DNA of 64,000 nt from Thiovibrio frasassiensis. GTDB taxonomy: Bacteria > Desulfobacterota > Desulfobulbia > Desulfobulbales > Desulfurivibrionaceae. The notes under the pieces are model-generated. The model saw nothing but the letters and a program-made list of their open reading frames with translations. It had not been told where the DNA came from and did not search any database. The stretch covers positions 2,137,530 to 2,201,529 of the forward strand of contig NZ_JAPHEH010000001.1 of assembly GCF_029607905.1 (NCBI RefSeq). The letters are read 5' to 3'. Both the position numbers and the translations under genes were made by a program. This document shows positions 1-64,000 of this stretch, piece after piece. Within the stretch, counting starts at the first letter, position 1. Each line of letters begins with the position of its first letter.

Positions 1-896
1 AGTTTCAGGATCCGGTTTTGGTCTCGTCAACCGACGGGGTCGGCACCAAGCTGAAGATTGCCGAGATGTGCAACAAGCATGATACCATTGGCATCGATCT
101 GGTGGCCATGTGCGTGAACGATATTATTGTCTGCGGGGCGCATCCTCTTTTCTTTTTGGATTATTTCGCCACCGGCGGGCTTGATGTCGGCGTTGCCACC
201 GATGTGGTCAAGGGGATTGCCAAGGGGTGCGAGATTGCCAAATGCTCGTTGATCGGCGGAGAAACGGCGGAGATGCCCGGACTCTATCAGGCCGGGGACT
301 ATGATATCGCCGGGTTCGTGGTCGGAATCTGCGAGCGGGACAAGCTGATTGACGGCTCCGAAATCAGTGTCGGCGATAAGCTGATCGGTCTTGCTTCAAG
401 CGGGGTGCATAGCAACGGTTATTCCCTGGTGCGCAAGATCTGTTTCGAAGAGATGGGTCTCAGCGTCAACGATAATATTGAGGAATTCGGTTGTACCTTG
501 GGCGAAGAGCTGCTGCGACCGACCAGGATCTACAGCGAAACCTTGTTGAATCTGGTGAAAAATTTCAAGGTGAAAGGGCTGGTGCACATAACCGGCGGTG
601 GCATTATTGATAATATCCCGCGGGTTCTGCCCAATGGCTGCAAGGCGGTGATCAACAAGAAGGGTTGGGATGTTCTTCCGGTTTTTGAGTTCCTACAGAA
701 AAACGGCAAGATCTCATCCTATGAGATGTGCCGCACCTTCAACTGCGGAATCGGCATGGTTGTGGTGGTTGATGCGAAACAGGTGGATGATTGCATGCAG
801 CAATTGATAGCCCTGGGTGAGACCCCATATCTGATCGGCGAGATTGATGCCATGAAGAAAAAGGATACCATGGCTGTTGAGGTAGATTGCGGCTGA
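1..896 (+). CDS. purM: Phosphoribosylformylglycinamidine cyclo-ligase, 5' partial
   Basis: AIR synthetase of de novo purine synthesis: closes FGAM to aminoimidazole ribonucleotide using ATP in the cytoplasm. The window opens inside the gene; the frame runs from base 3 (FQDPVLVSSTDGVGTK), so the N-terminal part, including the native start, is missing. The STDGVGTKLK segment is the family's ATP-binding signature. Further hallmarks are the D-x-V-A-M-C-V-N-D segment, the GGETAEMPG loop, SSGVHSNGYSLVRK and HITGGGIIDNIPRVLP. The C-terminus looks complete and is followed within 30 bases by a terminator hairpin, so this is probably the last gene of its transcript. An apparent TTG start at 18 is an artefact of the window edge. 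Identification is secure. Confidence 0.97.
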   Translation, partial: FQDPVLVSSTDGVGTKLKIAEMCNKHDTIGIDLVAMCVNDIIVCGAHPLFFLDYFATGGLDVGVATDVVKGIAKGCEIAKCSLIGGETAEMPGLYQAGDYDIAGFVVGICERDKLIDGSEISVGDKLIGLASSGVHSNGYSLVRKICFEEMGLSVNDNIEEFGCTLGEELLRPTRIYSETLLNLVKNFKVKGLVHITGGGIIDNIPRVLPNGCKAVINKKGWDVLPVFEFLQKNGKISSYEMCRTFNCGIGMVVVVDAKQVDDCMQQLIALGETPYLIGEIDAMKKKDTMAVEVDCG

Positions 897-923
897 TTGC
901 TTGACGTTGTATGATGTTTGCTC

Positions 924-953
924 AAGGCTCACGGTTTCCGTGGGCCTTTTTTT
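924..953 (+). terminator. Intrinsic terminator after purM
   Basis: An 11-bp stem (AAGGCTCACGG / CCGTGGGCCTT, one G-U pair) closes a TTT loop and runs into seven T residues. It lies 27 bases after the purM stop and just before the convergent mog gene. Confidence 0.88.
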
Positions 954-962
954 GTCGCAGAT

Positions 963-1457
963 TCAGCTGCCGCAGTCTTTGCTTCCGCCTTTGATCTTGT
1001 AAATGGCATGCTGTAACGCGGGGAGCACTGCCGCCAGATTTTCTTGTGCCGCTTTTTTGCTCCCGGGGAGATTGATGATCAGGCTTTCTTTCCTGATGCC
1101 GGCGATGCCCCGGGAAAGAATGGCATTGGGGGTTTTTTGCAGGCTGGCCAGGCGCATGGCCTCGCCGATGCCCGGGATTTCCCGGTCAAGAACCTTGCGG
1201 GTCGCCTCGGGGGTCAGGTCGCTGGGGGAAACGCCGGTGCCGCCGGTACTGAGAATCAGGTCGATTTTCTTTTCATCCACCCAGGTCCGGAGGGTTTCCT
1301 CGATAATGGTGATTTCGTCCGGAACTATTGCGTAGGCCACCAGAGAATATCCTTGTTCGCGGAGCATTTCCTGCAGTTGCGGACCGCTGGTGTCTTCCCG
1401 TTCCCCGCGCGAGCCCTTGTCGCTGATGGTCAGTATGCCGCCGGTGTATGCTGTCAT
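963..1457 (-). CDS. mog: Molybdopterin adenylyltransferase / MoaB-Mog family protein
   Basis: A 164-aa single-domain protein of the MogA/MoaB family, which adenylylates molybdopterin before molybdenum insertion. The N-terminus GGILTISDKGSRGEREDTSG is the family's first conserved block; residues around 65-85 (DLILSTGGTGVSPSDLTPEAT) are the molybdopterin-binding TGGTG loop. The size is typical. It is convergent with purM and separated from it by that gene's terminator. moaA of the same cofactor pathway lies at the other end of the window (61774), so the pathway is not in one operon here. Mog and MoaB cannot be told apart from sequence alone. ATG at 1457 is preceded by an AAGGAG ribosome site. 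Confidence 0.93.
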   Translation of the reverse strand: MTAYTGGILTISDKGSRGEREDTSGPQLQEMLREQGYSLVAYAIVPDEITIIEETLRTWVDEKKIDLILSTGGTGVSPSDLTPEATRKVLDREIPGIGEAMRLASLQKTPNAILSRGIAGIRKESLIINLPGSKKAAQENLAAVLPALQHAIYKIKGGSKDCGS

Positions 1458-1659
1458 GTGTGGTCTCCTTCAAGCGAGTGATATGCGTCTGCATCTTAGT
1501 AAGAAAAATCCAATGAAGTCAAGCAGCTAATCGTAATGTCTGTTGTCTTCTCTCCGGCAACCTGCTATTTTGGTCGGTGAAAATAGGGATGCAACCGGAC
1601 TCTCGTTTGTCGATATTCCGGGGTTGCTGCAGGATCTCCACCCTTTCCGGTTACTTTTC

Positions 1660-3252
1660 ATGAAAAAACCCGCACAGGATACAGGAAAAATAGCCAGGTC
1701 CGCCGGCACGGTCGGGGTGGCGGTGATGTGCAGCCGGGTCCTGGGACTGGCCCGGGAGCAGGTTTTCGCCAGTTTTTTCGGGGCGGGTTTTGCCTTCGAT
1801 GCATTTGTGGTGGCCTTTCGTATCCCCAATCTCTTGCGCGATCTTTTTGGCGAAGGCGCCTTGAGCGCTGCTTTTGTCGCGGTTTTTTCCGATTATGAAA
1901 CCAATAAGGGCGAAAAGGCGACCTGGGCTCTGGCGGGCAATGTCCTGGTCTTTGTTGCGATTCTGCTCAGTTGCCTGACCCTGGTGGGCGTCTTTTTTTC
2001 AAATCAGATTGTCGGCTTCATGGTCGAGGCCGGGTTTGAGTCCATTCCCGGGAAGGTCGAGCTCACCACCCTGCTTTCCATGATCATGTTTCCTTTTCTC
2101 ATTTTTATCTCCCTTTCCTCGGTGGTGATGGGGATTCTCAACACCCGGGGCCGTTTTTTTATCCCCGCTCTGGCCTCGGGCTTTTTTAACCTCGGTTCCA
2201 TCGTCGGCGGGGTTGGCTTTGCCCTGCTCATGCCCCGCTTTGGTCAGCCGCCCATTGTCGGTATGGCCATCGGGACCCTGATCGGCGGGATGCTCCAGCT
2301 GGGGTGCCAAATCCCCGCCCTGTTCAAGGCCGGCTTTGTCTTTGTCCCGCGGCTCGACCTCGGCCATCCCGGTCTGCGCCGCATCCTGAGGCTCATGGCT
2401 CCGGCGGTGATCGGCCTTGCCCCCTTACAGATCAATGTGTTGATCAACACCTATTTTGCATCTTCCCTGGCAGAGGGGAGCCTTTCCTGGCTCAGTTACG
2501 CCTTTCGCCTGTTCTGGCTGCCGGTTGGCCTTTTCGGGGTGGCCCTTTCCACCGCGACCCTGCCGGTGATTGCCCGCTATGCCGCGCTGCGTGACATGCA
2601 TAACCTGCGGGAGACTTACGCCTCTTCGCTCACCCTGGCTTTTTCGCTGACCATTCCCGCATCGGTGGGGCTGATCCTGCTGGGCGAGCCCATCACCCGG
2701 GTCATTTTCCAGCATGGCAGTTTTGACAGTCTTGCCACCGTAAAAACCGCCGAGGCGCTCTCCTGCTATGCCGTGGGGCTTTTCGCCTATTCCTCGGTCA
2801 AGATCATGGTCCCGGTGTTCTACGCCCTGGATGAGACCCGCTATCCGGTGGTGGGCAGCTTTCTGACCATGGCGGTCAACGTGCTCCTGGTCTGGCTTAC
2901 CATCGGTTTCTTGCAGCACAAGGCCCTGGCTCTTTCCATCTCCTGCGCCATGATCCTGAATTTTCTCTTCCTCTCCATGGTGTTGTACCGAAAGCTGGGG
3001 GGGTATTCCCTGCGTTATCTGTTTTCCGGTTTGGCCAAGGTTTTGGGGGCCTCGCTGGCTATGGGCCTTTGGTTGACCGGGGTGCATTATCTCCTCGCCC
3101 CTCTTGCCCTGGCAAGTTTCCTGGGAAGTGTTGCCGCGCTCGCGCTGGCTGTGGGGACGGGGGGGGCGGTTTACGGGGTTGCCCTCTATGCCCTGGGCTT
3201 TAAGGAGCTGACCATGCTGGTGGATCGGTTCCGCCAGCGCTTTGGCTGGTGA
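1660..3252 (+). CDS. murJ: Lipid II flippase MurJ (MviN)
   Basis: Integral inner-membrane flippase of the MOP superfamily that moves lipid II to the periplasmic face for peptidoglycan synthesis. The 530-aa product is almost entirely hydrophobic helices. The N-terminus (KIARSAGTVGVAVMCSRVLG) and the segment FVVAFRIPNLLRDLFGEGALSAAF hold the conserved charged positions of transmembrane helices 1 and 2. The start chosen is ATG 1660 (MKKPAQDTG). The frame is open back to a TTG at 1543, but the extra 39 residues do not resemble MurJ and would make the protein overlong. It is convergent with rsmE, with only 12 bases between the stops. Confidence 0.95.
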   Translation: MKKPAQDTGKIARSAGTVGVAVMCSRVLGLAREQVFASFFGAGFAFDAFVVAFRIPNLLRDLFGEGALSAAFVAVFSDYETNKGEKATWALAGNVLVFVAILLSCLTLVGVFFSNQIVGFMVEAGFESIPGKVELTTLLSMIMFPFLIFISLSSVVMGILNTRGRFFIPALASGFFNLGSIVGGVGFALLMPRFGQPPIVGMAIGTLIGGMLQLGCQIPALFKAGFVFVPRLDLGHPGLRRILRLMAPAVIGLAPLQINVLINTYFASSLAEGSLSWLSYAFRLFWLPVGLFGVALSTATLPVIARYAALRDMHNLRETYASSLTLAFSLTIPASVGLILLGEPITRVIFQHGSFDSLATVKTAEALSCYAVGLFAYSSVKIMVPVFYALDETRYPVVGSFLTMAVNVLLVWLTIGFLQHKALALSISCAMILNFLFLSMVLYRKLGGYSLRYLFSGLAKVLGASLAMGLWLTGVHYLLAPLALASFLGSVAALALAVGTGGAVYGVALYALGFKELTMLVDRFRQRFGW

Positions 3253-3264
3253 GGATGCTGAGCG

Positions 3265-4002
3265 TTAGGGGAGCTGGCGCAGGAGGCTGAGTTGGCCAAG
3301 CAGGGCCGGAACCGCGGTATCGACCCGGAGGATGCGGGCGCCGAGGCTGAAGGGGATAAAGCCTTGCTTCTTGAGGTGTTCTACTTCAAAATCAACCCAG
3401 CCCCCTTCGGGGCCGATGGCAAGGAGTGCCCGTTGCTCCCGCAGACCTCCTGCCGCCTGGGCAAGGGTGCGGTCGCCATCCGGATGGGCGAGAAGCCGGG
3501 TCAGACAATCGCTGAGCTGTTCGGGCAGGAAGTCTTCCACAAAGGGCCGGAATCTGGGATGGACGGAGATCTCCGGCATCCTGGTGTCCATGGCCTGCTC
3601 AAGCCCGAGGCAGAGCGGTTCCCTGAAATCGTTGTTTTGGATGAGGGTGGAGCTGAAAAAACTTTTCTCCACCCGGTTGGCGTTGATGAGAAATATCCGG
3701 GTTACCCCCATGGAGACCGCCTGGGCGAGGACCCGTTTTAGCATGATGGGGCGGGGTACGGCCAGAATCAGGTCGGTGGGCGGGCAGGGCGGCGGTTCGC
3801 TGGTGAGGTGCACCGCGAGGACAACGTTCTTGCCGGTCATCTCCCGGATGCAGCCGGTGCCGAGCAGGCCGCCCAGCACTCCGACCCGGAGGGTGTCCCC
3901 GACAGAGGCGCGGAGAATTTTGCGGATGTGTTCGGCACGGCGATCGCTCAGGGTGACATGGTGATCGGTCAGTTCCTTCGGATCGAGTAGGATCAGGTTC
4001 AT
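3265..4002 (-). CDS. rsmE: 16S rRNA (uracil1498-N3)-methyltransferase RsmE
   Basis: SPOUT-family enzyme that methylates U1498 of 16S rRNA using S-adenosylmethionine. The 245-aa length fits. Visible blocks are an N-terminal PUA-like part (HVTLSDRRAEHIRKILRASVGD), the central AVPRPIMLKRVLAQAVSMGV segment, and the C-terminal SAM-binding knot (LLAIGPEGGWVDFEVEHLKK, then FSLGARILRVDTAVPALLGQ). The start codon is one base away from the start codon of the divergent waaA, so its translation signals must lie within waaA coding DNA; no clear Shine-Dalgarno is visible. Function is secure; the exact start is less so. Confidence 0.95.
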   Translation of the reverse strand: MNLILLDPKELTDHHVTLSDRRAEHIRKILRASVGDTLRVGVLGGLLGTGCIREMTGKNVVLAVHLTSEPPPCPPTDLILAVPRPIMLKRVLAQAVSMGVTRIFLINANRVEKSFFSSTLIQNNDFREPLCLGLEQAMDTRMPEISVHPRFRPFVEDFLPEQLSDCLTRLLAHPDGDRTLAQAAGGLREQRALLAIGPEGGWVDFEVEHLKKQGFIPFSLGARILRVDTAVPALLGQLSLLRQLP

Positions 4003-4003
4003 A

Positions 4004-5308
4004 ATGGATATGGTATCGGCTTTTTTTTATAATCTGTTCATGACAATGGCGGTGATTGTATTCGCTCCGCTTCTTTTCGTCAAAGTTATACTGACCCCCA
4101 AGTACCGAAGCCGTACCGGCAAGCGGCTGGGCTTCGGCCTCGGGGCACAACCCGGTGGTGCGGCCCGTCACCCCCGCATCTGGGTGCATGCCCTGTCCGT
4201 CGGCGAGGTGGCTTCCGCCCGCAATCTCGTGCAGGAGCTGCGGCGCAGCTATCCCCAGGGGATCATTCTTTTCTCCGCCTCCACCCGGGCCGGGGAGACT
4301 TTTGCCAGGAGCATCCTCACGGAGGAGGTCGATTGGTTCGTCCCCTTTCCCTTTGATCTGCTCATCAGCGTAAAGCGGTTGGTTTCCTGGGCAAAGCCCG
4401 ATCTCTTTATCTTGGTCGAGACGGATTTTTGGCCGAATTTCCTGAGGGAGCTCAAGCGGCGGAAGATCCCCGCGCTTCTGGTCAATGGCCGGGTCTCGGA
4501 GAGTTCCCTGGCCGGATACCGCAATCTGCGCTGGCTCTTCAGGCCGCTTTTTAATGGTTTCCAGAGCCTGGCCATGCAAACCGAGCAGGATGCTGCCAGC
4601 CTGCGACGGATGGGGGTTGATCCTGCGCGCCTGGTTGTTCTGGGCAACCTGAAATACGATGCGGCCCTTCCCGGAGGCGATACCAAGCCAGGGCTTGACC
4701 GGGAGGCGCTGCAGATCCCGGAAGACGCCGTGGTCTGGGTGGCGGGCAGCACCCATCGGGGAGAGGAGGCGATTATTTTTAATACCTTTCAACGGGCGGC
4801 CCGCTCCTTCTCTAATCTCTTTCTCGTCGTGGCGCCGCGCAATGTGGAGCGGGGCGGTGAGCTTGCCGCCATGGCCAGCGCGCGCGGCCTTTCGGCCTCC
4901 CGCCGAGCGCTGGGCGGGGCAGGGGGAGGGGGGGTGCTGATCCTCGACACCCTCGGGGAATTGTCTTCGGTATACGGAGTGTGCGATCTGGCCTTTGTCG
5001 GCGGCAGTCTGGTTCCCCAGCGGGGTCACAACCCATTGGAGCCGGCGGTTCATGGCAAGGTGGTTATGTTTGGGCCGTTTATGGAGGATTTTGCCGAAAT
5101 CAGTCGCGATCTCCTTGCGGTGGGCGGGGCCAGAGAGGTGCACGATGAGGAGGAGCTCTTCTCCGCGCTTTCTTTTTTCTTGAGTGATCCGGCGGAGCGG
5201 GCGCGGGCAGGGCACCGGGCCCAGGGGCTGATCGCCTCCCGGCGCGGGGTCACCGAAGCGTATATCGCCTTAATCCGCAGGTTGTTGCCCCGGGAGGGAA
5301 AAGGATGA
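4004..5308 (+). CDS. waaA: 3-deoxy-D-manno-octulosonic acid (Kdo) transferase
   Basis: Transfers Kdo from CMP-Kdo to the lipid A precursor at the cytoplasmic face of the inner membrane. The 434-aa protein has an N-terminal membrane anchor (about residues 5-28), then the acceptor-domain motif HALSVGEVASA, whose Glu is the family's catalytic base. The C-terminal donor-domain signature is FVGGSLVPQRGHNPLEPA. The last four bases overlap the lpxK start (ATGA), so waaA and lpxK are translationally coupled in a lipid A operon. The 5' end abuts rsmE head to head; ATG 4010 is an alternative start. Whether one or two Kdo units are added cannot be told. Confidence 0.94.
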   Translation: MDMVSAFFYNLFMTMAVIVFAPLLFVKVILTPKYRSRTGKRLGFGLGAQPGGAARHPRIWVHALSVGEVASARNLVQELRRSYPQGIILFSASTRAGETFARSILTEEVDWFVPFPFDLLISVKRLVSWAKPDLFILVETDFWPNFLRELKRRKIPALLVNGRVSESSLAGYRNLRWLFRPLFNGFQSLAMQTEQDAASLRRMGVDPARLVVLGNLKYDAALPGGDTKPGLDREALQIPEDAVVWVAGSTHRGEEAIIFNTFQRAARSFSNLFLVVAPRNVERGGELAAMASARGLSASRRALGGAGGGGVLILDTLGELSSVYGVCDLAFVGGSLVPQRGHNPLEPAVHGKVVMFGPFMEDFAEISRDLLAVGGAREVHDEEELFSALSFFLSDPAERARAGHRAQGLIASRRGVTEAYIALIRRLLPREGKG

Positions 5309-6366
5309 AACCGCTGCTTAGCGTACTTTTTCTGGTCGGGCGGATTTTTTCGCCACCATACAGCCTGGTCATGCTGCTGCGCTCCTTTTTGTACCGAAAC
5401 AATATCTTTTTAAAATCCCAGCAGCTGCAGCGGCCGGTTATCAGCGTAGGCAACCTCACCCTGGGAGGCACCGGGAAAACGCCCATGGTGCGCTATGTCG
5501 CCCGCCTGCTCTTGGACAGGGGGGTGCGACCGGCCATTGTCAGCCGCGGCTATGGCGGAAAGGCCGGAGGTAAGGTGAATATCGTTGCCGATGGCGGCAA
5601 GATCCTGCTTGCGCCGGAGATGGCCGGGGATGAACCGTTCATGCTTGCCGAGGCGCTGCCCGGGGTCCCGGTCCTCACCGGTTCGGAAAGAGCGCGGGTG
5701 GCAAGACAGGCCATCGATGTGTTCGGGGTGCATATCATCGTCATGGACGATGGTTTTCAGCATCTTGCTGTCCGGCGTGATCTTGACCTGGTCCTCTTCA
5801 GTGCCGGAACGCTCCTCGGCAATGGCCAGGTTTTTCCCGGCGGGGAATTGCGGGAGCCGCTCTCGGCCCTGGGCAGGGCCCATGCTTTTGTCGTGACCGG
5901 GGTTGACCGGAGCAACCGTTCCGGGGTGGATAATTTTCAACGTTGGCTGCAGGGAAAATTTCCGCAGACGCCCGTGTTTTTGGGGGAATACCTTCCCGCC
6001 GGAATCTGGCACAGCGGCCAGGGTCAAGTCTGTACCCTGGCCGAGGCCCGGAACATGCAACTTTTTGCCTTTGCCGGCATCGCCAACCCTGACTCCTTCC
6101 GGCAGACCTTGCGGCAGGAGGAATTTTCGCTTACCGGCTTTAAGGAGTATCGGGATCATCATGGCTATACCGCGCAGGATGTCGCGGATCTCGTGGCTGC
6201 CGCCCGGGCCAGCGGTGCTCAAGCGCTGATCGCCACGGAAAAGGATTTTGTCAAGCTCCGCCCCTATTTCGGGGAATTTCCTATTCTGGCCCTGACCATC
6301 GAGCTTCGCATGGATCTAAATTTTGATCGTTTCATGGCGGAGCAGCTCTCCGGTTTTTCGCTGTAG
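5305..6366 (+). CDS. lpxK: Tetraacyldisaccharide 4'-kinase
   Basis: Phosphorylates the 4' position of the lipid A disaccharide at the inner membrane. The 353-aa length is normal. Features seen are an N-terminal amphipathic/membrane stretch (about 15-30), the Walker A loop GGTGKTP (54-60), the SRGYGGK motif (80-86) and the catalytic DDGFQH motif (148-153), all diagnostic. It follows waaA with a 4-base overlap, and lpxC comes next after a 235-base spacer, so three lipid A genes cluster here. Confidence 0.96.
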   Translation: MKPLLSVLFLVGRIFSPPYSLVMLLRSFLYRNNIFLKSQQLQRPVISVGNLTLGGTGKTPMVRYVARLLLDRGVRPAIVSRGYGGKAGGKVNIVADGGKILLAPEMAGDEPFMLAEALPGVPVLTGSERARVARQAIDVFGVHIIVMDDGFQHLAVRRDLDLVLFSAGTLLGNGQVFPGGELREPLSALGRAHAFVVTGVDRSNRSGVDNFQRWLQGKFPQTPVFLGEYLPAGIWHSGQGQVCTLAEARNMQLFAFAGIANPDSFRQTLRQEEFSLTGFKEYRDHHGYTAQDVADLVAAARASGAQALIATEKDFVKLRPYFGEFPILALTIELRMDLNFDRFMAEQLSGFSL

Positions 6367-6403
6367 CAGCAAAAAAACTTTTCCTAGCATGGCAGGGGGT
6401 TGC

Positions 6404-6427
6404 GGGTGTGTCTTTTTTGCCACACCC
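6404..6427 (+). other. Stem-loop in the lpxK-lpxC spacer
   Basis: GGGTGTG and CACACCC can form a 7-bp stem around a T-rich 10-base loop. It has no following T-run, so it is not a clear terminator. A second inverted pair (CATGTT...AACATG) lies shortly downstream. The spacer is otherwise AT-rich and probably carries the lpxC promoter or leader; no confident promoter could be picked. Confidence 0.4.
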
Positions 6428-6601
6428 AGGGAGCCCCTTGCGCAAAGCATGTTCCGGTTTGTTTGTGTAACATGCTGTAATTGTAATATTTTTTTGTTTG
6501 TTGTCTTGTGCGGCTCGCGGTGGTCTGTTTTTTGCATTACTAGTATTTGGTTTCAATGAGCGTTGCAAAATACACACAGACCACTCAAGAGTGTTGAACA
6601 T

Positions 6602-7585
6602 ATGGATTCATTACAGCACACCATCAAACGTCCGGTAAGCTTCGCGGGCATCGGCCTGCATTCCGGCAAGGTTGCCACCCTCTCCATTCTCCCCGGCGAG
6701 AAGAACAGCGGGATCCGCTTTGTCCGCAGTGATTTGCCGCAGGCCGCCCCGACACCCGCCTTTATGGATCGGATCATCGACACCCGCCTTGCCACCACCA
6801 TCGCCACCGAGGATGAGGCTTTGATCTCCACCACCGAGCATCTGCTCGCCGCCCTGTTTGGCATGGGCATCGACAATGCGGTGGTCGAGTTGGATGGTCC
6901 CGAGGTGCCCATCATGGATGGCAGCGCCGGTCCCTTTGTGCATGTGCTTAAAAGGGTGGGGCGCCGTCGGCAGAACGCCTGCAAATGGATGCTCAAGGTG
7001 AACCAGGAAATCTCCTTTGTCGAGGGCGATTCCTATGTGAAGATCCTGCCCTATGACGGCTTCAAGGTCACCTGCGAGATTGAGTTCAATCACCACCTGA
7101 TCAGAAAGCAGACCTTCTCCAGTGATCTCAACCCCCAGAAATTTGCCAAGGAGATCGCCGGCGCCAGAACCTTCGGCTTTCTCGATCAGGTTGAGAAGCT
7201 GAGGCAGAGCGGTCTCGCCCTGGGCGGCTCCCTGGAAAACGCCGTGGTTATCGATGATGATGGCATCGTCAATGTCGAAGGGCTCCGTTTCGCCGATGAG
7301 TTCGCCCGGCACAAGACCCTGGACGTGATCGGCGATCTTGCCTTGTTGGGCTTCCCCCTGCTTGGTCATGTCGTGACCCGCAAATCCGGACATGGCCACC
7401 ATTTTTCCCTGATGAAGCAGCTTGCTGCCCAGCCCGAGCGTTGGGACCTGATTGCCTATAAGGGAGAAGGGGAGAGCCGGGTCCTTGAAAAGGTGGTCGT
7501 GAGCACCAAGGAGGCTGGCGACAAATTGCTCTCCTATCTCTTGCCGCCCAGTCTCGCTCTTGTCGGGCAACCCTGCTTTGCTTAA
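6602..7585 (+). CDS. lpxC: UDP-3-O-acyl-N-acetylglucosamine deacetylase
   Basis: Zinc amidase catalysing the committed step of lipid A synthesis. With the ATG at 6602 (MDSLQHTIKRPVSF) the product is 327 aa. The zinc ligands are visible: His80 in TTEHLLAAL, and His237 and Asp241 in HKTLDVIGD. The catalytic His lies in GHGHHF (263-268). A TTG further upstream at 6563 would add 13 unrelated residues, so it was not used. A good terminator follows 28 bases after the stop, so lpxC ends its transcript. Confidence 0.97.
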   Translation: MDSLQHTIKRPVSFAGIGLHSGKVATLSILPGEKNSGIRFVRSDLPQAAPTPAFMDRIIDTRLATTIATEDEALISTTEHLLAALFGMGIDNAVVELDGPEVPIMDGSAGPFVHVLKRVGRRRQNACKWMLKVNQEISFVEGDSYVKILPYDGFKVTCEIEFNHHLIRKQTFSSDLNPQKFAKEIAGARTFGFLDQVEKLRQSGLALGGSLENAVVIDDDGIVNVEGLRFADEFARHKTLDVIGDLALLGFPLLGHVVTRKSGHGHHFSLMKQLAAQPERWDLIAYKGEGESRVLEKVVVSTKEAGDKLLSYLLPPSLALVGQPCFA

Positions 7586-7612
7586 ACGAGCAAGCCTCGC
7601 TTAAGAGGAACG

Positions 7613-7647
7613 ACCCGCGGATGTTGCAAAACTCTGCGGGTTTTTTT
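7613..7647 (+). terminator. Intrinsic terminator after lpxC
   Basis: ACCCGCGGA (7613-7621) pairs with TCTGCGGGT (7633-7641), including one G-U pair, followed by a run of seven T. It separates lpxC from proC. Confidence 0.8.
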
Positions 7648-7812
7648 ACGCCCACCGTTTGGCCCTGTTCGAATTGCTCTTATTCTGGCTGATGATGCGG
7701 CCGCGAATCCTCCTTGCAATGGTGGGGGAAATTGGTACCATGCACCAGGATTATTATTGATTCACTATGGCCGTTTTTTCTGTCCGGCCTGATTAACCAA
7801 GAGGAGCAGGCT

Positions 7813-8658
7813 ATGGGGTTTTCCGGGAAACTAGGCTTTGTCGGCGGGGGTTTGATGGCCGAAGCCCTGATCAAGGGCATTACAGGGGCCGGGCTGGTCA
7901 AGGGTGAAGAGATTCTGGTCGCAGATCCCAGCAGTGCCCGACGGGCTTTGTTGGAGAAGGATTATAATGTAACCGCGGTTTCAGAGGCCACTGCGGTCTG
8001 GGCGGAGTGCAAGGTGGTTGTTCTTGCCGTTAAACCGCAGGTGCTCACCGCTGTCCTCAGCGATGCCCGGGAACAAATAAACGCCGGCCATCTGCTTATC
8101 TCCATTGCCGCAGGAATCCCGCTCGCCGTGCTGGAAGGTGCGGTTGCCGGGCGCGGTTGCCGGGTTATCCGGGTGATGCCCAATACCCCGGCCATCGTGC
8201 TTAAGGGCGCCTCCGCCCTCAGCCCCGGCCAGGGTGTAACCCCCGAGGATCTGGCCGTTGCCACCAGCATCTTCGATGCGGTGGGGGTAAGCTTTGTCTT
8301 GGAGGAGTCCTATCTCGATGCGGTTACCGGCTTGAGCGGCAGCGGTCCGGCCTATGTCTTCACCTTTATCGAATCCCTGATCGATGCCGGGGTCAAGGTG
8401 GGTCTGGCCCGTCCCGTGGCCCAGACCCTTGCCCTGCAGACCGTACTTGGCTCTGTGCTGCTGGCCTTGGATGGCACCAAGCACCCCGCAGAGTTGCGGG
8501 CCATGGTGACCTCTCCCGGCGGCACCACCATTGCCGGATTGCATGAGCTTGAAAAGGGCGCCTTTCGAGCGTTGGTCACCAACGCGGTGGAGGCGGCGAC
8601 CAACCGTTCCAGTGAACTGGGCCGACAGGTGGTTGCCGGGGCCGGTAAAAAATCGTAA
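7813..8658 (+). CDS. proC: Pyrroline-5-carboxylate reductase
   Basis: Last step of proline synthesis: NAD(P)H reduction of pyrroline-5-carboxylate. The 281-aa protein starts with the Rossmann segment LGFVGGGLMAEAL. The C-terminal family signature is VTSPGGTTIAGLHELEKGAF, and the conserved SGPAYVF lies before it. The ATG at 7813 has a GAGGAG ribosome site 8 bases upstream (7801-7806); the frame is open further up but without family similarity. nadK follows 56 bases downstream on the same strand. Confidence 0.96.
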   Translation: MGFSGKLGFVGGGLMAEALIKGITGAGLVKGEEILVADPSSARRALLEKDYNVTAVSEATAVWAECKVVVLAVKPQVLTAVLSDAREQINAGHLLISIAAGIPLAVLEGAVAGRGCRVIRVMPNTPAIVLKGASALSPGQGVTPEDLAVATSIFDAVGVSFVLEESYLDAVTGLSGSGPAYVFTFIESLIDAGVKVGLARPVAQTLALQTVLGSVLLALDGTKHPAELRAMVTSPGGTTIAGLHELEKGAFRALVTNAVEAATNRSSELGRQVVAGAGKKS

Positions 8659-8714
8659 GAGAAGACCCGTGCGTTAGCTTGTAAAGAACAGCGCCTCAAT
8701 AAATTGGGAGTGTA

Positions 8715-9554
8715 ATGAACATCCGTAAGGTTGGGATCATCTGTCGAAAAGATTCGCCTGCCGCCCTGGCGATGAGCAGGGAACTGCTTTCCTGGCTTGG
8801 CGAGCGCTCCATCGCTGCCGAGGTGGATACCATTGTTGACGGGATGGACCTGTTGATTATCCTCGGCGGAGACGGGACCCTGCTCCATGTCGCCGAGCAG
8901 GCAAGCCGACTCGAGGTGCCGGTGGTGGGGGTCAATCTCGGCGATCTCGGCTTCCTGACCGAAGTGGCGGTCAGCGAACGGTATGAGGTGCTGGAAGGGA
9001 TTCTGGCCGGGGAGATGGTTATTGAGGAACGGTTGATGCTCAAGGCCCGAATCCGCCGTGCCAATGAGACCTCCGGCTGGCGCCATGCCCTCAACGACGT
9101 GGTGGTGAGCAAGGGCAGCGCGGACCAGTTGGTGCAGTTGAGCACCTGGGCCGACCAGAAATACATCACCACCTACCGGGCGGATGGCTTGATCTTTTCC
9201 ACTCCCACCGGCTCAACGGCCTACAACCTCTCCGCCGGAGGGCCCATCGTCAACCCGGCCCTGCAGTCCATCCTGGTGACGCCGATCTGTCCCTTCATGC
9301 TGGAAAGCCGCCCGGTGCTGCTCCCGGCCGCGGTTTGTCTCACCACCAGACTTGCCGAGCAGGGTAACGAGGTGAAGGTCATTGTCGATGGCCAGCCCGC
9401 CTGGGAGATGTCCCCCGGCGAGACCCTGGAGGTGGTGGCTTCGGAAAGGCCCCTGCGGCTCATCTGCTCTCCGCAAAAGGATTATTTTGAAATCCTGCGC
9501 AACAAGCTGAACTGGGGCGGAAGAGCAGGCGAAGCTCGGAAACATCCGCTCTAG
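8715..9554 (+). CDS. nadK: NAD kinase
   Basis: ATP- or polyphosphate-dependent phosphorylation of NAD to NADP in the cytosol. The 279-aa protein carries the GGDGT motif at residues 51-55, LGDLGFLTEV after it, the ALNDVVVSKG block, and the glycine-rich DGLIFSTPTGSTAYNLSAGG segment typical of PpnK. In the ALNDVVV block Asp replaces the more common Glu (ALNEVVI), a conservative change. It lies downstream of proC and ends at a strong bidirectional hairpin. Confidence 0.96.
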   Translation: MNIRKVGIICRKDSPAALAMSRELLSWLGERSIAAEVDTIVDGMDLLIILGGDGTLLHVAEQASRLEVPVVGVNLGDLGFLTEVAVSERYEVLEGILAGEMVIEERLMLKARIRRANETSGWRHALNDVVVSKGSADQLVQLSTWADQKYITTYRADGLIFSTPTGSTAYNLSAGGPIVNPALQSILVTPICPFMLESRPVLLPAAVCLTTRLAEQGNEVKVIVDGQPAWEMSPGETLEVVASERPLRLICSPQKDYFEILRNKLNWGGRAGEARKHPL

Positions 9555-9581
9555 CAGTAGGTGGGTTGCGAAACAAATAAA

Positions 9582-9617
9582 AAAGCGGCGGCCTCATCAC
9601 AATGAGACCGCCGCTTT
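9582..9617. terminator. Bidirectional terminator between nadK and the YtxH gene
   Basis: AAAGCGGCGG (9582-9591) pairs with CCGCCGCTTT (9608-9617), the stem continuing after one mismatch as CTCAT/ATGAG around a CACA loop. Flanking A and T tracts suit termination in both directions, as expected between two convergent genes. Confidence 0.85.
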
Positions 9618-9641
9618 GCTTTGACTGAATTTCGCTTGGAG

Positions 9642-10031
9642 CTAATCGTTTTCTTCCAGCTTGTGGGACAGGGCTTCCCGCTCTTCCTGCATGGCCACTT
9701 TCCCGGCCTCGATGGCATCGCTCAGGGTTCTTTTCTTCTCGTCGAGAAAATCCTTGCCCTGGGCGGCCAGATCCGTGCCGCGGCTGATGAGTTCCTTGCC
9801 TTTGGCGATCATCTCCTTGCTCCGCTCTAAGGCGGTCTCCTTGTACTCCTCGAAATCATCGGGCAGGGTCTTGGCCCGCTCCTTCAATTCGGCCCCGTAG
9901 TCGGCCAGCATTTCTCTGGTTTCCTGGCCGGTCTTCGGGGTGGTCAGCAGGGCAATGGCCGCGCCGACAACGGTGCCTGCCAGGAAGGCCAATACTGCGG
10001 TGCTGGAATTGTCGCAATTGTCTCTGCTCAT
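9642..10031 (-). CDS. YtxH-domain membrane-anchored protein
   Basis: A 129-aa protein with one N-terminal glycine/alanine-rich membrane segment (AVLAFLAGTVVGAAIALLTTPKTG, about 13-36) followed by a long charged, coiled-coil-like tail rich in Glu, Lys and Ala. This is the YtxH/general-stress family layout; the molecular function is unknown. ATG 10031 has an AGGAG ribosome site in the preceding bases. It is adjacent, 1 base away, to the DUF948-like gene upstream, and the two are commonly found together, so they likely act in one envelope-associated process. Confidence 0.75.
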   Translation of the reverse strand: MSRDNCDNSSTAVLAFLAGTVVGAAIALLTTPKTGQETREMLADYGAELKERAKTLPDDFEEYKETALERSKEMIAKGKELISRGTDLAAQGKDFLDEKKRTLSDAIEAGKVAMQEEREALSHKLEEND

Positions 10032-10032
10032 A

Positions 10033-10437
10033 TCATTCTCCTTGTTTGTGTTTTTTCCAAGATCGGTTGAGGAAATGCGAGAAGGCCAAGACCCCGGCGC
10101 TGAACCCGCCAAGATGAGTGATGAAGGGGCTTGCCGTGTCCTTGAGCATGGTGGCGGTGGTAAGCAGGGTTTCCGCCGATTTCTGGGCGGTGTAGATGAC
10201 CCTGTCCGTCTTTTCGATCTTGTCGCTTAAAGAAATGGAGAGGATCTGGATCTCGTTGGCCGCCTCGGTCAGGGAGAGGCAGAGCGGGTCGATATGCCTG
10301 TTGAGGTTGTCGATGCAGATCTCCAACTTCTGCAAGGTGCGGCGAAACTGGAGGAAGGTCGGCACCAGGGCGATGGCAATGGCAAAAAGGCTTACGGCAC
10401 TCAGTAGGGTGAAAAATTCTGAAGAGGTCACTTCCAT
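10033..10437 (-). CDS. DUF948-like membrane protein
   Basis: A 134-aa protein with an N-terminal transmembrane helix (about 9-28, FFTLLSAVSLFAIAIALVP), then a helical region with heptad-like hydrophobics, and a C-terminal glycine-containing hydrophobic patch (GGFSAGVLAFSHFL) before a basic tail. This matches the DUF948/YtxG type that accompanies YtxH proteins. The ATG at 10437 is chosen because AGGAGT precedes it; a TTG at 10455 is a weaker alternative. Function unknown. Confidence 0.68.
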   Translation of the reverse strand: MEVTSSEFFTLLSAVSLFAIAIALVPTFLQFRRTLQKLEICIDNLNRHIDPLCLSLTEAANEIQILSISLSDKIEKTDRVIYTAQKSAETLLTTATMLKDTASPFITHLGGFSAGVLAFSHFLNRSWKKHKQGE

Positions 10438-10556
10438 TACTCCTGTGTGGGCCAAGGATAAAGGTGAAATAGTCTGTTCTTATAATAGAGAGGTTTCCTC
10501 CGCCCTGCAAGGGGAAAAGCCAAGGGGCGGTCAGGGCCGCGCTGGCACTCTCCTGG

Positions 10557-11105
10557 TTACAGCGGCAGATCGAAGATTGCCTGGAGTTTGCCGTTATGCA
10601 CCCGCACTTCCCGCAGGGTATAGGCGGCGGTGATTTCCTTGAGGTTTCTCCCCTTGAGCTCGTAGATCGGTCGTTTTGCGAGTTCTTGGCGGGCGAGGTT
10701 TTCGATGGCCTCTCGGGCCTTGTCCTGCAGCTCGGGCATGAGCCCAGGCAGCTCCAGCCGTTCCACCGTGGCCTGCTCAAGATAGAGCGACTTCGATGCC
10801 GCATCGTAACGCGGGACCGCCGACACTCCCAGATGGCCGGAGATTGGCTTCATAAAAGGGATGTTCAGCTCGACCAGCGTATTGATCCCGATCTGATTGG
10901 CGCCCTCGGAGAGGAAAATTTCCGGCTCACTCAGGGCGACCTTGAGGATCAGCCAGTTCTTGGTGAGGGGGAACAGGGGCGCCACGCGGGCCTGGATCTC
11001 ATCGCGGCTCAGGCTCACCACCACTTCGCGCGCATTGCAGGCAACCATGGTGGCAAGAAGGGCAAGGGCCAGGAGCAAGCAAAGTTTTGAGCGCTGTCTG
11101 TTCAC
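10557..11105 (-). CDS. DUF1439 (YceB-like) lipoprotein
   Basis: A 182-aa predicted lipoprotein. A GTG start at 11105 preceded by AAGGA gives VNRQRSKL, then a hydrophobic signal and a lipobox ending MVAC at about residue 24. The mature part (LSRDEIQARVAPLFPLTKNW, and the Leu-rich beta-strand pattern with conserved YDAASKSLYL) resembles DUF1439/YceB, a lipid-binding-like fold of unknown role anchored to a membrane. The open frame runs further upstream to 11282, overlapping the flavin reductase gene, but those residues contain no signal and are unlikely to be translated. Confidence 0.72.
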   Translation of the reverse strand: MNRQRSKLCLLLALALLATMVACNAREVVVSLSRDEIQARVAPLFPLTKNWLILKVALSEPEIFLSEGANQIGINTLVELNIPFMKPISGHLGVSAVPRYDAASKSLYLEQATVERLELPGLMPELQDKAREAIENLARQELAKRPIYELKGRNLKEITAAYTLREVRVHNGKLQAIFDLPL

Positions 11106-11176
11106 GGGATGGTCCTTGTTCTTGGCAAGCCCCGGCAGCTCGGCCCGGGCGGGTTTGATACGGGAGCTGTCCGCTG

Positions 11177-11713
11177 CTACTGCATCTTTGACTTCAGTCT
11201 GATTGTTTCCCCGGCCACCATGAAACTGCCGCAGCCCCGGTGGTGGATGGTGCGCGGCTCCTGCACGGCCGGGTCGATCCAACCTTTAAGCACCTCAAGG
11301 ACAAAAAATCCGTACCGGGCAACCATCTCGGTGTCTACTACCCTGCATTCGAGATTGGCATAGCATTCCGCGATGAGCGGCGCGCCCACTTTCTTTGCCG
11401 GTTTGGGGGTGAGGCCAAAGGCGGTGAACTTGTCGATCTTTGCCCCCGAGGTATTCCCGCACCCCACCACCTTTTCGGCGATTTCCACGGTGGGTATGTT
11501 TATGACGCATTCGTTGCTTGCCGTCAACAAGCGAAAGGAAAGGCTGCGATCGCCGATCACGCACCCCACCAGGGGCGGCGTAAATTCGAGCATGGTGTGC
11601 CAGGACATGGCCATGATGTTGGGGTGCTGGTCGCCAGCGGTGGTGAGCAGCACCACCGGCCCCGGTTCCAGCAAGGTGTACACCTTGGAGAGCGGAAAGG
11701 ATTTTTTGGCCAT
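11177..11713 (-). CDS. Flavin reductase-like FMN-binding domain protein
   Basis: A 178-aa flavoprotein of the flavin-reductase-like (DIM6/NTAB, split-barrel) family. Recognisable segments are PGPVVLLTTAGDQHPNIMAMSW (FMN-binding strand), the LVGCVIGDRSLSFRLL block and the ECVINIPTVEIAEKVVGCG segment before the GAKIDKF motif. In sulfate reducers such proteins are often small FMN electron carriers; the partner is unknown. ATG 11713 follows GGGGGAT; an in-frame ATG 24 bases upstream would add PPKGDTT. It lies downstream of the dehydrogenase at 11786 and may share its transcript. Confidence 0.85.
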   Translation of the reverse strand: MAKKSFPLSKVYTLLEPGPVVLLTTAGDQHPNIMAMSWHTMLEFTPPLVGCVIGDRSLSFRLLTASNECVINIPTVEIAEKVVGCGNTSGAKIDKFTAFGLTPKPAKKVGAPLIAECYANLECRVVDTEMVARYGFFVLEVLKGWIDPAVQEPRTIHHRGCGSFMVAGETIRLKSKMQ

Positions 11714-11785
11714 TGTCGTATCCCCCTTAGGCGGCAAGATCAGTCACCCACCGGAGCCGGATAATCCGTCCGGCTCCTCAGTCTG

Positions 11786-12640
11786 TCACCCCTTCTTGAA
11801 CAATTTATAGATGGCGGAAAAGTCTTCCTGGTCGATGCCCTCTTCAAAGGTTCTCCCGTACAGCTCTTTGACCACCGCAGCGGTGAAGAGGGAAGTTTTC
11901 TCTTCATAGGCCAGATCCTGGAGGCAATGGAGATCTTTGTAGATCAGGGCGCTGGAAAAATGGGTGGAGAAATCCTCCTGGAGCAACTTGTTTCGCTTGG
12001 CATTGAGCACCAGCGAGTTGCCGCCCCCTACGGAAAGGATATCCAGGATCTCTTCCTTCTGCATCCCGATGGTTTCCCCCAGCGAGAGCGCCTCGGCGAT
12101 GGTGGCCATGAAGCTGCCCAGGGTCAGGTTGTTGATCAGTTTCATCTTGGTGGCCAGCCCCGGAACCTTCAGAAAGAAAAGATTCTTACCGATGTTTTCC
12201 AGCACCGGCCTGACCTTGTCGTACCCTGCCTCCTTGCCGCTGACCAAAACGGTGAGGGCTCCCTGCGAAGCGGGCACGACGCTGCCCAGGACAGGGGCCT
12301 CAAGATAGATTCCCCCGGCTTTTGCGCACAGGGCATGGAAGTGGGGGACCTCTTTGAAATGGTTGGTGGAGAGATCCACGATCACCTTGCCTGCGAGATC
12401 GGCGGACAACAGTCCGCCCTCCTGGCTGAGGATGGCATGGACCGCCGCGCTGTCGAACATGCAGACAAAGATAATCTCTGCCTTTTCCGCCACCAGCCGG
12501 GGGGAGGGAGCGACTTCACCCTGCAGCCCTTCTGCTTTGGCGGGGGTTCGGTTCCAGACGGTGAGGGTGTGGCCGCAGTCCAGGAGTCGTCCGGCGATGG
12601 CTTTGCCAAGGTGTCCAAGTCCAATAAATCCTAAATGCAT
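11786..12640 (-). CDS. Beta-hydroxyacid dehydrogenase (3-hydroxyisobutyrate dehydrogenase family)
   Basis: A 284-aa NAD(P)-dependent oxidoreductase of the HIBADH/GarR/GLYR family. The N-terminal Rossmann motif is FIGLGHLGKAIAGRLL. The substrate-binding block APVLGSVVPASQGALTVLVSG lies near 115-135. The catalytic Lys lies in TKMKLINNLTLGS. Asn-Arg after the Rossmann beta-2 strand (VWNRTPAKAE) hints at NADPH preference. The substrate cannot be assigned from sequence; glyoxylate or succinic-semialdehyde reductases of this family look alike. It precedes the flavin reductase-like gene by 72 bases on the same strand. Confidence 0.9.
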   Translation of the reverse strand: MHLGFIGLGHLGKAIAGRLLDCGHTLTVWNRTPAKAEGLQGEVAPSPRLVAEKAEIIFVCMFDSAAVHAILSQEGGLLSADLAGKVIVDLSTNHFKEVPHFHALCAKAGGIYLEAPVLGSVVPASQGALTVLVSGKEAGYDKVRPVLENIGKNLFFLKVPGLATKMKLINNLTLGSFMATIAEALSLGETIGMQKEEILDILSVGGGNSLVLNAKRNKLLQEDFSTHFSSALIYKDLHCLQDLAYEEKTSLFTAAVVKELYGRTFEEGIDQEDFSAIYKLFKKG

Positions 12641-12769
12641 TGTCTTTACCTCGGGAATTGTGTGTTTGCTGGAGAACGCAGGGGCAGGCCGTGCGGGTCA
12701 GTGGGTCGGGCGGAGGCCTGTTAGGGCTGGAACTCAGTTGACTGACTTATTATAGCGTATAATTTGCCT

Positions 12770-13054
12770 TTAGAAACGGGAATCGTTTTCACAGGGGATC
12801 CCATCGTGATCGCCATCCATTTTTGTGTCTGGACAGTTCTGCACAAAGAATTTCGCCTCCGCCCGAGACGTCATTTGACTGCAATGCTGCCTGCCATCAC
12901 AGGTAAACGACTCTTTCTTTGAAGGGTGTTGAGAGCTTTTGGCTACTGTGGGTGTACCTTCTGCACCCATATAGGCATTTTTTGGCCCAATATCGTTATG
13001 ATAAATGGACCAACCTATTGCGATGGCAATGGCAAATAATAGTATTTTTTTCAT
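12770..13054 (-). CDS. Excalibur calcium-binding domain protein, exported
   Basis: A 94-aa protein with an N-terminal signal or anchor helix (KKILLFAIAIAIGWSIY) and a C-terminal excalibur domain (about 50-94). That domain shows FTCDGRQHCSQMTS, then AKFFVQNCP and the EF-loop-like DGDHDGIPCEN, whose Asp residues would bind calcium. One cysteine of the usual pattern (MTSCAEA) is Arg here (MTSRAEA). It is an isolated gene at the left edge of the AT-richer island. Extracellular or periplasmic; function unknown. Confidence 0.85.
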   Translation of the reverse strand: MKKILLFAIAIAIGWSIYHNDIGPKNAYMGAEGTPTVAKSSQHPSKKESFTCDGRQHCSQMTSRAEAKFFVQNCPDTKMDGDHDGIPCENDSRF

Positions 13055-13139
13055 AGATGAGATGTCTTTGTATGCGAAGTTTTAAAGGTTGGTCTCTGCG
13101 GGCGGCAATGAGCCGTCCGTTGGCGCGACTTGTTCGATC

Positions 13140-13697
13140 TTAGCTCGTGTAATGAAGGGTAAGACACTCCACCCTACCCGCAGCGTCGAAGCGTATTCCT
13201 TCATGCTCCAGCAAGGCCCGCTTCATGTCGAGGCCGCCCTGGTAGCCGCCAAGAGTGCGGTCGGTACGGATGGCCCGGTGACAGGGGACGATGAGGGGGA
13301 ACGGGTTGCTAGCCAGGGCATTGCCCACGGCCCGCGCGCCATTTCTTTTCCCCAGATGCCCGGCGATGAGCTGATAGGTGCTGACGCTCCCCCGGGGAAT
13401 CCGGTACTCCGCACGCAGAACCCGCTGCTGAAAGGCACCGCACAAGTTGAGGTCCGCAAGCGCAAGCGAGAAGTCGATAGCCTCTCCTGCAAGCAATCCT
13501 TTGATGCCGGCAGCTACAGCCTCGATCTCCGCACAGGAGGAGGACCGGGCATTCGGGTACAGCCCGGAAGCCTGGTCTTCCGCGGATAAGCCGGGCCTTG
13601 CAAGTAAGACCCGGATGATCTTTGGCTTCTGAGTGGCTACGGTCCAGATGACCCCAACAGAGCCAAAGGGAGTTGGCTTGATGATCTTTGTATTCAT
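13140..13697 (-). CDS. ogt: Methylated-DNA--protein-cysteine S-methyltransferase
   Basis: Suicide DNA-repair protein that takes the methyl group from O6-methylguanine. The active-site block NPFPLIVPCHRAIRTD holds the acceptor Cys in PCHR. The helix-turn-helix part RIPRGSVSTYQLIAGHLGKRNGARAVGNAL precedes it, and LGGYQGGLDMKRALLEHEG follows. Start chosen at 13697 (MNTKIIKPTPFG, 185 aa) rather than the in-frame ATG 6 codons upstream. No Ada-type transcription domain is present, so it is the Ogt/MGMT type. Confidence 0.94.
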   Translation of the reverse strand: MNTKIIKPTPFGSVGVIWTVATQKPKIIRVLLARPGLSAEDQASGLYPNARSSSCAEIEAVAAGIKGLLAGEAIDFSLALADLNLCGAFQQRVLRAEYRIPRGSVSTYQLIAGHLGKRNGARAVGNALASNPFPLIVPCHRAIRTDRTLGGYQGGLDMKRALLEHEGIRFDAAGRVECLTLHYTS

Positions 13698-13747
13698 GTG
13701 TGGAACGCAAAGCAAAGAGGCGCGCCTCGCGGAGGTTGGGCAAATTG

Positions 13748-14029
13748 TCAGCCCTGTTTTGTGTAATTCTTGAGGTCTCTGTAATAATTTTCATGCTGTC
13801 CAAGCATGATGAGCTCTAGTGTCGTTTCGGTAAATCTATAGGCAAGGAGATGTTGCGTTGATTGGATTTTGAATTTGTGGACAAATATGCCACGCAAATC
13901 CCCTTTTTTCTCGATTCCGATTTTGGGGTTGCTGATAATGGTTTTAATTTCATTATCTAGCGTTGTTTTTTCTGTTTTGTTCAATTTCTTAACTTTTTGG
14001 GCGAATGACCTCGATTGGTAGATTTTCAT
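13748..14029 (-). CDS. RelE/ParE-superfamily toxin
   Basis: A 93-aa basic protein with the fold signature of type II toxins: N-terminal helix (SFAQKVKKLNKTEKTTLDNEI), then the beta strands GDLRGIFVHKFKIQSTQHLLAYRFTE and LELIMLGQHENYYRDLKNY. The LLAYRF strand and C-terminal aromatic residues are usual in RelE-like mRNA interferases and related ParE toxins. It starts 5 bases after the antitoxin gene stop, the standard antitoxin-then-toxin order. Whether it cleaves mRNA or targets gyrase cannot be decided. Confidence 0.82.
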   Translation of the reverse strand: MKIYQSRSFAQKVKKLNKTEKTTLDNEIKTIISNPKIGIEKKGDLRGIFVHKFKIQSTQHLLAYRFTETTLELIMLGQHENYYRDLKNYTKQG

Positions 14030-14034
14030 CTTGG

Positions 14035-14253
14035 TTAACCGAAGGTATATTCAGTTTTTTCGCCATGATCTAACTCGTTAATACCAATGAGTATTTCTTT
14101 TATAAGGTCATAGGTTAAATCTGGGTTTTCTTCCACGCATTTTCCAATACGTGCCCAGTGTTCAATTTGCCCAGTTATAGATCTGTGATCTACTTTGCTA
14201 TATTTTCTTGCGTCAGTGAGGAGATTTTCAGAGATTCGCACTGCGGTTGCCAT
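14035..14253 (-). CDS. ParD-like antitoxin
   Basis: A 72-aa protein resembling the ParD-like antitoxin family (MATAVRISENLLTDARKYSKV, then HRSITGQIEHWARIGKCVEENPDL). The N-terminal strand ATAVRIS and following helix are the ribbon-helix-helix DNA-binding part; the C-terminal residues would wrap the toxin. A GGAGG ribosome site precedes ATG 14253. It forms an operon with the RelE-like toxin downstream and probably autoregulates the pair. It sits within the accessory island near the cassette array, where such stabilising modules are frequent. Confidence 0.82.
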   Translation of the reverse strand: MATAVRISENLLTDARKYSKVDHRSITGQIEHWARIGKCVEENPDLTYDLIKEILIGINELDHGEKTEYTFG

Positions 14254-14471
14254 TTTATTGCCTCCATTACATTATGAGTGAGTTTGCGTATTAATTTAAT
14301 TCATAACGTAGCAATTTGCAATGCGATATTTTTTAAGGGCTAAGGTCTTGGGTGAGGCTCACATAAATTTTAAGCCCATCTCCTTTTGGGAACGAGGAAG
14401 GGGGCGGGTTTGATATTTTGACTTTCAAGACGCATATGTCAAAATGTTAAGTTTGAGCCCATAAGTCCCGC

Positions 14472-15191
14472 TCAGTATATTCCAGGAATCAACCGATAAC
14501 GCACGCGTTGTGCATAGTCTCGATAGCCCGGCAACTCTTCCTGTAACGTCTGGTCTTCAAGGATGGTCCTGATCACCGTAATGATTAATGCCACTGCCGC
14601 AGGTATCAGGGTCCATCCCGAGCCCAGAGCCAAAACAATACCGAACAGCGGGGGAATATTTCCGGCATAACCCGGATGCCGCACAAACCGGTACGGGCCG
14701 GTATCACACACCACATGCCCTCGGTCCGTCTGAATCCGCACCACGCTGGAGAAAAAGCGGTTCTCTGCCAAGGCCCATGCAGCGAAGGCGTATCCTAGCG
14801 AGATCAAAATAAAGCCAATCACGATGAGCCATGGCGGAAATTCGGGAGACCAGTTGTAGCGATGGTCCAATCCTGCCACAATTACCATAGGGAAAGCGAC
14901 ACTCACCGCCATCAGCGGAGCAAGCACTTTGTCCCAGGCTTTCGCGTTTCGGATATTTTCAATATTTTGCCTTTCGGCCAACAATCCGGGATGTCGTTGT
15001 TCCGCCCAGATGCGTCCCCCAACACCAGCGGCAAAGATCAGGAGGGAATAGAGCCACGCCTGCCACCAACCGAGGTCTCCACCGCATACCAATAAAATCA
15101 GCGGGATAAGGAGATACACCAAAACTAATCTTATCCACTGGCGAGGGGATACTGTTTGAGCGGCCTCTTCTCTAACCGTCTTCGAAGACAT
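14472..15191 (-). CDS. Isoprenylcysteine carboxyl methyltransferase-like membrane protein
   Basis: A 239-aa multi-pass membrane protein of the ICMT/phospholipid-methyltransferase (NnrU-like) type. It has about five hydrophobic segments, then the C-terminal SAM-binding signature DTGPYRFVRHPGYAGNIPPLFG and a distal LEDQTLQEELPGYRDYAQRVRYRL block, in which the paired Glu and Y-x-x-Y-x-x-x-V-R-R-like pattern is usual. The bacterial substrate is unknown. Its ATG lies 35 bases past the recombination-type core of the attC-like site at 15226, the same geometry as the cassette genes beside it, so it may itself be a cassette gene, but no attC was found after its stop. Confidence 0.8.
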   Translation of the reverse strand: MSSKTVREEAAQTVSPRQWIRLVLVYLLIPLILLVCGGDLGWWQAWLYSLLIFAAGVGGRIWAEQRHPGLLAERQNIENIRNAKAWDKVLAPLMAVSVAFPMVIVAGLDHRYNWSPEFPPWLIVIGFILISLGYAFAAWALAENRFFSSVVRIQTDRGHVVCDTGPYRFVRHPGYAGNIPPLFGIVLALGSGWTLIPAAVALIITVIRTILEDQTLQEELPGYRDYAQRVRYRLIPGIY

Positions 15192-15225
15192 GCCATTCCC
15201 CAGAATAAAAAGGATTTGAGTGTGT

Positions 15226-15298
15226 GTCTAACGTCGCCCGTAAGCCGCGCGAACGAAGCGCAGCGAAGAGAGCGTCGGCTTGACGGGCGACGTTAGGG
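15226..15298 (-). other. attC-like integron recombination site 3
   Basis: Read on the minus strand, an imperfect palindrome begins with CCCTAAC and ends with GTTAGAC, which fits the GTTRRRY core exactly. The arms ACGTCGCCCGT (15231-15241) and ACGGGCGACGT (15283-15293) are perfectly complementary. AAGCCG and CGGCTT extend the stem after a one-base bulge, as attC sites do. The site is 73 bp, within the usual range. It overlaps the stop codon of the cassette gene on its right. Confidence 0.85.
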
Positions 15299-15892
15299 CA
15301 CACTCGCATACTCCTGCATCTTGATGAGATGTGCCTGCACTAGGTCATTATTCTTGGCCATTGCGGCTAGTTGCGCCGAGGCGATCAATCCGTAGGCACC
15401 AGAGGCGTTGAGGCATTTGATTACGTCCGCCACGGGGTAGTTAGACCCAAGCGCTCCGTTGCCGTGCCGGCGGGTAACTTGAATGTATCCAGTGTGCGTG
15501 AAGTCGTTAAGCGGACCCCATGCATTTTTCTTCATCTGCGACAGGGTAGGTTGATATGCGCCAATTGCAGCTTCAATTTCTTCCGTCATGTCTCCGAAGT
15601 GTTTTTCAATGCCGCGTTTCTCGAAACGCTCCAGTTCAGCATCGGTTGCGCAGTGCAGAAGCCACAGTCCCCTTACCAGCGACTCAATAAGAACTCGCAT
15701 CAGAGCGTGCATTGAGCCAAACAATTTTGAATCACAGAGAATCGCAATAGCAGCCTGATGCTCTATTGCCACATCAAAGCAGGCGGATGCTATTTGCTCC
15801 CTGTGCCCTCCAGAAATCTCGATTCCTTTGGTGTTTTCATCAATCCACCGAATGAGATCCCGAAGAGATCTGAACTGTGCGTCGATGTCCAT
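15293..15892 (-). CDS. Cassette-borne protein of unknown function
   Basis: A 199-aa, mostly helical soluble protein. Segments such as AFDVAIEHQAAIAIL-type helices (residues 37-50 here), SMHALMRVLIESLVRGLWLLHCA (about 61-83) and the central NDFTHTGYIQVTRRH stretch resemble a widespread group of uncharacterised bacterial DUF proteins (DUF6988/DUF5677-like), but I cannot assign a function. The stop codon TAA is built into the attC-like palindrome at 15226-15298, and the ATG lies 12 bases past the neighbouring site, exactly the packing of an integron gene cassette. All three cassettes face the same way. Confidence 0.75.
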   Translation of the reverse strand: MDIDAQFRSLRDLIRWIDENTKGIEISGGHREQIASACFDVAIEHQAAIAILCDSKLFGSMHALMRVLIESLVRGLWLLHCATDAELERFEKRGIEKHFGDMTEEIEAAIGAYQPTLSQMKKNAWGPLNDFTHTGYIQVTRRHGNGALGSNYPVADVIKCLNASGAYGLIASAQLAAMAKNNDLVQAHLIKMQEYASVP

Positions 15893-15903
15893 ATGGTCCT
15901 AGC

Positions 15904-15989
15904 GTTTAAGCTAACCTGACCGCGCCACCTGTGTTTGCCGCGTTAGCGCCGCCAACGTCCTCGCGATCAGGTTAAGCGCCTGGTTAGGC
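15904..15989 (-). other. attC-like integron recombination site 2
   Basis: On the minus strand it opens with GCCTAAC (15989-15983), a perfect RYYYAAC half-site. The inner arms TAACCTGA (15912-15919) and TCAGGTTA (15967-15974) are complementary and extend through CCGCG/CGCGA with one mismatch and a one-base bulge. The distal core reads CTTAAAC instead of GTTRRRY, so this half-site is diverged. Total 86 bp. It directly follows the stop of the 162-aa cassette gene. Confidence 0.8.
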
Positions 15990-15990
15990 G

Positions 15991-16479
15991 CTATTGGTTG
16001 ATAGAAAAAAATGATTTAATAAATTTTTCTGTTATTTCAGATAGATATTCATTTGTAACCATCGAAAGTTCCACCTTTGATTCGTCAAACTCTGATGAGC
16101 CAGACAAACGGCTCTTAATCGTAAGATATTTTGACCGACCATCATGTTTGAAAGTTATAGATGGATCAATTTCTGGAGAAAGTTTATTGCCCTGAAATCT
16201 TGTTTGTCGGTCTACAACCAGTGAGACTGAAGTGTTTATTTGTTCATCCGAGTGAGCATCTCGTGCCCCTCCCAACACCGCTTCGCAGGGGTACTTCCTT
16301 TTTTGCAGTTCTTTTTTTATAGATACGAATACTTTGTATATTTCGCTGAGTTTTTGTGTCGCATTCCTTCTTGTTTCATTTAACTCTTTTTCAAGCTTTG
16401 CTTTTTCGACAGCGGCTCTTTTCTCTTTGTCTTTTTCGTCTTTTTCGTATTCATCTATGGTTTTATGCAGCCAATCCAT
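15991..16479 (-). CDS. Cassette-borne coiled-coil protein of unknown function
   Basis: A 162-aa protein. Residues 1-60 are strongly charged (long Lys/Glu stretches) and should form a helix or coiled coil; the rest (about 65-162) alternates in a beta-strand-like way with SVSLVVDRQTRFQGNKLSP and RSKYLTIKSRLSGSS. No family recognised. AT-rich coding unlike the core genes. It has a GGAGAA ribosome site before ATG 16479, 21 bases past the core of attC site 1, and ends directly at attC site 2, so it is a single-gene cassette of about 600 bp. Confidence 0.75.
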   Translation of the reverse strand: MDWLHKTIDEYEKDEKDKEKRAAVEKAKLEKELNETRRNATQKLSEIYKVFVSIKKELQKRKYPCEAVLGGARDAHSDEQINTSVSLVVDRQTRFQGNKLSPEIDPSITFKHDGRSKYLTIKSRLSGSSEFDESKVELSMVTNEYLSEITEKFIKSFFSINQ

Positions 16480-16499
16480 TGAATTCTCCTTTTTTGTGC

Positions 16500-16559
16500 G
16501 CCTAACACACGCCTAGCAGGCTGGCGTCTCTTGCTGAGCCAGCCAGATGAGTGTTAGGC
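16500..16559 (-). other. attC integron recombination site 1
   Basis: The clearest site of the three. GCCTAAC (plus 16500-16506) and GTTAGGC (16553-16559) form the outer cores inside an 11-bp perfect inverted repeat (GCGCCTAACAC / GTGTTAGGCGC, 16498-16508 and 16551-16561). The inner arms GGCTGGC (16519-16525) and GCCAGCC (16538-16544) are perfect around a 12-base loop. Unequal spacers between inner and outer arms supply the unpaired bases typical of attC. At 60 bp it is at the short end of the known range. Confidence 0.92.
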
Positions 16560-16562
16560 GCC

Positions 16563-16904
16563 CTATTCCCCACTAAGTTGATTTTCTTTTATTAAAATTT
16601 TTTCAACTTCTTCACGTGAAATGATACTTCTATTATAAAGAGCATATGAGTACCCCCCACTTTCAATTTTGAATCCTTTGCTTGTTGCAACACAGCCAAA
16701 TTCTATATCTTGAATGATGTTTGGATAGAAGAAAGAAAATATAGAGTTAAACTCTTCTTGGAGTAGATGCGTCTTCTCCATATCAGAAGAGCACATACCA
16801 GCTCCTTCTGGAGCATCGATTTCGGTTATATACCCATCATGTTTCATTATATTAATAAATAGATCTAAATTAAATTCACCTGAAGATATACGTTTCTTAA
16901 TCAT
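16563..16904 (-). CDS. Cassette-borne hypothetical protein
   Basis: A 113-aa acidic, AT-rich gene of unknown function. The sequence shows a mixed alpha/beta pattern (LDLFINIMKHDGYITEI, then LLQEEFNSIFSFFYP, then VATSKGFKIESGGYSYALYN) and no motif I recognise. Its stop lies 1 base from the 11-bp outer repeat of attC site 1, and its ATG is 17 bases past a GTTAGGC core at 16921-16927 (minus strand). It is the first cassette of the visible array by orientation. Confidence 0.7.
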   Translation of the reverse strand: MIKKRISSGEFNLDLFINIMKHDGYITEIDAPEGAGMCSSDMEKTHLLQEEFNSIFSFFYPNIIQDIEFGCVATSKGFKIESGGYSYALYNRSIISREEVEKILIKENQLSGE

Positions 16905-16920
16905 GAATTTACCTTTTTGC

Positions 16921-16927
16921 GCCTAAC
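16921..16927 (-). other. Recombination core (GTTAGGC) bounding the cassette array
   Basis: The minus strand reads GTTAGGC here, followed by GC, the same as after attC site 1. It marks where the first cassette would have joined an attI or an earlier attC. The next 180 bases towards the P-type ATPase gene are AT-rich and hold no integrase gene and no second arm that I could pair with it, so the upstream partner looks lost or diverged. Confidence 0.6.
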
Positions 16928-17114
16928 ATATTTATTGTCGAGCTAGCGCGATATGAAATTTTCCGTTTGATTCCTAACTCTTAAATCGATCTAATGTGTG
17001 AGGATTTTGCGTATTTTTTCCTTAAATAGCAACATATCCACCCCGTAGGGGGTGTTATCTGTCTACCTGACAATATGGAGCAATACAAGCAATTTATTCT
17101 TTCAAGACGGTTGG

Positions 17115-19838
17115 TTACGGCTGCTTCATTGTTCCCGGACGCCTTTTGGCCAACAGCATGGAGATCGGCACCCCGGCCAGTACCGGGACCACGCTCATCA
17201 TCAGCACCAGCCCCCAGCCTTTAAGCCCCGGGTCGGAAACCTTGAGAATATCGGAGAGGCCGGGGAGGTAGATGGTGGCGACCAGCATTGCGGAACAGAG
17301 CGCTGCCGCGCCCCAGATGAAGGGGTTGCGGGTGATGACGTTGTTGAAAAAGGATGCCCCGTGGTCGCGCATGTTCAGGACATGCCAGATCTGGGCGAAG
17401 GCCAGGGTGAGAAAGGAGACGGTTACCGCCTGTTGGGTATCCATGGCGAGCCAGTTTTGGGCCAGGGCCAGGGCGCCGAGCACGGACAAGGCGATGAGCA
17501 ACCCGTAGGCCAGGACCAGCAGCCAATGGCTTCGGGTCATGATGGGCTCGCTTTTGTTCCGGGGCGGATTGGTCATGATGGTGGGGTTGCTTTCCCCTGC
17601 GGCCAGGGCCAGGGCGGGGAAAACATCGGTGACGATGTTGAGAAAGAGAATCTGCAGGGGCAGGATCGGCAGCGGCAGGATGAAGATGGCGGCCAGGGTG
17701 ACGGCGAACATCTCGCTCAGGTTGCAGGAGAGCAGGTAGAGCACGAATTTGCGGATGTTGTTGAAGATGATCCGCCCCTGCTCGATGGCGTGGACAATGG
17801 TGCCGAAGGCGTCGTCTTTCAGGATCATGTCGGCTGCTTCCCGCGCCACCTCGGTGCCGTGCTTGCCCATGGCGATGCCGATGTCCGCTTTTTTGAGGGC
17901 CGGGGCGTCGTTGACCCCGTCGCCGGTCATGGCGACGATGGCCCCGGCCTGCTGGTGCACCTCGATGAGATCGAGCTTCTGCTGGGGGCTGACCCTGGCA
18001 AACAGCGGGGTGGCCAGGATGCGGGACTTCTCCATGGCGGTGAGATGGGGCACGTGCTTGAGTTCCTTGCCGATCATCACCGGGGCGTCGTCTTGCTCGG
18101 TCAGGCCCACCGCCTTGCCGATGATTCTTGCGGTGACCGGTTGATCCCCGGTGACCATCACCACCCTGATCCCGGCCTGGCGGCAGAGGGCGAGCGCTTC
18201 CTTGACATCGGCGCGCGGCGGGTCGAGAAAGCCGGCCAGGCCGACGAGCTGCAGGTTTTCATAGGGGTTGGCTGCAACGTTTTGCGTCCTGCCGCTGGCC
18301 AGGGCCAGCACCCGGAGCCCTTGGCTGGCGAGGGCTTCGTTGCGCCGCAACCATTCGTCCTTGGCCGCGGCGGTGAATGGGGCCGCTTTCCCATCCTCCA
18401 TGACAGTAGTGCATACCTCCAGCACCGCTTCCGGCGACCCTTTTACCGCCACCAAAAATCCATCCTCTTGGCGGTGCAGGGTGGCCATCATCATGGCCGT
18501 GGGGTCAAAGGCCTCTTCCCGTGCTTCGGGCATTTGGGCCAGCAGTTCGGGCAGGTGCAGGCCACCCTTGGCCGCGCCTTCCAGCAGCGCCACCTCCAAA
18601 GGATCGCCCACCGGCTTGCCGGATTGACTGTTGCGGCTCAGCGAGGCGTTGTTGCACAAGGCGCCGATCATCAGTCCGGCGCGGAGTTGGGGATGGGTTT
18701 CCGGCGTAAGCGGGATGAGGCCCAACAGGAAAGGGGTGGCAGGGTCCTGGGGCACCGTGACTCTCCCATCGGGGAGAAAAAGGGTGGTGAGGGTCAGCTT
18801 GTTTTCCGTGAGGGTGCCGGTCTTGTCCGTGCAGATGATGCTGGTGGCGCCCAGGGTTTCCACGGCGGAAAGCTCCTTGATCAGGGCATTGTGGCGGGCC
18901 ATGCGCCAAACGCCTCGGGCCAGGGCGATGGTGGCCACGATGGGCAGCCCCTCGGGGATGGAGGCCACGGCCAGGGCGATGGCGGTTTCGATCATCAGAA
19001 ACACGTCCTTGCCGGTGAGGATGCCGGAGAGGGCCACGAGAAAACCGATCCCCAGGCTGGCCCAGACCAGCCAGTGGCCCAGTTGGTTGAGCCGTTTTTC
19101 CAGGGGGGTGGTCTCGTCCTCGGTTTCGGCAACGAGTTGCGAAATGGTGCCCAATTCGGTGTGCATGCCGGTGCCGACCACCACCCCCTCGCCGGAGCCG
19201 CGGCTGAGGGCGGTGCCCTTGAAGAGCATGTTGCTCCGCTCGGCCAGCGGGGTGTCGGGCGGCAGCTCCAGGGGGTTCTTGGTCACCGGCAGGGATTCGC
19301 CGGTGAGTACCGATTCGTCCGCCTCCAGTTTGGAGCTGGTGATGATCCGCAGATCAGCGGTGATGACATCGCCGACTTCGAGAAGGACAATGTCTCCGGG
19401 CAGCAGTTGCTCGGCGGAGATCTCCTGGGCCTGGCCGTCGCGCCGCACCCTACAGTGTACCCGCCCGAGCTGGCGCAGCGCCTCCACCGAACGCACCCCC
19501 TTGATCTCGGTGACAAAGCCGATGACGGCGTTGATGACGATGACCATACCAATGGCAATGCCTTCCACATGCTCGCCAAAGGCGAAAGAGAGCAGGGCGG
19601 CAGCCACCAGGAAGACGACGATGAGATTCTTGAATTGATTGACCCAGATATCCCAAGCGCTGACGGTTTTGGTCTTGCGCAGCAGATTGGGGTCGTAGCG
19701 CTTTCGGAGTTGGGGGATTTCGCTCTGTGTCAGCCCCGACTCGGGGGAGACCCGCAGTTCGCGAATGATCTCCTCCCAGGGTTGCGCCCAGGGGGTTTGC
19801 GGAAAAAATGGGGCTGGGGCTTTGCTTAAATGGGGCAC
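17115..19838 (-). CDS. Cation-transporting P-type ATPase, SERCA-like (P2A) calcium pump
   Basis: A 907-aa inner-membrane pump. Order of features: N-terminal cation-ATPase domain (1-60), helices M1-M2 (about 70-110), actuator domain with TGES (179-182), M3-M4 with PEGLP (295-299), phosphorylation site DKTGT with Asp338, nucleotide domain with KGSPE (466-470), TGD (563-565) and GDGVNDAP (639-646), then M5-M10. The ion-site residues of SERCA are kept: Glu296 in M4, Asn706 and Glu709 in M5, and Asn734, Thr737, Asp738 in M6. This argues for calcium transport with both sites present. Other cations (for example manganese) are possible. It lies beside the cassette array but has core-like composition. 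Confidence 0.92.
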   Translation of the reverse strand: MPHLSKAPAPFFPQTPWAQPWEEIIRELRVSPESGLTQSEIPQLRKRYDPNLLRKTKTVSAWDIWVNQFKNLIVVFLVAAALLSFAFGEHVEGIAIGMVIVINAVIGFVTEIKGVRSVEALRQLGRVHCRVRRDGQAQEISAEQLLPGDIVLLEVGDVITADLRIITSSKLEADESVLTGESLPVTKNPLELPPDTPLAERSNMLFKGTALSRGSGEGVVVGTGMHTELGTISQLVAETEDETTPLEKRLNQLGHWLVWASLGIGFLVALSGILTGKDVFLMIETAIALAVASIPEGLPIVATIALARGVWRMARHNALIKELSAVETLGATSIICTDKTGTLTENKLTLTTLFLPDGRVTVPQDPATPFLLGLIPLTPETHPQLRAGLMIGALCNNASLSRNSQSGKPVGDPLEVALLEGAAKGGLHLPELLAQMPEAREEAFDPTAMMMATLHRQEDGFLVAVKGSPEAVLEVCTTVMEDGKAAPFTAAAKDEWLRRNEALASQGLRVLALASGRTQNVAANPYENLQLVGLAGFLDPPRADVKEALALCRQAGIRVVMVTGDQPVTARIIGKAVGLTEQDDAPVMIGKELKHVPHLTAMEKSRILATPLFARVSPQQKLDLIEVHQQAGAIVAMTGDGVNDAPALKKADIGIAMGKHGTEVAREAADMILKDDAFGTIVHAIEQGRIIFNNIRKFVLYLLSCNLSEMFAVTLAAIFILPLPILPLQILFLNIVTDVFPALALAAGESNPTIMTNPPRNKSEPIMTRSHWLLVLAYGLLIALSVLGALALAQNWLAMDTQQAVTVSFLTLAFAQIWHVLNMRDHGASFFNNVITRNPFIWGAAALCSAMLVATIYLPGLSDILKVSDPGLKGWGLVLMMSVVPVLAGVPISMLLAKRRPGTMKQP

Positions 19839-19898
19839 GGTCCGTCCTTTCTGTGCTGGGGAAGCGGGAAACCCTGATTGGGCAAAACCAGGGAAGGG

Positions 19899-22103
19899 TT
19901 AGCGGAACAGCCCCTTGATCCCTTCCTTCAACGGATCGGTAACGCGGGTCTTGATCCCCTGCTGCACGCTTTCCCCGACCAGGGCATTGAAGTCGAGGGT
20001 TACCTTGGTTGCCCCCATTGGCCCGGCGATGCGCACCGGCACCGTCAACCCTTTGAGGGACACCAGCTCTTTCCCCCCCTGCCCCTCCAGGCTGGCCACC
20101 ACCGTGGCCCGGACAAGATAATTGACCATATCCGCGCCGATATCGATATCGCCGTTGCCGGAGAGGCGCAGCAGGGGAGACTTGGCCGCCAGATCCTTGT
20201 TATGGGCCACGCCCTGTTTGATATCGAAGCTGGCGGTAAGCTCGGAGAAATCAGTTTTTTCCTGCATGTCGGCAGCCTGGGTTTTTTCTCCGGTCAATTT
20301 CCCGAGCATAACCTTGGCCTCCCGCAATTTGCCTGCGATATTGAACCCTTTCACCGCCCCGTCGCGGAGATTGAGGTTGCCCTTGCCCTGCATGGATTTT
20401 TTCATCTCCCCGACGGTACCTCCCGCCGCCCGCAGATCAAAATTCAGGCTGCCTCTGCCCTCAAGAATGTCCTTGTCCAAGCCATCCTGCAGCAACGGGC
20501 CGATGTTTACCCCGCTGATGGTCTGCTGCGCAATGATCCTTGGCCCCTCGGCCTGCAGCGAGATGGAGCCGTTCATCGTTCCCCCATAGAGCTCGGCCGC
20601 AAGGGGCTTGACATCCAACTGCCCCGAGCCTGCCTTGAAATCCAGGCGCAGATTGCTGGTCTTGAGGTTGTAGAGCTTGAGGGAGCCGATCCGCACCTTG
20701 CCGCCGGCGTTGAGGGTTTTCAAGATGTTGAAATCGAGGGGCTTCTCCGCTTGCTCTTCGCTTTTTTTCGATTTTTTGGGCAGATAACGGTCGGCGTCGA
20801 TCCGGTCGATGTCAAGGTCCAGGGTGAGGTGCGGTTTGCTGAAGGGAATGGCCCCAGCTCGTAGCTTGATCGTGCTCTCGTCAAGAAGCGAGGTCAGGTT
20901 CAGGGCCACACTCTCGCGCTTGAGGTCGAGTTGGGCCGAGCCGTTGATATCGAGCTTGAGAGCGCCGGCAAGCATCTTCTTATTGCTCGCCGTCAGGTTG
21001 CCTTTCAGATTGGCGAGGGCAAACTGCTTGTCATCGAGACTGCCGCTCAGCTGCGAGGTGAGTTGCCCCTGGTATTTGCCTTCTGGCTGTTTGCCGTTCA
21101 GTTCGACGGTGAGCTTGCTCGCCTTGAACGACTGGCGGTCGCCGGCCAGGGAAGGGATGCGCGCCGTCAGATTCAGTGCACTCTTGCCACCCTCGCTTGG
21201 CTCTATCTTTGCCACCAGAGCGATGGCGTCGCTGGCGATCTTGTTTGCCAGCCACTGGAATCTGGGCACGGTGAGTGTGCAATCGATATCGTCCGTGCCC
21301 TTTTTTCCGGCCACGGCCAGGGAGAGATTCTCCACCAGGAGCGTGTCGGCGGTCCGGTCCAGCTCCAGGTCGCCCTTGAGTCCGGCGGTGAGCTTGCTTA
21401 TCCCGGCCGCTTCGCCGGTGATTGCTAGATTCAGGCCTTTGACCCCATAGTGCTTGGCCTCAAGGTCGAAGGTCAACCCGGTGCTCAGATGGATCTGGGC
21501 GTCGATCTGCGGGGTCTCGCTTTTGAGGCTGAACTCGGCGACCGCCTCGGTGGGGATGGTATTGGCGAGGCGGCCGGTCTTGAGGTTGATCTCGCTTGCG
21601 CTGAACTGGCGACCCGCCATTTTGTCGTGGTAGGAAAGGGTGCTCTTCTCGACCAGGACGCTTTTGATGTCGAAGCTGAGCTGCTTGCTGTCCTCTTCCG
21701 CTTCCTTTTTGAGCAGATCGTCGAAATTGGTGGCGCCGTTCTTGAACCGGACCAGATTGGCGCGTAACCCTTCAATCCGCACCTGATCGACGACCAGCTC
21801 CTGCTTGAGCAGCGGCCACCAGGAGAGGTATAAGCGGGCGCTTTCCACGGACGCGAATTCCTTGTCGCCCCGGAATTCGCTGAGCGTTGCCTGGCCCAGA
21901 TCCAGCCCCAGCTTGGGGAAAAAAGCGAGCTTGATATCCCCGGCCAGGGAGAGGTTGCGCTGTTTCTGCTCCTTGACCATCTGCACGATCTGCGGCTTGT
22001 AATCGTTGGGATTGAGCAGCAGGGAGGCAATCACAATCAGCAGGATACAGAGGGTTGCCGTGCCGGCAAGCGCTGCAAGGAGGTATTTGAGATACTTGTT
22101 CAT
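19899..22103 (-). CDS. AsmA family protein
   Basis: A 734-aa envelope protein with an N-terminal membrane anchor (about residues 6-30, LLAALAGTATLCILLIVIAS) and a long beta-rich periplasmic part. The AsmA start LLNPNDYKPQIVQMVKEQ and the C-terminal AsmA block (TASFDIKQGVAHNKDLAAKS, then LRLSGNGDIDIGADMVNYLV) are clear. Relatives (AsmA/TamB/YhdP) are thought to carry phospholipids between inner and outer membranes. It lies 60 bases upstream of the P-type ATPase gene on the same strand. A 335-base gap with a strong palindrome separates it from valS. Confidence 0.9.
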   Translation of the reverse strand: MNKYLKYLLAALAGTATLCILLIVIASLLLNPNDYKPQIVQMVKEQKQRNLSLAGDIKLAFFPKLGLDLGQATLSEFRGDKEFASVESARLYLSWWPLLKQELVVDQVRIEGLRANLVRFKNGATNFDDLLKKEAEEDSKQLSFDIKSVLVEKSTLSYHDKMAGRQFSASEINLKTGRLANTIPTEAVAEFSLKSETPQIDAQIHLSTGLTFDLEAKHYGVKGLNLAITGEAAGISKLTAGLKGDLELDRTADTLLVENLSLAVAGKKGTDDIDCTLTVPRFQWLANKIASDAIALVAKIEPSEGGKSALNLTARIPSLAGDRQSFKASKLTVELNGKQPEGKYQGQLTSQLSGSLDDKQFALANLKGNLTASNKKMLAGALKLDINGSAQLDLKRESVALNLTSLLDESTIKLRAGAIPFSKPHLTLDLDIDRIDADRYLPKKSKKSEEQAEKPLDFNILKTLNAGGKVRIGSLKLYNLKTSNLRLDFKAGSGQLDVKPLAAELYGGTMNGSISLQAEGPRIIAQQTISGVNIGPLLQDGLDKDILEGRGSLNFDLRAAGGTVGEMKKSMQGKGNLNLRDGAVKGFNIAGKLREAKVMLGKLTGEKTQAADMQEKTDFSELTASFDIKQGVAHNKDLAAKSPLLRLSGNGDIDIGADMVNYLVRATVVASLEGQGGKELVSLKGLTVPVRIAGPMGATKVTLDFNALVGESVQQGIKTRVTDPLKEGIKGLFR

Positions 22104-22437
22104 GGGGTGCGCCTCTTATTGAGGAGAAAGGTCAAGGAAAGGTAACGCGGCGGCAGCAGCCAAGTGCCCGCCTTGTCAACGCATGGAAGGGGACGGGATT
22201 TCCACTGCTTGCGATCGTGGGAGATAGGATTAGGGTAGGGAAAAGAAAAAGAAAAGTAAACCGGAATTTCGCCCGTTTTCCGGCAGGAAAGCAAGGCATC
22301 TGCCGGAAAACGGGGATGTTTCCGAGGTTGCCGGGCAGCCCCGGCCGTGCGGAGGCAAGAGCGGTGCTCCTGGCATGGCCCGGGACCTCCGGCAGGGGTG
22401 GGTCCTGTCGGATGGGTGCAAAAACAAGGGGAGAAAT
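22104..22437 (-). other. Intergenic gap valS-asmA
   Basis: No gene is supported here. The gap holds the asmA-type gene's 5' region and one strong inverted repeat at 22272-22314; no T-tract follows it on either strand. Confidence 0.5.
22272..22314. repeat. 15-bp perfect inverted repeat
   Basis: CCCGTTTTCCGGCAG (22272-22286) and its exact complement CTGCCGGAAAACGGG (22300-22314) flank a 13-base loop. On the minus strand it lies 123 bases after the valS stop. The lack of a U-tract argues against a simple intrinsic terminator; it could be a terminator variant, an RNA-stabilising hairpin or a REP-like dispersed repeat. Confidence 0.7.
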
Positions 22438-25119
22438 CTAGCGCAGCTCGGCCAGCCGCTCCATGCCCGCTTTGATCTTCTCCAGCTTGGCCTGCATTTC
22501 CCCGACCTTCTCCCGCTCCTTGGCCTTCACTTCTTCCGGGGCGTTGGCCATGAACTTTTCGTTGCTCAGCTTGCCCTGGCAGCGGGCCAGTTCGGCTTCG
22601 GTCTTGTCCTGATCCTTCTTGAGCTTGGCCTGTTCCTTGTCCACATCCACCAATCCGGCCAGCGGCACGAAGATCTCGATGTCGGAATAGAGATAGGAGG
22701 CCGCGCCCTTGGGGCGGGTGCCTTCCTTCTGCACGGCCATGGTGGAGGTGCGGGTCAGGGTCTTGAGGGAAGAGGCAAGGGAGGTCAGCCCCGCGTGTTT
22801 GCGCTCGTCGTGGCAGACGATCTGCACCTCGATCTCGGCGGAGGGGTGGATCATGGCCTCGCTGCGGATGTTGCGGATCCCGCCGACAATCCCCATGAAG
22901 AGCGCGGCCAGCTCGGCGGCTTCATCATCATCCCAGGCCGGGTTCGGTGCGGGGAAGGGTTCGACCATGATGCTGGTGCGCTCTCCGGGCAGCACATGCC
23001 AGATCTCCTCGGTGACAAAGGGAGTGATCGGGTGCAGGAGCTTGAGCGTGTTTTCCAGCACCGCCAGGAGCACCGCCTGGGACTGCGCTTTGGCTATGGC
23101 GTTGTCGCCGTAGAGATCGGACTTGATCCACTCCAGGTACCAGTCGCAGAACTCGCTCCAGACAAACTGGTAGATGGAGGAGGCCGCATCGTTGAAGCGG
23201 TAGTCGTCCAGGGCCTGACGCACCTCGGTGATCGCCTGGTTGAGCCGGTGCAGGATCCAGCGGTGGGCCAGGGGCAGGGTGGACGGGTCGATATCCTTGC
23301 TGATCGCGGGATCGCAGGTATTGATGTGCATGAGGGCAAAGCGGGAGGCGTTCCAGATCTTGTTGATGAAGTGGCGGTACCCCTCGATGCGTTCCTCGGC
23401 GAGTTTGATTTCGCGGCCCTGGGCGGCAAAGGCGGTGAGGGTGAAGCGCAGGGCATCGGTGCCATACTCATCCATGACCACCAGCGGGTCGATGACGTTG
23501 CCCGTGGATTTGCTCATCTTCTTGCCGTGCTTGTCGCGGACCAGGGCGTGGAGATAGACGTCCTTAAACGGCACCTCCTCCATGATGTGGATGCCCATCA
23601 TCATCATCCGGGCCACCCAGAAGAAAAGGATATCGAAAGAGGTGATCAGCACCGAGGTTGGGTAGAAGAACTTCAGCTCTTTGGTGTTCTCGGGCCAGCC
23701 CAGGGTGGAAAAGGGCCAGAGGGCCGAGCTAAACCAGGTGTCCAGCACGTCGGTTTCCTGGGTGAGTTTGCTGGAGCCGCATTTATCGCAAGCGGCCGGG
23801 GCATGCTCCTCAACCATGAGCTGGCCGCAGTCGTCGCAGGTCCAGGCCGGGATCTGATGTCCCCACCAGATCTGGCGGGAGATGCACCAGTCGCGGATGT
23901 TGTCCATCCAGGCGTAGAAGGTGTTGTACCAGGTCTTGGGGTGGATGTTGATCCGCCCGTCCCGTACCGCGGCCACGGCCTTGTCGGCCAGGGGCCGAAC
24001 GGAGACGAACCACTGCAATGAGGTGGCGGGCTCGACCACGGTTTTGCAGCGGTAGCACTGGCCCACCGCATGCTCGTAATCCTCGATTTTTTCCAGGAAC
24101 CCCTGCTCTTCGAGGTCGGCGACGATCTGCTTCCTGCAGGCGAAACGGTCCAGCCCGGCATAGGGGCCGGCGGCCTGGTTCATGATCCCGGAGTCGTCCA
24201 TGGTCTTGATGCGTTCGAGATTATGGCGCAAGCCGATCTCGTAGTCGTTGCGGTCATGGGCCGGGGTGACCTTGAGCGCGCCGGTGCCGAATTCCCGCTG
24301 CACGTGGTGGTCATACACCACCGGAATGGTGCGGTCGGTTAGGGGCAGTTTGATGCCGATCTCTTTCAGGTGTTTGTATCGCTCATCGTCGGGGTGCACT
24401 GCTACGGCGGTGTCGCCCAGCATGGTCTCGGGCCGGGTGGTGGCGACCACCACGTGCCCCGAGCCGTCGGCATAGGGGTAGCGGATGTGGTAGAGCTTGC
24501 CCGCCTTGTCCTCATGCTCCACCTCATCGTCGGAGAGGGCGGTGTGGCAGCGGGGGCACCAGTTGACGATGTAGTCGCCTTTGTAGATCAACCCTTCCTT
24601 GTAGAGGCGGACAAAAACGGTGCGCACCGCCTTGGACAACCCCTCGTCCATGGTGAAGCGTTCCCGGTCCCAGTCGCAGGAGCAGCCCAGATGCTTGAGC
24701 TGGTTGATGATGGTGCCGCCTTTTTCCTCGCGCCATTGCCAGACCCGCTCGATGAACTTCTCGCGGCCGAAATCGTGGCGGGTTTTTCCCTCGTTGGCAA
24801 GCTGCCGCTCCACCACGTTCTGGGTGGCGATGCCGGCGTGGTCGGTGCCCGGCACCCAAAGAGTGTTGTAGCCGCACATCCGCTTGTAGCGGACCAGGAC
24901 ATCCTGCATGGTGTTGTTCAGGGCGTGTCCCACATGGAGCACGCCGGTGACATTGGGCGGCGGGATGACGATGGAAAAAGAGGGCTTCCCTTCGTCCATG
25001 GTGGCCTGAAAGTTTTTCTGCTCAAGCCATTTCCGGTACCAGCGGGCCTCGACTTCTTTGAATTCGTATCCCTTGGCCAGTTCATGTTCGGCGGGTTGGA
25101 CGGAAGCGTTTTCGCTCAT
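22438..25119 (-). CDS. valS: Valyl-tRNA synthetase
   Basis: Class I aminoacyl-tRNA synthetase that charges tRNA-Val and edits misactivated threonine. The 893-aa protein has the HIGH-type signature PPPNVTGVLHVGHALN (HVGH at 62-65), an editing domain (about 200-350, with TTRPETMLGDTAVAVHP), zinc-ribbon-like Cys clusters (CYRCKT, CDDCGQL, CDKCGSS), KMSKS at 534-538 and a C-terminal coiled coil (from about residue 825) that binds tRNA. Full length. The downstream dGTPase-like gene upstream on this strand ends 3 bases before its start, so they are likely cotranscribed. Confidence 0.98.
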   Translation of the reverse strand: MSENASVQPAEHELAKGYEFKEVEARWYRKWLEQKNFQATMDEGKPSFSIVIPPPNVTGVLHVGHALNNTMQDVLVRYKRMCGYNTLWVPGTDHAGIATQNVVERQLANEGKTRHDFGREKFIERVWQWREEKGGTIINQLKHLGCSCDWDRERFTMDEGLSKAVRTVFVRLYKEGLIYKGDYIVNWCPRCHTALSDDEVEHEDKAGKLYHIRYPYADGSGHVVVATTRPETMLGDTAVAVHPDDERYKHLKEIGIKLPLTDRTIPVVYDHHVQREFGTGALKVTPAHDRNDYEIGLRHNLERIKTMDDSGIMNQAAGPYAGLDRFACRKQIVADLEEQGFLEKIEDYEHAVGQCYRCKTVVEPATSLQWFVSVRPLADKAVAAVRDGRINIHPKTWYNTFYAWMDNIRDWCISRQIWWGHQIPAWTCDDCGQLMVEEHAPAACDKCGSSKLTQETDVLDTWFSSALWPFSTLGWPENTKELKFFYPTSVLITSFDILFFWVARMMMMGIHIMEEVPFKDVYLHALVRDKHGKKMSKSTGNVIDPLVVMDEYGTDALRFTLTAFAAQGREIKLAEERIEGYRHFINKIWNASRFALMHINTCDPAISKDIDPSTLPLAHRWILHRLNQAITEVRQALDDYRFNDAASSIYQFVWSEFCDWYLEWIKSDLYGDNAIAKAQSQAVLLAVLENTLKLLHPITPFVTEEIWHVLPGERTSIMVEPFPAPNPAWDDDEAAELAALFMGIVGGIRNIRSEAMIHPSAEIEVQIVCHDERKHAGLTSLASSLKTLTRTSTMAVQKEGTRPKGAASYLYSDIEIFVPLAGLVDVDKEQAKLKKDQDKTEAELARCQGKLSNEKFMANAPEEVKAKEREKVGEMQAKLEKIKAGMERLAELR

Positions 25120-25122
25120 CGG

Positions 25123-26166
25123 TTACATTACACTCCAGGGTTTGGGAAGAAAGATGTTGGTATAAAGATCCAGGGCATAGCGGTCGGTCATGCCGGCGAT
25201 GAAGTCGCAGACCATCTGTTCCCGCGGGGTCGCGGCATCATAGTCGATGACCTTTTCCCAGTGGTCGTCGTGGTTGATGAAGTACTCGTAGAGCTCCCGC
25301 AGCACCTTTTTGGCCTTGATGAAGTCGTCGTGCACCCGGTTGGTTTCGTAGACGTTTTCAAAGAGAAAGGAGCGCAGTTCGCCGATGCCCTCAAGCAGCT
25401 GCGGGGTCATGGTCAGGGTTTCTCCGCCGTTTTTCAGGCTTTGGGCCACAAGATCATGGACCATGGTGCCGATCCGCCCGGAGTGATTGGCGCCGAAAAG
25501 CTTCTGAAGATGGCTTGGTATCTGCGATTCCTGGATAATTCCGGCCCGGGCGGCATCGTCAAGATCGTGGTTCACATAGGCGATGATATCGGCGATGCGC
25601 ACCACCCGTCCTTCCATGGTGGCGGGGAGTTCGGATAGATCCAAGGGCAGAATCTCGCGTCTCCCCTTGGAATGTTTGGCGATCCCGTCCAGGACCTCAG
25701 CGGTCAGGTTGAGTCCCTCGCCTTTTTTTTCCAGGATGTTTACGACGCGCAGACTCTGGTCGTAGTGGCGAAAGCCGGTGGGATAGAGTTCGTCCAGCAC
25801 CGCTTCCCCGGCATGGCCAAAGGGGGTGTGGCCGAGATCATGGCCCAGGGCGATGGCCTCGGTGAGATGCCCGTTGAGGCGCAGGGCCACGGAGATGGTC
25901 CGGGCGATCTGGCTGACCTCGAGCACATGGGTGAGCCGGGTCCGGTAATGGTCGCCGGTGGGGGCCAGGAAGACCTGGGTTTTATGTTTGAGGCGCCGGA
26001 AGGACTTGCAGTGGATGATCCGGTCCCGGTCGCGCTGGTAGGCGCCCCGGATGGGACATTCCTCTTCGGCTTTGAGTCTGCCTTTGGAGTTGCGGCTCAA
26101 AGCGGCGTAGGGCGCGAGGCTTGCGGCCTCGCGCCCTTCGATCTGCAGGCGGATGGAATGGTCCAT
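25123..26166 (-). CDS. dgt: Deoxyguanosinetriphosphate triphosphohydrolase-like protein
   Basis: HD-domain hydrolase that releases triphosphate from dNTPs. The 347-aa product has the family start [15 protein letters not shown], then the [22 protein letters not shown] block. The metal-binding H...HD...D pattern is in [17 protein letters not shown] and [16 protein letters not shown]; further conserved blocks are [10 protein letters not shown] and [18 protein letters not shown] 26166 lies 4 bases after the carbonic anhydrase stop; an in-frame ATG at 26199 would overlap that gene by 29 bases and add 11 residues. It belongs to the short (type 2) dGTPase-like group. Confidence 0.93.
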
Positions 26167-26170
26167 TGGC

Positions 26171-26968
26171 TTAGAGGGCCGGAGCCAGGCTGCCCACATG
26201 GTTGACGATCTCGCCCCGGTTCAGCTCTTTGAGGACCGGATGGGCCATGATCTTTGCCGGGTTGGTTTCGCCGTTGATATTGGTGATTACCAGCCTGCCG
26301 CGGCCTTTGCCGTAGAGGTCGTTGAAATCATAGACCGCGCCGACCACGGTGAGCTCCTTGGCCTGGACCTTTTCCTTGTACAGCTCCAGGGCGCTCTTGA
26401 CCTGGTAGTCGACATTGCGCTCCACGTTCTTGCTCCAGCGGGCATTGATGTCGCCGCTGTTGTCTCCTGCAGCAATAACCGGTTTCAAGGTGTCCAGCTC
26501 GGCTTTGATGCCCTTGGTCTCGCCGGAGTAATCGCCCATGGCCGCTTTGACCGCACCGCAGCTGGAGTGGCCCATGATCATCAGAATATTGGTGGGCAGA
26601 TGGCGCACCCCGTAGTCAACCGAGCCCTCGGCATTTTTGACCTGATTGCCGATATTGCGGATGACGAAGATGTTGTTGTCGGGCTCCATGCCGAACAGGT
26701 GGGTGTGTACCCGGGAATCGGAGCAGGTGACCACGGTGAGGGTGGGGGTCTGGCCGGTCTGGAAGCCATCGAAATGATGGCTGTCATTGTGGCTGGTGAA
26801 CTGGTCGTTGCCGCTGACTGCGGCCTTGATCGTCCCTTCTGCGCTCTTGACCGCAACGGCCGGGGCATCGTGGCCGCTGCCGGAAGCAAAGGCTGCGGGG
26901 ACGCAGGCCAGCATGGCTGCGCAGGCGAGGGTAGAGGCGAGCTTGGTAACCGGGGAGATTTTTTTCAT
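26171..26968 (-). CDS. Exported beta-class carbonic anhydrase
   Basis: Zinc enzyme converting CO2 and bicarbonate. The 265-aa protein starts with a signal peptide ([28 protein letters not shown], cleavage likely after AFA), so it should act in the periplasm, unusual but known for beta-CAs. Zinc ligands and catalytic dyad are in CSDSRV (about residues 80-85) and GHSSCGAV. The ATG 26968 is used because it opens the signal peptide; the frame is open upstream without similarity. It ends 4 bases before the dgt start, so these two and valS appear to form a run. Inorganic carbon conversion in the periplasm would fit an anaerobe using CO2 or bicarbonate. Confidence 0.9.
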
Positions 26969-27129
26969 GGGGGGGCTCCAGAAGAATGGAATGGATACAA
27001 AGGGAAATATGGTTAACTGTTTGTTATTACAATAATTCAGTCTTGTGCAGCAAAGCGGAAACAAGCGCTGAAGATACCGGGAAATGCGTCGGTGGTCAAG
27101 TGCGATGCGCTTTGCCCAGCGGCGAAAAA

Positions 27130-29121
27130 TTATTCTTCACATTCTTCGGCGAAGCGGGCCTCGATTGCCTCTATCTTGGCCTGATCCTGCTCCCAGTCGG
27201 CGTAGGTTTTTTTCAACTTGCGGCCGAGTGCGGTGTATTCATTGTTGAGTTCGGCAAAGCGGTCCTGGTCCTTGTACAGCTCAGGATCGGCCATGGCCTG
27301 TTCGAGCTGGCTCTTCCTGGGTTCGAGCTGATCGATCTCCTGTTCGTAGCGTTCCACGTTCTTTTTCAGCGGTCCGATCTCGCGGTTCTTCTGCTGCCGC
27401 ATTTCCGCCTGCAGCTTGCGCGATTCCTTGCCTTTTTTTGTCTGTTTTTCCTGGACCGGGGCCCCTGGCTTGCTTTTGGGCGCAACCGCGGACTTTGGTG
27501 GGGCAGCGGCCGATTCGGCATGGGTCTTGTGGAGATAGTAGTCGATATTGCCGTCAAAAATGGTGCCGTGGCTGTTTTTGATCTCCAGGACCTTGGAGAC
27601 AAAGGAATTGGCAAAATAGCGGTTATGGGAAACCACGATGATGGAGCCGTCGTATTGGCGCATCGCCTCCTGGAGCACCTCCTGGGATTGGATATCCAGA
27701 TGGTTGGTGGGCTCGTCCAGGATCAGCAGGTTGGCCGGGGTGGCGATCATCTTGGCCAGGGCCACCCGGCTTTTTTCGCCGCCCGAGAGCACCGCCACCT
27801 TCTTGTCCACGTCATCGCCGCGAAAGAGGAAGGCCCCCAGCAGGGAGCGGGTCTGGGTGACGCTCATTTCGTTGTTCACATGGCTCAGGGTTTCCAGCAC
27901 GGTGAAGCGGGGGTCGAGTTCCTGGGCCTGATGCTGGCCGAAGTAGGAGATGGCCACGTTATGGCCCTTGCGGATGGTGCCGCTGTCCGGGGGGATGAGG
28001 CCGGCGAGGATTTTTACCAGGGTGGATTTGCCCGCGCCGTTGACCCCGAGTACCGCCAGCTTCTCGCCGCGCTGTAATGAAAAGGAGAGGTTGTTGAAAA
28101 CCGGCTGTTCGCCGAACTGTTTGTGCAACCCTTCTATCTCCAGCATGGTTCTGCCGGAGGGCGGGGAGGGCGGAAAGCGGAAGGCGATGGAGTTTTCCGT
28201 CTCGTCCAATTCGATGAGCTCGATCTTCTCCAGCTGCTTGAGGCGGCTCTGGACCTGGGTGGCCTTGGAGGCTTTGGAGCGGAAACGGTCAACGAACTTC
28301 ATGGTCTGATCGATCATGGCCTGTTGATTTTCATAGGCCGCCCGTTTGATGATCATCCGGTTTGCTTTATCGACCAGGTATTTTGAGTAATTCCCCTTGT
28401 AGACCGTGAGCTCCCCCAGGGATATTTCCCAGGTTACGGTGGTGAGGTTGTCGAGAAAGGAGCGGTCATGGGAGATCATCACCATGGCCCCCCGGTGATT
28501 TTGCAGGAACTCTTCGAGCCAGGTGAGCGACTCGATATCGAGATGGTTGGTTGGTTCGTCCAGCAGCAGGAGGTCCGGCTTGGCAAGGAGGATCTTGGCC
28601 AGCATCAAGCGCATGAGCCAGCCGCCGGAAAAAGAGATGCTGTCTTTGCTGAAATCGCTCTGGGAGAAACCTAGGCCAAGAAGAATTCTTTCAATCTGGG
28701 ACTCCATGGTGAAAATGTCGGATTGGTCCAGTCGGTGTTGGAGATCTCCCTGGCGGTGTAATAGGTCGGCGAAGCCAGGGTCTTCCGGCGGTATTCGGCC
28801 AAGATCCTGGTTGACCTGATCGAGCTCCTTTTGCAGCGACAAAGCTTCGGCAAAGGCGGTTTCCGCTTCTTGAAACAGGGTGCGGCCGGGAGGAAAGGCG
28901 GTAATCTCCTGGGGCAGGTAGCCGACGGAGATGTTTTTGGATCGGGCAAGAATGCCGTCATCCACATGTTTAACCCCCGCCATGATCTTGAGCAGCGTAG
29001 ATTTCCCCGCGCCGTTCACCCCGACCAGGCCGATTTTTTCGCCGGGATGGACCCTGACCGAGACATTTTTGAAAAGTTGTTTGGAGCCGAACTGGATGGA
29101 AAGTTGGTTGATGGCAAGCAT
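27130..29121 (-). CDS. ABC-F family ATP-binding protein
   Basis: A 663-aa soluble protein with two ABC ATPase domains and no membrane helices, the ABC-F layout of ribosome-associated translation factors (Uup/YheS/YbiT/EttA group). Walker A GVNGAGKST occurs in both halves (about 34-42 and 352-360). The second signature is LSGGEKSR, while the first is degenerate (FSGGWLMR, usual in the first half). Walker B plus DEPTNHLDI follows in each half. A charged linker lies between the domains, and a C-terminal basic coiled-coil tail (about 545-663) resembles the Uup type. The subfamily is not certain. Confidence 0.93.
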   Translation of the reverse strand: MLAINQLSIQFGSKQLFKNVSVRVHPGEKIGLVGVNGAGKSTLLKIMAGVKHVDDGILARSKNISVGYLPQEITAFPPGRTLFQEAETAFAEALSLQKELDQVNQDLGRIPPEDPGFADLLHRQGDLQHRLDQSDIFTMESQIERILLGLGFSQSDFSKDSISFSGGWLMRLMLAKILLAKPDLLLLDEPTNHLDIESLTWLEEFLQNHRGAMVMISHDRSFLDNLTTVTWEISLGELTVYKGNYSKYLVDKANRMIIKRAAYENQQAMIDQTMKFVDRFRSKASKATQVQSRLKQLEKIELIELDETENSIAFRFPPSPPSGRTMLEIEGLHKQFGEQPVFNNLSFSLQRGEKLAVLGVNGAGKSTLVKILAGLIPPDSGTIRKGHNVAISYFGQHQAQELDPRFTVLETLSHVNNEMSVTQTRSLLGAFLFRGDDVDKKVAVLSGGEKSRVALAKMIATPANLLILDEPTNHLDIQSQEVLQEAMRQYDGSIIVVSHNRYFANSFVSKVLEIKNSHGTIFDGNIDYYLHKTHAESAAAPPKSAVAPKSKPGAPVQEKQTKKGKESRKLQAEMRQQKNREIGPLKKNVERYEQEIDQLEPRKSQLEQAMADPELYKDQDRFAELNNEYTALGRKLKKTYADWEQDQAKIEAIEARFAEECEE

Positions 29122-29351
29122 GGTTGAACACTATCCGCATTGATTGTCAGTTAAGAGAAAGAACAATCGCACACCATAGCACATTGCGTCGAGTATTTCA
29201 CATAGATGTTGCAAATGGGGTGCAAGTCGTTGGCAAAAGCCCTCCGGTTGCCAGGGAGAAGCATTCGGCGTTGTCAAGTCTTACTGGGCGCAGGGGGGTA
29301 AACGGTGTTTTTCGAGAGCAGGGAGAGATGCAGGGGCGCGGAAAAGAAGTG

Positions 29352-30467
29352 TCAGATGGAATAGGTGCCGCCGGCAACGCCGGTAAGTTCGCCCAGGTGG
29401 GTGGGGAGAACGATCAGGATAGTGGTGCCCTTGCCCAGCTCACTGGTGATGGTGACCGTCCCCATGTGCTCGTTAATGATCTGTTTGACATAGGGCAGCC
29501 CCAGGCCGGAGCTCTGGCGGTTGATGTGTTGGTAGGGGTCGAAGATAATCTCGAGCATTTCCGGGGAGATTCCAGGGCCATTATCGGCAATACGCACCTG
29601 GCTGCCGGCTGGGGTCATCTCGGTGGTGATGCGGATCCGGCTCTTTTTGCTGCAGGCATTCACTGCGTTGCGGAGCAGGTGGGCGAGAGCAATCTTGATC
29701 AGCGAGCTGTTGCCATGGAAGAAAAGCGGGGCCTGGCTCAGCTCGGACACCAGAGTGATATCTTTGGCGCGGGCATCTTTTTGCAGCGATTCCACCGCCT
29801 CAGCGACAATGGGATTGAGGTCAAGCGGCGCGAAGATTTTTTTTGCTTCCGGTCGGACCGACTCGAATTTGCTCACCAGATTTTCAAGTTTACGGGCTTG
29901 GTCTAGGATATGGATCAGTTTCAGCCGCCCCTCTTCTTCCGGGGGATAGGAGTTGAGGAGGCGGCGTACCATGCCGCCGATGATGGTGGCGGGGTTGCGC
30001 ACCTCATGGGCGATCCGCAGGGCCATGCCTGTGCGGGTCCGCTCCGCGATGACCGCCTCGATCTCCTTGTTCAGGCGGAAGAGCTCCTGGCTGTTTTTTT
30101 CGATCTTTTCGCGGTCCCGAACCATGCGTTCCGTGATGGTTTCGATCCGGTTGAAAAACAGGGTTACCGAGGCGATGACAATGAAGGCCATGCTGTTGAT
30201 GGAGCCGCTGTACGGGGCCAGCAAGAGCCAGAGATCTTTTTTGCCGAAAAAGGTGAGGAGGTGTTTGAGGATGTGACCGCTGGAGCGGGACAGGGCAAGG
30301 GCGAACAGCGCTCCGCAGAACCAGAGGAGAAAGATGGCCAGGGGGCTTTCGCGATCGGCGCGGGCCATGGCCAAGGCATGGTGGAGGCAGAGGCCAGAAA
30401 GTACGATCAGTGCCAAGGCGCCTCCGAAATCAAGGAGCCAGACCGGGAGCATGGAAATGGTGATCAT
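29352..30467 (-). CDS. Membrane sensor histidine kinase
   Basis: A 371-aa kinase with about four N-terminal hydrophobic segments (10-115), a short coiled linker, a HisKA domain with the phosphoacceptor in ALRIAHEVRNPATIIGG (about residues 149-165) and an HATPase domain (N box HLLRNAVNAC, G1 IADNGPGIS, G2 GLGLPYVK). Its ATG overlaps by 4 bases the stop of the 153-aa membrane protein gene, so the pair is coupled. No response regulator is adjacent; orphan receivers lie at 36252 and 40004. The signal is unknown. Confidence 0.9.
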   Translation of the reverse strand: MITISMLPVWLLDFGGALALIVLSGLCLHHALAMARADRESPLAIFLLWFCGALFALALSRSSGHILKHLLTFFGKKDLWLLLAPYSGSINSMAFIVIASVTLFFNRIETITERMVRDREKIEKNSQELFRLNKEIEAVIAERTRTGMALRIAHEVRNPATIIGGMVRRLLNSYPPEEEGRLKLIHILDQARKLENLVSKFESVRPEAKKIFAPLDLNPIVAEAVESLQKDARAKDITLVSELSQAPLFFHGNSSLIKIALAHLLRNAVNACSKKSRIRITTEMTPAGSQVRIADNGPGISPEMLEIIFDPYQHINRQSSGLGLPYVKQIINEHMGTVTITSELGKGTTILIVLPTHLGELTGVAGGTYSI

Positions 30468-30925
30468 GCGTGGTCCTGCCCGGAGGAAGAGGGCGGAGAT
30501 GCGCCCTGCCTCAGCAGCTTGAGGCCCCGATAAAAAAGAAACATGGCCGGCACGGCCAGGAGGTGGTCCAGTTTCAGGAGATAGTACAACCCCTCTTGCC
30601 AGCCAGCAAGGTGGAGGAGGGGGATATCAGCCCCTGGCGGCAGGAAGAGAGCGTCTTCGATTTCCAGATCAAGAAAATGTCCCAGCATGGTGGCCCCGCT
30701 CCACAGCATAAGGATCCAGGTCCCGGCGATGATGTATTGCCAGGCCTTGAGGGCAGCAAGACGAGTCTGGCGCGCTTTTACGGCGAAAAAGAAAAGGGAG
30801 ACGATCAGGAAAAAGTGGGCCAGTTGATGGATGTACAGCCCTGAATAGGCATGGGGCTGAAAGGCCAAGGCGCTTTCCGGCAGGAAAAAGCCCGACAGCA
30901 GCACGGTGAAGAATAGTGGCCTCAA
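30464..30925 (-). CDS. Hypothetical integral membrane protein coupled to the histidine kinase
   Basis: A 153-aa protein with a signal-like N-terminus (FFTVLLSGFFLPESALAFQ) and three further hydrophobic helices (around 33-48, 66-85 and 118-132). Histidines (HAYSGLYIHQLAHFF, then LGHF and LDHL) are placed within or near the helices, which could bind metal or heme, but this is inference. It overlaps the kinase start by 4 bases and likely provides or senses the kinase's signal. No family recognised. Confidence 0.7.
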   Translation of the reverse strand: MRPLFFTVLLSGFFLPESALAFQPHAYSGLYIHQLAHFFLIVSLFFFAVKARQTRLAALKAWQYIIAGTWILMLWSGATMLGHFLDLEIEDALFLPPGADIPLLHLAGWQEGLYYLLKLDHLLAVPAMFLFYRGLKLLRQGASPPSSSGQDHA

Positions 30926-31088
30926 TAAAAAACCTCAAATGGCTGATTGTAAGGTGAAGCGCGGGGTGGAACAATTGAACATTCTTTTTGTTAAGAGAAG
31001 CATACCATGTTGGCTGAACGGACAACATATGAAAAAAACACCCCATGGAAAAAACTGCGAAAACGGAAGGTTTGCCGCCGGCTCAATA

Positions 31089-31922
31089 TCAGCTCCGTTC
31101 GTTCAGCGAGGTAGGTTTTCTGGAGAGGCCAAGCTCCTGGGAAACCTGGGTGGCGATCTCCTCTATGGATTTTCCCGCCGTGGAGACAATGGGAATCTGG
31201 TGGTTGTGAAAGATGGTTTCGGCGGTCTGGATCTCTTCGCTACAGGTGGAGCGCTTGGCATAATTGCTGTCTGCATACCGTTTTTCCCGGACATTGTGGA
31301 GGACTTCCGGGGTGGTGGTGAGGCCAATGGCGCGTTTTTTGTTTTTTATTATTTCTTCCGGCAGGAGGTACTCCTTGAGATACTCCGAGGTGAGGGGGAA
31401 ATTGGCCGATTTCATTCCCATCTGCGTTGCCAGATAGACGCTGACCGGGGTTTTGCCGGAGCGGGAAACCCCAAGGAGGATGACCTCCGCCTCGTCGAGT
31501 TCATGCATATTGACCCCGTCATCATGTTCCAGGCAAAAGTGGATCGCTTCGACCCGTTTGGCCATGGTCAGGTTGTCGATATGCCGGGAAAAGCCGGGGA
31601 CCCCCAGGGCCTTCGCCTCCAGGCACCCTTCGAGCCGGGTCATGAAAAATTCAAAGGCATCAAAAAGTTCGACCTCCGGGGCGTCGAAAACAGCGCGGAT
31701 CTCTTTGGTCATGATGGTGCTGAAAATAAGGGGCCGCCGGCCGGCGGATTTTTTCAGGATATAGTTGAGAATTTTTTTTGCTTCTTCGATGTTGAGGACA
31801 AAGGGGAATTTTTCTTCATGAAAATTGATTTCCGGAAACTGGCAGATCAGGGCTTGCCCCAGGTTGGTTGCGAGAATTCCGGTGCTGTCCGAGATATAGT
31901 ATACGTCTTTCGATGACCACAT
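31089..31922 (-). CDS. ppsR: PEP synthase / pyruvate phosphate dikinase regulatory protein
   Basis: Bifunctional Ser/Thr kinase and pyrophosphorylase of the DUF299/PSRP family that inactivates and reactivates PEP synthase or pyruvate phosphate dikinase by ADP-dependent phosphorylation. The 277-aa length is usual. Conserved blocks: VYYISDSTGILATNLGQAL at the N-terminus, then the P-loop-like GVSRSGKTP (151-159) and the YLATQMGMKSANFPL segment after it. It is a lone gene; no ppsA or ppdK is in the window, so which target it controls is unknown. Confidence 0.93.
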   Translation of the reverse strand: MWSSKDVYYISDSTGILATNLGQALICQFPEINFHEEKFPFVLNIEEAKKILNYILKKSAGRRPLIFSTIMTKEIRAVFDAPEVELFDAFEFFMTRLEGCLEAKALGVPGFSRHIDNLTMAKRVEAIHFCLEHDDGVNMHELDEAEVILLGVSRSGKTPVSVYLATQMGMKSANFPLTSEYLKEYLLPEEIIKNKKRAIGLTTTPEVLHNVREKRYADSNYAKRSTCSEEIQTAETIFHNHQIPIVSTAGKSIEEIATQVSQELGLSRKPTSLNERS

Positions 31923-31951
31923 GGGGGCTTGCTCCTTGGCGGTGGAAGGAG

Positions 31952-31978
31952 AAGGGGGGCCTCTCTCAGGCCCCCCTT
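31952..31978. other. GC-rich stem-loop over the 3' end of the HD-GYP gene
   Basis: AAGGGGGGCCT (31952-31962) and AGGCCCCCCTT (31968-31978) are perfectly complementary around CTCTC. The right arm encodes the last residues and the stop of the HD-GYP gene. There is no T-tract on either strand, so it may stabilise or weakly terminate transcripts between this gene and ppsR. Confidence 0.55.
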
Positions 31979-32925
31979 CCTCCTAAAAACAGGATGAAAT
32001 CCTCAAATCTTTTTTGCTCAAAGTGGCCAACCATCTCTTCCTTCATCAGGGTCAGGGCGCTGATGGGAAGTCGAGCCCCGGCGTATGGACGGTTGGTTGT
32101 CAGGGCATCGTAGACGTCGGCAATGGTGGCGATTTTGGCATTGTCGGAAATCTGGTCTCCCTTAAGACCGTGGGGGTAGCCCTGACCGTTGATTTTCTCA
32201 TGGTGGTGGATGATCACATCCAGGGTTATTTCCGAGGTATGTTTGGCCATGAGCCAATGCCCCTGGCCGGGGTGTTTTTTGATGATTTCGAACTCCTCGT
32301 AGTCGAGCTTGCCCTGCTTGTTGAGGATAGAGTCAACGATCTGGCTTTTTCCCACATCGTGCAGGATACAGCCGAGGGCAAAATCGTGGAGTTCCGTCTC
32401 GTCGCCCTTGCGGATCATCATCCAGAGGCCGATGCCAAAAACCGCGACATTCACGCAGTGGGAAAAGGTGTAATAATCTTTGGAGCCCAGGCGGAGCAGG
32501 TGGCGAATGGACTGGGTGTCCTCCAGGGTAAGGTCGATGATGTTGCTGGTGATGTTTTTGGCGCGGGAGATGTGTCTGCCGCTTCGGGGGTCGTCAAAGA
32601 CATCCCGGATGATGTTTTTGGCACAGGTATGCACAAGCGATGATTTCTGGTCAAGGGGAATGTTCCTGTTCTTGATAATGGAGTCGAGGGACTCCTCCAT
32701 GAAATTTTCAAACTTTTTGGCGGATTCCTGGGTGATAAAGAGGGGGCCGTGACTTTTTTTGGCGAGGGTCTCCTTGATGTCGGCGATATTGGTGTTGGCC
32801 GCGATCAGCAGGATGGGTTTGTTGCTTTTGGGAGGCTTGGTATAGATATTGAAATCGATTATCCGGTCTTCCGCGAGAAGATAGTCGGAGACAATGCGGA
32901 TAAGTTTTCTGGATTCGGTGATCAT
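31966..32925 (-). CDS. HD-GYP domain protein, probable c-di-GMP phosphodiesterase
   Basis: A 319-aa protein. Residues 1-130 are a family-specific N-terminal region without a receiver or membrane helix. The HD-GYP domain (about 140-310) shows His156 in FSHCVNVA, the HD pair at 189-190 (CILHDVGK), and HHEKINGQGYPHGL (241-254) with the GYP motif, then ATIADVYDALTTNRPY. These match the metal and c-di-GMP-binding residues of active members, so it probably degrades c-di-GMP. It is downstream of the FHA-cyclase gene on the same strand. Confidence 0.92.
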   Translation of the reverse strand: MITESRKLIRIVSDYLLAEDRIIDFNIYTKPPKSNKPILLIAANTNIADIKETLAKKSHGPLFITQESAKKFENFMEESLDSIIKNRNIPLDQKSSLVHTCAKNIIRDVFDDPRSGRHISRAKNITSNIIDLTLEDTQSIRHLLRLGSKDYYTFSHCVNVAVFGIGLWMMIRKGDETELHDFALGCILHDVGKSQIVDSILNKQGKLDYEEFEIIKKHPGQGHWLMAKHTSEITLDVIIHHHEKINGQGYPHGLKGDQISDNAKIATIADVYDALTTNRPYAGARLPISALTLMKEEMVGHFEQKRFEDFILFLGGRGA

Positions 32926-33016
32926 GTGCTTTTCAGGTTCTCCTGCCTTGTAAGGATGGCGCAGCGCAGCCGAACGTCCGGCTGGGTGGTGGTTTTTGCT
33001 CTACTATGTAACTAAA

Positions 33017-34003
33017 TTACCCGGTTCCAGGCTGGTTGAGCTTGTGCTCGAGATAGGTGGAAAGTTGAGGAAAACTGCAGCCATAGGCCTCAACCTCCTC
33101 CTGCTTTCCCTTCACCCGGAAGGAGTATTTCTTGAAAAATGTTTCAGGTGCAAGAAGGTGCATGGCAGCATCGCAGCCCATCACGATATCCAGGTCCTCT
33201 TGCCTGTTGGTCAAGCTTTCCAGGCGAAACGCCACATTCACCACATCTCCCACCACGGTGTAACTGCCGTTCTGGGTAAGGTTCCCCATCATCGCCTCTC
33301 CGGTATTGAGGGCTGCCCCGATCTGTAAAGCCCAGGGAAGGTCTGGAATCTTCTTGCCGAGATTGCTGGTGAAGGTGTTGATGGCAATGGCTGTTTTCAG
33401 GGCCTGGTGAATGTTGTCCTGGAGATTTGCTCCGGACCACAGGGCCATGACCGCGTCCCCGATGAATTTATCGACCGTCCCGTTATGTTTGTTGACCAGC
33501 TTGGTGACTCGCCCGGTCCAATGCTGGAGGAGTTGGGAAACCCACTGGTCGCCCATGGTTTCGGAGAGCTTGGTGTAGTCATGGATGTCGCAGATCAGGA
33601 TGGTGATGATCTGTTTCTGGACAAAGGCCACGGTCATTTCGTCGAGATCCGGACCGTTTGTCGCCGCTGCTCTGTTTGGGCTCGTATCCTGATGGAAGAG
33701 GAGGCGGGTGCTGCCGATGCCGATGCAGTCGCCGTCTTGCAGAGATACCGGGGTGTGGATCTTCCTGCCGTTGATAAAGGTGCCGTTGGAGCTTCCCAGG
33801 TCAATGAGATTGAAACGGCCATTTTCCTCTTTCTGGATCATGGCGTGCTTCCGGGAGACCCATGAATAGGGAAGGGTGATATCGGTGTTGGCTACCCGGC
33901 CCAAGGTGTAGGTGGTGTCTGTACCGAGCAGCCAGCGCGGGGCATTGTCTTCCTGGGCATCAAGAAGAGTGAGGGTGGCAGATATTTCCGGTGACGCGGT
34001 CAT
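33017..34003 (-). CDS. FHA domain-class III adenylate cyclase fusion
   Basis: A 328-aa soluble protein joining a phosphothreonine-binding FHA domain (about 30-105; Gly35-Arg36, Ser50-x-x-His53, SSNGT 71-75) to a class III cyclase domain (about 130-310). Catalytic residues are in place: metal Asp139 (ICDIHDYTKL) and Asp183 (GDAVMALW), purine-selecting Lys179 and Asp253, and transition-state Asn256 and Arg260 (GDVVNVAFRLE). Lys with Asp favours ATP, hence cAMP. FHA control implies input from a Ser/Thr kinase, which is not in the window. Its start lies 21 bases after the selenoprotein stop, so the two may be cotranscribed. Confidence 0.92.
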   Translation of the reverse strand: MTASPEISATLTLLDAQEDNAPRWLLGTDTTYTLGRVANTDITLPYSWVSRKHAMIQKEENGRFNLIDLGSSNGTFINGRKIHTPVSLQDGDCIGIGSTRLLFHQDTSPNRAAATNGPDLDEMTVAFVQKQIITILICDIHDYTKLSETMGDQWVSQLLQHWTGRVTKLVNKHNGTVDKFIGDAVMALWSGANLQDNIHQALKTAIAINTFTSNLGKKIPDLPWALQIGAALNTGEAMMGNLTQNGSYTVVGDVVNVAFRLESLTNRQEDLDIVMGCDAAMHLLAPETFFKKYSFRVKGKQEEVEAYGCSFPQLSTYLEHKLNQPGTG

Positions 34004-34024
34004 GGTTGTCAGAGCGCCTTCCTG

Positions 34025-34249
34025 TTACCCGTGACTCTGGATGAGGCTGATGATTTCCTCGGGTTCGGCAAAACGACCGGATGCGTGTTTTGAAAAGACC
34101 AGACACCCATCGGCCATGATCTCGTAGATGCCACCGGAACTGGGGATAAGCTCAACTTCGGCAGCGAATTGTTTCTTGAGTTCGGCTTCCAGCCTGGAAG
34201 CACGCGGCAGATAGTTTCATTGGGAGCAGTAGGTGATGGTGATCTTCAT
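34025..34249 (-). CDS. SelW/Rdx-family selenoprotein (in-frame UGA)
   Basis: A 74-codon gene that is continuous only if the UGA at codon 11 (34217-34219) is read as selenocysteine. It starts MKITITYCSQ, then Sec, then NYLPRASRLEAEL, giving a CxxU redox motif in the thioredoxin-like Rdx fold. Downstream blocks fit the SelT/SelW/SelH domain: SSGGIYEIMADGCLVFSK followed by GRFAEPEEIISLI. Frame, length and motif position all match the family, and a SECIS-type hairpin lies right after the UGA. Treated as an ordinary stop, the gene is invisible. The role is probably thiol redox, as for the family. selA/B/C/D are not in the window. Confidence 0.9.
34185..34219 (-). promoter_or_regulatory. Bacterial SECIS element after the UGA codon
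   Basis: The UGA (34219-34217) is followed on the minus strand by a perfect 7-bp hairpin: GCTTCCA (34201-34195), loop GGC, TGGAAGC (34191-34185). The loop starts 22 bases after the UGA and begins with G, as known bacterial SECIS hairpins (short apical loop with a guanosine in the first two positions, about 16-37 bases after UGA). Confidence 0.8.
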
Positions 34250-34491
34250 GGCAGGTTTCCGTAGGAATATTTAGCTGGCAGTTGCCGGAATATGCATGGG
34301 TGCTCGCTCTTTATACCACAAGCAAAGCTGATTGGAACAGGATGGATTGTTCGATACATTCGTTTTATTTGCAAGCGGAGAAATGGTCGAAAGATGGGAC
34401 ATACTCCTGGGGGGTCTTTCTTGCGCAATGTTGGAGAGGGTGATCTTCTTGTCGCTCGAATTTTTTGGTCGATTATGCCACCATTGGACAA

Positions 34492-35721
34492 TTATGGCTG
34501 GGGTTGTTGCCCCAGCCATTTGAGAATCCCGAGGGCTGCCTGGTATCCGGAGCTGAAAGCCCCCTGCAACAGGTAGCCGCCGGTGGGTGCTTCCCAGTCC
34601 AACATTTCCCCGGCCACGAATACGCCCGGAAGCTTCCGGAGCATGAGATCTTCGTTTACCTCGGCAAAGGCAATGCCTCCGGCGGAAGAAATTGCCTCGG
34701 CAAGAGGTCTGGTCCTGGTGATGGGGATGGGGAGATTCTTGATCCGTTCGGCAAGCAGCGCCGTATTTTGCAGCTCTTCCGGGGAACAGATCTCACGGAG
34801 CAGCGAATAGGCAGGACCGGTGAGGTGAATGGTCTTACGGAGAAAATTGGCCAGGCTTTCCTTGCTGCGATGCTGTTGGAGCTTTTCTTGAAGGCGTGGC
34901 AGGGGAAGATCACGCTTGAGATCAAGCAAGAGGGGAACCGGGCTGCTCTTTTCCAGCAGGTCGCGGAGGGAACCACTCAGGGCATAGACCGGCCCCCCTT
35001 CCAGGCCATGGTCGGTCATCATCACATCGCCGGTCGCTTGCTGGTCGCCGCAGCGGAGCAGGACATTCTTGAGAGGTTTGCCGCTGAAGTGGGTACGGAA
35101 ATAATCGGACCACTCGACTTCAAGCCCGCAGTTCGCCGGGCGGAATGGTTCAATCCGGACCTCTTTCGCGGTGAGAAGAGAGGTCCAGCTCCCATCGGAG
35201 CCGGTTTGAGGCCAGCTTGCCCCACCCAGGGCAAGGAGTATGGCTTGGGAGCTGAATTCGAGGAGTTCGTCGTTTGCCCCAAGAAAGAGCGGTCCGCCCG
35301 TTTTGCTGAATCCCTGCCAACGGTGTTGGTAATGGAATGTCACCCCGCGTCTGCCCAGAGCTTCGAGCCAGATCTTGAGAATATCCTGGGCCTTGGCGTC
35401 CTTGGGAAAGACCCGGCCGCTGGTGCCGATAAAGGTTTCGATCCCGAGGGTTTGTAGCCAGGCGCGAAGGTCGTCGGGGGAAAAAACCCCAAGGAGTTTG
35501 CTGAAGATCTCGGCCTTGCTGCCATAGCGGGCGGCAAATCTCCCGGCCTCTTCCGAATGCGTGAGGTTGAGGCCGCCACGCCCGGCGACCAGGAATTTGC
35601 GGCCAGCCGTAGCCTTTGCCTCGAAAATATCCACCGCCAAGCCAGCTTCGCTGAGGACAGTGGCGGCCATCATCCCCGCCGGACCGCAGCCGACAATCGC
35701 CACTTTGCTCTCGTCTTTCAT
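34492..35721 (-). CDS. HI0933/BaiN-like FAD flavoprotein (TIGR03862-type)
   Basis: A 409-aa NAD(P)/FAD-dependent oxidoreductase-like protein. N-terminal dinucleotide motif VGCGPAGMMAATVLSEAG, then the family hallmark GRKFLVAGRGGLNLTHSE, LALGGASWPQTGSDGS in the middle, and the C-terminal FAD block LPGVFVAGEMLDWEAPTGGYLLQGAFSSG. This matches the HI0933/YhiN family (PP_4765-type subgroup), whose reaction is not established. It has no clear operon partner besides the two small cysteine proteins upstream on this strand. Confidence 0.9.
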   Translation of the reverse strand: MKDESKVAIVGCGPAGMMAATVLSEAGLAVDIFEAKATAGRKFLVAGRGGLNLTHSEEAGRFAARYGSKAEIFSKLLGVFSPDDLRAWLQTLGIETFIGTSGRVFPKDAKAQDILKIWLEALGRRGVTFHYQHRWQGFSKTGGPLFLGANDELLEFSSQAILLALGGASWPQTGSDGSWTSLLTAKEVRIEPFRPANCGLEVEWSDYFRTHFSGKPLKNVLLRCGDQQATGDVMMTDHGLEGGPVYALSGSLRDLLEKSSPVPLLLDLKRDLPLPRLQEKLQQHRSKESLANFLRKTIHLTGPAYSLLREICSPEELQNTALLAERIKNLPIPITRTRPLAEAISSAGGIAFAEVNEDLMLRKLPGVFVAGEMLDWEAPTGGYLLQGAFSSGYQAALGILKWLGQQPQP

Positions 35722-35728
35722 GGGCAGC

Positions 35729-35932
35729 TCATCGGGAACGCTTGCGCGGGGATTTCTTTTTCAGGAGCGGGGTTTCTTTTTTTGCCGAATTTTCTTCTGC
35801 CGGGAGTTCGAAGCCAAACCCGGCACAGGCCGGACATTCTTCGCAGGAGAGGAAGAATCTGCTCACGCCGGCAAAAAAATGTATCTGGCCGGAGCCGCCG
35901 CAGTAATCACAAGGCTTTTTCATGGCAGGCAT
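35729..35932 (-). CDS. Small CxxCxGxG zinc-ribbon protein
   Basis: A 67-aa protein with CDYCGGSG near the N-terminus, a CEEC pair, and CPACAGFG, that is, two DnaJ-type CxxCxGxG half-sites that could bind one zinc. The C-terminus is a basic KKKSPRKRSR tail. An in-frame ATG at 35923 is an alternative start; neither has a strong ribosome site. It lies 7 bases upstream of the flavoprotein start, so likely the same transcript. Function unknown. Confidence 0.65.
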   Translation of the reverse strand: MPAMKKPCDYCGGSGQIHFFAGVSRFFLSCEECPACAGFGFELPAEENSAKKETPLLKKKSPRKRSR

Positions 35933-35997
35933 GGGAAGGGAGAGTGTTGTCTGTGGGCAAGCCCAAAAAATATTTTTTCGGTTGCATCGGGGAATAC

Positions 35998-36180
35998 TTA
36001 TTTTTTTCCTGGCTTGGTGGAAGCTTTTTTGGGCTCCAGCTCCTTGATGCGCTCAATGAGCGCTTCACTTAAGGCGACCCTTCCTTCAAGCACGCACCCC
36101 GGTCGGCCGGGAATACAATCCTGCTTGAGCATCAGGCATTGGTCGTCATTGTAGTCGTAATTTTTGCAGGAAAAACTCAT
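35998..36180 (-). CDS. Small four-cysteine hypothetical protein
   Basis: A 60-aa protein with four cysteines in the first 30 residues (FSCKNYDYNDDQCLMLKQDC, then PGRPGC), followed by a helix (ALSEALIERIKELE) and a basic tail. The Cys spacing suggests a metal site. It is a separate small gene between the NtrC regulator and the zinc-ribbon gene. No named family recognised; kept because the composition and phase look protein-coding. Confidence 0.55.
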   Translation of the reverse strand: MSFSCKNYDYNDDQCLMLKQDCIPGRPGCVLEGRVALSEALIERIKELEPKKASTKPGKK

Positions 36181-36251
36181 CGGTGTAACCTTGATGTATT
36201 GCTGGCTTAGCGTCCGAACGGTCCGCCTCGGTTCTCCGAGGGCGGGAAGCT

Positions 36252-37634
36252 TCAGCGTTTTGCAATGGCGTGTTTTTTCATTTTGTACTGGAGCAGACTC
36301 TTGGTGATCCCCAAGGCATCGGCCGCTTTGGTTTGAACATAGTCGGCTTTGTCCAAGGCGGAGAGGACCATTTTCTTTTCAATGCCGTCAAGGACATCGG
36401 GCAAAGGGGTATGCTCCGGAATCATATCCAGGTCAAAGCCGCCCAGCCACTGCAGCGGCTGTTTGGTGGTCATGCTCTCGGGCTGCACATCTTCAGGACG
36501 AATCAGGTTTTTGGAGCAGAGAATGGCAGCCCGTTCGATGGTATTTTCCAGCTCCCGGATGTTGCCTTCCCAGGGGAGGGTCATGAGAAAGCGGACGGTT
36601 TCCGTGGCAATCTCCAGTTTGGGCTTGTTCAACTGTTGGGCGTATTTGTTGACGAAGTGGGCGACCAGCATGGGGATATCGTCGGTGCGCTCCCGCAGGG
36701 GCGGGAGGTGGATGTGGAGTACATTGAGCCGGTAATAGAGATCTTCCCGAAAATGTCCTTTGTCGACCTCATCCTTGAGATCCCTGTTGGTGGCGGCAAT
36801 GATCCGGACATCAACTCGCAAGGTTTGGCTGCCGCCAACCCGTTCAAAGCACCGCTCTTGGAGAACGCGCAGGAGTTTGGCCTGAAGCGGCATGGGCATC
36901 TCTCCCACCTCGTCGAGGAACAGGCTGCCGGTATCGGCCAACTCGAACCTCCCTTTACGCAAGGCGATGGCCCCGGTAAAGGCGCCTTTTTCATGGCCGA
37001 AGAGTTCGCTTTCCAGGAGATTTTCCGGTAAGCCCGCGCAGTTGAGGGAGATGAAGGGCGCTTTTTCCCGGGGGCTGTTGCAATGGATCGCTCGGGCCAC
37101 CAGCTCCTTGCCGGTGCCCGACTCGCCGGTGATCAGGACCGAGGTCGAGGTCGGAGCGACTTTTTCGATGAGGTTGAAGATCGCCTGCATCTTTTGGTTC
37201 TTACCGACCATGCTGGCATACGAGGTCCGGGAGCGCATTTCCTCCCTCAGTCGCATGTTTTCCCGGAGCACGGCGTAATGCTCCAACGCCTTGTTGGTGT
37301 TCAGCACCAGTTCATCGTTGTTGAAAGGCTTGGTAAGATAATTGAAGGCCCCGGCTTTCATGGCGGCCACGGCCATCTCCACCTCGCCGAAAGCGGTGAC
37401 CATGATCATGGGCAGATCAGGGTTGAGGGCTTTCGCTGCCTTGAGCAGCCCCAGGCCGTCAAGCCCCGGCATGCGCATATCGGTAATCACCAGGTCAATG
37501 TCGGTTTCGCCCAGGATTTTGAGAGCCTCTTCGCCGTTTCCGGCGGTAAAAACGCCGAACCCTTCTTCGCGGAGCAGTTCGGAGAGGACTATCAGATAGT
37601 TTGGTTCATCGTCTACAACTAATACGGTGTTCAT
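36252..37634 (-). CDS. Sigma-54-dependent NtrC-type response regulator
   Basis: A 460-aa enhancer-binding protein: receiver domain (1-115, phosphoacceptor Asp in DLVITDMRMPGLDG, Lys in YLTKPF), AAA+ sigma-54 domain (about 140-375; Walker A GESGTGKE, the sigma-54 contact loop GAFTGA, Walker B LFLDEVGEMP, arginine finger near PWEGNIRELENTIERA) and a C-terminal Fis-type HTH (DYVQTKAADALGITKSLLQYKM). It activates sigma-54 promoters when phosphorylated. It follows a CheA-like kinase and receiver on the same strand, which may be its input; it is also a candidate partner of the unpaired ZraS-like kinase at 53663. Confidence 0.95.
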   Translation of the reverse strand: MNTVLVVDDEPNYLIVLSELLREEGFGVFTAGNGEEALKILGETDIDLVITDMRMPGLDGLGLLKAAKALNPDLPMIMVTAFGEVEMAVAAMKAGAFNYLTKPFNNDELVLNTNKALEHYAVLRENMRLREEMRSRTSYASMVGKNQKMQAIFNLIEKVAPTSTSVLITGESGTGKELVARAIHCNSPREKAPFISLNCAGLPENLLESELFGHEKGAFTGAIALRKGRFELADTGSLFLDEVGEMPMPLQAKLLRVLQERCFERVGGSQTLRVDVRIIAATNRDLKDEVDKGHFREDLYYRLNVLHIHLPPLRERTDDIPMLVAHFVNKYAQQLNKPKLEIATETVRFLMTLPWEGNIRELENTIERAAILCSKNLIRPEDVQPESMTTKQPLQWLGGFDLDMIPEHTPLPDVLDGIEKKMVLSALDKADYVQTKAADALGITKSLLQYKMKKHAIAKR

Positions 37635-37707
37635 ATGAAAACAGCCTTACAGCAGAGGATTTTGGAAAGAATGTTGGCAGCGACCCGGGCAAGAAGCATG
37701 CTGCTTG

Positions 37708-40002
37708 CTATGCGGCATGCTCGGCAATTTCCTTGATGTCGGCGATGAGAATAATGTCGTCGTTGCCCATGATGGTGTATCCGCAGACCCCATTTATTTT
37801 TTGCAGTTTTTTGTAGCCGTTGCCAAACTCTTTGGCCACAATCTTCTGGTGCGAGAGGATGCGGTCAACAAGCAGGCCGATGCCGTAAGGCTTGCAAATC
37901 ACAACAACTTTATCGCTCGGGTCGGACAAGATCGAGGAGGCTTTCGGATAAAAGAAGGTGTTGAGTTCAACAAGCCGCAGAATTGTTCCATCATATGCGA
38001 TGCAGTTGTTTTCCGCAAGGAGCGGGATGATGTTTCCTGTTTCGATGACCGTGGTGATTTCGTCCGAAGGAATGGCATAGGTCTCCTCTCCTGATTCCGC
38101 GAGCATGGCATCCTTCGTGACCAGAGTTTTGGTGAGCGGCACGGTGAGGGAAACGGTGGTGCCTTTGCCGATGGTGGAATCGAGCTGGATGGTGCCGTTG
38201 CATTCCTTGAGGCCGGACATGACCACATCCATGCCCACCCCGCGGCCCGAAACCTCGCTGACCTTTTCGGCCGAACTGAAGCCGGGCCTGAAGACAAGGT
38301 TGATCAGCTCCCGGTCACTCAATTGTTCCAGCTCTTCCGCGGGCATGAACCCCTTGCGCAGGGCGACTGTCTTCATTTTTTGCGGATCGATGCCCAGGCC
38401 GTCGTCTTCAATAACCAGATAGACATTGTTTTCATCCGCCCGTGCATGCAGGGTGAGGTTGCCCTGCTCGGACTTGCCCGATTTTTTTCTTGCTCCCGGC
38501 GCTTCGAGACCGTGGTCCAGGGAGTTGCGCAGGATGTGGACCAGGGGGTTCTCGATCTTCTCCAACAGGTCCTTGTCGATGACGGTTTCTTCGCCGGTGA
38601 TGGTGAAGCGGACCTCCTTGTTCAGCGAGGTGGAAAGCTGGCGAACCACCTTGGGAAACCGTTGGAAGAGTGATTTGACCGGCACCCTGCGGATGCTCAT
38701 GATGTTGAGATGCAGTTTTTCAAGCTGTTCGTCCAGCGCATGGATGATGCCGTCAAATCTGGCAACGAGACCGAAATTTGTCAGGTCCGCTGCCTCCAGC
38801 TGTTTTTTGACGAAATTGAGGGAATCAAGGCTGATGTAAAGCCCCCCCACGGAATCGGCGAAGTTGTCGAGTCGAGCCTGATCGATGCGGATGGTTTTGG
38901 TCTGCTCGACGCTTTTGTTTTCTTTGATATGGGCGTCAAGGGCGCGTTTGTCCTGAATGGCCAAGGCTTTTTTTAGGTCGTTTTCTTGGAGAACCCCCTG
39001 TTCAATGAGCAGCTCCCCGATTTTTTTTTGCTGGCCCAAGGCTGCGGAAATCTGGGCGTTGCTGACAAGATGCTGTTCAATCAGAATCTCGCCCAACCGG
39101 GTGCTGCCACTTCTTGTTCTGGCCTCAAAACAGCCGATTACCGAGTTGAGGAGGTTCCGGCAGAGAATGTTGTATTCATCGCTGGAGACCATCAGGGTAT
39201 CATCCAGGAAGTTTCGCATGCCAAAGAGCTCGTCCAGCGTCCCGGCAATACTGCTGTTGCCCTTGAGAGCCTCGCTTACCTCGGCAAGGGCCTGGGCAAA
39301 GGTGAGGAGCAACTCCTTGTCCGCAGCTTTTTTGTTGTTAAGAAGATCAAGAACCAGGCCAAACTGGGCAATCTGGCTGCTGAAATCCTTATCGTGCAAA
39401 AAGTATTGGTTGTCTGAGGAGTAAGCACTGGACGGACCTTTTTGTTTTTTTGCCTCGATAATGGTCTGGAGATCGATATTCGCTTTTTCAATTTTATCCA
39501 GCAGACCTGGAATCAAGGGATGGGTGTAGATGTTCTGGCCAAGATCAAGGAATTCATGGAGGAGATGTTCCAGGGTGATAACACTTTGGACGGAGCCGGT
39601 TGCCGAAATGGGCTGAACCGCCTCCACCCGGGAGAGGAATTCCTTCTCTTCCGGGAGAAAAGCCACTTGGCTGGGGTCTTTTTGGGCCCGGGTGAGCATG
39701 GCTTGCAGGTATTCGACCCCCTTGAGCAGGATGTCGATGATTTTTTTATTGATGAGGATATCTCCTTTGCGGCAGGCATCGAGGAGATTTTCCAGGCGGT
39801 GGGAAAACTTGTTGATGTTGGTGAGGCCGAAGAAGCCGGAATTGCCTTTGAGGCTATGGACCGGGCGGAAGATCCTGTTGATGATCTCACTGTTGCCGGG
39901 ATCGTCTTCCAGAGCAATGAAATCCGCCTCGATTCCCTGGAGTGAATCATTGGATTCATCGATAAAGCCTTGGAGTGCATCCAGGTCAACGTCATACTGC
40001 AT
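37708..40002 (-). CDS. CheA-like hybrid-free histidine kinase with GspE-N-like repeats
   Basis: A 764-aa soluble kinase. Hpt domain at 1-110 with phosphoacceptor His49 in RPVHSLKG. A long insert follows, containing two related repeats (LGEILIEQHLVSNAQISAAL at 303-322 and IGELLIEQGVLQENDLKKAL at 328-347) like the GspE/MshE N-terminal type. A dimerisation region lies at about 370-450, then HATPase with LVHILRNSLDHG (487-498), DDGLGI (533-538) and GRGVGMDVV (586-594), and a CheW-like C-terminus (about 620-764). There is no CheY-binding P2 that I can recognise and no MCP or CheW gene nearby, so it is probably a non-flagellar signalling kinase acting on the receiver encoded just upstream. Confidence 0.9.
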   Translation of the reverse strand: MQYDVDLDALQGFIDESNDSLQGIEADFIALEDDPGNSEIINRIFRPVHSLKGNSGFFGLTNINKFSHRLENLLDACRKGDILINKKIIDILLKGVEYLQAMLTRAQKDPSQVAFLPEEKEFLSRVEAVQPISATGSVQSVITLEHLLHEFLDLGQNIYTHPLIPGLLDKIEKANIDLQTIIEAKKQKGPSSAYSSDNQYFLHDKDFSSQIAQFGLVLDLLNNKKAADKELLLTFAQALAEVSEALKGNSSIAGTLDELFGMRNFLDDTLMVSSDEYNILCRNLLNSVIGCFEARTRSGSTRLGEILIEQHLVSNAQISAALGQQKKIGELLIEQGVLQENDLKKALAIQDKRALDAHIKENKSVEQTKTIRIDQARLDNFADSVGGLYISLDSLNFVKKQLEAADLTNFGLVARFDGIIHALDEQLEKLHLNIMSIRRVPVKSLFQRFPKVVRQLSTSLNKEVRFTITGEETVIDKDLLEKIENPLVHILRNSLDHGLEAPGARKKSGKSEQGNLTLHARADENNVYLVIEDDGLGIDPQKMKTVALRKGFMPAEELEQLSDRELINLVFRPGFSSAEKVSEVSGRGVGMDVVMSGLKECNGTIQLDSTIGKGTTVSLTVPLTKTLVTKDAMLAESGEETYAIPSDEITTVIETGNIIPLLAENNCIAYDGTILRLVELNTFFYPKASSILSDPSDKVVVICKPYGIGLLVDRILSHQKIVAKEFGNGYKKLQKINGVCGYTIMGNDDIILIADIKEIAEHAA

Positions 40003-40003
40003 G

Positions 40004-40453
40004 TCAGTGTCCTTTTTCGCTGGCCAGCATTTTGAGAATCTCGTTGATGCGGTTCAGTTTCCGGGCGGCACTATCCACGGCGTCAATAAGTTCCTGTATG
40101 TCCTTGAAGGGCTTGAAAAAGATATCGTTTGCCCCATAGCGGAAAGCGTTGAGGGTGTTGTTGATTGTGATGTAGCCGGTGATCATGATGACCTGGATGG
40201 TGCCGTTGTAGTTTTTGATTTTTCGCAGTAGGGAGAGGCCGTCCAGCTCCGGCATCATGATGTCGCTGATCACGATGTCGAAATGTTCGTCCTCGATCAT
40301 CTCGTAGGATTTGACCGAATCGTTGCAGGTCGTCACCTCATAGGGGGTTTCGGCGAATGCCCTGGCAAGGGCCTTGAGGATGCTGGTCGAATCATCGACG
40401 ATGAGGACTTTGTATTTTCTGGCCATCTGCTGTGCGTCCTTGCTGGATATCAT
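40004..40453 (-). CDS. Receiver-domain response regulator
   Basis: A 149-aa CheY-like protein: VLIVDDSTSILKAL at the N-terminus, phosphoacceptor Asp in IVISDIMMPELDG, conserved Thr in MITGYI and Lys in IFFKPF, then a short C-terminal helical tail. No output domain. Its stop is 1 base before the CheA-like kinase start, so the two are cotranscribed and likely a cognate pair. An in-frame ATG at 40426 with AAGGAC about ten bases upstream is an equally good start. A 224-base gap separates it from the nucleotidyltransferase gene downstream on the other side. Confidence 0.92.
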   Translation of the reverse strand: MISSKDAQQMARKYKVLIVDDSTSILKALARAFAETPYEVTTCNDSVKSYEMIEDEHFDIVISDIMMPELDGLSLLRKIKNYNGTIQVIMITGYITINNTLNAFRYGANDIFFKPFKDIQELIDAVDSAARKLNRINEILKMLASEKGH

Positions 40454-40677
40454 TTTGAAAAATCAGCTCAAAAAAAATGGGTGCCCCATATGGCTTGCTT
40501 TCCCGTGGCGATTGGGCAAACAACTGTAAAGAGGCCCGGGGCGGCAGCTTGTGTTTTGAAAAACAGGCAAGCCATAGGGACATCATAGGGGTATTTGGGA
40601 AAATGGAGCAAGGGAAAAAAGCTTCGGGGGAAGTGGGGTATGGGGCAAACGAATCCTTGCCGTGCCGGACAGCGGCC

Positions 40678-41439
40678 CTACCAGAGGATGTCTTCCCAGT
40701 GCTGTTCGGTTGCGGACCTTTGTGCCTGCTCGGCGATGGTTTTCTTTTCTTGCGGGGTCAGATCGAGGGAAAGGATGTTGTCGGGATTGGCCGGATCAAG
40801 GAGGCAGGCGGTTTCCAGTGCGGCCCCAATTGTATCCAGGACATGGAGAACGTTATGGGCAAGGGAATCCGTGCTTCTTCCTGTCAGGGCATTGATTACA
40901 AAAAGCTCAAGGTAAAAAGAGGGCCAGGCAAGCTGATGGACGTGCTGCCAGATCTTGATTGCTTGGATCTCGCGAAACCGATCTGATTTGGCGACAGTCT
41001 CCACGTGAAGAGCCAGGTCGGTTTGTCGGCAGGAATCGGACTGCAGCCAATAGAGGTCATGATAGTTGTCGAAGCCGGCTTGGGCCCGGCCGGGGATCAA
41101 ATCGAGGTCCATGCCGTGGATGGAGATAGCAATGGCGACATTCTTACGGCGGGGATTCCAGCCATGCAGCGCGGCCAGGGTGAAAAGCTCGTCATAAATT
41201 TTTTTCAATGTCCCGGGCATCTCGGGTTTTAAGGAGATAAAGAGGTCAACGTCGGTGATCCCATGCACGGCGGTCTGTTTTGCGTAAGCGCCGGAATACG
41301 AGAGGTCGGACAACCAGCCGCCTGCCCAGCGCTGTATTTTCGGGGCAATGCGTTTCGCCGCCTGTTCGGCAGAAGATTCCGGCCCACGCAGCACTTCATA
41401 TTTTTTGAGGATGGAGAGGATGTAATCGTCGCCCGTCAT
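40678..41439 (-). CDS. CD-NTase/OAS-like nucleotidyltransferase
   Basis: A 253-aa polymerase-beta-fold nucleotidyltransferase. The active-site block SGAYAKQTAVHGITDVDLFISL (49-70) holds two metal Asp residues (63 and 65). A third carboxylate is in GMDLDLIPG (about 111-113), and a basic NPRRKNVAI patch precedes it. The C-terminal half (FREIQAIKIWQHVHQLAWPSFYLELFVINAL, then LDPANPDNILSL...W) resembles the helical half of CD-NTases and archaeal CCA/OAS enzymes. The usual GS of the GSxxxxT motif is GA here. No effector, membrane or ancillary defence gene adjoins it, so a CBASS role is not supported; substrate unknown. Confidence 0.7.
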   Translation of the reverse strand: MTGDDYILSILKKYEVLRGPESSAEQAAKRIAPKIQRWAGGWLSDLSYSGAYAKQTAVHGITDVDLFISLKPEMPGTLKKIYDELFTLAALHGWNPRRKNVAIAISIHGMDLDLIPGRAQAGFDNYHDLYWLQSDSCRQTDLALHVETVAKSDRFREIQAIKIWQHVHQLAWPSFYLELFVINALTGRSTDSLAHNVLHVLDTIGAALETACLLDPANPDNILSLDLTPQEKKTIAEQAQRSATEQHWEDILW

Positions 41440-41731
41440 GCGATTTCCCGTGTTGGTTGTTGGTATCGCCCTCGGTAGATTGGGCGAACATCTTTTTTAA
41501 AGAAATTCTTTTCGGCCGGCGGGTTACTCCCGAAACTTATTTGTAGTACTGTCGGCTGGGCAGGATGTCAATCCCGCTTTTTGGCAATCACATACGAAGA
41601 TGCCCATCCATCCAGGTTTTTTTAGGAAAAGAGGGGGAGGTTGAGTTTGAAAAAGAGATGCTGACTGAAACGGGTAAGGGTTTTCTTCGCAGCATCTCTC
41701 TCGCCGTTTCCCCTGGCGGAATTGGTGCGGT

Positions 41732-42595
41732 CTACCTGGAGACGAGAGCGTTGGCAGCCATTCGCTGTTTGATCTCCTGCAGAAGCTGGTAAGGGACGCG
41801 GATGGTTTTGCTGTTCCCGCCCAAGGGGGTGACGGAATGTTTGTCGCCGTGATAATCCGTGCCGCCGCTGAGGAGCAACCCGTGTTGTGCCGCGAGTTTT
41901 TGCAGGAAGCGGCAGACCTTTTGGGAATGGGTGGGGTAGATGGCTTCAAGCCCGGCCAGCCCGTAACTTGAGAGTTGCGCTACAAGGGCGGGGATTTTTT
42001 CAAAGCTCGGGTCCAGGTAGAGCGGATGGGCGAGCACCGCCAAGCCGTTGGCTGCGGAAATCTGGCGGATCACTTCCTCCGCCCGGGGTTTGTCATGTTC
42101 GACATAGGCCGGAGCGCCGCGCTTGAGGTAACGGCTGAAGGCATCCTGGGTGTTCTTGACCAGACGTTTTTGCGTGAGCAGCCGGGCGAAGTGGGGGCGG
42201 CCTATCTGCTCTCCGGCAATCTGGCTCAGTTCCTCGTTGCTTATGGCAATCCCGAGAGATTGGAGACGGTCGATGATCCCCTGGTTGCGGTTGCGTCGGG
42301 CCTCTTGCAGCCGGGCAACAAAGGCGAGGAGCTCGGGATGTTTATGGTCGAAGCCGTAGCCGAGTATATGGAGTGAGGCTCCATCGAGGTCGCTGCTGAT
42401 CTCGATGCCGGTGATAACCTCCACGCCGGTGACGGTGCTTTGGATAAGGGCTTCGGCAAGGCCGGTGACCGTGTCGTGATCGGTGAGGGCGATGGCCGCA
42501 AGTCCCCGGCGGGCGGCAAGGTTCAGCAACCCGGTCGGCGTGAGCAGTCCATCAGAACAGGTTGAGTGGGTATGCAGATCGATGAAGGGCGTCAT
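41732..42595 (-). CDS. PHP-domain phosphoesterase (RNase AM / YciV-like)
   Basis: A 287-aa PHP-superfamily metallohydrolase. Metal ligands are in FIDLHTHSTCSDGLLTP (His-x-His), ALTDHDTVTG, HILGYG (after the ASLHI strand), the VLAHPLYL region and SGGTDYHGDKH at the C-terminus. This arrangement fits the YciV/TrpH group, which in E. coli is a 5'-3' exonuclease acting on 3',5'-nucleoside bisphosphates and short RNAs. It lies divergent from pilT across about 165 bases that should hold both promoters. The 290 bases to the nucleotidyltransferase start hold no gene I can support. Confidence 0.88.
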   Translation of the reverse strand: MTPFIDLHTHSTCSDGLLTPTGLLNLAARRGLAAIALTDHDTVTGLAEALIQSTVTGVEVITGIEISSDLDGASLHILGYGFDHKHPELLAFVARLQEARRNRNQGIIDRLQSLGIAISNEELSQIAGEQIGRPHFARLLTQKRLVKNTQDAFSRYLKRGAPAYVEHDKPRAEEVIRQISAANGLAVLAHPLYLDPSFEKIPALVAQLSSYGLAGLEAIYPTHSQKVCRFLQKLAAQHGLLLSGGTDYHGDKHSVTPLGGNSKTIRVPYQLLQEIKQRMAANALVSR

Positions 42596-42761
42596 TTTTA
42601 AAGAAGTTATTTGCCCGTGGCTTTATTTTTTTGCGTGGAGTAATTTTACTCAGCTCTATATACTAGCATTACCGGTGCATAATTGCTGTATGGATGAGCC
42701 CCTCTTTCCCGGGCTTGTCATTGCTTAGATATTCAACCTGCTGATTACAGGAGATTTTTGC

Positions 42762-43844
42762 ATGGCTCAGATCGATGCTTTTTTTAAATTGATGAACGAA
42801 CAGGGCGCCTCGGATTTGCATATGGTTTCCGGCCAACAGCCGATCCTCCGTATCCGCGGCGAGATGGAGCGGGTCAAGTTCAAGGTGCTTGACAACGATG
42901 AGCTCAAGGCGATGCTCTATGAGATCGTTTCCGAGGAAAAGGTGAAGGTTTTTGAAGAGACCGGGGATGTGGATTTCGGCTATGAAATCCCCGGACTTGC
43001 CCGCTACCGCGGCAATCTCTTCATGCAGAAATATGGAATCGGCGCGGTATTTCGTGAGATTCCCAGCAATATCCTGGGTTGTGAGCAGTTGGGTCTGCCC
43101 CAGGTGGTTTCGCAGCTCGCCACCCTGCCAAAGGGAATGGTGCTGGTCACCGGCCCCACCGGCAGTGGTAAATCAACCACCCTGGCCGCCATTGTCGATC
43201 AGGCCAACAAGCTCCGGAAAGACCATATCCTGACCATCGAAGATCCCATCGAGTTCGTGCACAAGAGCCAGAACTGCATCGTGAACCACCGGGAGGTGGG
43301 GCTGCATACCCAGTCCTTTTCCGCGGCTCTGCGCGGCGCGCTCCGTGAAGACCCGGACATCATCATGGTCGGCGAAATGCGCGACCTGGAAACCATTTCC
43401 CTTGCCATGGAAGCGGCCATGACCGGGCATCTGGTCTTCGGAACCCTGCACACCTTAAACGCCAACAAGACCGTGGACAGGATCATCGAGATATTCCCTT
43501 CCAGTCAGCAGGCCCAGGTCCGTTCCACTTTGGCGGATGCCCTGAAGGCCGTGGTTTCCCAAACCCTTTTCAAGCGGGTGGATATCAAGGGGCGCTGCGC
43601 CGCGCTGGAGATTCTGATCTGCACCCCGGCGGTGCGCAACCTGATCCGGGAAGGCAAGACCTATCAGATCCCTTCCGCCATGCAGACCGGGAAAAAATTC
43701 GGGATGCAGACCCTGGATGACGCGATCATGGAGTTGATCAAGAAAGGCTGGATTTCCGGGGATGATGCGTACATAAACTGCATTGATAAGAGCAAATTTG
43801 TCCAGTTTCTCAAGAAGCCGCCCACGGATTTCACCGATGCCTAA
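42762..43844 (+). CDS. pilT: Type IV pilus retraction ATPase PilT
   Basis: Hexameric secretion-type ATPase powering pilus retraction at the inner membrane. The 360-aa protein has Walker A GPTGSGKST at 131-139, the Asp box (LTIEDPIEFVH, 157-167), Walker B DPDIIMVGEMRD (197-208) and the His box TGHLVFGTLHT (221-231). The C-terminal AVRNLIREGKTYQI stretch corresponds to the AIRNLIRE retraction motif of PilT, which separates it from PilB/PilU. An AGGAG site precedes the ATG. Other pilus genes are absent here; comEC lies convergent downstream. Confidence 0.95.
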   Translation: MAQIDAFFKLMNEQGASDLHMVSGQQPILRIRGEMERVKFKVLDNDELKAMLYEIVSEEKVKVFEETGDVDFGYEIPGLARYRGNLFMQKYGIGAVFREIPSNILGCEQLGLPQVVSQLATLPKGMVLVTGPTGSGKSTTLAAIVDQANKLRKDHILTIEDPIEFVHKSQNCIVNHREVGLHTQSFSAALRGALREDPDIIMVGEMRDLETISLAMEAAMTGHLVFGTLHTLNANKTVDRIIEIFPSSQQAQVRSTLADALKAVVSQTLFKRVDIKGRCAALEILICTPAVRNLIREGKTYQIPSAMQTGKKFGMQTLDDAIMELIKKGWISGDDAYINCIDKSKFVQFLKKPPTDFTDA

Positions 43845-43908
43845 AGGGGGATCGTAACCCCTTGTTCGGGCCGGGGGGGCTGCAGCCAGTAGCGCATGCC
43901 GCAACCGG

Positions 43909-46404
43909 TTAATTGGCTGCCACTCCTTTTTCTGAACCATTGGTGGGCCGATAGGGTTGGGCGGTTATGGTTTTTCCGTCAGTGTGGAAAAAAACAGTCC
44001 CGTGGTGGGCCGTTGAGAATATCTCGGTCCCGGAGCCCGAGACCTGTGGCGGAGGAAATGGCACTTTTCTGCCCGTCGAAACGACGCAGTATCTTGGGGA
44101 GACATTCTCCATGAACCGGGCGCTGCCTGACGATCTCAGCCCATGGTGGGGCATCAGCAGGACGTCGGCCTTGAGCAGTTCTTCCTTGTCCAAGATGTAT
44201 TCTTCGTAATCCTTCTCGATATCCCCTGGAAAAAGAAAGGTACTGTGCCCATAGTCCAGGCGCAGGACCAGCCCCCTGTTGTTCGGGTTAGCCGTGGATT
44301 TTTTTTCGTCACCAATTGGCTCATGTTTCCCTGCAAGGGCCAGATTGGCCAGGCAGGTGAGGGCAAAGTCATTTTTTCCCACGGCCAGCACCTGGTTTGG
44401 CCTGGCAATCCGGATTTGACAACCTGACTGTGCAGCCTCTCGAAGTACAGCACTATAGCCGGGTTCCTGCGCGGTGGTTTCGCTGAGCCAGAGAACTTCT
44501 GGCTGAAATCTTTTGATGATAAAGGGCAGTCCGTTAAAATGATCGGCATGGGGATGGGTAAGAATGATTGCTTCCACCCGTTTGATCTGTCGGTGCCATA
44601 AAAATGGCGCGATCACCCGTTCGCCCACATTGAAAAGATCGTCGGGCGGGCCGCCGCCGTCGATGAGGATGACGCGGTTGTCGGGTTGCTCCACCACCGT
44701 GGCACTGCCGTTTCCTACAGCCAGGAAGGTGAGATGGCTTGAGTTGTTCTGCCATTGCGGCAGGGGTGTGTGACCGGAAAGCAGCAGGGCGAAGCAGGCA
44801 AGCAGGGAGAGGATGGAAAGTGGGCGGTTGGTACGGAAGAGGAGAAGGAGGAGCGCGTAGGCACCGATCAGCATGGGAATGGTCGGCGTGGGGAGCCAGA
44901 AGGAGGAGAAAGGCAGTCCGGCAAGCAAGCCGGTCAGCGCGTGGGAGCCCTGGATGCCAAGACCGCCGAGCTGCAAGAGAAGTAGCGCGATCGTTGAGGA
45001 AAGCGGCTGAATGAGTATGGCGATCAGGCCGAGGGGCAGGGTCCAAAAGCAGAGAAGGGGTGTGCTCAGCAGAGTGGTAATGGGCCCCAGCATGGAAATT
45101 CTGTTGAAATGGAAGAGGGCGAGCGGGGCAGTGGCAAGAAAGGCGGCGCTGGAGATGAAAAGCCCGGAGATGATGAGGTGTTGCATGCGCTGCCGGGCAG
45201 AGTGGCGATCCGGCTGGGGATGCCAGGCTGCGAGCCGCGGCAGGGTGAGGATTATTGCTGCAGTGGCGGCAAAGGTGAGCTGAAAAGAGGCGGTGTGGAT
45301 GGAGAGTGGGTTGTAGAGAAGGATACAAAAAGCGGCAATGGCAAGGTTGTTCAGGCTTGACCACTGGCGATCCAGGAGCATGGCGGTCATGAATACCCCG
45401 ATCATGATAAGGGCCCGTACTACCGGGGGGTGAAAACCGGCAAGACCGGCATAGAGCAAGAGTACGGGAAAGGAGCAGGCCAGGGCGATCTTGGCCGCAG
45501 GCAATCGCAGCAGCAACCAAGGGAATCGACCGGCCAAAAAGCGAAAAAAAAGCGTGCTCAGGAAGGCGACAACCGCAAGATGGCTGCCGGAAATGGCAAG
45601 AAGGTGCATGATGCCGGTGGCCCGGTACATCTCCAAGACTTCCGGGGAAAGGGTGCTGCTGTCGCCAAGGAGGAGGGCTTGATACAATGCGGCGGTGTTC
45701 GGGGTAAGATTGGCATAGAGAAAGGCCGCAAACTGTTGGCGGAATCGCTCAAGAAAATAAGGGCTTAGTAGGGGGAATCTCCTCTCGGCACGAGGGGAGA
45801 TGGGTTGGATAAAAATGGGGCTGGCGACCCACCCTTTGACCATGATCTCTTTGGCGGCAAGATAGCCGGCATAGTCAAACACGCCTGGGGTTGCCGGCTT
45901 TTCCGGCAGCGAAAGCCTGGCGCGTACCAGATAGTCTTGGCCGGGGACCAGCCCCTTCAGCAGTGGGGCGTTGATCGTAAGGGTGGCGCGGCCTGTTGTC
46001 GCAATGGGGGCTTCGCTTGTAGGGAGTAGAGCGCTGTCTGTCTCAAGGATGATCTGGGTTTTCTCGTGCCGGAAGATAGGTTTCTCGATCAATTTTCCGG
46101 TTAGGCTCATCTCCTGTTGTTCGCTCATAAGGCGGACAAGATGGTGGGGTGGTAGATTTGGGTTTAGGAAGGATTGGGTGTACAGTAGGCCGCAGAGAAA
46201 GAAGAGGGGCGGGAACAGGGCAGGGAGCAAGAGGCGTGGTTGCCGCTGTCGGAGCAGGGCAAGAACGGCCAGGCTGGTGGACAAGAGGGCAGACCACCAG
46301 AGAAAGGCAGTGGTCGTTAGCCAGTCGCCTCCTGCGGCCATTGCTCCGGCAGCAAAGGGCAGGAGCAAGGGAAGGAGCGGATTGCGGTCTGTCTGGGGCA
46401 GCAT
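43909..46404 (-). CDS. comEC: ComEC/Rec2-family DNA internalization protein
   Basis: An 831-aa inner-membrane channel that passes transforming DNA to the cytoplasm. Order: short N-terminal helices and a DUF4131-type OB-like part (to about 240), the competence membrane domain (about 260-520; LLLGDSSTLSPEVLEMYRATG then MHLLAISGSHLAVVAFL), and a C-terminal metallo-beta-lactamase domain (about 545-800) with LILIDGGGPPDDLF-type strand and HPHADHFNG zinc site. Full length for the family. It is convergent with pilT, 65 bases apart, so two natural-transformation functions are neighbours. The sigma factor gene ends 107 bases upstream of its start. Confidence 0.94.
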   Translation of the reverse strand: MLPQTDRNPLLPLLLPFAAGAMAAGGDWLTTTAFLWWSALLSTSLAVLALLRQRQPRLLLPALFPPLFFLCGLLYTQSFLNPNLPPHHLVRLMSEQQEMSLTGKLIEKPIFRHEKTQIILETDSALLPTSEAPIATTGRATLTINAPLLKGLVPGQDYLVRARLSLPEKPATPGVFDYAGYLAAKEIMVKGWVASPIFIQPISPRAERRFPLLSPYFLERFRQQFAAFLYANLTPNTAALYQALLLGDSSTLSPEVLEMYRATGIMHLLAISGSHLAVVAFLSTLFFRFLAGRFPWLLLRLPAAKIALACSFPVLLLYAGLAGFHPPVVRALIMIGVFMTAMLLDRQWSSLNNLAIAAFCILLYNPLSIHTASFQLTFAATAAIILTLPRLAAWHPQPDRHSARQRMQHLIISGLFISSAAFLATAPLALFHFNRISMLGPITTLLSTPLLCFWTLPLGLIAILIQPLSSTIALLLLQLGGLGIQGSHALTGLLAGLPFSSFWLPTPTIPMLIGAYALLLLLFRTNRPLSILSLLACFALLLSGHTPLPQWQNNSSHLTFLAVGNGSATVVEQPDNRVILIDGGGPPDDLFNVGERVIAPFLWHRQIKRVEAIILTHPHADHFNGLPFIIKRFQPEVLWLSETTAQEPGYSAVLREAAQSGCQIRIARPNQVLAVGKNDFALTCLANLALAGKHEPIGDEKKSTANPNNRGLVLRLDYGHSTFLFPGDIEKDYEEYILDKEELLKADVLLMPHHGLRSSGSARFMENVSPRYCVVSTGRKVPFPPPQVSGSGTEIFSTAHHGTVFFHTDGKTITAQPYRPTNGSEKGVAAN

Positions 46405-46511
46405 CTGGTTTGTCTGCTAACTCCCGGCTGGAAAATGCTCAGCCGGCGGGAGCTGATCATTTTATTGGGGCATGTTGCTGCCTGTGCAGGGCTGGGAAAA
46501 CGATCGGGCTG

Positions 46512-47864
46512 CTAGTCGAGAAAATGTTTGAGCTTTTCCCGTCTGCTTGAATGGCGCAACCGATTGAGCGCTTTTTTCTCGATCTGCCGGATGCGTTCCC
46601 GCGATACGTTGAACCGTTTGCCGATTTCTTCCAGGGTGTATTCCGCATCCTCGCCAATGCCGAAGCGAAGACGGATGATTTTTTCTTCCCGGGTGCTGAG
46701 GGTGTTGAGGATGCTGGTAACCCGGTCGGAGAGCTGCTGATTTTGCACAGCCTCGTAAGGTGAAACCGATTCCTGGTTTTCCAGAAAATCTCCCAGGGTG
46801 GAGTCGTCGTCGCCCACCGGGGTTTCCAAGGAGATGGGTTCCCGGGAGGCTTCCAGGATCGCGAGGATCTTGTCCATCGGCAAGCCGGTTTTCTCGGAAA
46901 TCTCAATGGGGGTCGGCTCGCGGCCCAGTTCCTTGAGGAGCGAGTAAAACGCCTTGAAAAACTGACTCCTGAGTTCGAGAAAATGCACGGGCAGCCGGAT
47001 GGTTCTGGTCTTGTCCAGGATGGCGCGGGTGATCGCTTGTCTGATCCACCAGCTGGCATAGGTGCTGAATTTATTGCCCTTGGTATAGTCAAAACGGAAC
47101 ACGGCCCGCATCAAGCCGAGATTGCCTTCCTGGATAAGGTCGGCCAGAGTAAGGCCCTGATGCATGTAGCGTTTGGCGATGCTGACGACAAGGCGAAGAT
47201 TGGCCTTGATCATGGCATCCTTGGCAATCTCGATGGAGCGGTGGAACATTTCCAGCTTGCAATGCATCTCCTGCAGCTTCTTGTTGCGCGGATGCATCTC
47301 GCAGGCCTTGACAATGGCGCGCATCATGAAGTTGAGGTGCTGTTTTTTTGGCTTCAGGGTTGGATCGCGTTTTTCCCAGAGGTCAATGCGTTCAACCAGT
47401 TGGGCCAGTTCCTCGGTTCCGTGCTGGTCCTGACGAACCGAGCGGATAATCGCATCAAATCCCTCGCGGATACTCTTGCTGTATTTTTCTTCTTCCTGCG
47501 GGGTGAGCAGTTCGAACTTGCCCATTTCCCTGAGATAGGTGGTGGTGGTTTCTTCCGGCTCGGGGCTATCCTCTTTGGAAACAAGGGCGGCGGCATCCAT
47601 GAGTTTGTCGTCGTCATCGTCCAGAGGAACATCGTCGTGCTGACCGTCCCCGCTCCCTTCCCAGGTTTTTCCGTCGAGGGTTTTTTTCTTGCCGGATTTC
47701 TCCTGGCTGACTATTTCGATATTGTTCTCGTTGAGAAAATCGAAAATTCCGTCAATGGATTCAGCATCCTTGCCCTCGGGAATCAGGTCGTTCAGGAAAG
47801 AGAGGGTTACACATCCTTCATCTTTTCCGGCTTCGAGTAGTCTGGCTTTTATATCGGCAGGCAC
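46512..47864 (-). CDS. Sigma-70 family RNA polymerase sigma factor (RpoD/RpoS-like)
   Basis: A 450-aa group 1/2 sigma factor: an acidic N-terminal part resembling region 1.1 (1-60, LSFLNDLIPEGKDAESI), region 1.2 (TTYLREMGKFELLTPQEEE), region 2 (LADLIQEGNLGLMRAVFRFD then KGNKFSTYASWWIRQAITRAI, the -10 binding and core contact parts), region 3 (LGREPTPIEISEKTGL) and region 4 with the -35 HTH (TLEEIGKRFNVSRERIRQIEKKALNRLRH). It is shorter than typical RpoD because the variable block between 1.2 and 2 is short. With no dnaG nearby it may be the primary or a second housekeeping-like factor; I leave the symbol empty. Confidence 0.88.
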   Translation of the reverse strand: MPADIKARLLEAGKDEGCVTLSFLNDLIPEGKDAESIDGIFDFLNENNIEIVSQEKSGKKKTLDGKTWEGSGDGQHDDVPLDDDDDKLMDAAALVSKEDSPEPEETTTTYLREMGKFELLTPQEEEKYSKSIREGFDAIIRSVRQDQHGTEELAQLVERIDLWEKRDPTLKPKKQHLNFMMRAIVKACEMHPRNKKLQEMHCKLEMFHRSIEIAKDAMIKANLRLVVSIAKRYMHQGLTLADLIQEGNLGLMRAVFRFDYTKGNKFSTYASWWIRQAITRAILDKTRTIRLPVHFLELRSQFFKAFYSLLKELGREPTPIEISEKTGLPMDKILAILEASREPISLETPVGDDDSTLGDFLENQESVSPYEAVQNQQLSDRVTSILNTLSTREEKIIRLRFGIGEDAEYTLEEIGKRFNVSRERIRQIEKKALNRLRHSSRREKLKHFLD

Positions 47865-48486
47865 GGGCTAACCTCTCCTGGTTTCAAAGTATTCTTCCTC
47901 TTGCGAGCAAATACTGGGTATTATTTGACCGGGGCAGAAAACTTGATACTATACAAATAGTATCAGGTGATGGCAAGAGAAAGTGAGTGAAAAAATAATA
48001 ATATTTTTTTTGCGGTGTTCTGGGGTTTGTGAAAAAAATGTTGACACTTGGCAGATTAGTCAATAGTATTCCGCATCGCATACGAGTAATTCATGCACAT
48101 ACCCTTCCTGTTTATTTACTAAGGCCAAGATAATCCGAGAATATACATCATCCTCTGACCCAAATTCTCGAAAAAAACCTGTTCAATTTCACATATTGCT
48201 CTCTGTAAAATTTTCGTTTCAGCGAAGATAATCAGGTATTCCGTCAGGTTGCTGGTGGTGGTTTTTCTGGTTTTTTCGTGGTCCTGCGAAAACAATTCAA
48301 AAAATTTTTATTTCAGAATTTTTCTGTCGTGACGGAGCCGGGCCCCAGATATTCTGCGGCACCGTTGTTTGCCACGTTGAGGTCTGACTTTTTTATATTG
48401 CCGGGGTTCGCCGCGGTTCAAACTATACAATATTTTTTAACTATACATTATTGAGAGAGTTTCCGTGAGATGGAGAAAGGGATTGC
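47865..48486 (+). other. Long intergenic region: sigma factor promoter side and rho leader
   Basis: Over 600 AT-rich bases with no gene I can support; open frames are short and lack family similarity. The left end must hold the promoter of the sigma factor gene (minus strand). A good sigma-70 promoter on the plus strand at 48041-48069 would give rho an untranslated leader of roughly 410 bases. Near the rho start the sequence has two ACTATACA-type repeats (about 48421-48448). Confidence 0.55.
48041..48069 (+). promoter_or_regulatory. Sigma-70 promoter for rho
   Basis: TTGACA (48041-48046), a 17-base spacer, then TAGTAT (48064-48069). The -35 hexamer is perfect and the -10 keeps the key A2 and T6 positions. 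It points towards rho with transcription expected to begin near 48076. Confidence 0.65.
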
Positions 48487-49746
48487 ATGAACTTATCTGA
48501 ACTGAAATTGATGAAAATCACCGAGCTTACTAAGCTTGCCAAAGAGCACCGTATCGAAGAATACAGTGCCATGCGCAAACAGGAGCTGATTTTTGCTATC
48601 CTGCAGGCTGCTGGCGGGCAAGCTGAAAAAAACGGAGAAAACTGGGGCAGCGGGGTACTCGAAGTGCTCCCCGATGGCTTCGGTTTTCTCCGGGCTCCGT
48701 ATTACAATTATCTCCCGGGTCCAGACGATATCTATGTTTCCCCCTCGCAGATCCGGCGGCTCAATCTCCGTACCGGCGATACCATCGAGGGTCCGGTGCG
48801 CACGCCCAAGGAAGGGGAGCGCTATTTTGCCTTGCTCAAGGTTGACAGCGTCAACTTCGATCCGCCGGAAAAGGCCCGGGATAAAACGCTCTTCTCAAAC
48901 CTTACCCCCTTGCACCCCCAGGAGCGGATAAATCTTGAGCGGGAATCGGACAATTACTCCATGCGGATCATGGATATCATGTCTCCCATCGGCAAGGGTC
49001 AGCGCGGCCTGATCGTTGCGCCGCCCAGAACCGGCAAAACCGTCTTGATCAAGGATATCGCCAACAGTATCACCAAGAACCATAAAGAGATCATTCTCAT
49101 TGTCCTCTTGATCGACGAGCGGCCCGAAGAAGTCACCGACATGGCCAGGGGAGTCGATGCCGAGGTGATCAGTTCCACCTTTGATGAGCCGCCCCAGCGC
49201 CATATCCAGGTGGCTGAGATGGTGCTCGATAAGGCCCGTCGTCTGGTGGAGCACAAGAAGGATGTCGTGATCCTGCTAGACAGCATAACCCGTCTGGCCA
49301 GGGCCTATAACACGGTGGTGCCGCCCAGTGGCAAGATTCTTTCCGGCGGTGTTGATTCCAACGCCCTGCATCGTCCGAAGCGTTTTTTCGGCGCGGCGCG
49401 GAACATCGAAGAGGGCGGCAGTCTGACCATTCTTGCCTCCGCCTTGATCGAGACCGGCAGTCGGATGGATGAGGTTATTTTCGAAGAGTTCAAGGGCACC
49501 GGCAATATGGAACTGGTTCTCGACCGGAAGATCGCGGACCGGAGAATCTTTCCGGCCATCGACATGAACCGTTCCGGGACCAGGAAGGAGGAGCTCTTGC
49601 TCACGCCGGAAGAGTTGAACAAGGTCTGGATCTTGCGAAAACTCCTGGGTTCGATGAACCCCATCGATGCCATGGAGTTTTTCCTGGCCAAGATGAAGGG
49701 GACCCGTTCCAATGCCGAATTTTTTGATTCAATGAAAGGCGGTTGA
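48487..49746 (+). CDS. rho: Transcription termination factor Rho
   Basis: Hexameric RNA-dependent ATPase that ends transcripts. The 419-aa protein has the N-terminal helix bundle ([19 protein letters not shown]), the cold-shock-like RNA-binding domain ([20 protein letters not shown] then [15 protein letters not shown]), Walker A PPRTGKTV (about 178-185), Walker [17 protein letters not shown], and the Q/R-loop region before [20 protein letters not shown]. Length is standard without long insertions. It heads a housekeeping run: rpmE, prfA, prmC, murA follow on the same strand. Confidence 0.97.
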
Positions 49747-49889
49747 TTTTGCCGGAGCTGTAATTCCTGGCTTGCAAAAAAAAGAATTTAGAGATATATA
49801 TCACTGTTTTTGTTTGTCTGGTTTATTACGATTGCCCGTCTGGGCTGTGTAGAATGGATTTTTTGTTAATTTAATGGAGGTTTCTGTCC

Positions 49890-50099
49890 ATGAAAGAAGG
49901 CGTGCATCCCGAATATAATAAAATCAATGCTCTCTGCGCTTGTGGCAATGCAGTTGAACTTGGTTCGGTTCTCTCTGAAATAAAAGTGGAAATCTGTTCA
50001 GCCTGCCATCCGTTCTTTACCGGTAAGCAGAAGCTGATTGACTCTGCTGGTCGGATTGAGAAGTTCAATAAAAAATACGGCAAGACATCCGCCGAATAA
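49890..50099 (+). CDS. rpmE: 50S ribosomal protein L31
   Basis: A 69-aa ribosomal protein of the zinc-binding (C+) L31 type: cysteines in LCACGN near residues 16-18 and in [14 protein letters not shown] near 37-40 form the zinc ribbon. The start [10 protein letters not shown] and the [20 protein letters not shown] block are diagnostic. Presence of the C+ form means zinc is needed; no paralogue is in the window. It has AATGGAGG before the ATG and a terminator-like hairpin after the stop. Confidence 0.96.
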
Positions 50100-50126
50100 G
50101 AAAAACTTGTTTTTTCTGTGTTGATG

Positions 50127-50179
50127 ACGCCTTTGGGCCATCCCTGTTAGGGGAGATGGGTCAGGGGCGTTCCTTTTTT
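50127..50179 (+). terminator. Probable intrinsic terminator after rpmE
   Basis: An extended hairpin: ACGCC (50127-50131) pairs with GGCGT (50166-50170), and CCATC with GATGG, closed by CCCTGTTAGGGG-type pairing at the tip; a T-rich tail (TTCCTTTTTT) follows. An internal loop interrupts the stem, so strength is uncertain. Confidence 0.7.
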
Positions 50180-50297
50180 GGCGGGATGATCATGTTTGTT
50201 GAAATCGCCAAAAGCCGCGATTACAACGGTTGCCTTTTGTGCCATTTGATTTTGTGCAACGGACCTGTGGCCTTTTCCCCTTTATTGCGAGTTCATC

Positions 50298-51365
50298 ATG
50301 TTTGCCCAACTTGAAAATGTTGCAGAACGCAAGCTGGCCCTTGAGGCCAGACTTTCAGAGCCACAGTTGGCAAGTGACCAGGCCGAATTCCGTCGGGTGG
50401 CCAAAGAGCATGCCCATCTGGCAAAACTTGATGAGCTGTACAGCAACTACAAGAAGGTAAACAAGGAGATTGCCGAGAATCGACTTCTGCTTCAGGAAGA
50501 AGACGACAGCGAGCTCCGGGATCTTGTCCGGGCCGATCTTGGTGAACTGGAACTCCGCCAGGAAGAATTGATTAAGGAACTTCGGGTGGCTCTGCTTCCT
50601 AAAGATCCCAATGATGATAAAAACACTCTTCTTGAGATCAGGGCCGGTACCGGCGGGGATGAGGCCGCCCTTTTTGTCAGCGATCTCTTTAGGATGTACA
50701 GTCGTTTTGCCGAGCAGCAGGGGTGGAAGGTTGAGGTGATGACCAGCAATCCCACCGGAATCGGGGGGTTCAAGGAAATCATCGCCTTGATCAGCGGAGA
50801 TCATGTCTACAGTAAATTAAAATATGAGTCCGGCGCCCATCGGGTACAGCGTGTTCCCGAGACGGAAACACAAGGGCGGATCCATACCTCTGCTGTAACC
50901 GTTGCGGTTTTGCCCGAGGCGGAAGAGGTTGAGCTTGATATCAGCCCCAACGAACTGCGGTTCGATGTGTACCGCTCCACCGGTTCCGGCGGGCAGAGCG
51001 TCAATACTACCGATTCGGCGGTTCGCGTTACCCATTTGCCCACCGGGTTGGTGGTGACCTGCCAGGATGAAAAATCACAGCATAAAAATAAGGCCAAGGC
51101 CTTGCAGGTTCTTCGCGCCCGGCTCCTCGACAAGATGCAGCGCGAGCAGGACGAGTTGATGTCCGCGGACCGCAGGAGTCAGGTGGGCAGCGGTGACCGG
51201 AGCGAACGCATCCGGACCTATAATTTTCCCCAGGGCAGGGTCAGCGACCATCGGATCAATCTTACCCTGTATCAACTCGATGATATTTTGATGGGAAAAC
51301 TTGACGATATCATCGATCCCCTCACGGTTCATTTTCAGACAGAAGCCTTGCAGATCATGCAATAA
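50298..51365 (+). CDS. prfA: Peptide chain release factor 1
   Basis: Class I release factor for UAA and UAG stops. The 355-aa length is typical. The GGQ catalytic motif sits in [25 protein letters not shown]; upstream is the N-terminal coiled-coil region and the central domain with [20 protein letters not shown]. The motif corresponding to the PxT tripeptide fits RF1 and not RF2, in line with the lack of a frameshift site. ATG 50298 follows GCGAGTTC with a weak ribosome site. Its methylase prmC follows directly. Confidence 0.96.
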
Positions 51366-51419
51366 AGCGTGCTCCGTTCAGGCGGCCTCCCCGCTTTTCC
51401 CGAATCGGTAGATCCGTCC

Positions 51420-52277
51420 ATGATTCTCAAGCAGCTATATTTAGAGAGCGTCCAACGTCTTGCCGATGCCGGTGTTTCCGAGCCGGAAATCGAAGCCGCG
51501 CTTTTGCTGGGGCATGTGCTGAACTATACCCGCAGCCAATTTTTTCTTGCCCTGGAGCAAGAAATCCCCTCGAATCAGCATTCTCTTTTTGAGAAGCTCC
51601 TTTCCCGACGTCTTCTCCGGGAACCATTGGCCTACATCACCGGTGAGCAGGAATTCTGGTCGCTTCCTTTCACGGTTTCCCGCAACGTTCTCATTCCCCG
51701 TCCTGAAACCGAGGAGCTTCTGGAAAAGGTTTTTGCCACGGTGCGTCAGGATGGCCTGCCACCTGGCCCGCTCCTGGATTTGGGGGTCGGCAGTGGGGCG
51801 ATTACCGTGGTCCTTGCCCGTGAGCTTGCGGATCGTCAGGTTTTTGGGGTCGACCTTTCTCTGGATGCTTTGACAGTTGCCAGGGGAAATATCGGGCGCC
51901 ATCAGGTGCAGCCAAGGGTCTTTTTAGTCAACGCTGACTGGTTGACCGCCTTCCGGCAGGAAAGAAACTTTGCCCTGGTGGTCTCCAATCCGCCTTATAT
52001 AGACGCCACGGCAATGGAGACGCTGCAGCCGGAGGTAAAGGATTTCGAGCCGCATCGCGCTTTGCACGGAGGCAGTGATGGCCTTTCCGATATTCGCGCT
52101 TTGGCGGCGCAGGTTCATCCGGTAATGGTGGCCGGGGGGTTGTTTTTTATGGAGATCGGTGCGGATCAGCGGGAGGCGGTGCTGAAAATCTTTTCTTCTT
52201 TTCCCGAATATGATAGGTTGCAGGTCCATTCTGATCTGGCTGGTTTGCCGCGTATTTTCCAGGCCCGTCGCTGCTGA
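51420..52277 (+). CDS. prmC: Release factor glutamine methyltransferase
   Basis: SAM-dependent enzyme that methylates the Gln of the GGQ motif of release factors. 286 aa with ATG 51420 ([10 protein letters not shown]). The AdoMet motif [16 protein letters not shown] (near 116-131) and catalytic NPPY in [10 protein letters not shown] are present, with the usual [12 protein letters not shown] block ahead. An in-frame GTG at 51369 would add 17 residues without similarity. The pairing prfA-prmC is the common arrangement and supports the call. Confidence 0.95.
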
Positions 52278-52324
52278 ATTATGTCGCTGCCTTTTTTGCG
52301 ATTTTTTTTATAAGAGAGAACTTC

Positions 52325-53581
52325 ATGGACAAGATAGTTATAGAAGGCGGGTATCCCCTGCACGGTGAAATTGCGGTGAGCGGCGCTAAAAATGCAGCCC
52401 TGCCTCTGATGGCCGCCTGTCTGCTGAGCGGTGAGCCGATAACCCTGCGCAATATGCCGGATCTTCGTGATACCCGGACCTTTCTTACCCTGCTCGAATC
52501 TTTCGGGGTTACCTGGCAGAAAGACGGTACGGTGCTGGTGCTTGATGCCTCAAGCATAACCAACTGCGAGGCTTCCTACGAGATGGTGAAGACCATGCGG
52601 GCCTCGGTCTTGGTTTTAGGGCCGCTTCTCGCCCGCCACGGCACGGCGCGGGTTTCCCTGCCCGGCGGCTGCGCCATCGGTGCCCGGCCCATCAATTTTC
52701 ATCTGCAGGGGTTGGAAAAACTCGGTTCTAAGTATGAATTGGCCCAGGGGTATGTCGATGCCAAGGTCGAAGGAAGGTTGCAGGGGGGGACCGTCTGTTT
52801 TGATATTCCTTCCGTCACCGGCACCGAGAATATCCTCATGGCCGCAACCCTGGCCGAAGGCGTTACCATAATCAAGAACGCGGCCCGGGAGCCGGAAATC
52901 GGCAATCTTGTCGATCTGCTCGTCGGCATGGGGGCGCGGATCAAGGGGAAGAATTCCGATACCCTGGTGGTTGAGGGGGTAAAGAAACTGCATGGGGCCG
53001 AACAGGAGGTCATCCCGGACCGGATCGAGGCAGGAACCTATCTTCTCGCCGTTGGTGCCGTGGGCGGCGAGGCCACGGTGACCCAGTGCAACCCCCAGCA
53101 TCTGCCCTCCCTTCTTGAAAAATTACGGGGTGCCGGGCTTTCCATCGAGGAGGGCAAGGATCGCATCCATGTCGCTCGCAAGGGGCCCATTAAAAGTGTG
53201 GACATCAAGACCATGCCCTATCCTGGCTTCCCCACGGATTTGCAGGCTCAGATCATGGCACTGATGACCTTGAGCGATGGCTTAAGCGTGATTGCCGAAA
53301 CCATCTTCGAGAATCGCTTCATGCATGTTGCCGAGCTGCGACGCATGGGGGCGGACATCAAGGTGGACGGCCACAGTGCCATCGTCACCGGCACGGGTCG
53401 GTTGAGCGGGGCACCGGTGATGGCCACGGATCTTCGGGCCAGTGCCTCCCTGGTCATTGCCGCTCTTGCCGCCGAGGGAGAGACGCATATCTCCCGAGTC
53501 TATCATCTGGACCGGGGCTATGACGATCTGGTTGGTAAACTCACCCAGGCCGGGGCCCGGATCAGGCGCGAAAAAGAGTAA
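52325..53581 (+). CDS. murA: UDP-N-acetylglucosamine 1-carboxyvinyltransferase
   Basis: First committed step of peptidoglycan synthesis: transfers enolpyruvate from PEP to UDP-GlcNAc. The 418-aa protein has [13 protein letters not shown] with the substrate Lys22-Asn23, the active-site loop [11 protein letters not shown] with the fosfomycin-target Cys (about residue 116), and the [27 protein letters not shown] block. A Cys at this position predicts fosfomycin sensitivity of the enzyme. It is the last gene of the rho-to-murA run and is convergent with the kinase at 53663. Confidence 0.97.
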
Positions 53582-53588
53582 GCGTGCG

Positions 53589-53612
53589 GCAGCAGCGAAG
53601 CGGCGCTGCTGC
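53589..53612. terminator. GC-rich hairpin between murA and the sensor kinase
   Basis: GCAGCAGCG (53589-53597) pairs with CGCTGCTGC (53604-53612) 7 bases after the murA stop. The position suits termination of murA, but no T-tract follows, so it may be Rho-assisted or just an RNA-stabilising stem. Confidence 0.45.
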
Positions 53613-53662
53613 GCGGTTATATTGCAGGGATTGCGCCACGGTTTTTTCTCCCCGGTGACCGC

Positions 53663-55468
53663 TTACCCCGGCAGGATAATGGTTACGGTGGTGCCTTCCC
53701 CTTTTTTGCTCGCGATGCGAATTGTTCCCCCGTGTTCGTCGATGATTTTGTAGACCATGGCCAGCCCCAGACCGGTGCCTTCCGCTTTGGTAGTAAAATA
53801 CGGGTCCATGACCCGTTCCATAATATCCTCAGCGATTCCGCAGCCCGTATCCCGTACGCTTATTTCCACGGTGCCCGGCCGGGTTCCCGCATGCGCCGAC
53901 ACCTGTAATTCCCCGCCGTGCTCCATGGCCTGCAAGCTGTTGAGATAGAGGTTCAGCAGAACCTGATTGAGACGGTCCTTGTCCAACCGCACCTGTTTGC
54001 GTTTCAGCGCAATTTCGTGGTGCACGGCAACGCCCAGTTCCTTTGCGTCACTCTGGATGAGCTTGAGCGACGCTTCAATAAACGGTTCGATCTCAACCTC
54101 GGCGATGGCCAAGGGGAGCGGGCGGGCATAGGTGAGCAGTTCGGTGATGCTGCGGTTGAGCCGTTCCACTTCGTCGATCAACAATCTGGCCGCCTCTCCT
54201 TCCTCGCTGGCGGTGGGAAAACGGGAGCCCAGCAGGGTGGCAAACCCTTTGATGGAGCTCAACGGGTTTCGTACCTCATGGGCAACGCCGGCGGCCATCT
54301 TGCCCAAGGAGACAAGGCGGTCATGCCGCCGGACCTGGGCTTCGAGTTTTTTGATCTCGGTAAGATCGTACATGAGCATGACCTTGCCGATGGTGTTGCC
54401 CTGGCCATCAGTAATGGGAACGGAGCTGATCTGCAGGTGATAGGGCGCTGAGGAATCCGGCGGCAGGAGAATCTCTCTGTCGATGACCTCCCCAACATGT
54501 TCTTCCGGCGGGAAGAGTTGCTGGATCTGCGGCAAAGCTGAGGCTTGCAGCTGACCAATGGTCTGTTCCGGGGGCTTTCCGGTAAACCTTGCCGCCGTAC
54601 TGTTGAAGGTCTGGATATATCCTTCGGCATTGGTTGCGATGATTCCCACGGGCAGCCGGGAAATAAGCAGGTCGGTAAAGGCCTGCATGTTCATCAGGGT
54701 TTTTTGCGATGAGCGGTAGCTTTGCGCGGTGAGCAACGCGATCCAGCCGCCAATCGCCACCAGCAGCAGGGCGACGGACATGTACAGCATGTGGAATCGG
54801 TCCTGTTGGATAATCTTATCCTGTTCTGTCATGTCCAGGCCGACAATAATGGCGAGATTTTCTCCGGGCAGCCAGGTGCCAGCTCCTGGCGGAAATTGGC
54901 AGGATGCAGGGTTTCCCTCCATTTGGTGTGGGGGAGGCCTTTTTTCTCCCTGCAGCATGGCTTGCCGATGCCGTTTGAAAAAATAACCACCGCCGCGCAT
55001 GAAAGGTTTGAACGGCGCCACGATTTCGAAGACCTTTTGTTTCGTTCCCTGGACGTTGATGATTTGGTATTTGCCCACGGGCGGAAGCTCCGTCTCGCCA
55101 GGCAGGGGATGGTCAAAGGTGGTGCCCACCCGAGTCGGGGTGCTGTGGGCTACGATTTTGCCTTCGCTGTTGGCAACCGCGATATAGATGATGTTTGATT
55201 CCCCGGCGGCCTGTTCGATCAGGTGCTGGAATTGTTGGGTGTTCGGGGAGCCCATCATCATCATCGAGGCCCTGGTGCCTGCGCCGATAAAACGGATTAT
55301 GGCCTGTCCTTTGTTGAAAAGACTTTCGGTCATGATCCTTTTTTCCCGCTGAAGATTATTGACCGCAAAGAAAATAACAATACCAATGAGCATGCCTATG
55401 GCGGTGGCCAGAATCCAGGGAGAGGCATAGGCAAAGGGAGAGGTAACTATCTTGGTCTTTTTTCTCAT
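53663..55468 (-). CDS. PAS-containing sensor histidine kinase, ZraS/NtrB-like
   Basis: A 601-aa membrane kinase: first transmembrane helix (about 18-38), a periplasmic sensor domain (about 40-235) with a His/Met-containing segment (RGGGYFFKRHRQAM), a second helix (about 240-260), a PAS domain (about 285-400, VGIIATNAEGYIQTFN), HisKA with HDRLVSLGKMAAGVAHEVRNPL and an HATPase domain (N box LNLYLNSLQAM, G1 DTGCGIAE, G2 GTGLGLAMVYKIIDEHGG). The layout is that of ZraS/HydH kinases. The start at 55468 (MRKKTKIVTS) is used; an in-frame codon 15 bases upstream also exists. Divergent from the ZraP/Spy-like gene; no NtrC partner adjoins it. Confidence 0.92.
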   Translation of the reverse strand: MRKKTKIVTSPFAYASPWILATAIGMLIGIVIFFAVNNLQREKRIMTESLFNKGQAIIRFIGAGTRASMMMMGSPNTQQFQHLIEQAAGESNIIYIAVANSEGKIVAHSTPTRVGTTFDHPLPGETELPPVGKYQIINVQGTKQKVFEIVAPFKPFMRGGGYFFKRHRQAMLQGEKRPPPHQMEGNPASCQFPPGAGTWLPGENLAIIVGLDMTEQDKIIQQDRFHMLYMSVALLLVAIGGWIALLTAQSYRSSQKTLMNMQAFTDLLISRLPVGIIATNAEGYIQTFNSTAARFTGKPPEQTIGQLQASALPQIQQLFPPEEHVGEVIDREILLPPDSSAPYHLQISSVPITDGQGNTIGKVMLMYDLTEIKKLEAQVRRHDRLVSLGKMAAGVAHEVRNPLSSIKGFATLLGSRFPTASEEGEAARLLIDEVERLNRSITELLTYARPLPLAIAEVEIEPFIEASLKLIQSDAKELGVAVHHEIALKRKQVRLDKDRLNQVLLNLYLNSLQAMEHGGELQVSAHAGTRPGTVEISVRDTGCGIAEDIMERVMDPYFTTKAEGTGLGLAMVYKIIDEHGGTIRIASKKGEGTTVTIILPG

Positions 55469-55860
55469 TATGTTTAATCCCAAAGGGTTATCTGTCTCGG
55501 TATAGGGAAGATGTTCCTTGTTATGAAACCATTATTATGACGTACAAGCAATTATTGTTCCGTCTCACCTGCTTGAAAAATCCCGCTACAAGCCTATCTC
55601 TTTCTTCTCTTTTCGTTTGCAATCTTCCGGTTGGGTAAAAAATAACCAAGCAGCACCCTGGCATTTGGATAAATACTATCCAGTTCCTTGTCCTTGTTCT
55701 GGTTGGTTGACTGCCCATGGTGGAGGTTTATATTTTTAATCCGTTATTTCAAGATGTTAGCTTTTTTGAATACTGGTGGCATGGATGTTGTAATGAGACA
55801 GGATACACAGAGAAATTGTTACAACCCATTTATTCAACCCAGATGTTTAGGAGGCTCAAA
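55469..55860 (+). other. Intergenic region between the ZraS-like kinase and the ZraP-like gene
   Basis: About 390 bases without a supported gene. The kinase (minus) and the ZraP-like gene (plus) diverge from here. It holds the sigma-54 promoter at 55777-55792; upstream sequence presumably carries activator binding sites, but I see no clear inverted repeat that I would name. Confidence 0.5.
55777..55792 (+). promoter_or_regulatory. Sigma-54 (RpoN) promoter of the ZraP-like gene
   Basis: TGGCATGGATGTTGTA matches the -24/-12 consensus TGGCAC-N5-TTGCA: the -24 GG, exactly 10 bases to the -12 G, TTG kept, with T for C at two sites. It points at the ZraP-like gene, about 70 bases before its ATG. 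An NtrC-type activator is needed at such promoters. Confidence 0.72.
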
Positions 55861-56298
55861 ATGAAAAAGACATTACTTACCGTTGCCGCAATAGCTACGA
55901 TCGGTCTGGCCGGCTATCAGTTTGCCGAGGCGCAACCCATGGGGGCTGGCGCAGGCATGGGGCCTGGCGTTGGGATGATGGCTGGTCAGGGCCAAGGTCA
56001 GGTGCAGATGAGTGAAGAGGCTTTAAAGGCCAGGGAGAAATTTTTTAGCGAAACCACGGAACTGCGCAAAAAGATGTTTTCCAAGAGGACGGAACTGGAT
56101 GCGGTCTTGAGCGGGGAAAAGCCCGATGAGAAAAAGGCGGCCAAGCTCTCTGAGGAGTTGTTTGACATCCGAAACGAGATGCACAAGAAGGCTCAGGAAG
56201 CAGGGTTGGCCGGGGCAGGCTTTGGCCCAGGTCTGTGTGGTGGCCCTGGTGGTGGACAGGGCATGGGCTATGGTCCCCACCATCGCTCTTGGCGGTAG
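55861..56298 (+). CDS. ZraP/Spy-like periplasmic metal-responsive protein
   Basis: A 145-aa protein with a signal peptide (KKTLLTVAAIATIGLAGYQFAEA), a Gly/Met-rich stretch (QPMGAGAGMGPGVGMM), a helical core (EEALKAREKFFSETTELRKKMFSKRTELDAVL and EKKAAKLSEELFDIRNEMHKKAQEAG) and a Gly/His-rich end (GMGYGPHHRSW). This is the ZraP/CpxP/Spy layout: a periplasmic helical chaperone or zinc-binding protein. ATG 55861 has TAGGAGG 7 bases upstream. Divergent from the ZraS-like kinase, with a sigma-54 promoter, which supports a zinc or envelope-stress response unit. Confidence 0.85.
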   Translation: MKKTLLTVAAIATIGLAGYQFAEAQPMGAGAGMGPGVGMMAGQGQGQVQMSEEALKAREKFFSETTELRKKMFSKRTELDAVLSGEKPDEKKAAKLSEELFDIRNEMHKKAQEAGLAGAGFGPGLCGGPGGGQGMGYGPHHRSWR

Positions 56299-56333
56299 TT
56301 TGTAGCGTGTGTTGAGATTTTTCTTCTTCTCCG

Positions 56334-56368
56334 GGTGGACTTCATTGTTGAAGTCCACCTATTTTTTT
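56334..56368 (+). terminator. Intrinsic terminator after the ZraP-like gene
   Basis: GGTGGACTTCA (56334-56344), TTGT loop, TGAAGTCCACC (56349-56359), then TATTTTTTT. An 11-bp perfect stem with a T-tract; it ends the ZraP-like gene. Confidence 0.92.
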
Positions 56369-56435
56369 GGCAACATTTTAAGCGAGTAGATGTGGGGTGA
56401 AGGTGCAGCTGGATGGACTTTCGAAAAAATGGGGG

Positions 56436-56786
56436 TCAGTTATTTTTTTTTAACTGTCGCTCCTGGTGGCATTTTGTTTCCTGCACCATGTCGTTGAGCA
56501 GGGCCAATCGTGCTGTTTCGACTTGTTCGTATGGAAGCTCAAGAAACAGGGCGATGTCGGAGATTTCGAGACCGGCACCGAAATGTTCTTCCGCGATGAT
56601 GATCTTGAGGAAATCATCTTTAATAAAAGTCTTTATCTCCTGACTGACATCGGCCAAGGTATCGCAGGCATGGTCGTAAGTCCGTCCCTGTGACAGTGCT
56701 TCACGAATTTTTTTCACAGCGCGTTCGTATTCATTGTGCATGATGGCAGTAAATTGGTCATACTGTTTACTATTGGAAAAGGACAT
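56436..56786 (-). CDS. Hypothetical helical protein
   Basis: A 116-aa, largely alpha-helical soluble protein (DQFTAIMHNEYERAVKKIREAL, YDHACDTLADVSQEIKTFIKDDFL, then IAEEHFGAGLEISDIALFLELPYEQVETARLALL). The last part looks like a helix-turn-helix-type segment (ISDIALFLELPYEQVE) but the family is not one I recognise. It is convergent with the ZraP-like gene and divergent from the DUF3108 gene. An AGAGAG sequence precedes its ATG. Function unknown. Confidence 0.7.
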   Translation of the reverse strand: MSFSNSKQYDQFTAIMHNEYERAVKKIREALSQGRTYDHACDTLADVSQEIKTFIKDDFLKIIIAEEHFGAGLEISDIALFLELPYEQVETARLALLNDMVQETKCHQERQLKKNN

Positions 56787-56966
56787 GATGTTCTCTCTGT
56801 TTTTTCGGGTCGAGACATGTATCTGCGTTGTGGGATTGCCTGGGAAACGGCATTGACGAGTATCATAAGATAGTTAGGCGAAAACAGCAAAAAAAATATG
56901 GAAGAAAATGAATTTGCTGGGTTGGCGCTGCAGGGAAATTTTTTAAAGGAGGCGTGCGTGTAGATA

Positions 56967-57869
56967 ATGGCGACGAAGAGTAGGGCGCATCTCCTGGCAA
57001 TCATGCTGTTTTTCTTTTTACTCTGTTGCTTTTCCGCCTTTTCCTTTGCTTGGGCGGAGGGCATTATTGACGCCGATGGTTTTCTGGTGGTGCGTGTTCC
57101 TCCCCGTGCAACAGTGATGATAAAGCCCAGTATCCCGCCGGATGATGCGTTGTTGCAAACCGCCTATGGTGGGGGAGAGACCTTGCGCTATACGGTCAGC
57201 TGGTATGGCATAAAGGCTGGGGAGCTCGTTATGCATCTCAACAAGATTGCCGGCAGTCAGGAAGACTTTTCCATTGATGTCACAGCCAGGAGTGCGGGGG
57301 TGCTTGCGGTATTTTATCCGGTAGAGGACCATTTTCTTACCATCGTCCAGGGGCGGATGCGGTTGCCACGCCGTCATGAAATGCAGCAGAAGGAGGGGCG
57401 CCGGGTCAATAGCAAGCTTACCCTCTATGATCAGGAGCGGTTTCGGGTGAGCCATCGTAAAAATAATGACCCCCCTGATGAGTATCAGTTGGAGGGGACG
57501 ATGCAGAACGAGTTTTCCTCGTTTTTCTTCATGCGGGCTGTGTCGTTTGCTGGTGAGAGCCCGGTGATTGTTCCGACCTTTGCCGATAAAAAACGGCATG
57601 AGGTGGTTGTTACCCTGGAAGGAAAGGAAGAGCAGGATTGCTTGCTGGGGAAGAAAAAGACCCTCCGGGTGCAACCGCATCTGCAATTCAAGGGGCAGTA
57701 TGAAAAGGTTGGGGATCCACTGATCTGGTTTACCGATGACCCTTGGCGAATTCCGACAAAGATACAGGCGAAGATTGTTATCGGTTCTCTGACCGCGGAG
57801 TTGGTAGAATACACAGGACCGGCCGGAGATTTTACCCTTACAGGCACTCCCAAAGAATTGCCTCGATAA
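56967..57869 (+). CDS. DUF3108 domain protein, exported
   Basis: A 300-aa exported protein: signal peptide at 1-30 (LLAIMLFFFLLCCFSAFSFAWA), then a DUF3108 beta-barrel-like domain (about 70-295) with GETLRYTVSWYGIKAGELVMHL, GRMRLPRRHEMQQKEGRR and the C-terminal PLIWFTDDPWRIPTKIQAKI and GSLTAELVEYTGP blocks. DUF3108 proteins are thought to reside in the periplasm; their role is unclear. The last 32 bases overlap the 3' end of the convergent Fe-ADH gene. ATG 56967 is preceded by AAAGGAGG with intervening bases. Confidence 0.87.
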   Translation: MATKSRAHLLAIMLFFFLLCCFSAFSFAWAEGIIDADGFLVVRVPPRATVMIKPSIPPDDALLQTAYGGGETLRYTVSWYGIKAGELVMHLNKIAGSQEDFSIDVTARSAGVLAVFYPVEDHFLTIVQGRMRLPRRHEMQQKEGRRVNSKLTLYDQERFRVSHRKNNDPPDEYQLEGTMQNEFSSFFFMRAVSFAGESPVIVPTFADKKRHEVVVTLEGKEEQDCLLGKKKTLRVQPHLQFKGQYEKVGDPLIWFTDDPWRIPTKIQAKIVIGSLTAELVEYTGPAGDFTLTGTPKELPR

Positions 57870-59001
57870 TCTCCGGCGGATACTCGTTGAGTCGCCACAA
57901 CCTCGCCTGTGCTTTGGTGTTGGCGGCCAGGGTCGGGATATCTTTCTGCGAAAGGCCCAGGTCTCCAAGCGAGGTGGGGGCGGCAATTTTTTTCAGCCAT
58001 TCGCGAAAGAGGCGGATGCCCTCCTGGGCGAGGAGCTGTGGGGTTGCCTCGGTTACTCCAAAAACCTGGGCGGCAAAGAGGGCTAGGCGGGCCGGGTTTT
58101 TTCTGGCGGCAAACCCCATGGCCCCAGGGAGGATTGCCGCGAGCCCGGCGCCGTGGGGAATATCGTGCAGGGCGCTGAGGGAGTGTTCGATCAGGTGGAA
58201 GGGAAATCCGACCCGGCCCAGTCCCGCGGCGCTGATGCCGTTTAAGGCCAGAGCGCTTGCCCACATGAGTTCGGCCCGGCTCTGGTAATCCCTGGGGTTG
58301 GCCAAGGCGGTCTCGCAGGCAGCCATCAAGGTTTGCATGAGTCCGGTGCTGTAATGATCCTGCAAGGGTGCAAAGGTTTCTTCCCGGCTCAGGTAAAATT
58401 CCAGCAGATGGCTGAAACCGTCCACTGCCCCGAAGGCGGTGGCGGCAGGCGGAACGCTGAAGGTGACCGTCGGGTCCAGAATGGCGATCTTGGGAAAAAG
58501 ATAGCGGTTGCCGATCCCGATCTTTTGCCGGGTTGTTTCATTGGTGAGGACCATGCCGTTGTTTGTTTCAGAGCCTGAGCCCGCGACTGTGGGCAGGGCG
58601 ATAATCGGCAGGGCATTCTTGATGCTTTTCTTTCCCTTGAAAAAACCCCAGACATCGTGAGCTGCCAGGGCTCCGGCTGCAATGGCCTTGGCGCTGTCGA
58701 TGACACTGCCCCCGCCCAGGGCGACAATGACCTCTACCCTGTTTTTTTGTGCAAGGGCAACGCCTTGTCGGACATGGCCCAGGATGGGATTCGGTTGCAC
58801 CCCTGCATGCTCGGTCACTTCAATTCCTGCCTGGCGCAAGGAATGGTGGACAGCCTGGTAAACCCCCAGATTTTTCAGGCTCTCGCGGCCGGAGACGAGC
58901 AAGGCCTTGCACGCTACGGAACGGGTGCGTTCGCCGGTCTGGTCAAGGGCGTGCCGGCCGAAAATGATCTGGGTTGGGTTGTGATAAACAAAATCGTGCA
59001 T
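57838..59001 (-). CDS. Iron-containing alcohol dehydrogenase
   Basis: A 387-aa group III metal-dependent alcohol dehydrogenase. NAD-binding motif GGGSVIDSAKAIA (about 97-109), PTVAGSGSETNNGMVL, and the metal ligands Asp and His in DGFSHLLEFYL and two His in FHLIEHSLSALHDIPHGAGLA. Length and motif order fit butanol/1,3-propanediol dehydrogenase (YqhD/BDH) relatives; the substrate cannot be set. The 3' end overlaps the DUF3108 gene on the opposite strand. It ends the run formed with tsaD, DUF2062 and rsmA, starting 6 bases after rsmA stops. Confidence 0.93.
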   Translation of the reverse strand: MHDFVYHNPTQIIFGRHALDQTGERTRSVACKALLVSGRESLKNLGVYQAVHHSLRQAGIEVTEHAGVQPNPILGHVRQGVALAQKNRVEVIVALGGGSVIDSAKAIAAGALAAHDVWGFFKGKKSIKNALPIIALPTVAGSGSETNNGMVLTNETTRQKIGIGNRYLFPKIAILDPTVTFSVPPAATAFGAVDGFSHLLEFYLSREETFAPLQDHYSTGLMQTLMAACETALANPRDYQSRAELMWASALALNGISAAGLGRVGFPFHLIEHSLSALHDIPHGAGLAAILPGAMGFAARKNPARLALFAAQVFGVTEATPQLLAQEGIRLFREWLKKIAAPTSLGDLGLSQKDIPTLAANTKAQARLWRLNEYPPEIIEAILWECL

Positions 59002-59007
59002 ACCGGA

Positions 59008-59886
59008 TCAGCTTGGTGAGCAGTCGGCCACACTGTTGGTCAGGCGGACAAAATCCTCAATGGTCAGCCGTTCGGCGCGAGTTTCCGGATTGATCCCAGA
59101 TTGGCTGAGCAGGGTAGATACCTGTTCCCGCGACAAGCCGTTGATCATCCCCGCACTCAGGGAGTTGCGCAGGGTCTTTCTTCTTTGCCCAAAGGCGGCA
59201 TTGACGATGCGCCGGAGCAGTTTCCGGTCATGGGGAGGGAGCTGTGCCACCCTGGTGGGCACAGGCTGAAAGGTGATCCGCACCACCACCGAGTCGACCT
59301 TGGGGCGCGGGTGAAAATTGCCTGGGCCAACCTGCATGATGATTTTCACCGAGGCGCAACCGGCAAGGAGTACGGAAAGAACCCCGTATTCCTTGGTGCC
59401 CACCGCTGCGGTAAGCCGTTGCCCTACCTCTTTTTGCAACATGAGGACCGCAAAATCGAGGGATTCGTAGTTCTCAATGAGTTTAAACAGCAGCAGGTTG
59501 GAGATGGAATACGGAAGATTGGCCAGGATTTTCAGCGGGCCATTGGTCTGTGCCGCAAGCCCAGGAAAATCGGCCTTGAGAAGATCCTGGTGGATGAGGG
59601 TGACGTTGGCGGGCAGATCCTGCTGCTCGCGGTGGTAGGCAATGATCCCGGCATCGAGTTCCAGTCCGATGACCTCCTTGACCCGTTCGGACAGGGGGAG
59701 GGTCAGGGAGCCCAGGCCAACCCCAAGCTCCAGGACCGAATCGTCCGGGGTAACGCCGGAAAGCTCGACAATGCGCTCCGCAGTTTGTCGGTGGACCAGG
59801 AAATTTTGCCCCAGTTTTTTACTGGGGGCCAGCTGGTGCTCGGAGAGGATTTTTTTTATGGGCAGATCGTTGGTCATGGCGCTCAT
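59008..59886 (-). CDS. rsmA: 16S rRNA dimethyladenosine transferase (KsgA/RsmA)
   Basis: Dimethylates A1518 and A1519 of 16S rRNA late in 30S assembly. The 292-aa protein has KKLGQNFLVH at the N-terminus, the AdoMet motif LELGVGLGSLTLPL (about 52-65), the catalytic NLPY (ILANLPYSISNLLLFKL) and GPGNFHPRPKVDSVVV. The start overlaps the DUF2062 stop by 4 bases, so it belongs to the tsaD-DUF2062-rsmA operon, followed by Fe-ADH. Confidence 0.96.
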   Translation of the reverse strand: MSAMTNDLPIKKILSEHQLAPSKKLGQNFLVHRQTAERIVELSGVTPDDSVLELGVGLGSLTLPLSERVKEVIGLELDAGIIAYHREQQDLPANVTLIHQDLLKADFPGLAAQTNGPLKILANLPYSISNLLLFKLIENYESLDFAVLMLQKEVGQRLTAAVGTKEYGVLSVLLAGCASVKIIMQVGPGNFHPRPKVDSVVVRITFQPVPTRVAQLPPHDRKLLRRIVNAAFGQRRKTLRNSLSAGMINGLSREQVSTLLSQSGINPETRAERLTIEDFVRLTNSVADCSPS

Positions 59887-60383
59887 GTCAGAATATGTTT
59901 TTCCAGCCGCTTCTTGCGGAGCGTACTGAAGAATTTGAAGGAAAGAATATACCCGCCGCAGGCAACCGGGATTGCCATCAAAACGCCACCCAAAAGCATG
60001 ACCGCCGTAGCTTCAAGGCCCAGTTGTTTGAGGAGGCTGAGGGTTTGTCTGAAGCCCGCCCCGGAGGTAAACAGGGCCAAAAGGGTTTGTATCCGCTCCC
60101 AGGAAAGCAGTCCGGGAAGCAACCAGCTTCCAAGCCGCCAGGAGAAATAATATTGTGGCAGCCAGGTAAGGGGGTTGCTGATCGCTGTCGCGGCAATAAG
60201 GGCAGCAAGGATGTTGCCCCTAAGGGGCCAGGCAAGGATGATGATGAGCGCGGTGTGCAGGGGAAGGGTCGGGGTAGTGCCGACAAAAAGGCCAATGGAT
60301 ACGCCCAGCGCCAGGGAGTGCGGGTCTCCCTGTAAACGGAGAAATTTCAGGTAATAGTATTTTGCGGCGCGGCTCGGCTTCAT
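59883..60383 (-). CDS. DUF2062 inner-membrane protein
   Basis: A 166-aa membrane protein of the DUF2062 family: conserved GDPHSLALGVSIGLFVGTTP block with Pro-rich loops, then TAISNPLTWLPQYYFSWRLGSW and two C-terminal hydrophobic helices (about 122-145). No function is known. It overlaps tsaD (start 60383, tsaD stop at 60380) and rsmA by 4 bases on each side, so its expression is tied to both. Confidence 0.87.
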   Translation of the reverse strand: MKPSRAAKYYYLKFLRLQGDPHSLALGVSIGLFVGTTPTLPLHTALIIILAWPLRGNILAALIAATAISNPLTWLPQYYFSWRLGSWLLPGLLSWERIQTLLALFTSGAGFRQTLSLLKQLGLEATAVMLLGGVLMAIPVACGGYILSFKFFSTLRKKRLEKHILT

Positions 60384-61444
60384 GGCTCTGAGGGGACCTG
60401 CTGGGCAATGGGCGAAGTTGCACCAGGAACTGGGCCTGGATGGAGAACAGGCGAGCGGGAATAGGCATCGGTCTCAAAGGAGGTCGTGGCTTTTTCGGCA
60501 AAATGATAAAAGCCCGCCAGGGCGATCATCGCGGCATTATCCGTACAGAGCTCCAGGGAGGGCATGAAAATCTTGATGCTTCGTTCGGCGCCAAGGGTTT
60601 GCAGTACGGAGCGCAACCTGGAATTGGCCGCCACTCCTCCGGCCAGGACGACGGTGGATATCCCGTGGCTTTGTGCGGCCTTGAGCGCTTTTTTGCACAG
60701 GACCTCCACCACGGCCTCCTGAAAAGAAGCGCAGACATCGGGGATGTTGACCGGTTCGTCTTTTTGCTGGTGCTGGTGGACATAGTTTGCCACCGAGGTT
60801 TTCAGGCCGCTGAAGCTGAAATCGAGACTGTCCGGTCCAAGCCAGGCGCGGGGGAAGGGGATCGCCGCAGGGTTTCCTTGCTCGGCCAGGCGGCTGATAA
60901 CCGGGCCGCCCGGGTATTGGAGGCCAAGAATCTTGCCCACCTTGTCAAAGGCCTCGCCTGCCGCATCGTCACGGGTTCTTCCCAGGGTCTGGATGGTGGT
61001 GTGGTCCTGGACCAGGAAAATACTGGAATGTCCTCCGGAAGCGACCAAGGCGATATAGGGGAATTCCGGCTGTTCTTTCTCCAGAAAAGGAGAGAGGAGG
61101 TGCCCGACAATATGGTCAACCCCCACATAGGGGATGCCTTTGACGGCGGAAATGGCTTTGGCGAAGGAGAGACCGATGAGTAGTGAGCCGACAAGCCCAG
61201 GCCCCTGGGTGACCGCCAGGCCGTCAAGGTCGTCAAGCGTTACCCCTGCTTGGCTGAGGGCCGCCGCCACCACCGGATAGATGTTTTCCAGATGATTCCG
61301 GGAGGCAAGCTCCGGCACCACGCCTCCGTATGGGCTATGGACCGCGATCTGGGAGTTGATGACATTGCTCAACAGGGTGTGGCCGTCGCGAAGAACTGCG
61401 GCGGCAGTTTCATCGCAGGAGCTTTCAATGCCGAGGATGAGCAT
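60380..61444 (-). CDS. tsaD: tRNA N6-threonylcarbamoyladenosine synthase subunit TsaD
   Basis: Transfers the threonylcarbamoyl group to A37 of ANN-decoding tRNAs, with TsaB and TsaE. 354 aa from ATG 61444 (MLILGIESSCDETAAA, the N-terminal ATPase motif). The metal-binding His pair sits in GVDHIVGHLLSPF, with VASGGHSSIFLVQD, AGEAFDKVGK and LAGGVAANSRLR after it. The frame remains open for 49 codons upstream, but these lack similarity. First gene of a tightly overlapping operon with DUF2062, rsmA and the alcohol dehydrogenase. Confidence 0.96.
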   Translation of the reverse strand: MLILGIESSCDETAAAVLRDGHTLLSNVINSQIAVHSPYGGVVPELASRNHLENIYPVVAAALSQAGVTLDDLDGLAVTQGPGLVGSLLIGLSFAKAISAVKGIPYVGVDHIVGHLLSPFLEKEQPEFPYIALVASGGHSSIFLVQDHTTIQTLGRTRDDAAGEAFDKVGKILGLQYPGGPVISRLAEQGNPAAIPFPRAWLGPDSLDFSFSGLKTSVANYVHQHQQKDEPVNIPDVCASFQEAVVEVLCKKALKAAQSHGISTVVLAGGVAANSRLRSVLQTLGAERSIKIFMPSLELCTDNAAMIALAGFYHFAEKATTSFETDAYSRSPVLHPGPVPGATSPIAQQVPSEP

Positions 61445-61773
61445 GAATCGTGTTTCCCTGGTAAGCCGTTGGAAGAGAAATTGCCACTTCAGTGGCAAGA
61501 ACGGCATAAGAAGTCGTAACGGAATGGTAAAAAAAACAATAATTATTCCGCAATGGCTCCTAAATTTTAAAAGTGGGCGTGAAAGTTGCAAAATGACGAT
61601 TGACGAATGCTCCCAGGCATCGTAGTCTTACGTACTCCATTATGTAGCAGGAAAGTCGGAAAAAATCAAAAATTGATGCAGGCGGCGCAGAAGATTGCCC
61701 CCGGACAGACGAGTTCGGACTCCCGGCCAGGGATCGTTTCCGTTTACCGCCGGCCTTATTTAAGATATTACCC

Positions 61774-62859
61774 ATGACGAGCATGACAACCAACCACGGA
61801 CAATATGCAGTGAAGCAAGCAGCAACCCCTGGGCCCCTGGCTGAAGAGACTCTTTCCTCGCAACCCCGGGGAGAGCGACTGACGGACATGTTTGCCCGTT
61901 CTATCAGTTATTTGCGGATCTCCCTCACCGACCACTGTAATCTCCGTTGTCAGTACTGTACGCCGCAGGAAGGGCAGATCAAGTTGGCAAACGAGGAGTT
62001 GCTGCGTTACGAGGAGATTCTCCGGGTTGTGCGTCTGGCCGTTTCCCTTGGCATTGAAAAGGTTCGCTTGACCGGCGGCGAACCCTTGGTCCGGCGGGAG
62101 GTGCTCCCCTTTATCAAGGCGTTGGCCGAGATTCCGGGGCTTACGGATATCCGCCTTACCACCAACGGCGTTTTATTGGCCGACCATGCCGAGGCCTTGC
62201 AAGCCGCCGGGATCAGCAAGCTGAATATCAGTCTTGATACCCTGCGCCCGGAGCGTTTTCATCAGATTACCGGGGTTGATGCCTTTGCTCGGGTTTGGGC
62301 CGGGATCACTAAGGCCAGAGAGCTTGGCTTTTCGCCGATCAAATTGAATATCGTTGCCCTGAAGGGGGTAAACGATGACGAGTTCATTGACTTTGCCAGG
62401 ATGACCCTCACGGAGCCGCTACAGATTCGTTTTATCGAGTTCATGCCCATTGGCGGGTCGTCTCTCTGGGATAAAGAGAAATACATCAGCTCCCAGGGAA
62501 TCATGGAACTCCTCAAGCCCTTGGGGGTGCTTGCGCCGGTGGAGGCGAAGCGTATGGACGGCCCTGCCCGTATTTTCCGGTTACCAGGGGCTGTCGGCAG
62601 TGTCGGTTTTATCAGTCCCATCAGCCATCATTTCTGCGACCGGTGCAACCGCTTGCGGCTCACCTCGGAAGGCAGGCTGCGTTCCTGTCTCTTGTCCGAC
62701 CAGGAGACCGATCTTCGGGAAAGCCTGCGCAGCGCGGCAAGCGATGCAGAGATCAGGGAGCTTATTGTCGCGGCTATTCTGAATAAGCCGAAGGGGCATA
62801 CCATTTCGCCGGACGGCGGGGGGAGCTGCCACGGGCAGATGTCGCGGATCGGGGGATAA
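61774..62859 (+). CDS. moaA: GTP 3',8-cyclase MoaA
   Basis: Radical SAM enzyme that starts molybdopterin synthesis by converting GTP to 3',8-cyclo-GTP. The 361-aa protein has the N-terminal cluster motif CNLRCQYC (about 57-64) and the GGEP loop (RLTGGEPLVRREV). The second iron-sulfur cluster is in FCDRCNRLRLTSEGRLRSCL, and the C-terminus ends in GG, used for the MoaC-coupled reaction. The MoaA LTD-x-F-x-R block straddles the in-frame ATG at 61888, so the start must be further up; ATG 61774 is taken, with an N-terminal extension of uncertain length. A 180-base leader precedes it. Confidence 0.94.
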   Translation: MTSMTTNHGQYAVKQAATPGPLAEETLSSQPRGERLTDMFARSISYLRISLTDHCNLRCQYCTPQEGQIKLANEELLRYEEILRVVRLAVSLGIEKVRLTGGEPLVRREVLPFIKALAEIPGLTDIRLTTNGVLLADHAEALQAAGISKLNISLDTLRPERFHQITGVDAFARVWAGITKARELGFSPIKLNIVALKGVNDDEFIDFARMTLTEPLQIRFIEFMPIGGSSLWDKEKYISSQGIMELLKPLGVLAPVEAKRMDGPARIFRLPGAVGSVGFISPISHHFCDRCNRLRLTSEGRLRSCLLSDQETDLRESLRSAASDAEIRELIVAAILNKPKGHTISPDGGGSCHGQMSRIGG

Positions 62860-62906
62860 AGACGAGGCTTAAAGAAAATGGTGCGCAGAGTAAGGCGTTG
62901 CCCGGC

Positions 62907-63992
62907 TTACTCTCCCACCCGGGGGTAGGACCCCAGCCATTCGAAATACGAGCAGATTTCCTTCAGTTTTTCACAGCCATCCCGGACAATCTTCTCCTCG
63001 ATATGCCCCAGCAGGTCGATGAAGAATAGATAGCGCCCGGGTTCATCCTTGACCGGACGGGACTCGATCCGGGTCAGGTTGATGGAGCGTTGGGCCAGGA
63101 TGCTCAAGGCATCATTCAGGGCGCCCGGTCGGTCCAGGAGACTGACCAGCAGAGAGGTCTTGTCCTTGCCGCTTCTTGAGGGCGACTCCTTGCCGATGAG
63201 CAGAAAACGGGTGGTGTTCCCCCGGTAATCCTCGATTCCTTTCACCACACTCTGTAACTGGTAGGTGGTAATGGCCAGTGAGCTGGCGATCGCTGCCACC
63301 GTTGGGTCTTCCGCCGCCATTTTTGCCGCGACGCTTGTGCTGAAAACATCCTTGATCGTGACGTTGGGCAGATGTTTTTTCAGCCATTGCCGACACTGGG
63401 CAATGGGTTGCGGGTGGGAAACCACCAGCTTGATGTCCTCCAGATTTCCGGACTTGTTGACCAGATTGTGGATGATGCCGAGGTTCAATTCCCCGCAGAT
63501 CTTGACATTGTACTTGATAAAGGAGTCCAGGGTCGAGGTGACTGCGCCTTCGATGGAGTTTTCCACCGGGACAATGCCGTATTGGGTTCTGCCCCGTTCT
63601 ACCTCGTCAAAGATATCCTCAATGGTTTCCATGGGGAGATACTTGGCGGCGTGTCCGAAGTATTTCACTCCAGCCAGATGGGAAAAGGTCGCTTCCGGGC
63701 CAAGATACGCGACTTCTGCCTTTTTTTGCGAGAGCCGGCAGGTGGTGATGATTTCGTGAAAGATGCTCAGCAGGGGCTGCTCGGGAAAGATCCCGTTGTT
63801 TTCCGCCAGCAACCGTTCAAAGATCTGACGTTCCCGCAAGGGATCCCATTTGGCCTTGTTGTTCTGGTCCTTGAGTTCGCCGATTTTTTTGGCGCAGAGC
63901 AGCCGGTTTTTGAGAAGCTCCAAAAACTGGCTGTCGATGGCATCGATCTGCTGGCGGACATCGGCCAGGGTGAGGTCTTTCTTGTTTTTCAT
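62907..63992 (-). CDS. pheA: Bifunctional chorismate mutase / prephenate dehydratase (P-protein)
   Basis: Makes phenylpyruvate from chorismate in phenylalanine synthesis. The 361-aa protein has an AroQ-type chorismate mutase domain (1-90, LADVRQQIDAIDSQFLELLKNR), prephenate dehydratase (about 94-275; VAYLGPEATFSHLAG, GIVPVENSIEGAVTSTLD, then the TRFLLIG end) and an ACT regulatory domain (about 283-361, with GALNDALSILAQRSINLTRIESRP). The GALN and ESRP motifs of the ACT domain are the Phe-binding ones, so feedback inhibition by phenylalanine is expected. Convergent with moaA. Complete within the window. Confidence 0.96.
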   Translation of the reverse strand: MKNKKDLTLADVRQQIDAIDSQFLELLKNRLLCAKKIGELKDQNNKAKWDPLRERQIFERLLAENNGIFPEQPLLSIFHEIITTCRLSQKKAEVAYLGPEATFSHLAGVKYFGHAAKYLPMETIEDIFDEVERGRTQYGIVPVENSIEGAVTSTLDSFIKYNVKICGELNLGIIHNLVNKSGNLEDIKLVVSHPQPIAQCRQWLKKHLPNVTIKDVFSTSVAAKMAAEDPTVAAIASSLAITTYQLQSVVKGIEDYRGNTTRFLLIGKESPSRSGKDKTSLLVSLLDRPGALNDALSILAQRSINLTRIESRPVKDEPGRYLFFIDLLGHIEEKIVRDGCEKLKEICSYFEWLGSYPRVGE

Positions 63993-64000
63993 AATGAGCG

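Follow-up and report, generated by a model that had tools for sequence, protein, structure and literature searches.

The stretch 15226-16927 of the window (the whole 64-kb piece of Thiovibrio frasassiensis DNA analysed here) holds what its sequence identifies as real integron cassettes, lying beside an integron docking site whose integrase gene, intI, is reduced to its first 15 codons. It is strongly indicated that this docking site, a headpiece carrying the start of intI and an attI site, has been copied around the genus and that each copy acts, or has acted, as a docking site without an integrase of its own. The array locus itself is of an ordinary kind; the dispersed intI-less attI platforms are the unusual part. 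The initial annotation had read the region as a gene-cassette array without an integrase (a CALIN). That reading is correct but incomplete, as it missed the attI, the continuation of the array to about 13700 and the dispersal of the headpiece. Features are collected in Table 1, where G numbers denote genomes (G000 being the genome of the window).

Table 1. Features of the cassette array and its docking site, in window coordinates.
Feature	Position	Strand	Remarks
intI stump, first 15 codons (MEQYKQFILSRRLVT)	17075..17119	+	divergent from array; 43/45 nt and 14/15 aa as in the start of G015 intI
attI headpiece (intergenic region and attI)	16925..17089	-	model R1, 98.9 bits, E 5e-28; alignment A3
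attI core (GACAATAAATATGTTAGGC)	16921..16939	-	putative crossover G16927/T16926; G002 homology ends here; resembles attI2 core AATAAAATGTTRRRY
Cassette 1 gene	16563..16904	-	113 aa; no family
attC 1	16500..16559	-	60 bp; 7/7 end-core pairs
Cassette 2 gene	15991..16479	-	162 aa; no family
attC 2	15897..15989	-	mutated right core GCTAGGA
Cassette 3 gene	15293..15892	-	DUF6988 (Pfam 7e-27); candidate phage-defence family PDC-S52 (PADLOC 9e-26)
attC 3	15226..15298	-	73 bp; 23.5 bits, E 0.0024; fold z -6.0
ICMT/PEMT-like methyltransferase gene	14472..15191	-	Pfam 4e-10; follows attC 3, 34 nt from core
ParD/ParE-like toxin-antitoxin pair	14035-14253 and 13748-14029	-	Pfam 4e-20 and 3e-30; within variable stretch
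attC 3' remnant, core GTTCCAC at 13700-13706	13700..13738	-	precedes MGMT-like gene; G002 has whole attC there

As initially described, three genes on one strand are each followed by a palindrome, and on the array strand (minus) the single-stranded fold of each palindrome is better than that of nearly all of 200 shuffled versions (z of -6.0 for 15222-15302, -3.9 for 15900-15993 and -4.9 for 16496-16563). The coordinates given earlier for the outer sites, 15226-15298 and 16500-16559, stand. The right core of the middle site had been placed at 15904; a better candidate is the mutated GCTAGGA at 15897-15903, GTTAGCT (15904-15910) then serving as inner arm. This middle site resembles part of the complete integron of a relative (locus L053; 83% over 69 bp). 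The packing is that of cassettes, with corrections in detail: stop codons had been reported to abut the core, which is so for the gene at 15991-16479, whereas the stop of the gene at 16563-16904 lies 3 nt ahead of its attC core and that of the gene at 15293-15892 falls inside the core, and starts lie 4-34 nt past the preceding core, not 12-35.

A strict attC pattern (RYYYAAC...GTTRRRY with at least 6/7 end pairs and an inner arm) occurs in the 64 kb only at 16500-16559, against an expectation of 0.02 per shuffle. We also built an attC covariance model from 18 class 1 and Vibrio sites, to which the attC sites of relatives were then added, leaving out the own genome; the plasmid-integron sites were curated by hand from annotated cassettes, since a regex finder recovered few. 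By this model, whose E-values are rough owing to short calibrations, the three array sites rank top of the window. The initial annotation would have been contradicted by low scores at all three; the site at 15298-15226 is clear by itself, and those at 15989-15897 (14.1 bits, E 0.39) and 16500-16559 (12.5 bits on the plus strand, 11.2 on the minus; E about 1-2) are weak. Only 15226-15298 is clear by the model; the other two rest on folding, packing and comparison. A model restricted to class 1 and Vibrio sites missed the window sites under default filters and returned two of them, weakly scored, with filters off. An Rfam search of the window gave no match, and no attC was found 3' of the methyltransferase gene. 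In the own genome, six of the seven attC matches listed sit behind a headpiece. Separately, the top-scoring attC of this genome (43.5 bits; L124:2303-2362, G000:C1:327302-327361) is a lone site with no headpiece nearby.

Comparison with related genomes bears directly on the array. By the protein of the adjacent P-type ATPase gene, the nearest relatives are G004 (91% identity) and G002 (89%). The DNA of G002 is 88% identical from the ATPase gene through the intergenic region to position 16923, where the match stops within GTTAG, and homology resumes only at 13738, the attC end ahead of the MGMT-like gene. Between these same flanks G002 carries a SIR2-like gene, an unknown gene, a Phd/RelE-like pair (named by eye) and three attC sites; the window carries cassettes 1-3, the methyltransferase gene and the ParDE-type pair, which is missing from the corresponding place in G002. 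As judged from this comparison, the array reaches about 13700, beyond the third attC. The GTTAGGC at 16921-16927, previously taken to bound the start side of the array, does so, with homology to G002 breaking at its G-TT core. Cassettes are present or absent among related genomes at such junctions, in G002 here and as empty versus occupied platforms elsewhere. Neither G000 nor G002 has an intI above the profile cut-off, and since their cassettes differ, exchange continued after the species parted. At the far side, a small gene, by eye Excalibur-domain-like, lies between the MGMT-like and conserved HIBADH-like genes (12640-13140); the gene content there is different in G004, and the variable stretch may therefore extend to 12640.

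The 196 bp preceding the first cassette form a dispersed repeat. The whole headpiece, 16925-17119, comprises the 15-codon start of intI together with the intergenic region and a core like that of attI2, and the stump runs directly into the 3' end of the ATPase gene. Relative to other copies, the window headpiece is without about 45 bp mid-element. On sequence grounds, the core at 16921-16927 qualifies as a genuine attI following a truncated intI: it stands next to the first cassette, the headpiece shares homology with sequence upstream of an intact intI, and the break falls at G-TT. The class 2 attI core AATAAAATGTTRRRY (PMC12901181) resembles the window attI core AATAAATATGTTRRRY, and related cores (CTCGCGCTAGATAATAATATAGTTA) adjoin intI in G016 and G007 (L051, L155). 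We infer that the intergenic region acts as a cassette promoter; a sigma-70 promoter scan of two headpiece copies gave no match. Little covariation was seen when the headpiece was examined for a structured RNA. Directly upstream of the intI start, an imperfect palindrome, TGTCAGGTAGACA (17058-17072), is near-invariant across copies and is a possible operator.

The own genome is 95% complete, with a main contig of 2.80 Mb out of 2.84 Mb, of which the window spans 2137530-2201529. No intI was found in this genome: the best TIGR02249 score, 85 bits, falls below the cut-off of 265, XerC and XerD being all that was recovered, and a G015-type IntI had no match. Likewise, no intI exceeds this cut-off in G002, G005, G006 or G010, which also bear headpieces. 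The earlier description of the array as integrase-less thus holds for the locus and, on the wider search it proposed, for the genome, although the stump at 17075-17119, all that the locus retains of intI, had been overlooked. Intact genes are found in relatives. In G015, a 410-aa integron integrase begins inside the headpiece repeat, with the 3' end of valS about 20 bp away, and intI adjoins valS also in G007 (97% identical, its start truncated where the contig ends), in G011 and, within the family, in another genus. Of the headpiece, only the opening 54 bp are attached to the intact G015 gene before the contig ends; among the genomes examined, none was seen with an intact intI adjoining a complete headpiece. 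G015 additionally carries a stump copy of about 45 codons, nearly identical to its intact intI, which points to a probable recent duplication. AsmA-like and ATPase genes lie between valS (22438-25119) and attI in the window. Because the intact intI of relatives adjoins valS, and the ATPase and AsmA genes intervene here, the locus is most likely a valS-anchored chromosomal integron that has been beheaded by loss of intI.

Integrons are typically described with one attI adjoining intI. We searched for further copies of the headpiece with a model, R1, built from 19 aligned copies; the genomes compared are MAGs, some of them contaminated. The element is about 240 bp long, and left-half-only copies exist. 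With R1, G000 shows six full and two partial headpieces, none of the six adjoining intI, and G002 eight matches. Matches, some of them partial, occur in 12 of 16 relatives from the same genus, and one neighbouring genus has them too; beyond the family, only G033 gave a match, which is marginal (E 0.005). In the set examined, 38 copies reach the attI end and nearly all diverge right after G-TT, mean pairwise identity being 0.84 in the final 30 bp ahead of the junction and 0.27 in the sequence beginning 5 bp beyond it. In 35 of these 38, an ORF of 50 aa or more starts no further than 120 bp past the junction. Nearly all attC matches at headpiece loci (32/33) lie downstream on the array strand, the remaining one being the palindromic twin of another, and many had already been detected by the class 1/Vibrio-only model. 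About half of the copies have no downstream attC match, some owing to contig ends. At several unrelated loci intI homology ends after GGTTA, at codons 14-15, and many stumps carry stop codons or have lost the start. Among about 85,000 species genomes, the 25-bp attI end occurs at 16 places, in deltaproteobacterial or proteobacterial MAGs including Desulfobulbaceae UBA2273.

Orthologous headpiece copies hold from 0 to 2.7 kb of differing cassettes, often defence or toxin-antitoxin genes. At one platform the right flank lies 28-37 bp past GTT in G010, where it is empty, and about 1.0, 1.9 and 2.4 kb past GTT in G001, G006 and G000, respectively, where it is loaded; at another, the variable stretch measures 0.5, 1.6, 2.2 and 2.7 kb. 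Headpieces with different first genes also occur downstream of a RecB-like gene in G002, G004 and G006. G002 and G000 share a toxin-antitoxin cassette with its attC (88.5% over 793 bp), which follows a different platform in each, and members of one attC subfamily (about 91%) are found after several platforms as well as at the G016 locus that bears intI. By profile annotation, platform cargo includes SIR2-like, TIR, FRG (PDC-S15), AriAB (E 7e-203), AAA/Old-like, PDC-M30A, trypsin-like and DUF3800/DUF4062 proteins. Chromosomal integrons are viewed as stores of defence genes, and this cargo fits.

We consider it highly probable that a valS-anchored integron array was beheaded and that the headpiece was dispersed as integrase-less docking sites. 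Under this model, cassettes would have been inserted one by one at attI (16927/16926) through IntI-mediated attC x attI recombination. All of the integrase gene but its first 15 codons would have been lost, the stump now being separated from valS by the ATPase and AsmA genes, and the headpiece, comprising the intI start and attI, would have been copied to many chromosomal places in the genus. An IntI acting in trans, either a former resident copy or one brought in, would have loaded these sites, the first cassette being driven from the intergenic region, and the system would amount to several small libraries of defence and toxin-antitoxin genes. Recombination at these sites, loading in trans and the manner of headpiece spread we infer from sequence comparison. 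More tentatively, and at slightly less than even odds in our judgement, the arrangement may be a distributed integron, in which one IntI, resident or visiting, serves many intI-less attI platforms that are copied as units and receive defence cassettes, so that species without intI keep reloadable platforms.

The dispersed headpieces could instead be products of plain decay, each the remnant of a separate complete integron, with no dispersal as a unit and with sites that no longer work. Decay would account for intI stumps such as those at the copies, many of them interrupted by stop codons or lacking the start, and also for the stump of about 45 codons that G015 carries besides its intact gene. 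Random decay would not, on the other hand, give stumps that end alike at unrelated loci, at codon 14-15 after GGTTA, and the differing cassettes of intI-less sister species indicate that loading continued after their split; we regard decay as an unlikely, though serious, account. Off-target insertion by a trans-acting IntI at a secondary site of the attG type, with no attI involved, is among the proposed origins of CALINs (PMC8618304), and a G-TT core would suffice for it. Here the junction lies not in sequence unrelated to attI but at the end of a conserved headpiece that is common to dozens of loci and carries the start of intI, which attG sites would not share, making such insertion very improbable.

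Nor do we give much credence to the headpiece being, in place of a recombination site, a MITE-like or promoter-bearing element inserted ahead of genes. Its dispersal, its length and the left-half-only copies would suit such an element, but nearly every copy loses homology at G-TT, with unrelated ORFs beginning within about 20 bp and attC sites coming after it on the same strand, and in G015 the IntI gene starts inside the repeat. The close packing of genes on one strand might finally suggest a fixed operon with palindromic terminators between its genes. Identical gene order in many distant relatives, which the initial annotation named as the observation that would speak for this, is not what the junctions show: G002 has different genes at the same place and a related platform is empty in G010, leaving the fixed operon a negligible prospect.

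CALINs are attC clusters without an integron-integrase, defined by attC alone (IntegronFinder, PMC9024848). The array is like them in having attC cassettes on one strand and intI neither nearby, save the 15-codon stump, nor in the genome; at least two clustered attC sites are present, one clear and two that are weak by model but accompanied by folding, packing and turnover. It differs in its genuine attI, its intI stump and the presence of the same headpiece at six loci. With sedentary chromosomal integrons it shares a conserved place (valS), an attI, a divergent intI start, and cassettes mostly of unknown, defence or toxin-antitoxin function; unlike them, intI is gone and the docking sites are spread rather than serving one long array. 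Extra attI copies away from intI are likewise known from delta-attI-type cassettes of class 1 and 2 integrons (PMC12901181), where fragments of attI take the place of attC after cassettes within a single integron; the headpieces here are whole and precede arrays at independent chromosomal loci. Cassettes at chromosomal G-TT away from intI also recall attG sites (Loot et al. 2024, cited in PMC11023631); these differ strongly from the classical att sequence, while the headpieces form one homologous attI family.

CALINs have been proposed to arise by off-target insertion, intI loss or rearrangement (PMC8618304), and dispersed attI sites with cassettes would be an additional route, one that makes CALINs predictable from sequence. 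Since IntegronFinder seeks attI of class 1 only (PMC9024848), dispersed platforms of this kind would go unseen by it. The platforms would also serve as natural replicates, one empty or holding 1-2.4 kb and another 0.5-2.7 kb, for the study of cassette turnover and phage-defence loading. Our search of the open-access literature for dispersed intI-less, orphan or multiple attI sites, with subscription journals outside its scope, gave nothing on point, and the novelty of these platforms is provisional.

With regard to a vehicle for the headpiece, the exact attI end had no match in IMG/VR contigs, plasmids held nothing similar to the headpiece, and a search for IS91-type transposases gave no match in the own genome, nor any in control genomes, so that this result does not speak for their absence. 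The left end of the headpiece, where homology stops after GGTTA at several loci, may be a second IntI crossover, although a single fixed end is hard to square with the longer stump, of about 45 codons, in G015. In G009, an IS91-type pair (a tyrosine recombinase and a transposase, only the transposase being named by eye) lies directly after a headpiece attI GTT (L098:722-3118, G009:C139). The twin of this headpiece in G023 (L097) has a cassette-like junction there, and the pair is a possible vehicle for headpiece spread. Downstream of the RecB-like gene, G011 carries a second attI family, the same as adjoins its own intI, which recurs in G004 and G010. This family, ending in CCACTTATTACACTG-TT, is itself dispersed (L042 and L136 in G011, L164 in G004, L165 in G010), adjoining intI at G011:C7, with intI not seen at G011:C43, G004:C41 or G010:C15. 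A third attI-like end (AATTTTAATGTTAGGC / AATATTAACGTTAGCC; L131/L135) lies a few hundred bp 3' of the RecB-like gene in G010 and in a second contig of G006.

Follow-up and report, generated by a model that had tools for sequence, protein, structure and literature searches.

A SelW-like selenoprotein gene with a predicted selenocysteine UGA codon in a Desulfobulbales-type bacterium

Bacterial members of the SelW-type family have been known since the early 2000s. SelW-like proteins with a CxxU motif and a bSECIS element constitute the most abundant selenoprotein family in Sargasso Sea data (PMC1088965), and the deltaproteobacterial lineages Desulfotalea and Geobacter are listed among those with SelW-like selenoproteins (PMC1794560). 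In Epsilonproteobacteria, SelW genes have been reported to be wholly missed by annotation (PMC4607533). The gene described here lies in a stretch of 64,000 nucleotides (the window) and shows no substantial difference from the published bacterial proteins, being a further case in another genome; it likewise combines a CxxU motif, a small Rdx domain, a bSECIS element right after the UGA and a Sec-decoding host (PMC1088965; PMC1794560). It is an ordinary member of this long-published SelW-like family, its biology is as expected, and the curated NCBI model NF041051 (SelTWH_Campy; SelT/SelW/SelH family (seleno)protein) already covers its '(seleno)protein' subfamily. This model is matched over its full length, although it is named after Campylobacter and the host groups with Desulfobulbales-type bacteria. 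More distant relatives include the Cys-form Rdx protein Atu0228 (PDB 2fa8), which shares the domain (E 3.8e-13) with its CxxC aligned to CxxU; this and other Cys-form Rdx proteins differ in carrying Cys in place of Sec and in having some 30 additional residues. Mammalian selenoprotein W (PDB 2npb) shares the superfamily and the CxxU motif, but is distant in sequence (E 0.029), and the eukaryotic SECIS is located in the 3' UTR.

The region 34025-34249 almost certainly encodes a selenoprotein of the SelW-like (SelT/SelW/SelH, Rdx) kind in a Desulfobulbales-type bacterium, with an in-frame UGA predicted to be read as Sec. The features that define it are as follows:

34025..34249, minus strand: Rdx-family, selW-like selenoprotein gene of 74 codons plus TAA, with UGA as the predicted Sec codon 11
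34217..34219, minus strand: in-frame UGA, the predicted Sec11 of the CxxU motif C8-S-Q-U11; TGA in 40/40 true relatives and Cys in solved-structure homologues
34185..34201, minus strand: bSECIS hairpin GCUUCCA-GGC-UGGAAGC, 7 bp with loop GGC, fitting the constraints of PMC13188914 and with compensatory changes

The frame runs from an ATG at 34249 to a TAA at 34027-34025. The N-terminal part of the read-through protein is MKITITYCSQ-U-NYLPRASRLEAEL..., and the full translation of 34249-34025 is MKITITYCSQ-U-NYLPRASRLEAELKKQFAAEVELIPSSGGIYEIMADGCLVFSKHASGRFAEPEEIISLIQSHG, followed by the TAA. As the initial annotation had anticipated for standard gene calling, this frame is absent from the table-11 ORF list, in which the sole entry at the locus is a wrong-frame ORF of 64 aa (34009-34203). 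A scan of the uncovered parts of the window for other UGA read-through frames yielded four, none resembling a known selenoprotein by eye. The gene had no match among plasmids, and no sigma-70-like promoter was found in the gap upstream of it.

Searches against protein models used the read-through sequence with Cys substituted for Sec. Nearly full-length matches were obtained to Pfam Rdx (PF10262; 76.1 bits against a curated cut-off of 22.6), TIGR02174 CXXU_selWTH (60 bits against 34.2) and the NCBI equivalog NF041051 (97.1 bits against 88). Because all three scores exceed their cut-offs, the frame is not a product of chance. The earlier proposal of a 74-codon SelW/Rdx-type selenoprotein hidden by an in-frame UGA is upheld, every check that it put forward having given the expected result. 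The N-terminal CxxU/CxxC motif of the SelT/SelW/SelH (Rdx) family, which follows the first strand, is present as C8-S-Q-U11, with CTQC in homologues. Alignments with structurally solved homologues, among them Atu0228 (2fa8), cover nearly all of the read-through protein and place Cys opposite the UGA, where the initial annotation had expected it. By analogy with these homologues the protein would adopt a thioredoxin-like fold, and its family membership suggests a redox role.

Conservation of the UGA was assessed by a scan of genome contigs. Among the 44 loci recovered, 40 belong to true relatives, with identities of 43-91%. The other four (L041-L044) were left out, being false hits with local or partial matches to an unrelated long protein. 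In all 40 true relatives codon 11 is TGA, a Cys lies three residues ahead of it and the frame stays intact past it, and none has the unrelated residue or real stop that would have spoken against the proposal. Their records are deltaproteobacterial, planctomycete, acidobacterial, myxococcal, betaproteobacterial and from Sulfurovum. Within the window's order an Rdx gene is common (199/257 genomes), and among the matches listed every such gene contains exactly one in-frame TGA and is always in the Sec form. When the window is compared with nine relatives, few codons before the UGA differ at all; after it, synonymous differences prevail in most comparisons (among 63 codons, for instance 17:5, 14:6 and 13:7), which together with the model scores bears out the earlier claim that little room is left for chance. 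Conservation of an in-frame UGA among orthologues, with Cys in other homologues, is the pattern characteristic of selenoproteins. A known family interrupted by a single UGA could also represent an Rdx gene in decay, whose codon 11 is a true stop arising through pseudogenization or sequencing error. Such decay is at odds with the identical UGA in all the relatives across several phyla, as well as in the order's matches among those listed, with a post-UGA frame that changes mainly via synonymous codons, and with a host genome that decodes Sec; because the UGA is conserved together with an intact downstream frame, this explanation is effectively excluded and is accorded only a minimal probability.

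Several irregularities of distribution were seen in the same survey. Most genomes of genus g21 (G034-G056) have SelA, and no Rdx/SelW gene was seen in this genus, while neither SelA nor Rdx/SelW was seen in genus g26 (G071-G075); in both, N stretches could mimic absence. The two genera look like cases of lineage-specific SelW loss, perhaps accompanied in g26 by loss of Sec decoding. Two metagenome-assembled genomes from Lac Pavin encode an identical selW protein (L009 and L010), and one of them also has a different copy (L005), a pattern that is probably due to cross-binning.

The perfect 7-bp hairpin with a GGC loop, noticed in the initial annotation at 22 bases after the UGA, was located at that position; its stem begins 15 nt downstream of the UGA, and its loop 22 nt downstream. 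The published bSECIS model specifies a loop of 3-9 nt, a stem of 4-16 bp, a G within the first two loop positions, a distance of 16-37 nt from the UGA and a minimum free energy of at most -7.5 kcal/mol (PMC13188914). The window's hairpin has a GGC loop with G first, 7 bp, a distance of 22 nt and an energy of -12.4 kcal/mol (52-nt stretch). Taken by itself, the hairpin region has an unremarkable, non-significant fold energy (z -1.3); covariation was used instead. In a set of 23 diverse relatives, pairing is kept in 91.9% of pair cells, and 15 cells are changed on both sides of the stem; shuffles gave 4.9 +/- 2.2 such cells and slid controls 0-5. The first loop position is G in 41/41 sequences, and two of the seven pairs are invariant; since the hairpin lies within coding sequence, protein constraint explains part of its conservation. 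Rfam searches of the window and the locus returned no SECIS family at threshold, a result that neither supports nor contradicts the assignment.

The 2.84-Mb host genome, in 3 contigs and 95% complete, contains all four of the genes sought by the initial annotation, as expected for a bacterium with selenoproteins: selA (SelA, 616 bits), selB (SelB, 375 bits), selC (tRNA-Sec, 72.5 bits, anticodon TCA) and selD (SelD, 378 bits). The host SelD (L063; G000:C1:1039542-1040465) itself has an in-frame TGA near its N terminus (...KAAG-U-AAK...), which brings the selenoproteins encoded in this genome to two or more. It is conceivable that the UGA is read otherwise, through near-cognate suppression or a reassigned code, to give Trp or Cys. 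Against this stand the presence of tRNA-Sec with anticodon UCA alongside SelA, SelB and SelD, the fit of the hairpin to the bSECIS model, and the occurrence in homologues of Cys, the residue replaced by Sec; such a reading is highly improbable, if slightly less so than gene decay. Sec insertion at codon 11 is instead predicted by analogy with the family. SelB with Sec-tRNA(UCA) would bind the hairpin immediately 3' of the UGA, and the ribosome would place selenocysteine at codon 11. The product would be a 74-aa thioredoxin-like redox protein, in which the Cys8/Sec11 (CxxU) pair may cycle between a selenenyl-sulfide and a reduced form.

Within the order, 28 genomes that carry SelW gave no SelA match. 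Six of these were checked; neither SelA (PF03841) nor SepSecS (PF05889) was found in them, and tRNA-Sec and SelB are present in all six. The neighbours of selA in G129 were traced into G127, G128 and G118, where the stretch next to these neighbours, the expected place of selA, reads N for 5,000-7,500 bases:

L086 (G127), 4002-11501: N stretch at the expected selA site
L087 (G128), 4002-11501: N stretch at the expected selA site
L088 (G118), 4002-9001: N stretch at the expected selA site

Because the selA site itself reads N, masking most likely accounts for the apparent absence in these three genomes, and probably in the others as well.

The surroundings of the gene were also compared. Upstream lies an HI0933-type flavoprotein gene, and downstream the following:

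33017..34003, minus strand: gene for a protein that combines an FHA domain with an adenylate/guanylate cyclase domain, 21 nt downstream of the selW stop; probable operon partner

This gene order is kept in 17 of the 40 related loci (L001-L012, L015, L017-L019 and L030), with the FHA/cyclase gene still adjoining selW at 40-64% cyclase identity, and other genes lie beside selW in the remaining relatives. This suggests co-transcription of selW and the FHA/cyclase gene in this lineage rather than a general functional requirement. The pair persists in these loci even as cyclase identity falls to 40%. SelW and the FHA nucleotide cyclase might work together as a functional pair, with the redox state of SelW coupled to cyclic-nucleotide signalling, though such coupling is considered unlikely. 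The conserved pairing is an only mildly fresh observation.

Overall, this selW-like gene matters little beyond annotation, for which it provides a clean example of a selenoprotein lost by plain ORF calling. Its conserved FHA/cyclase neighbour may offer a weak hint of what bacterial SelW does physiologically.
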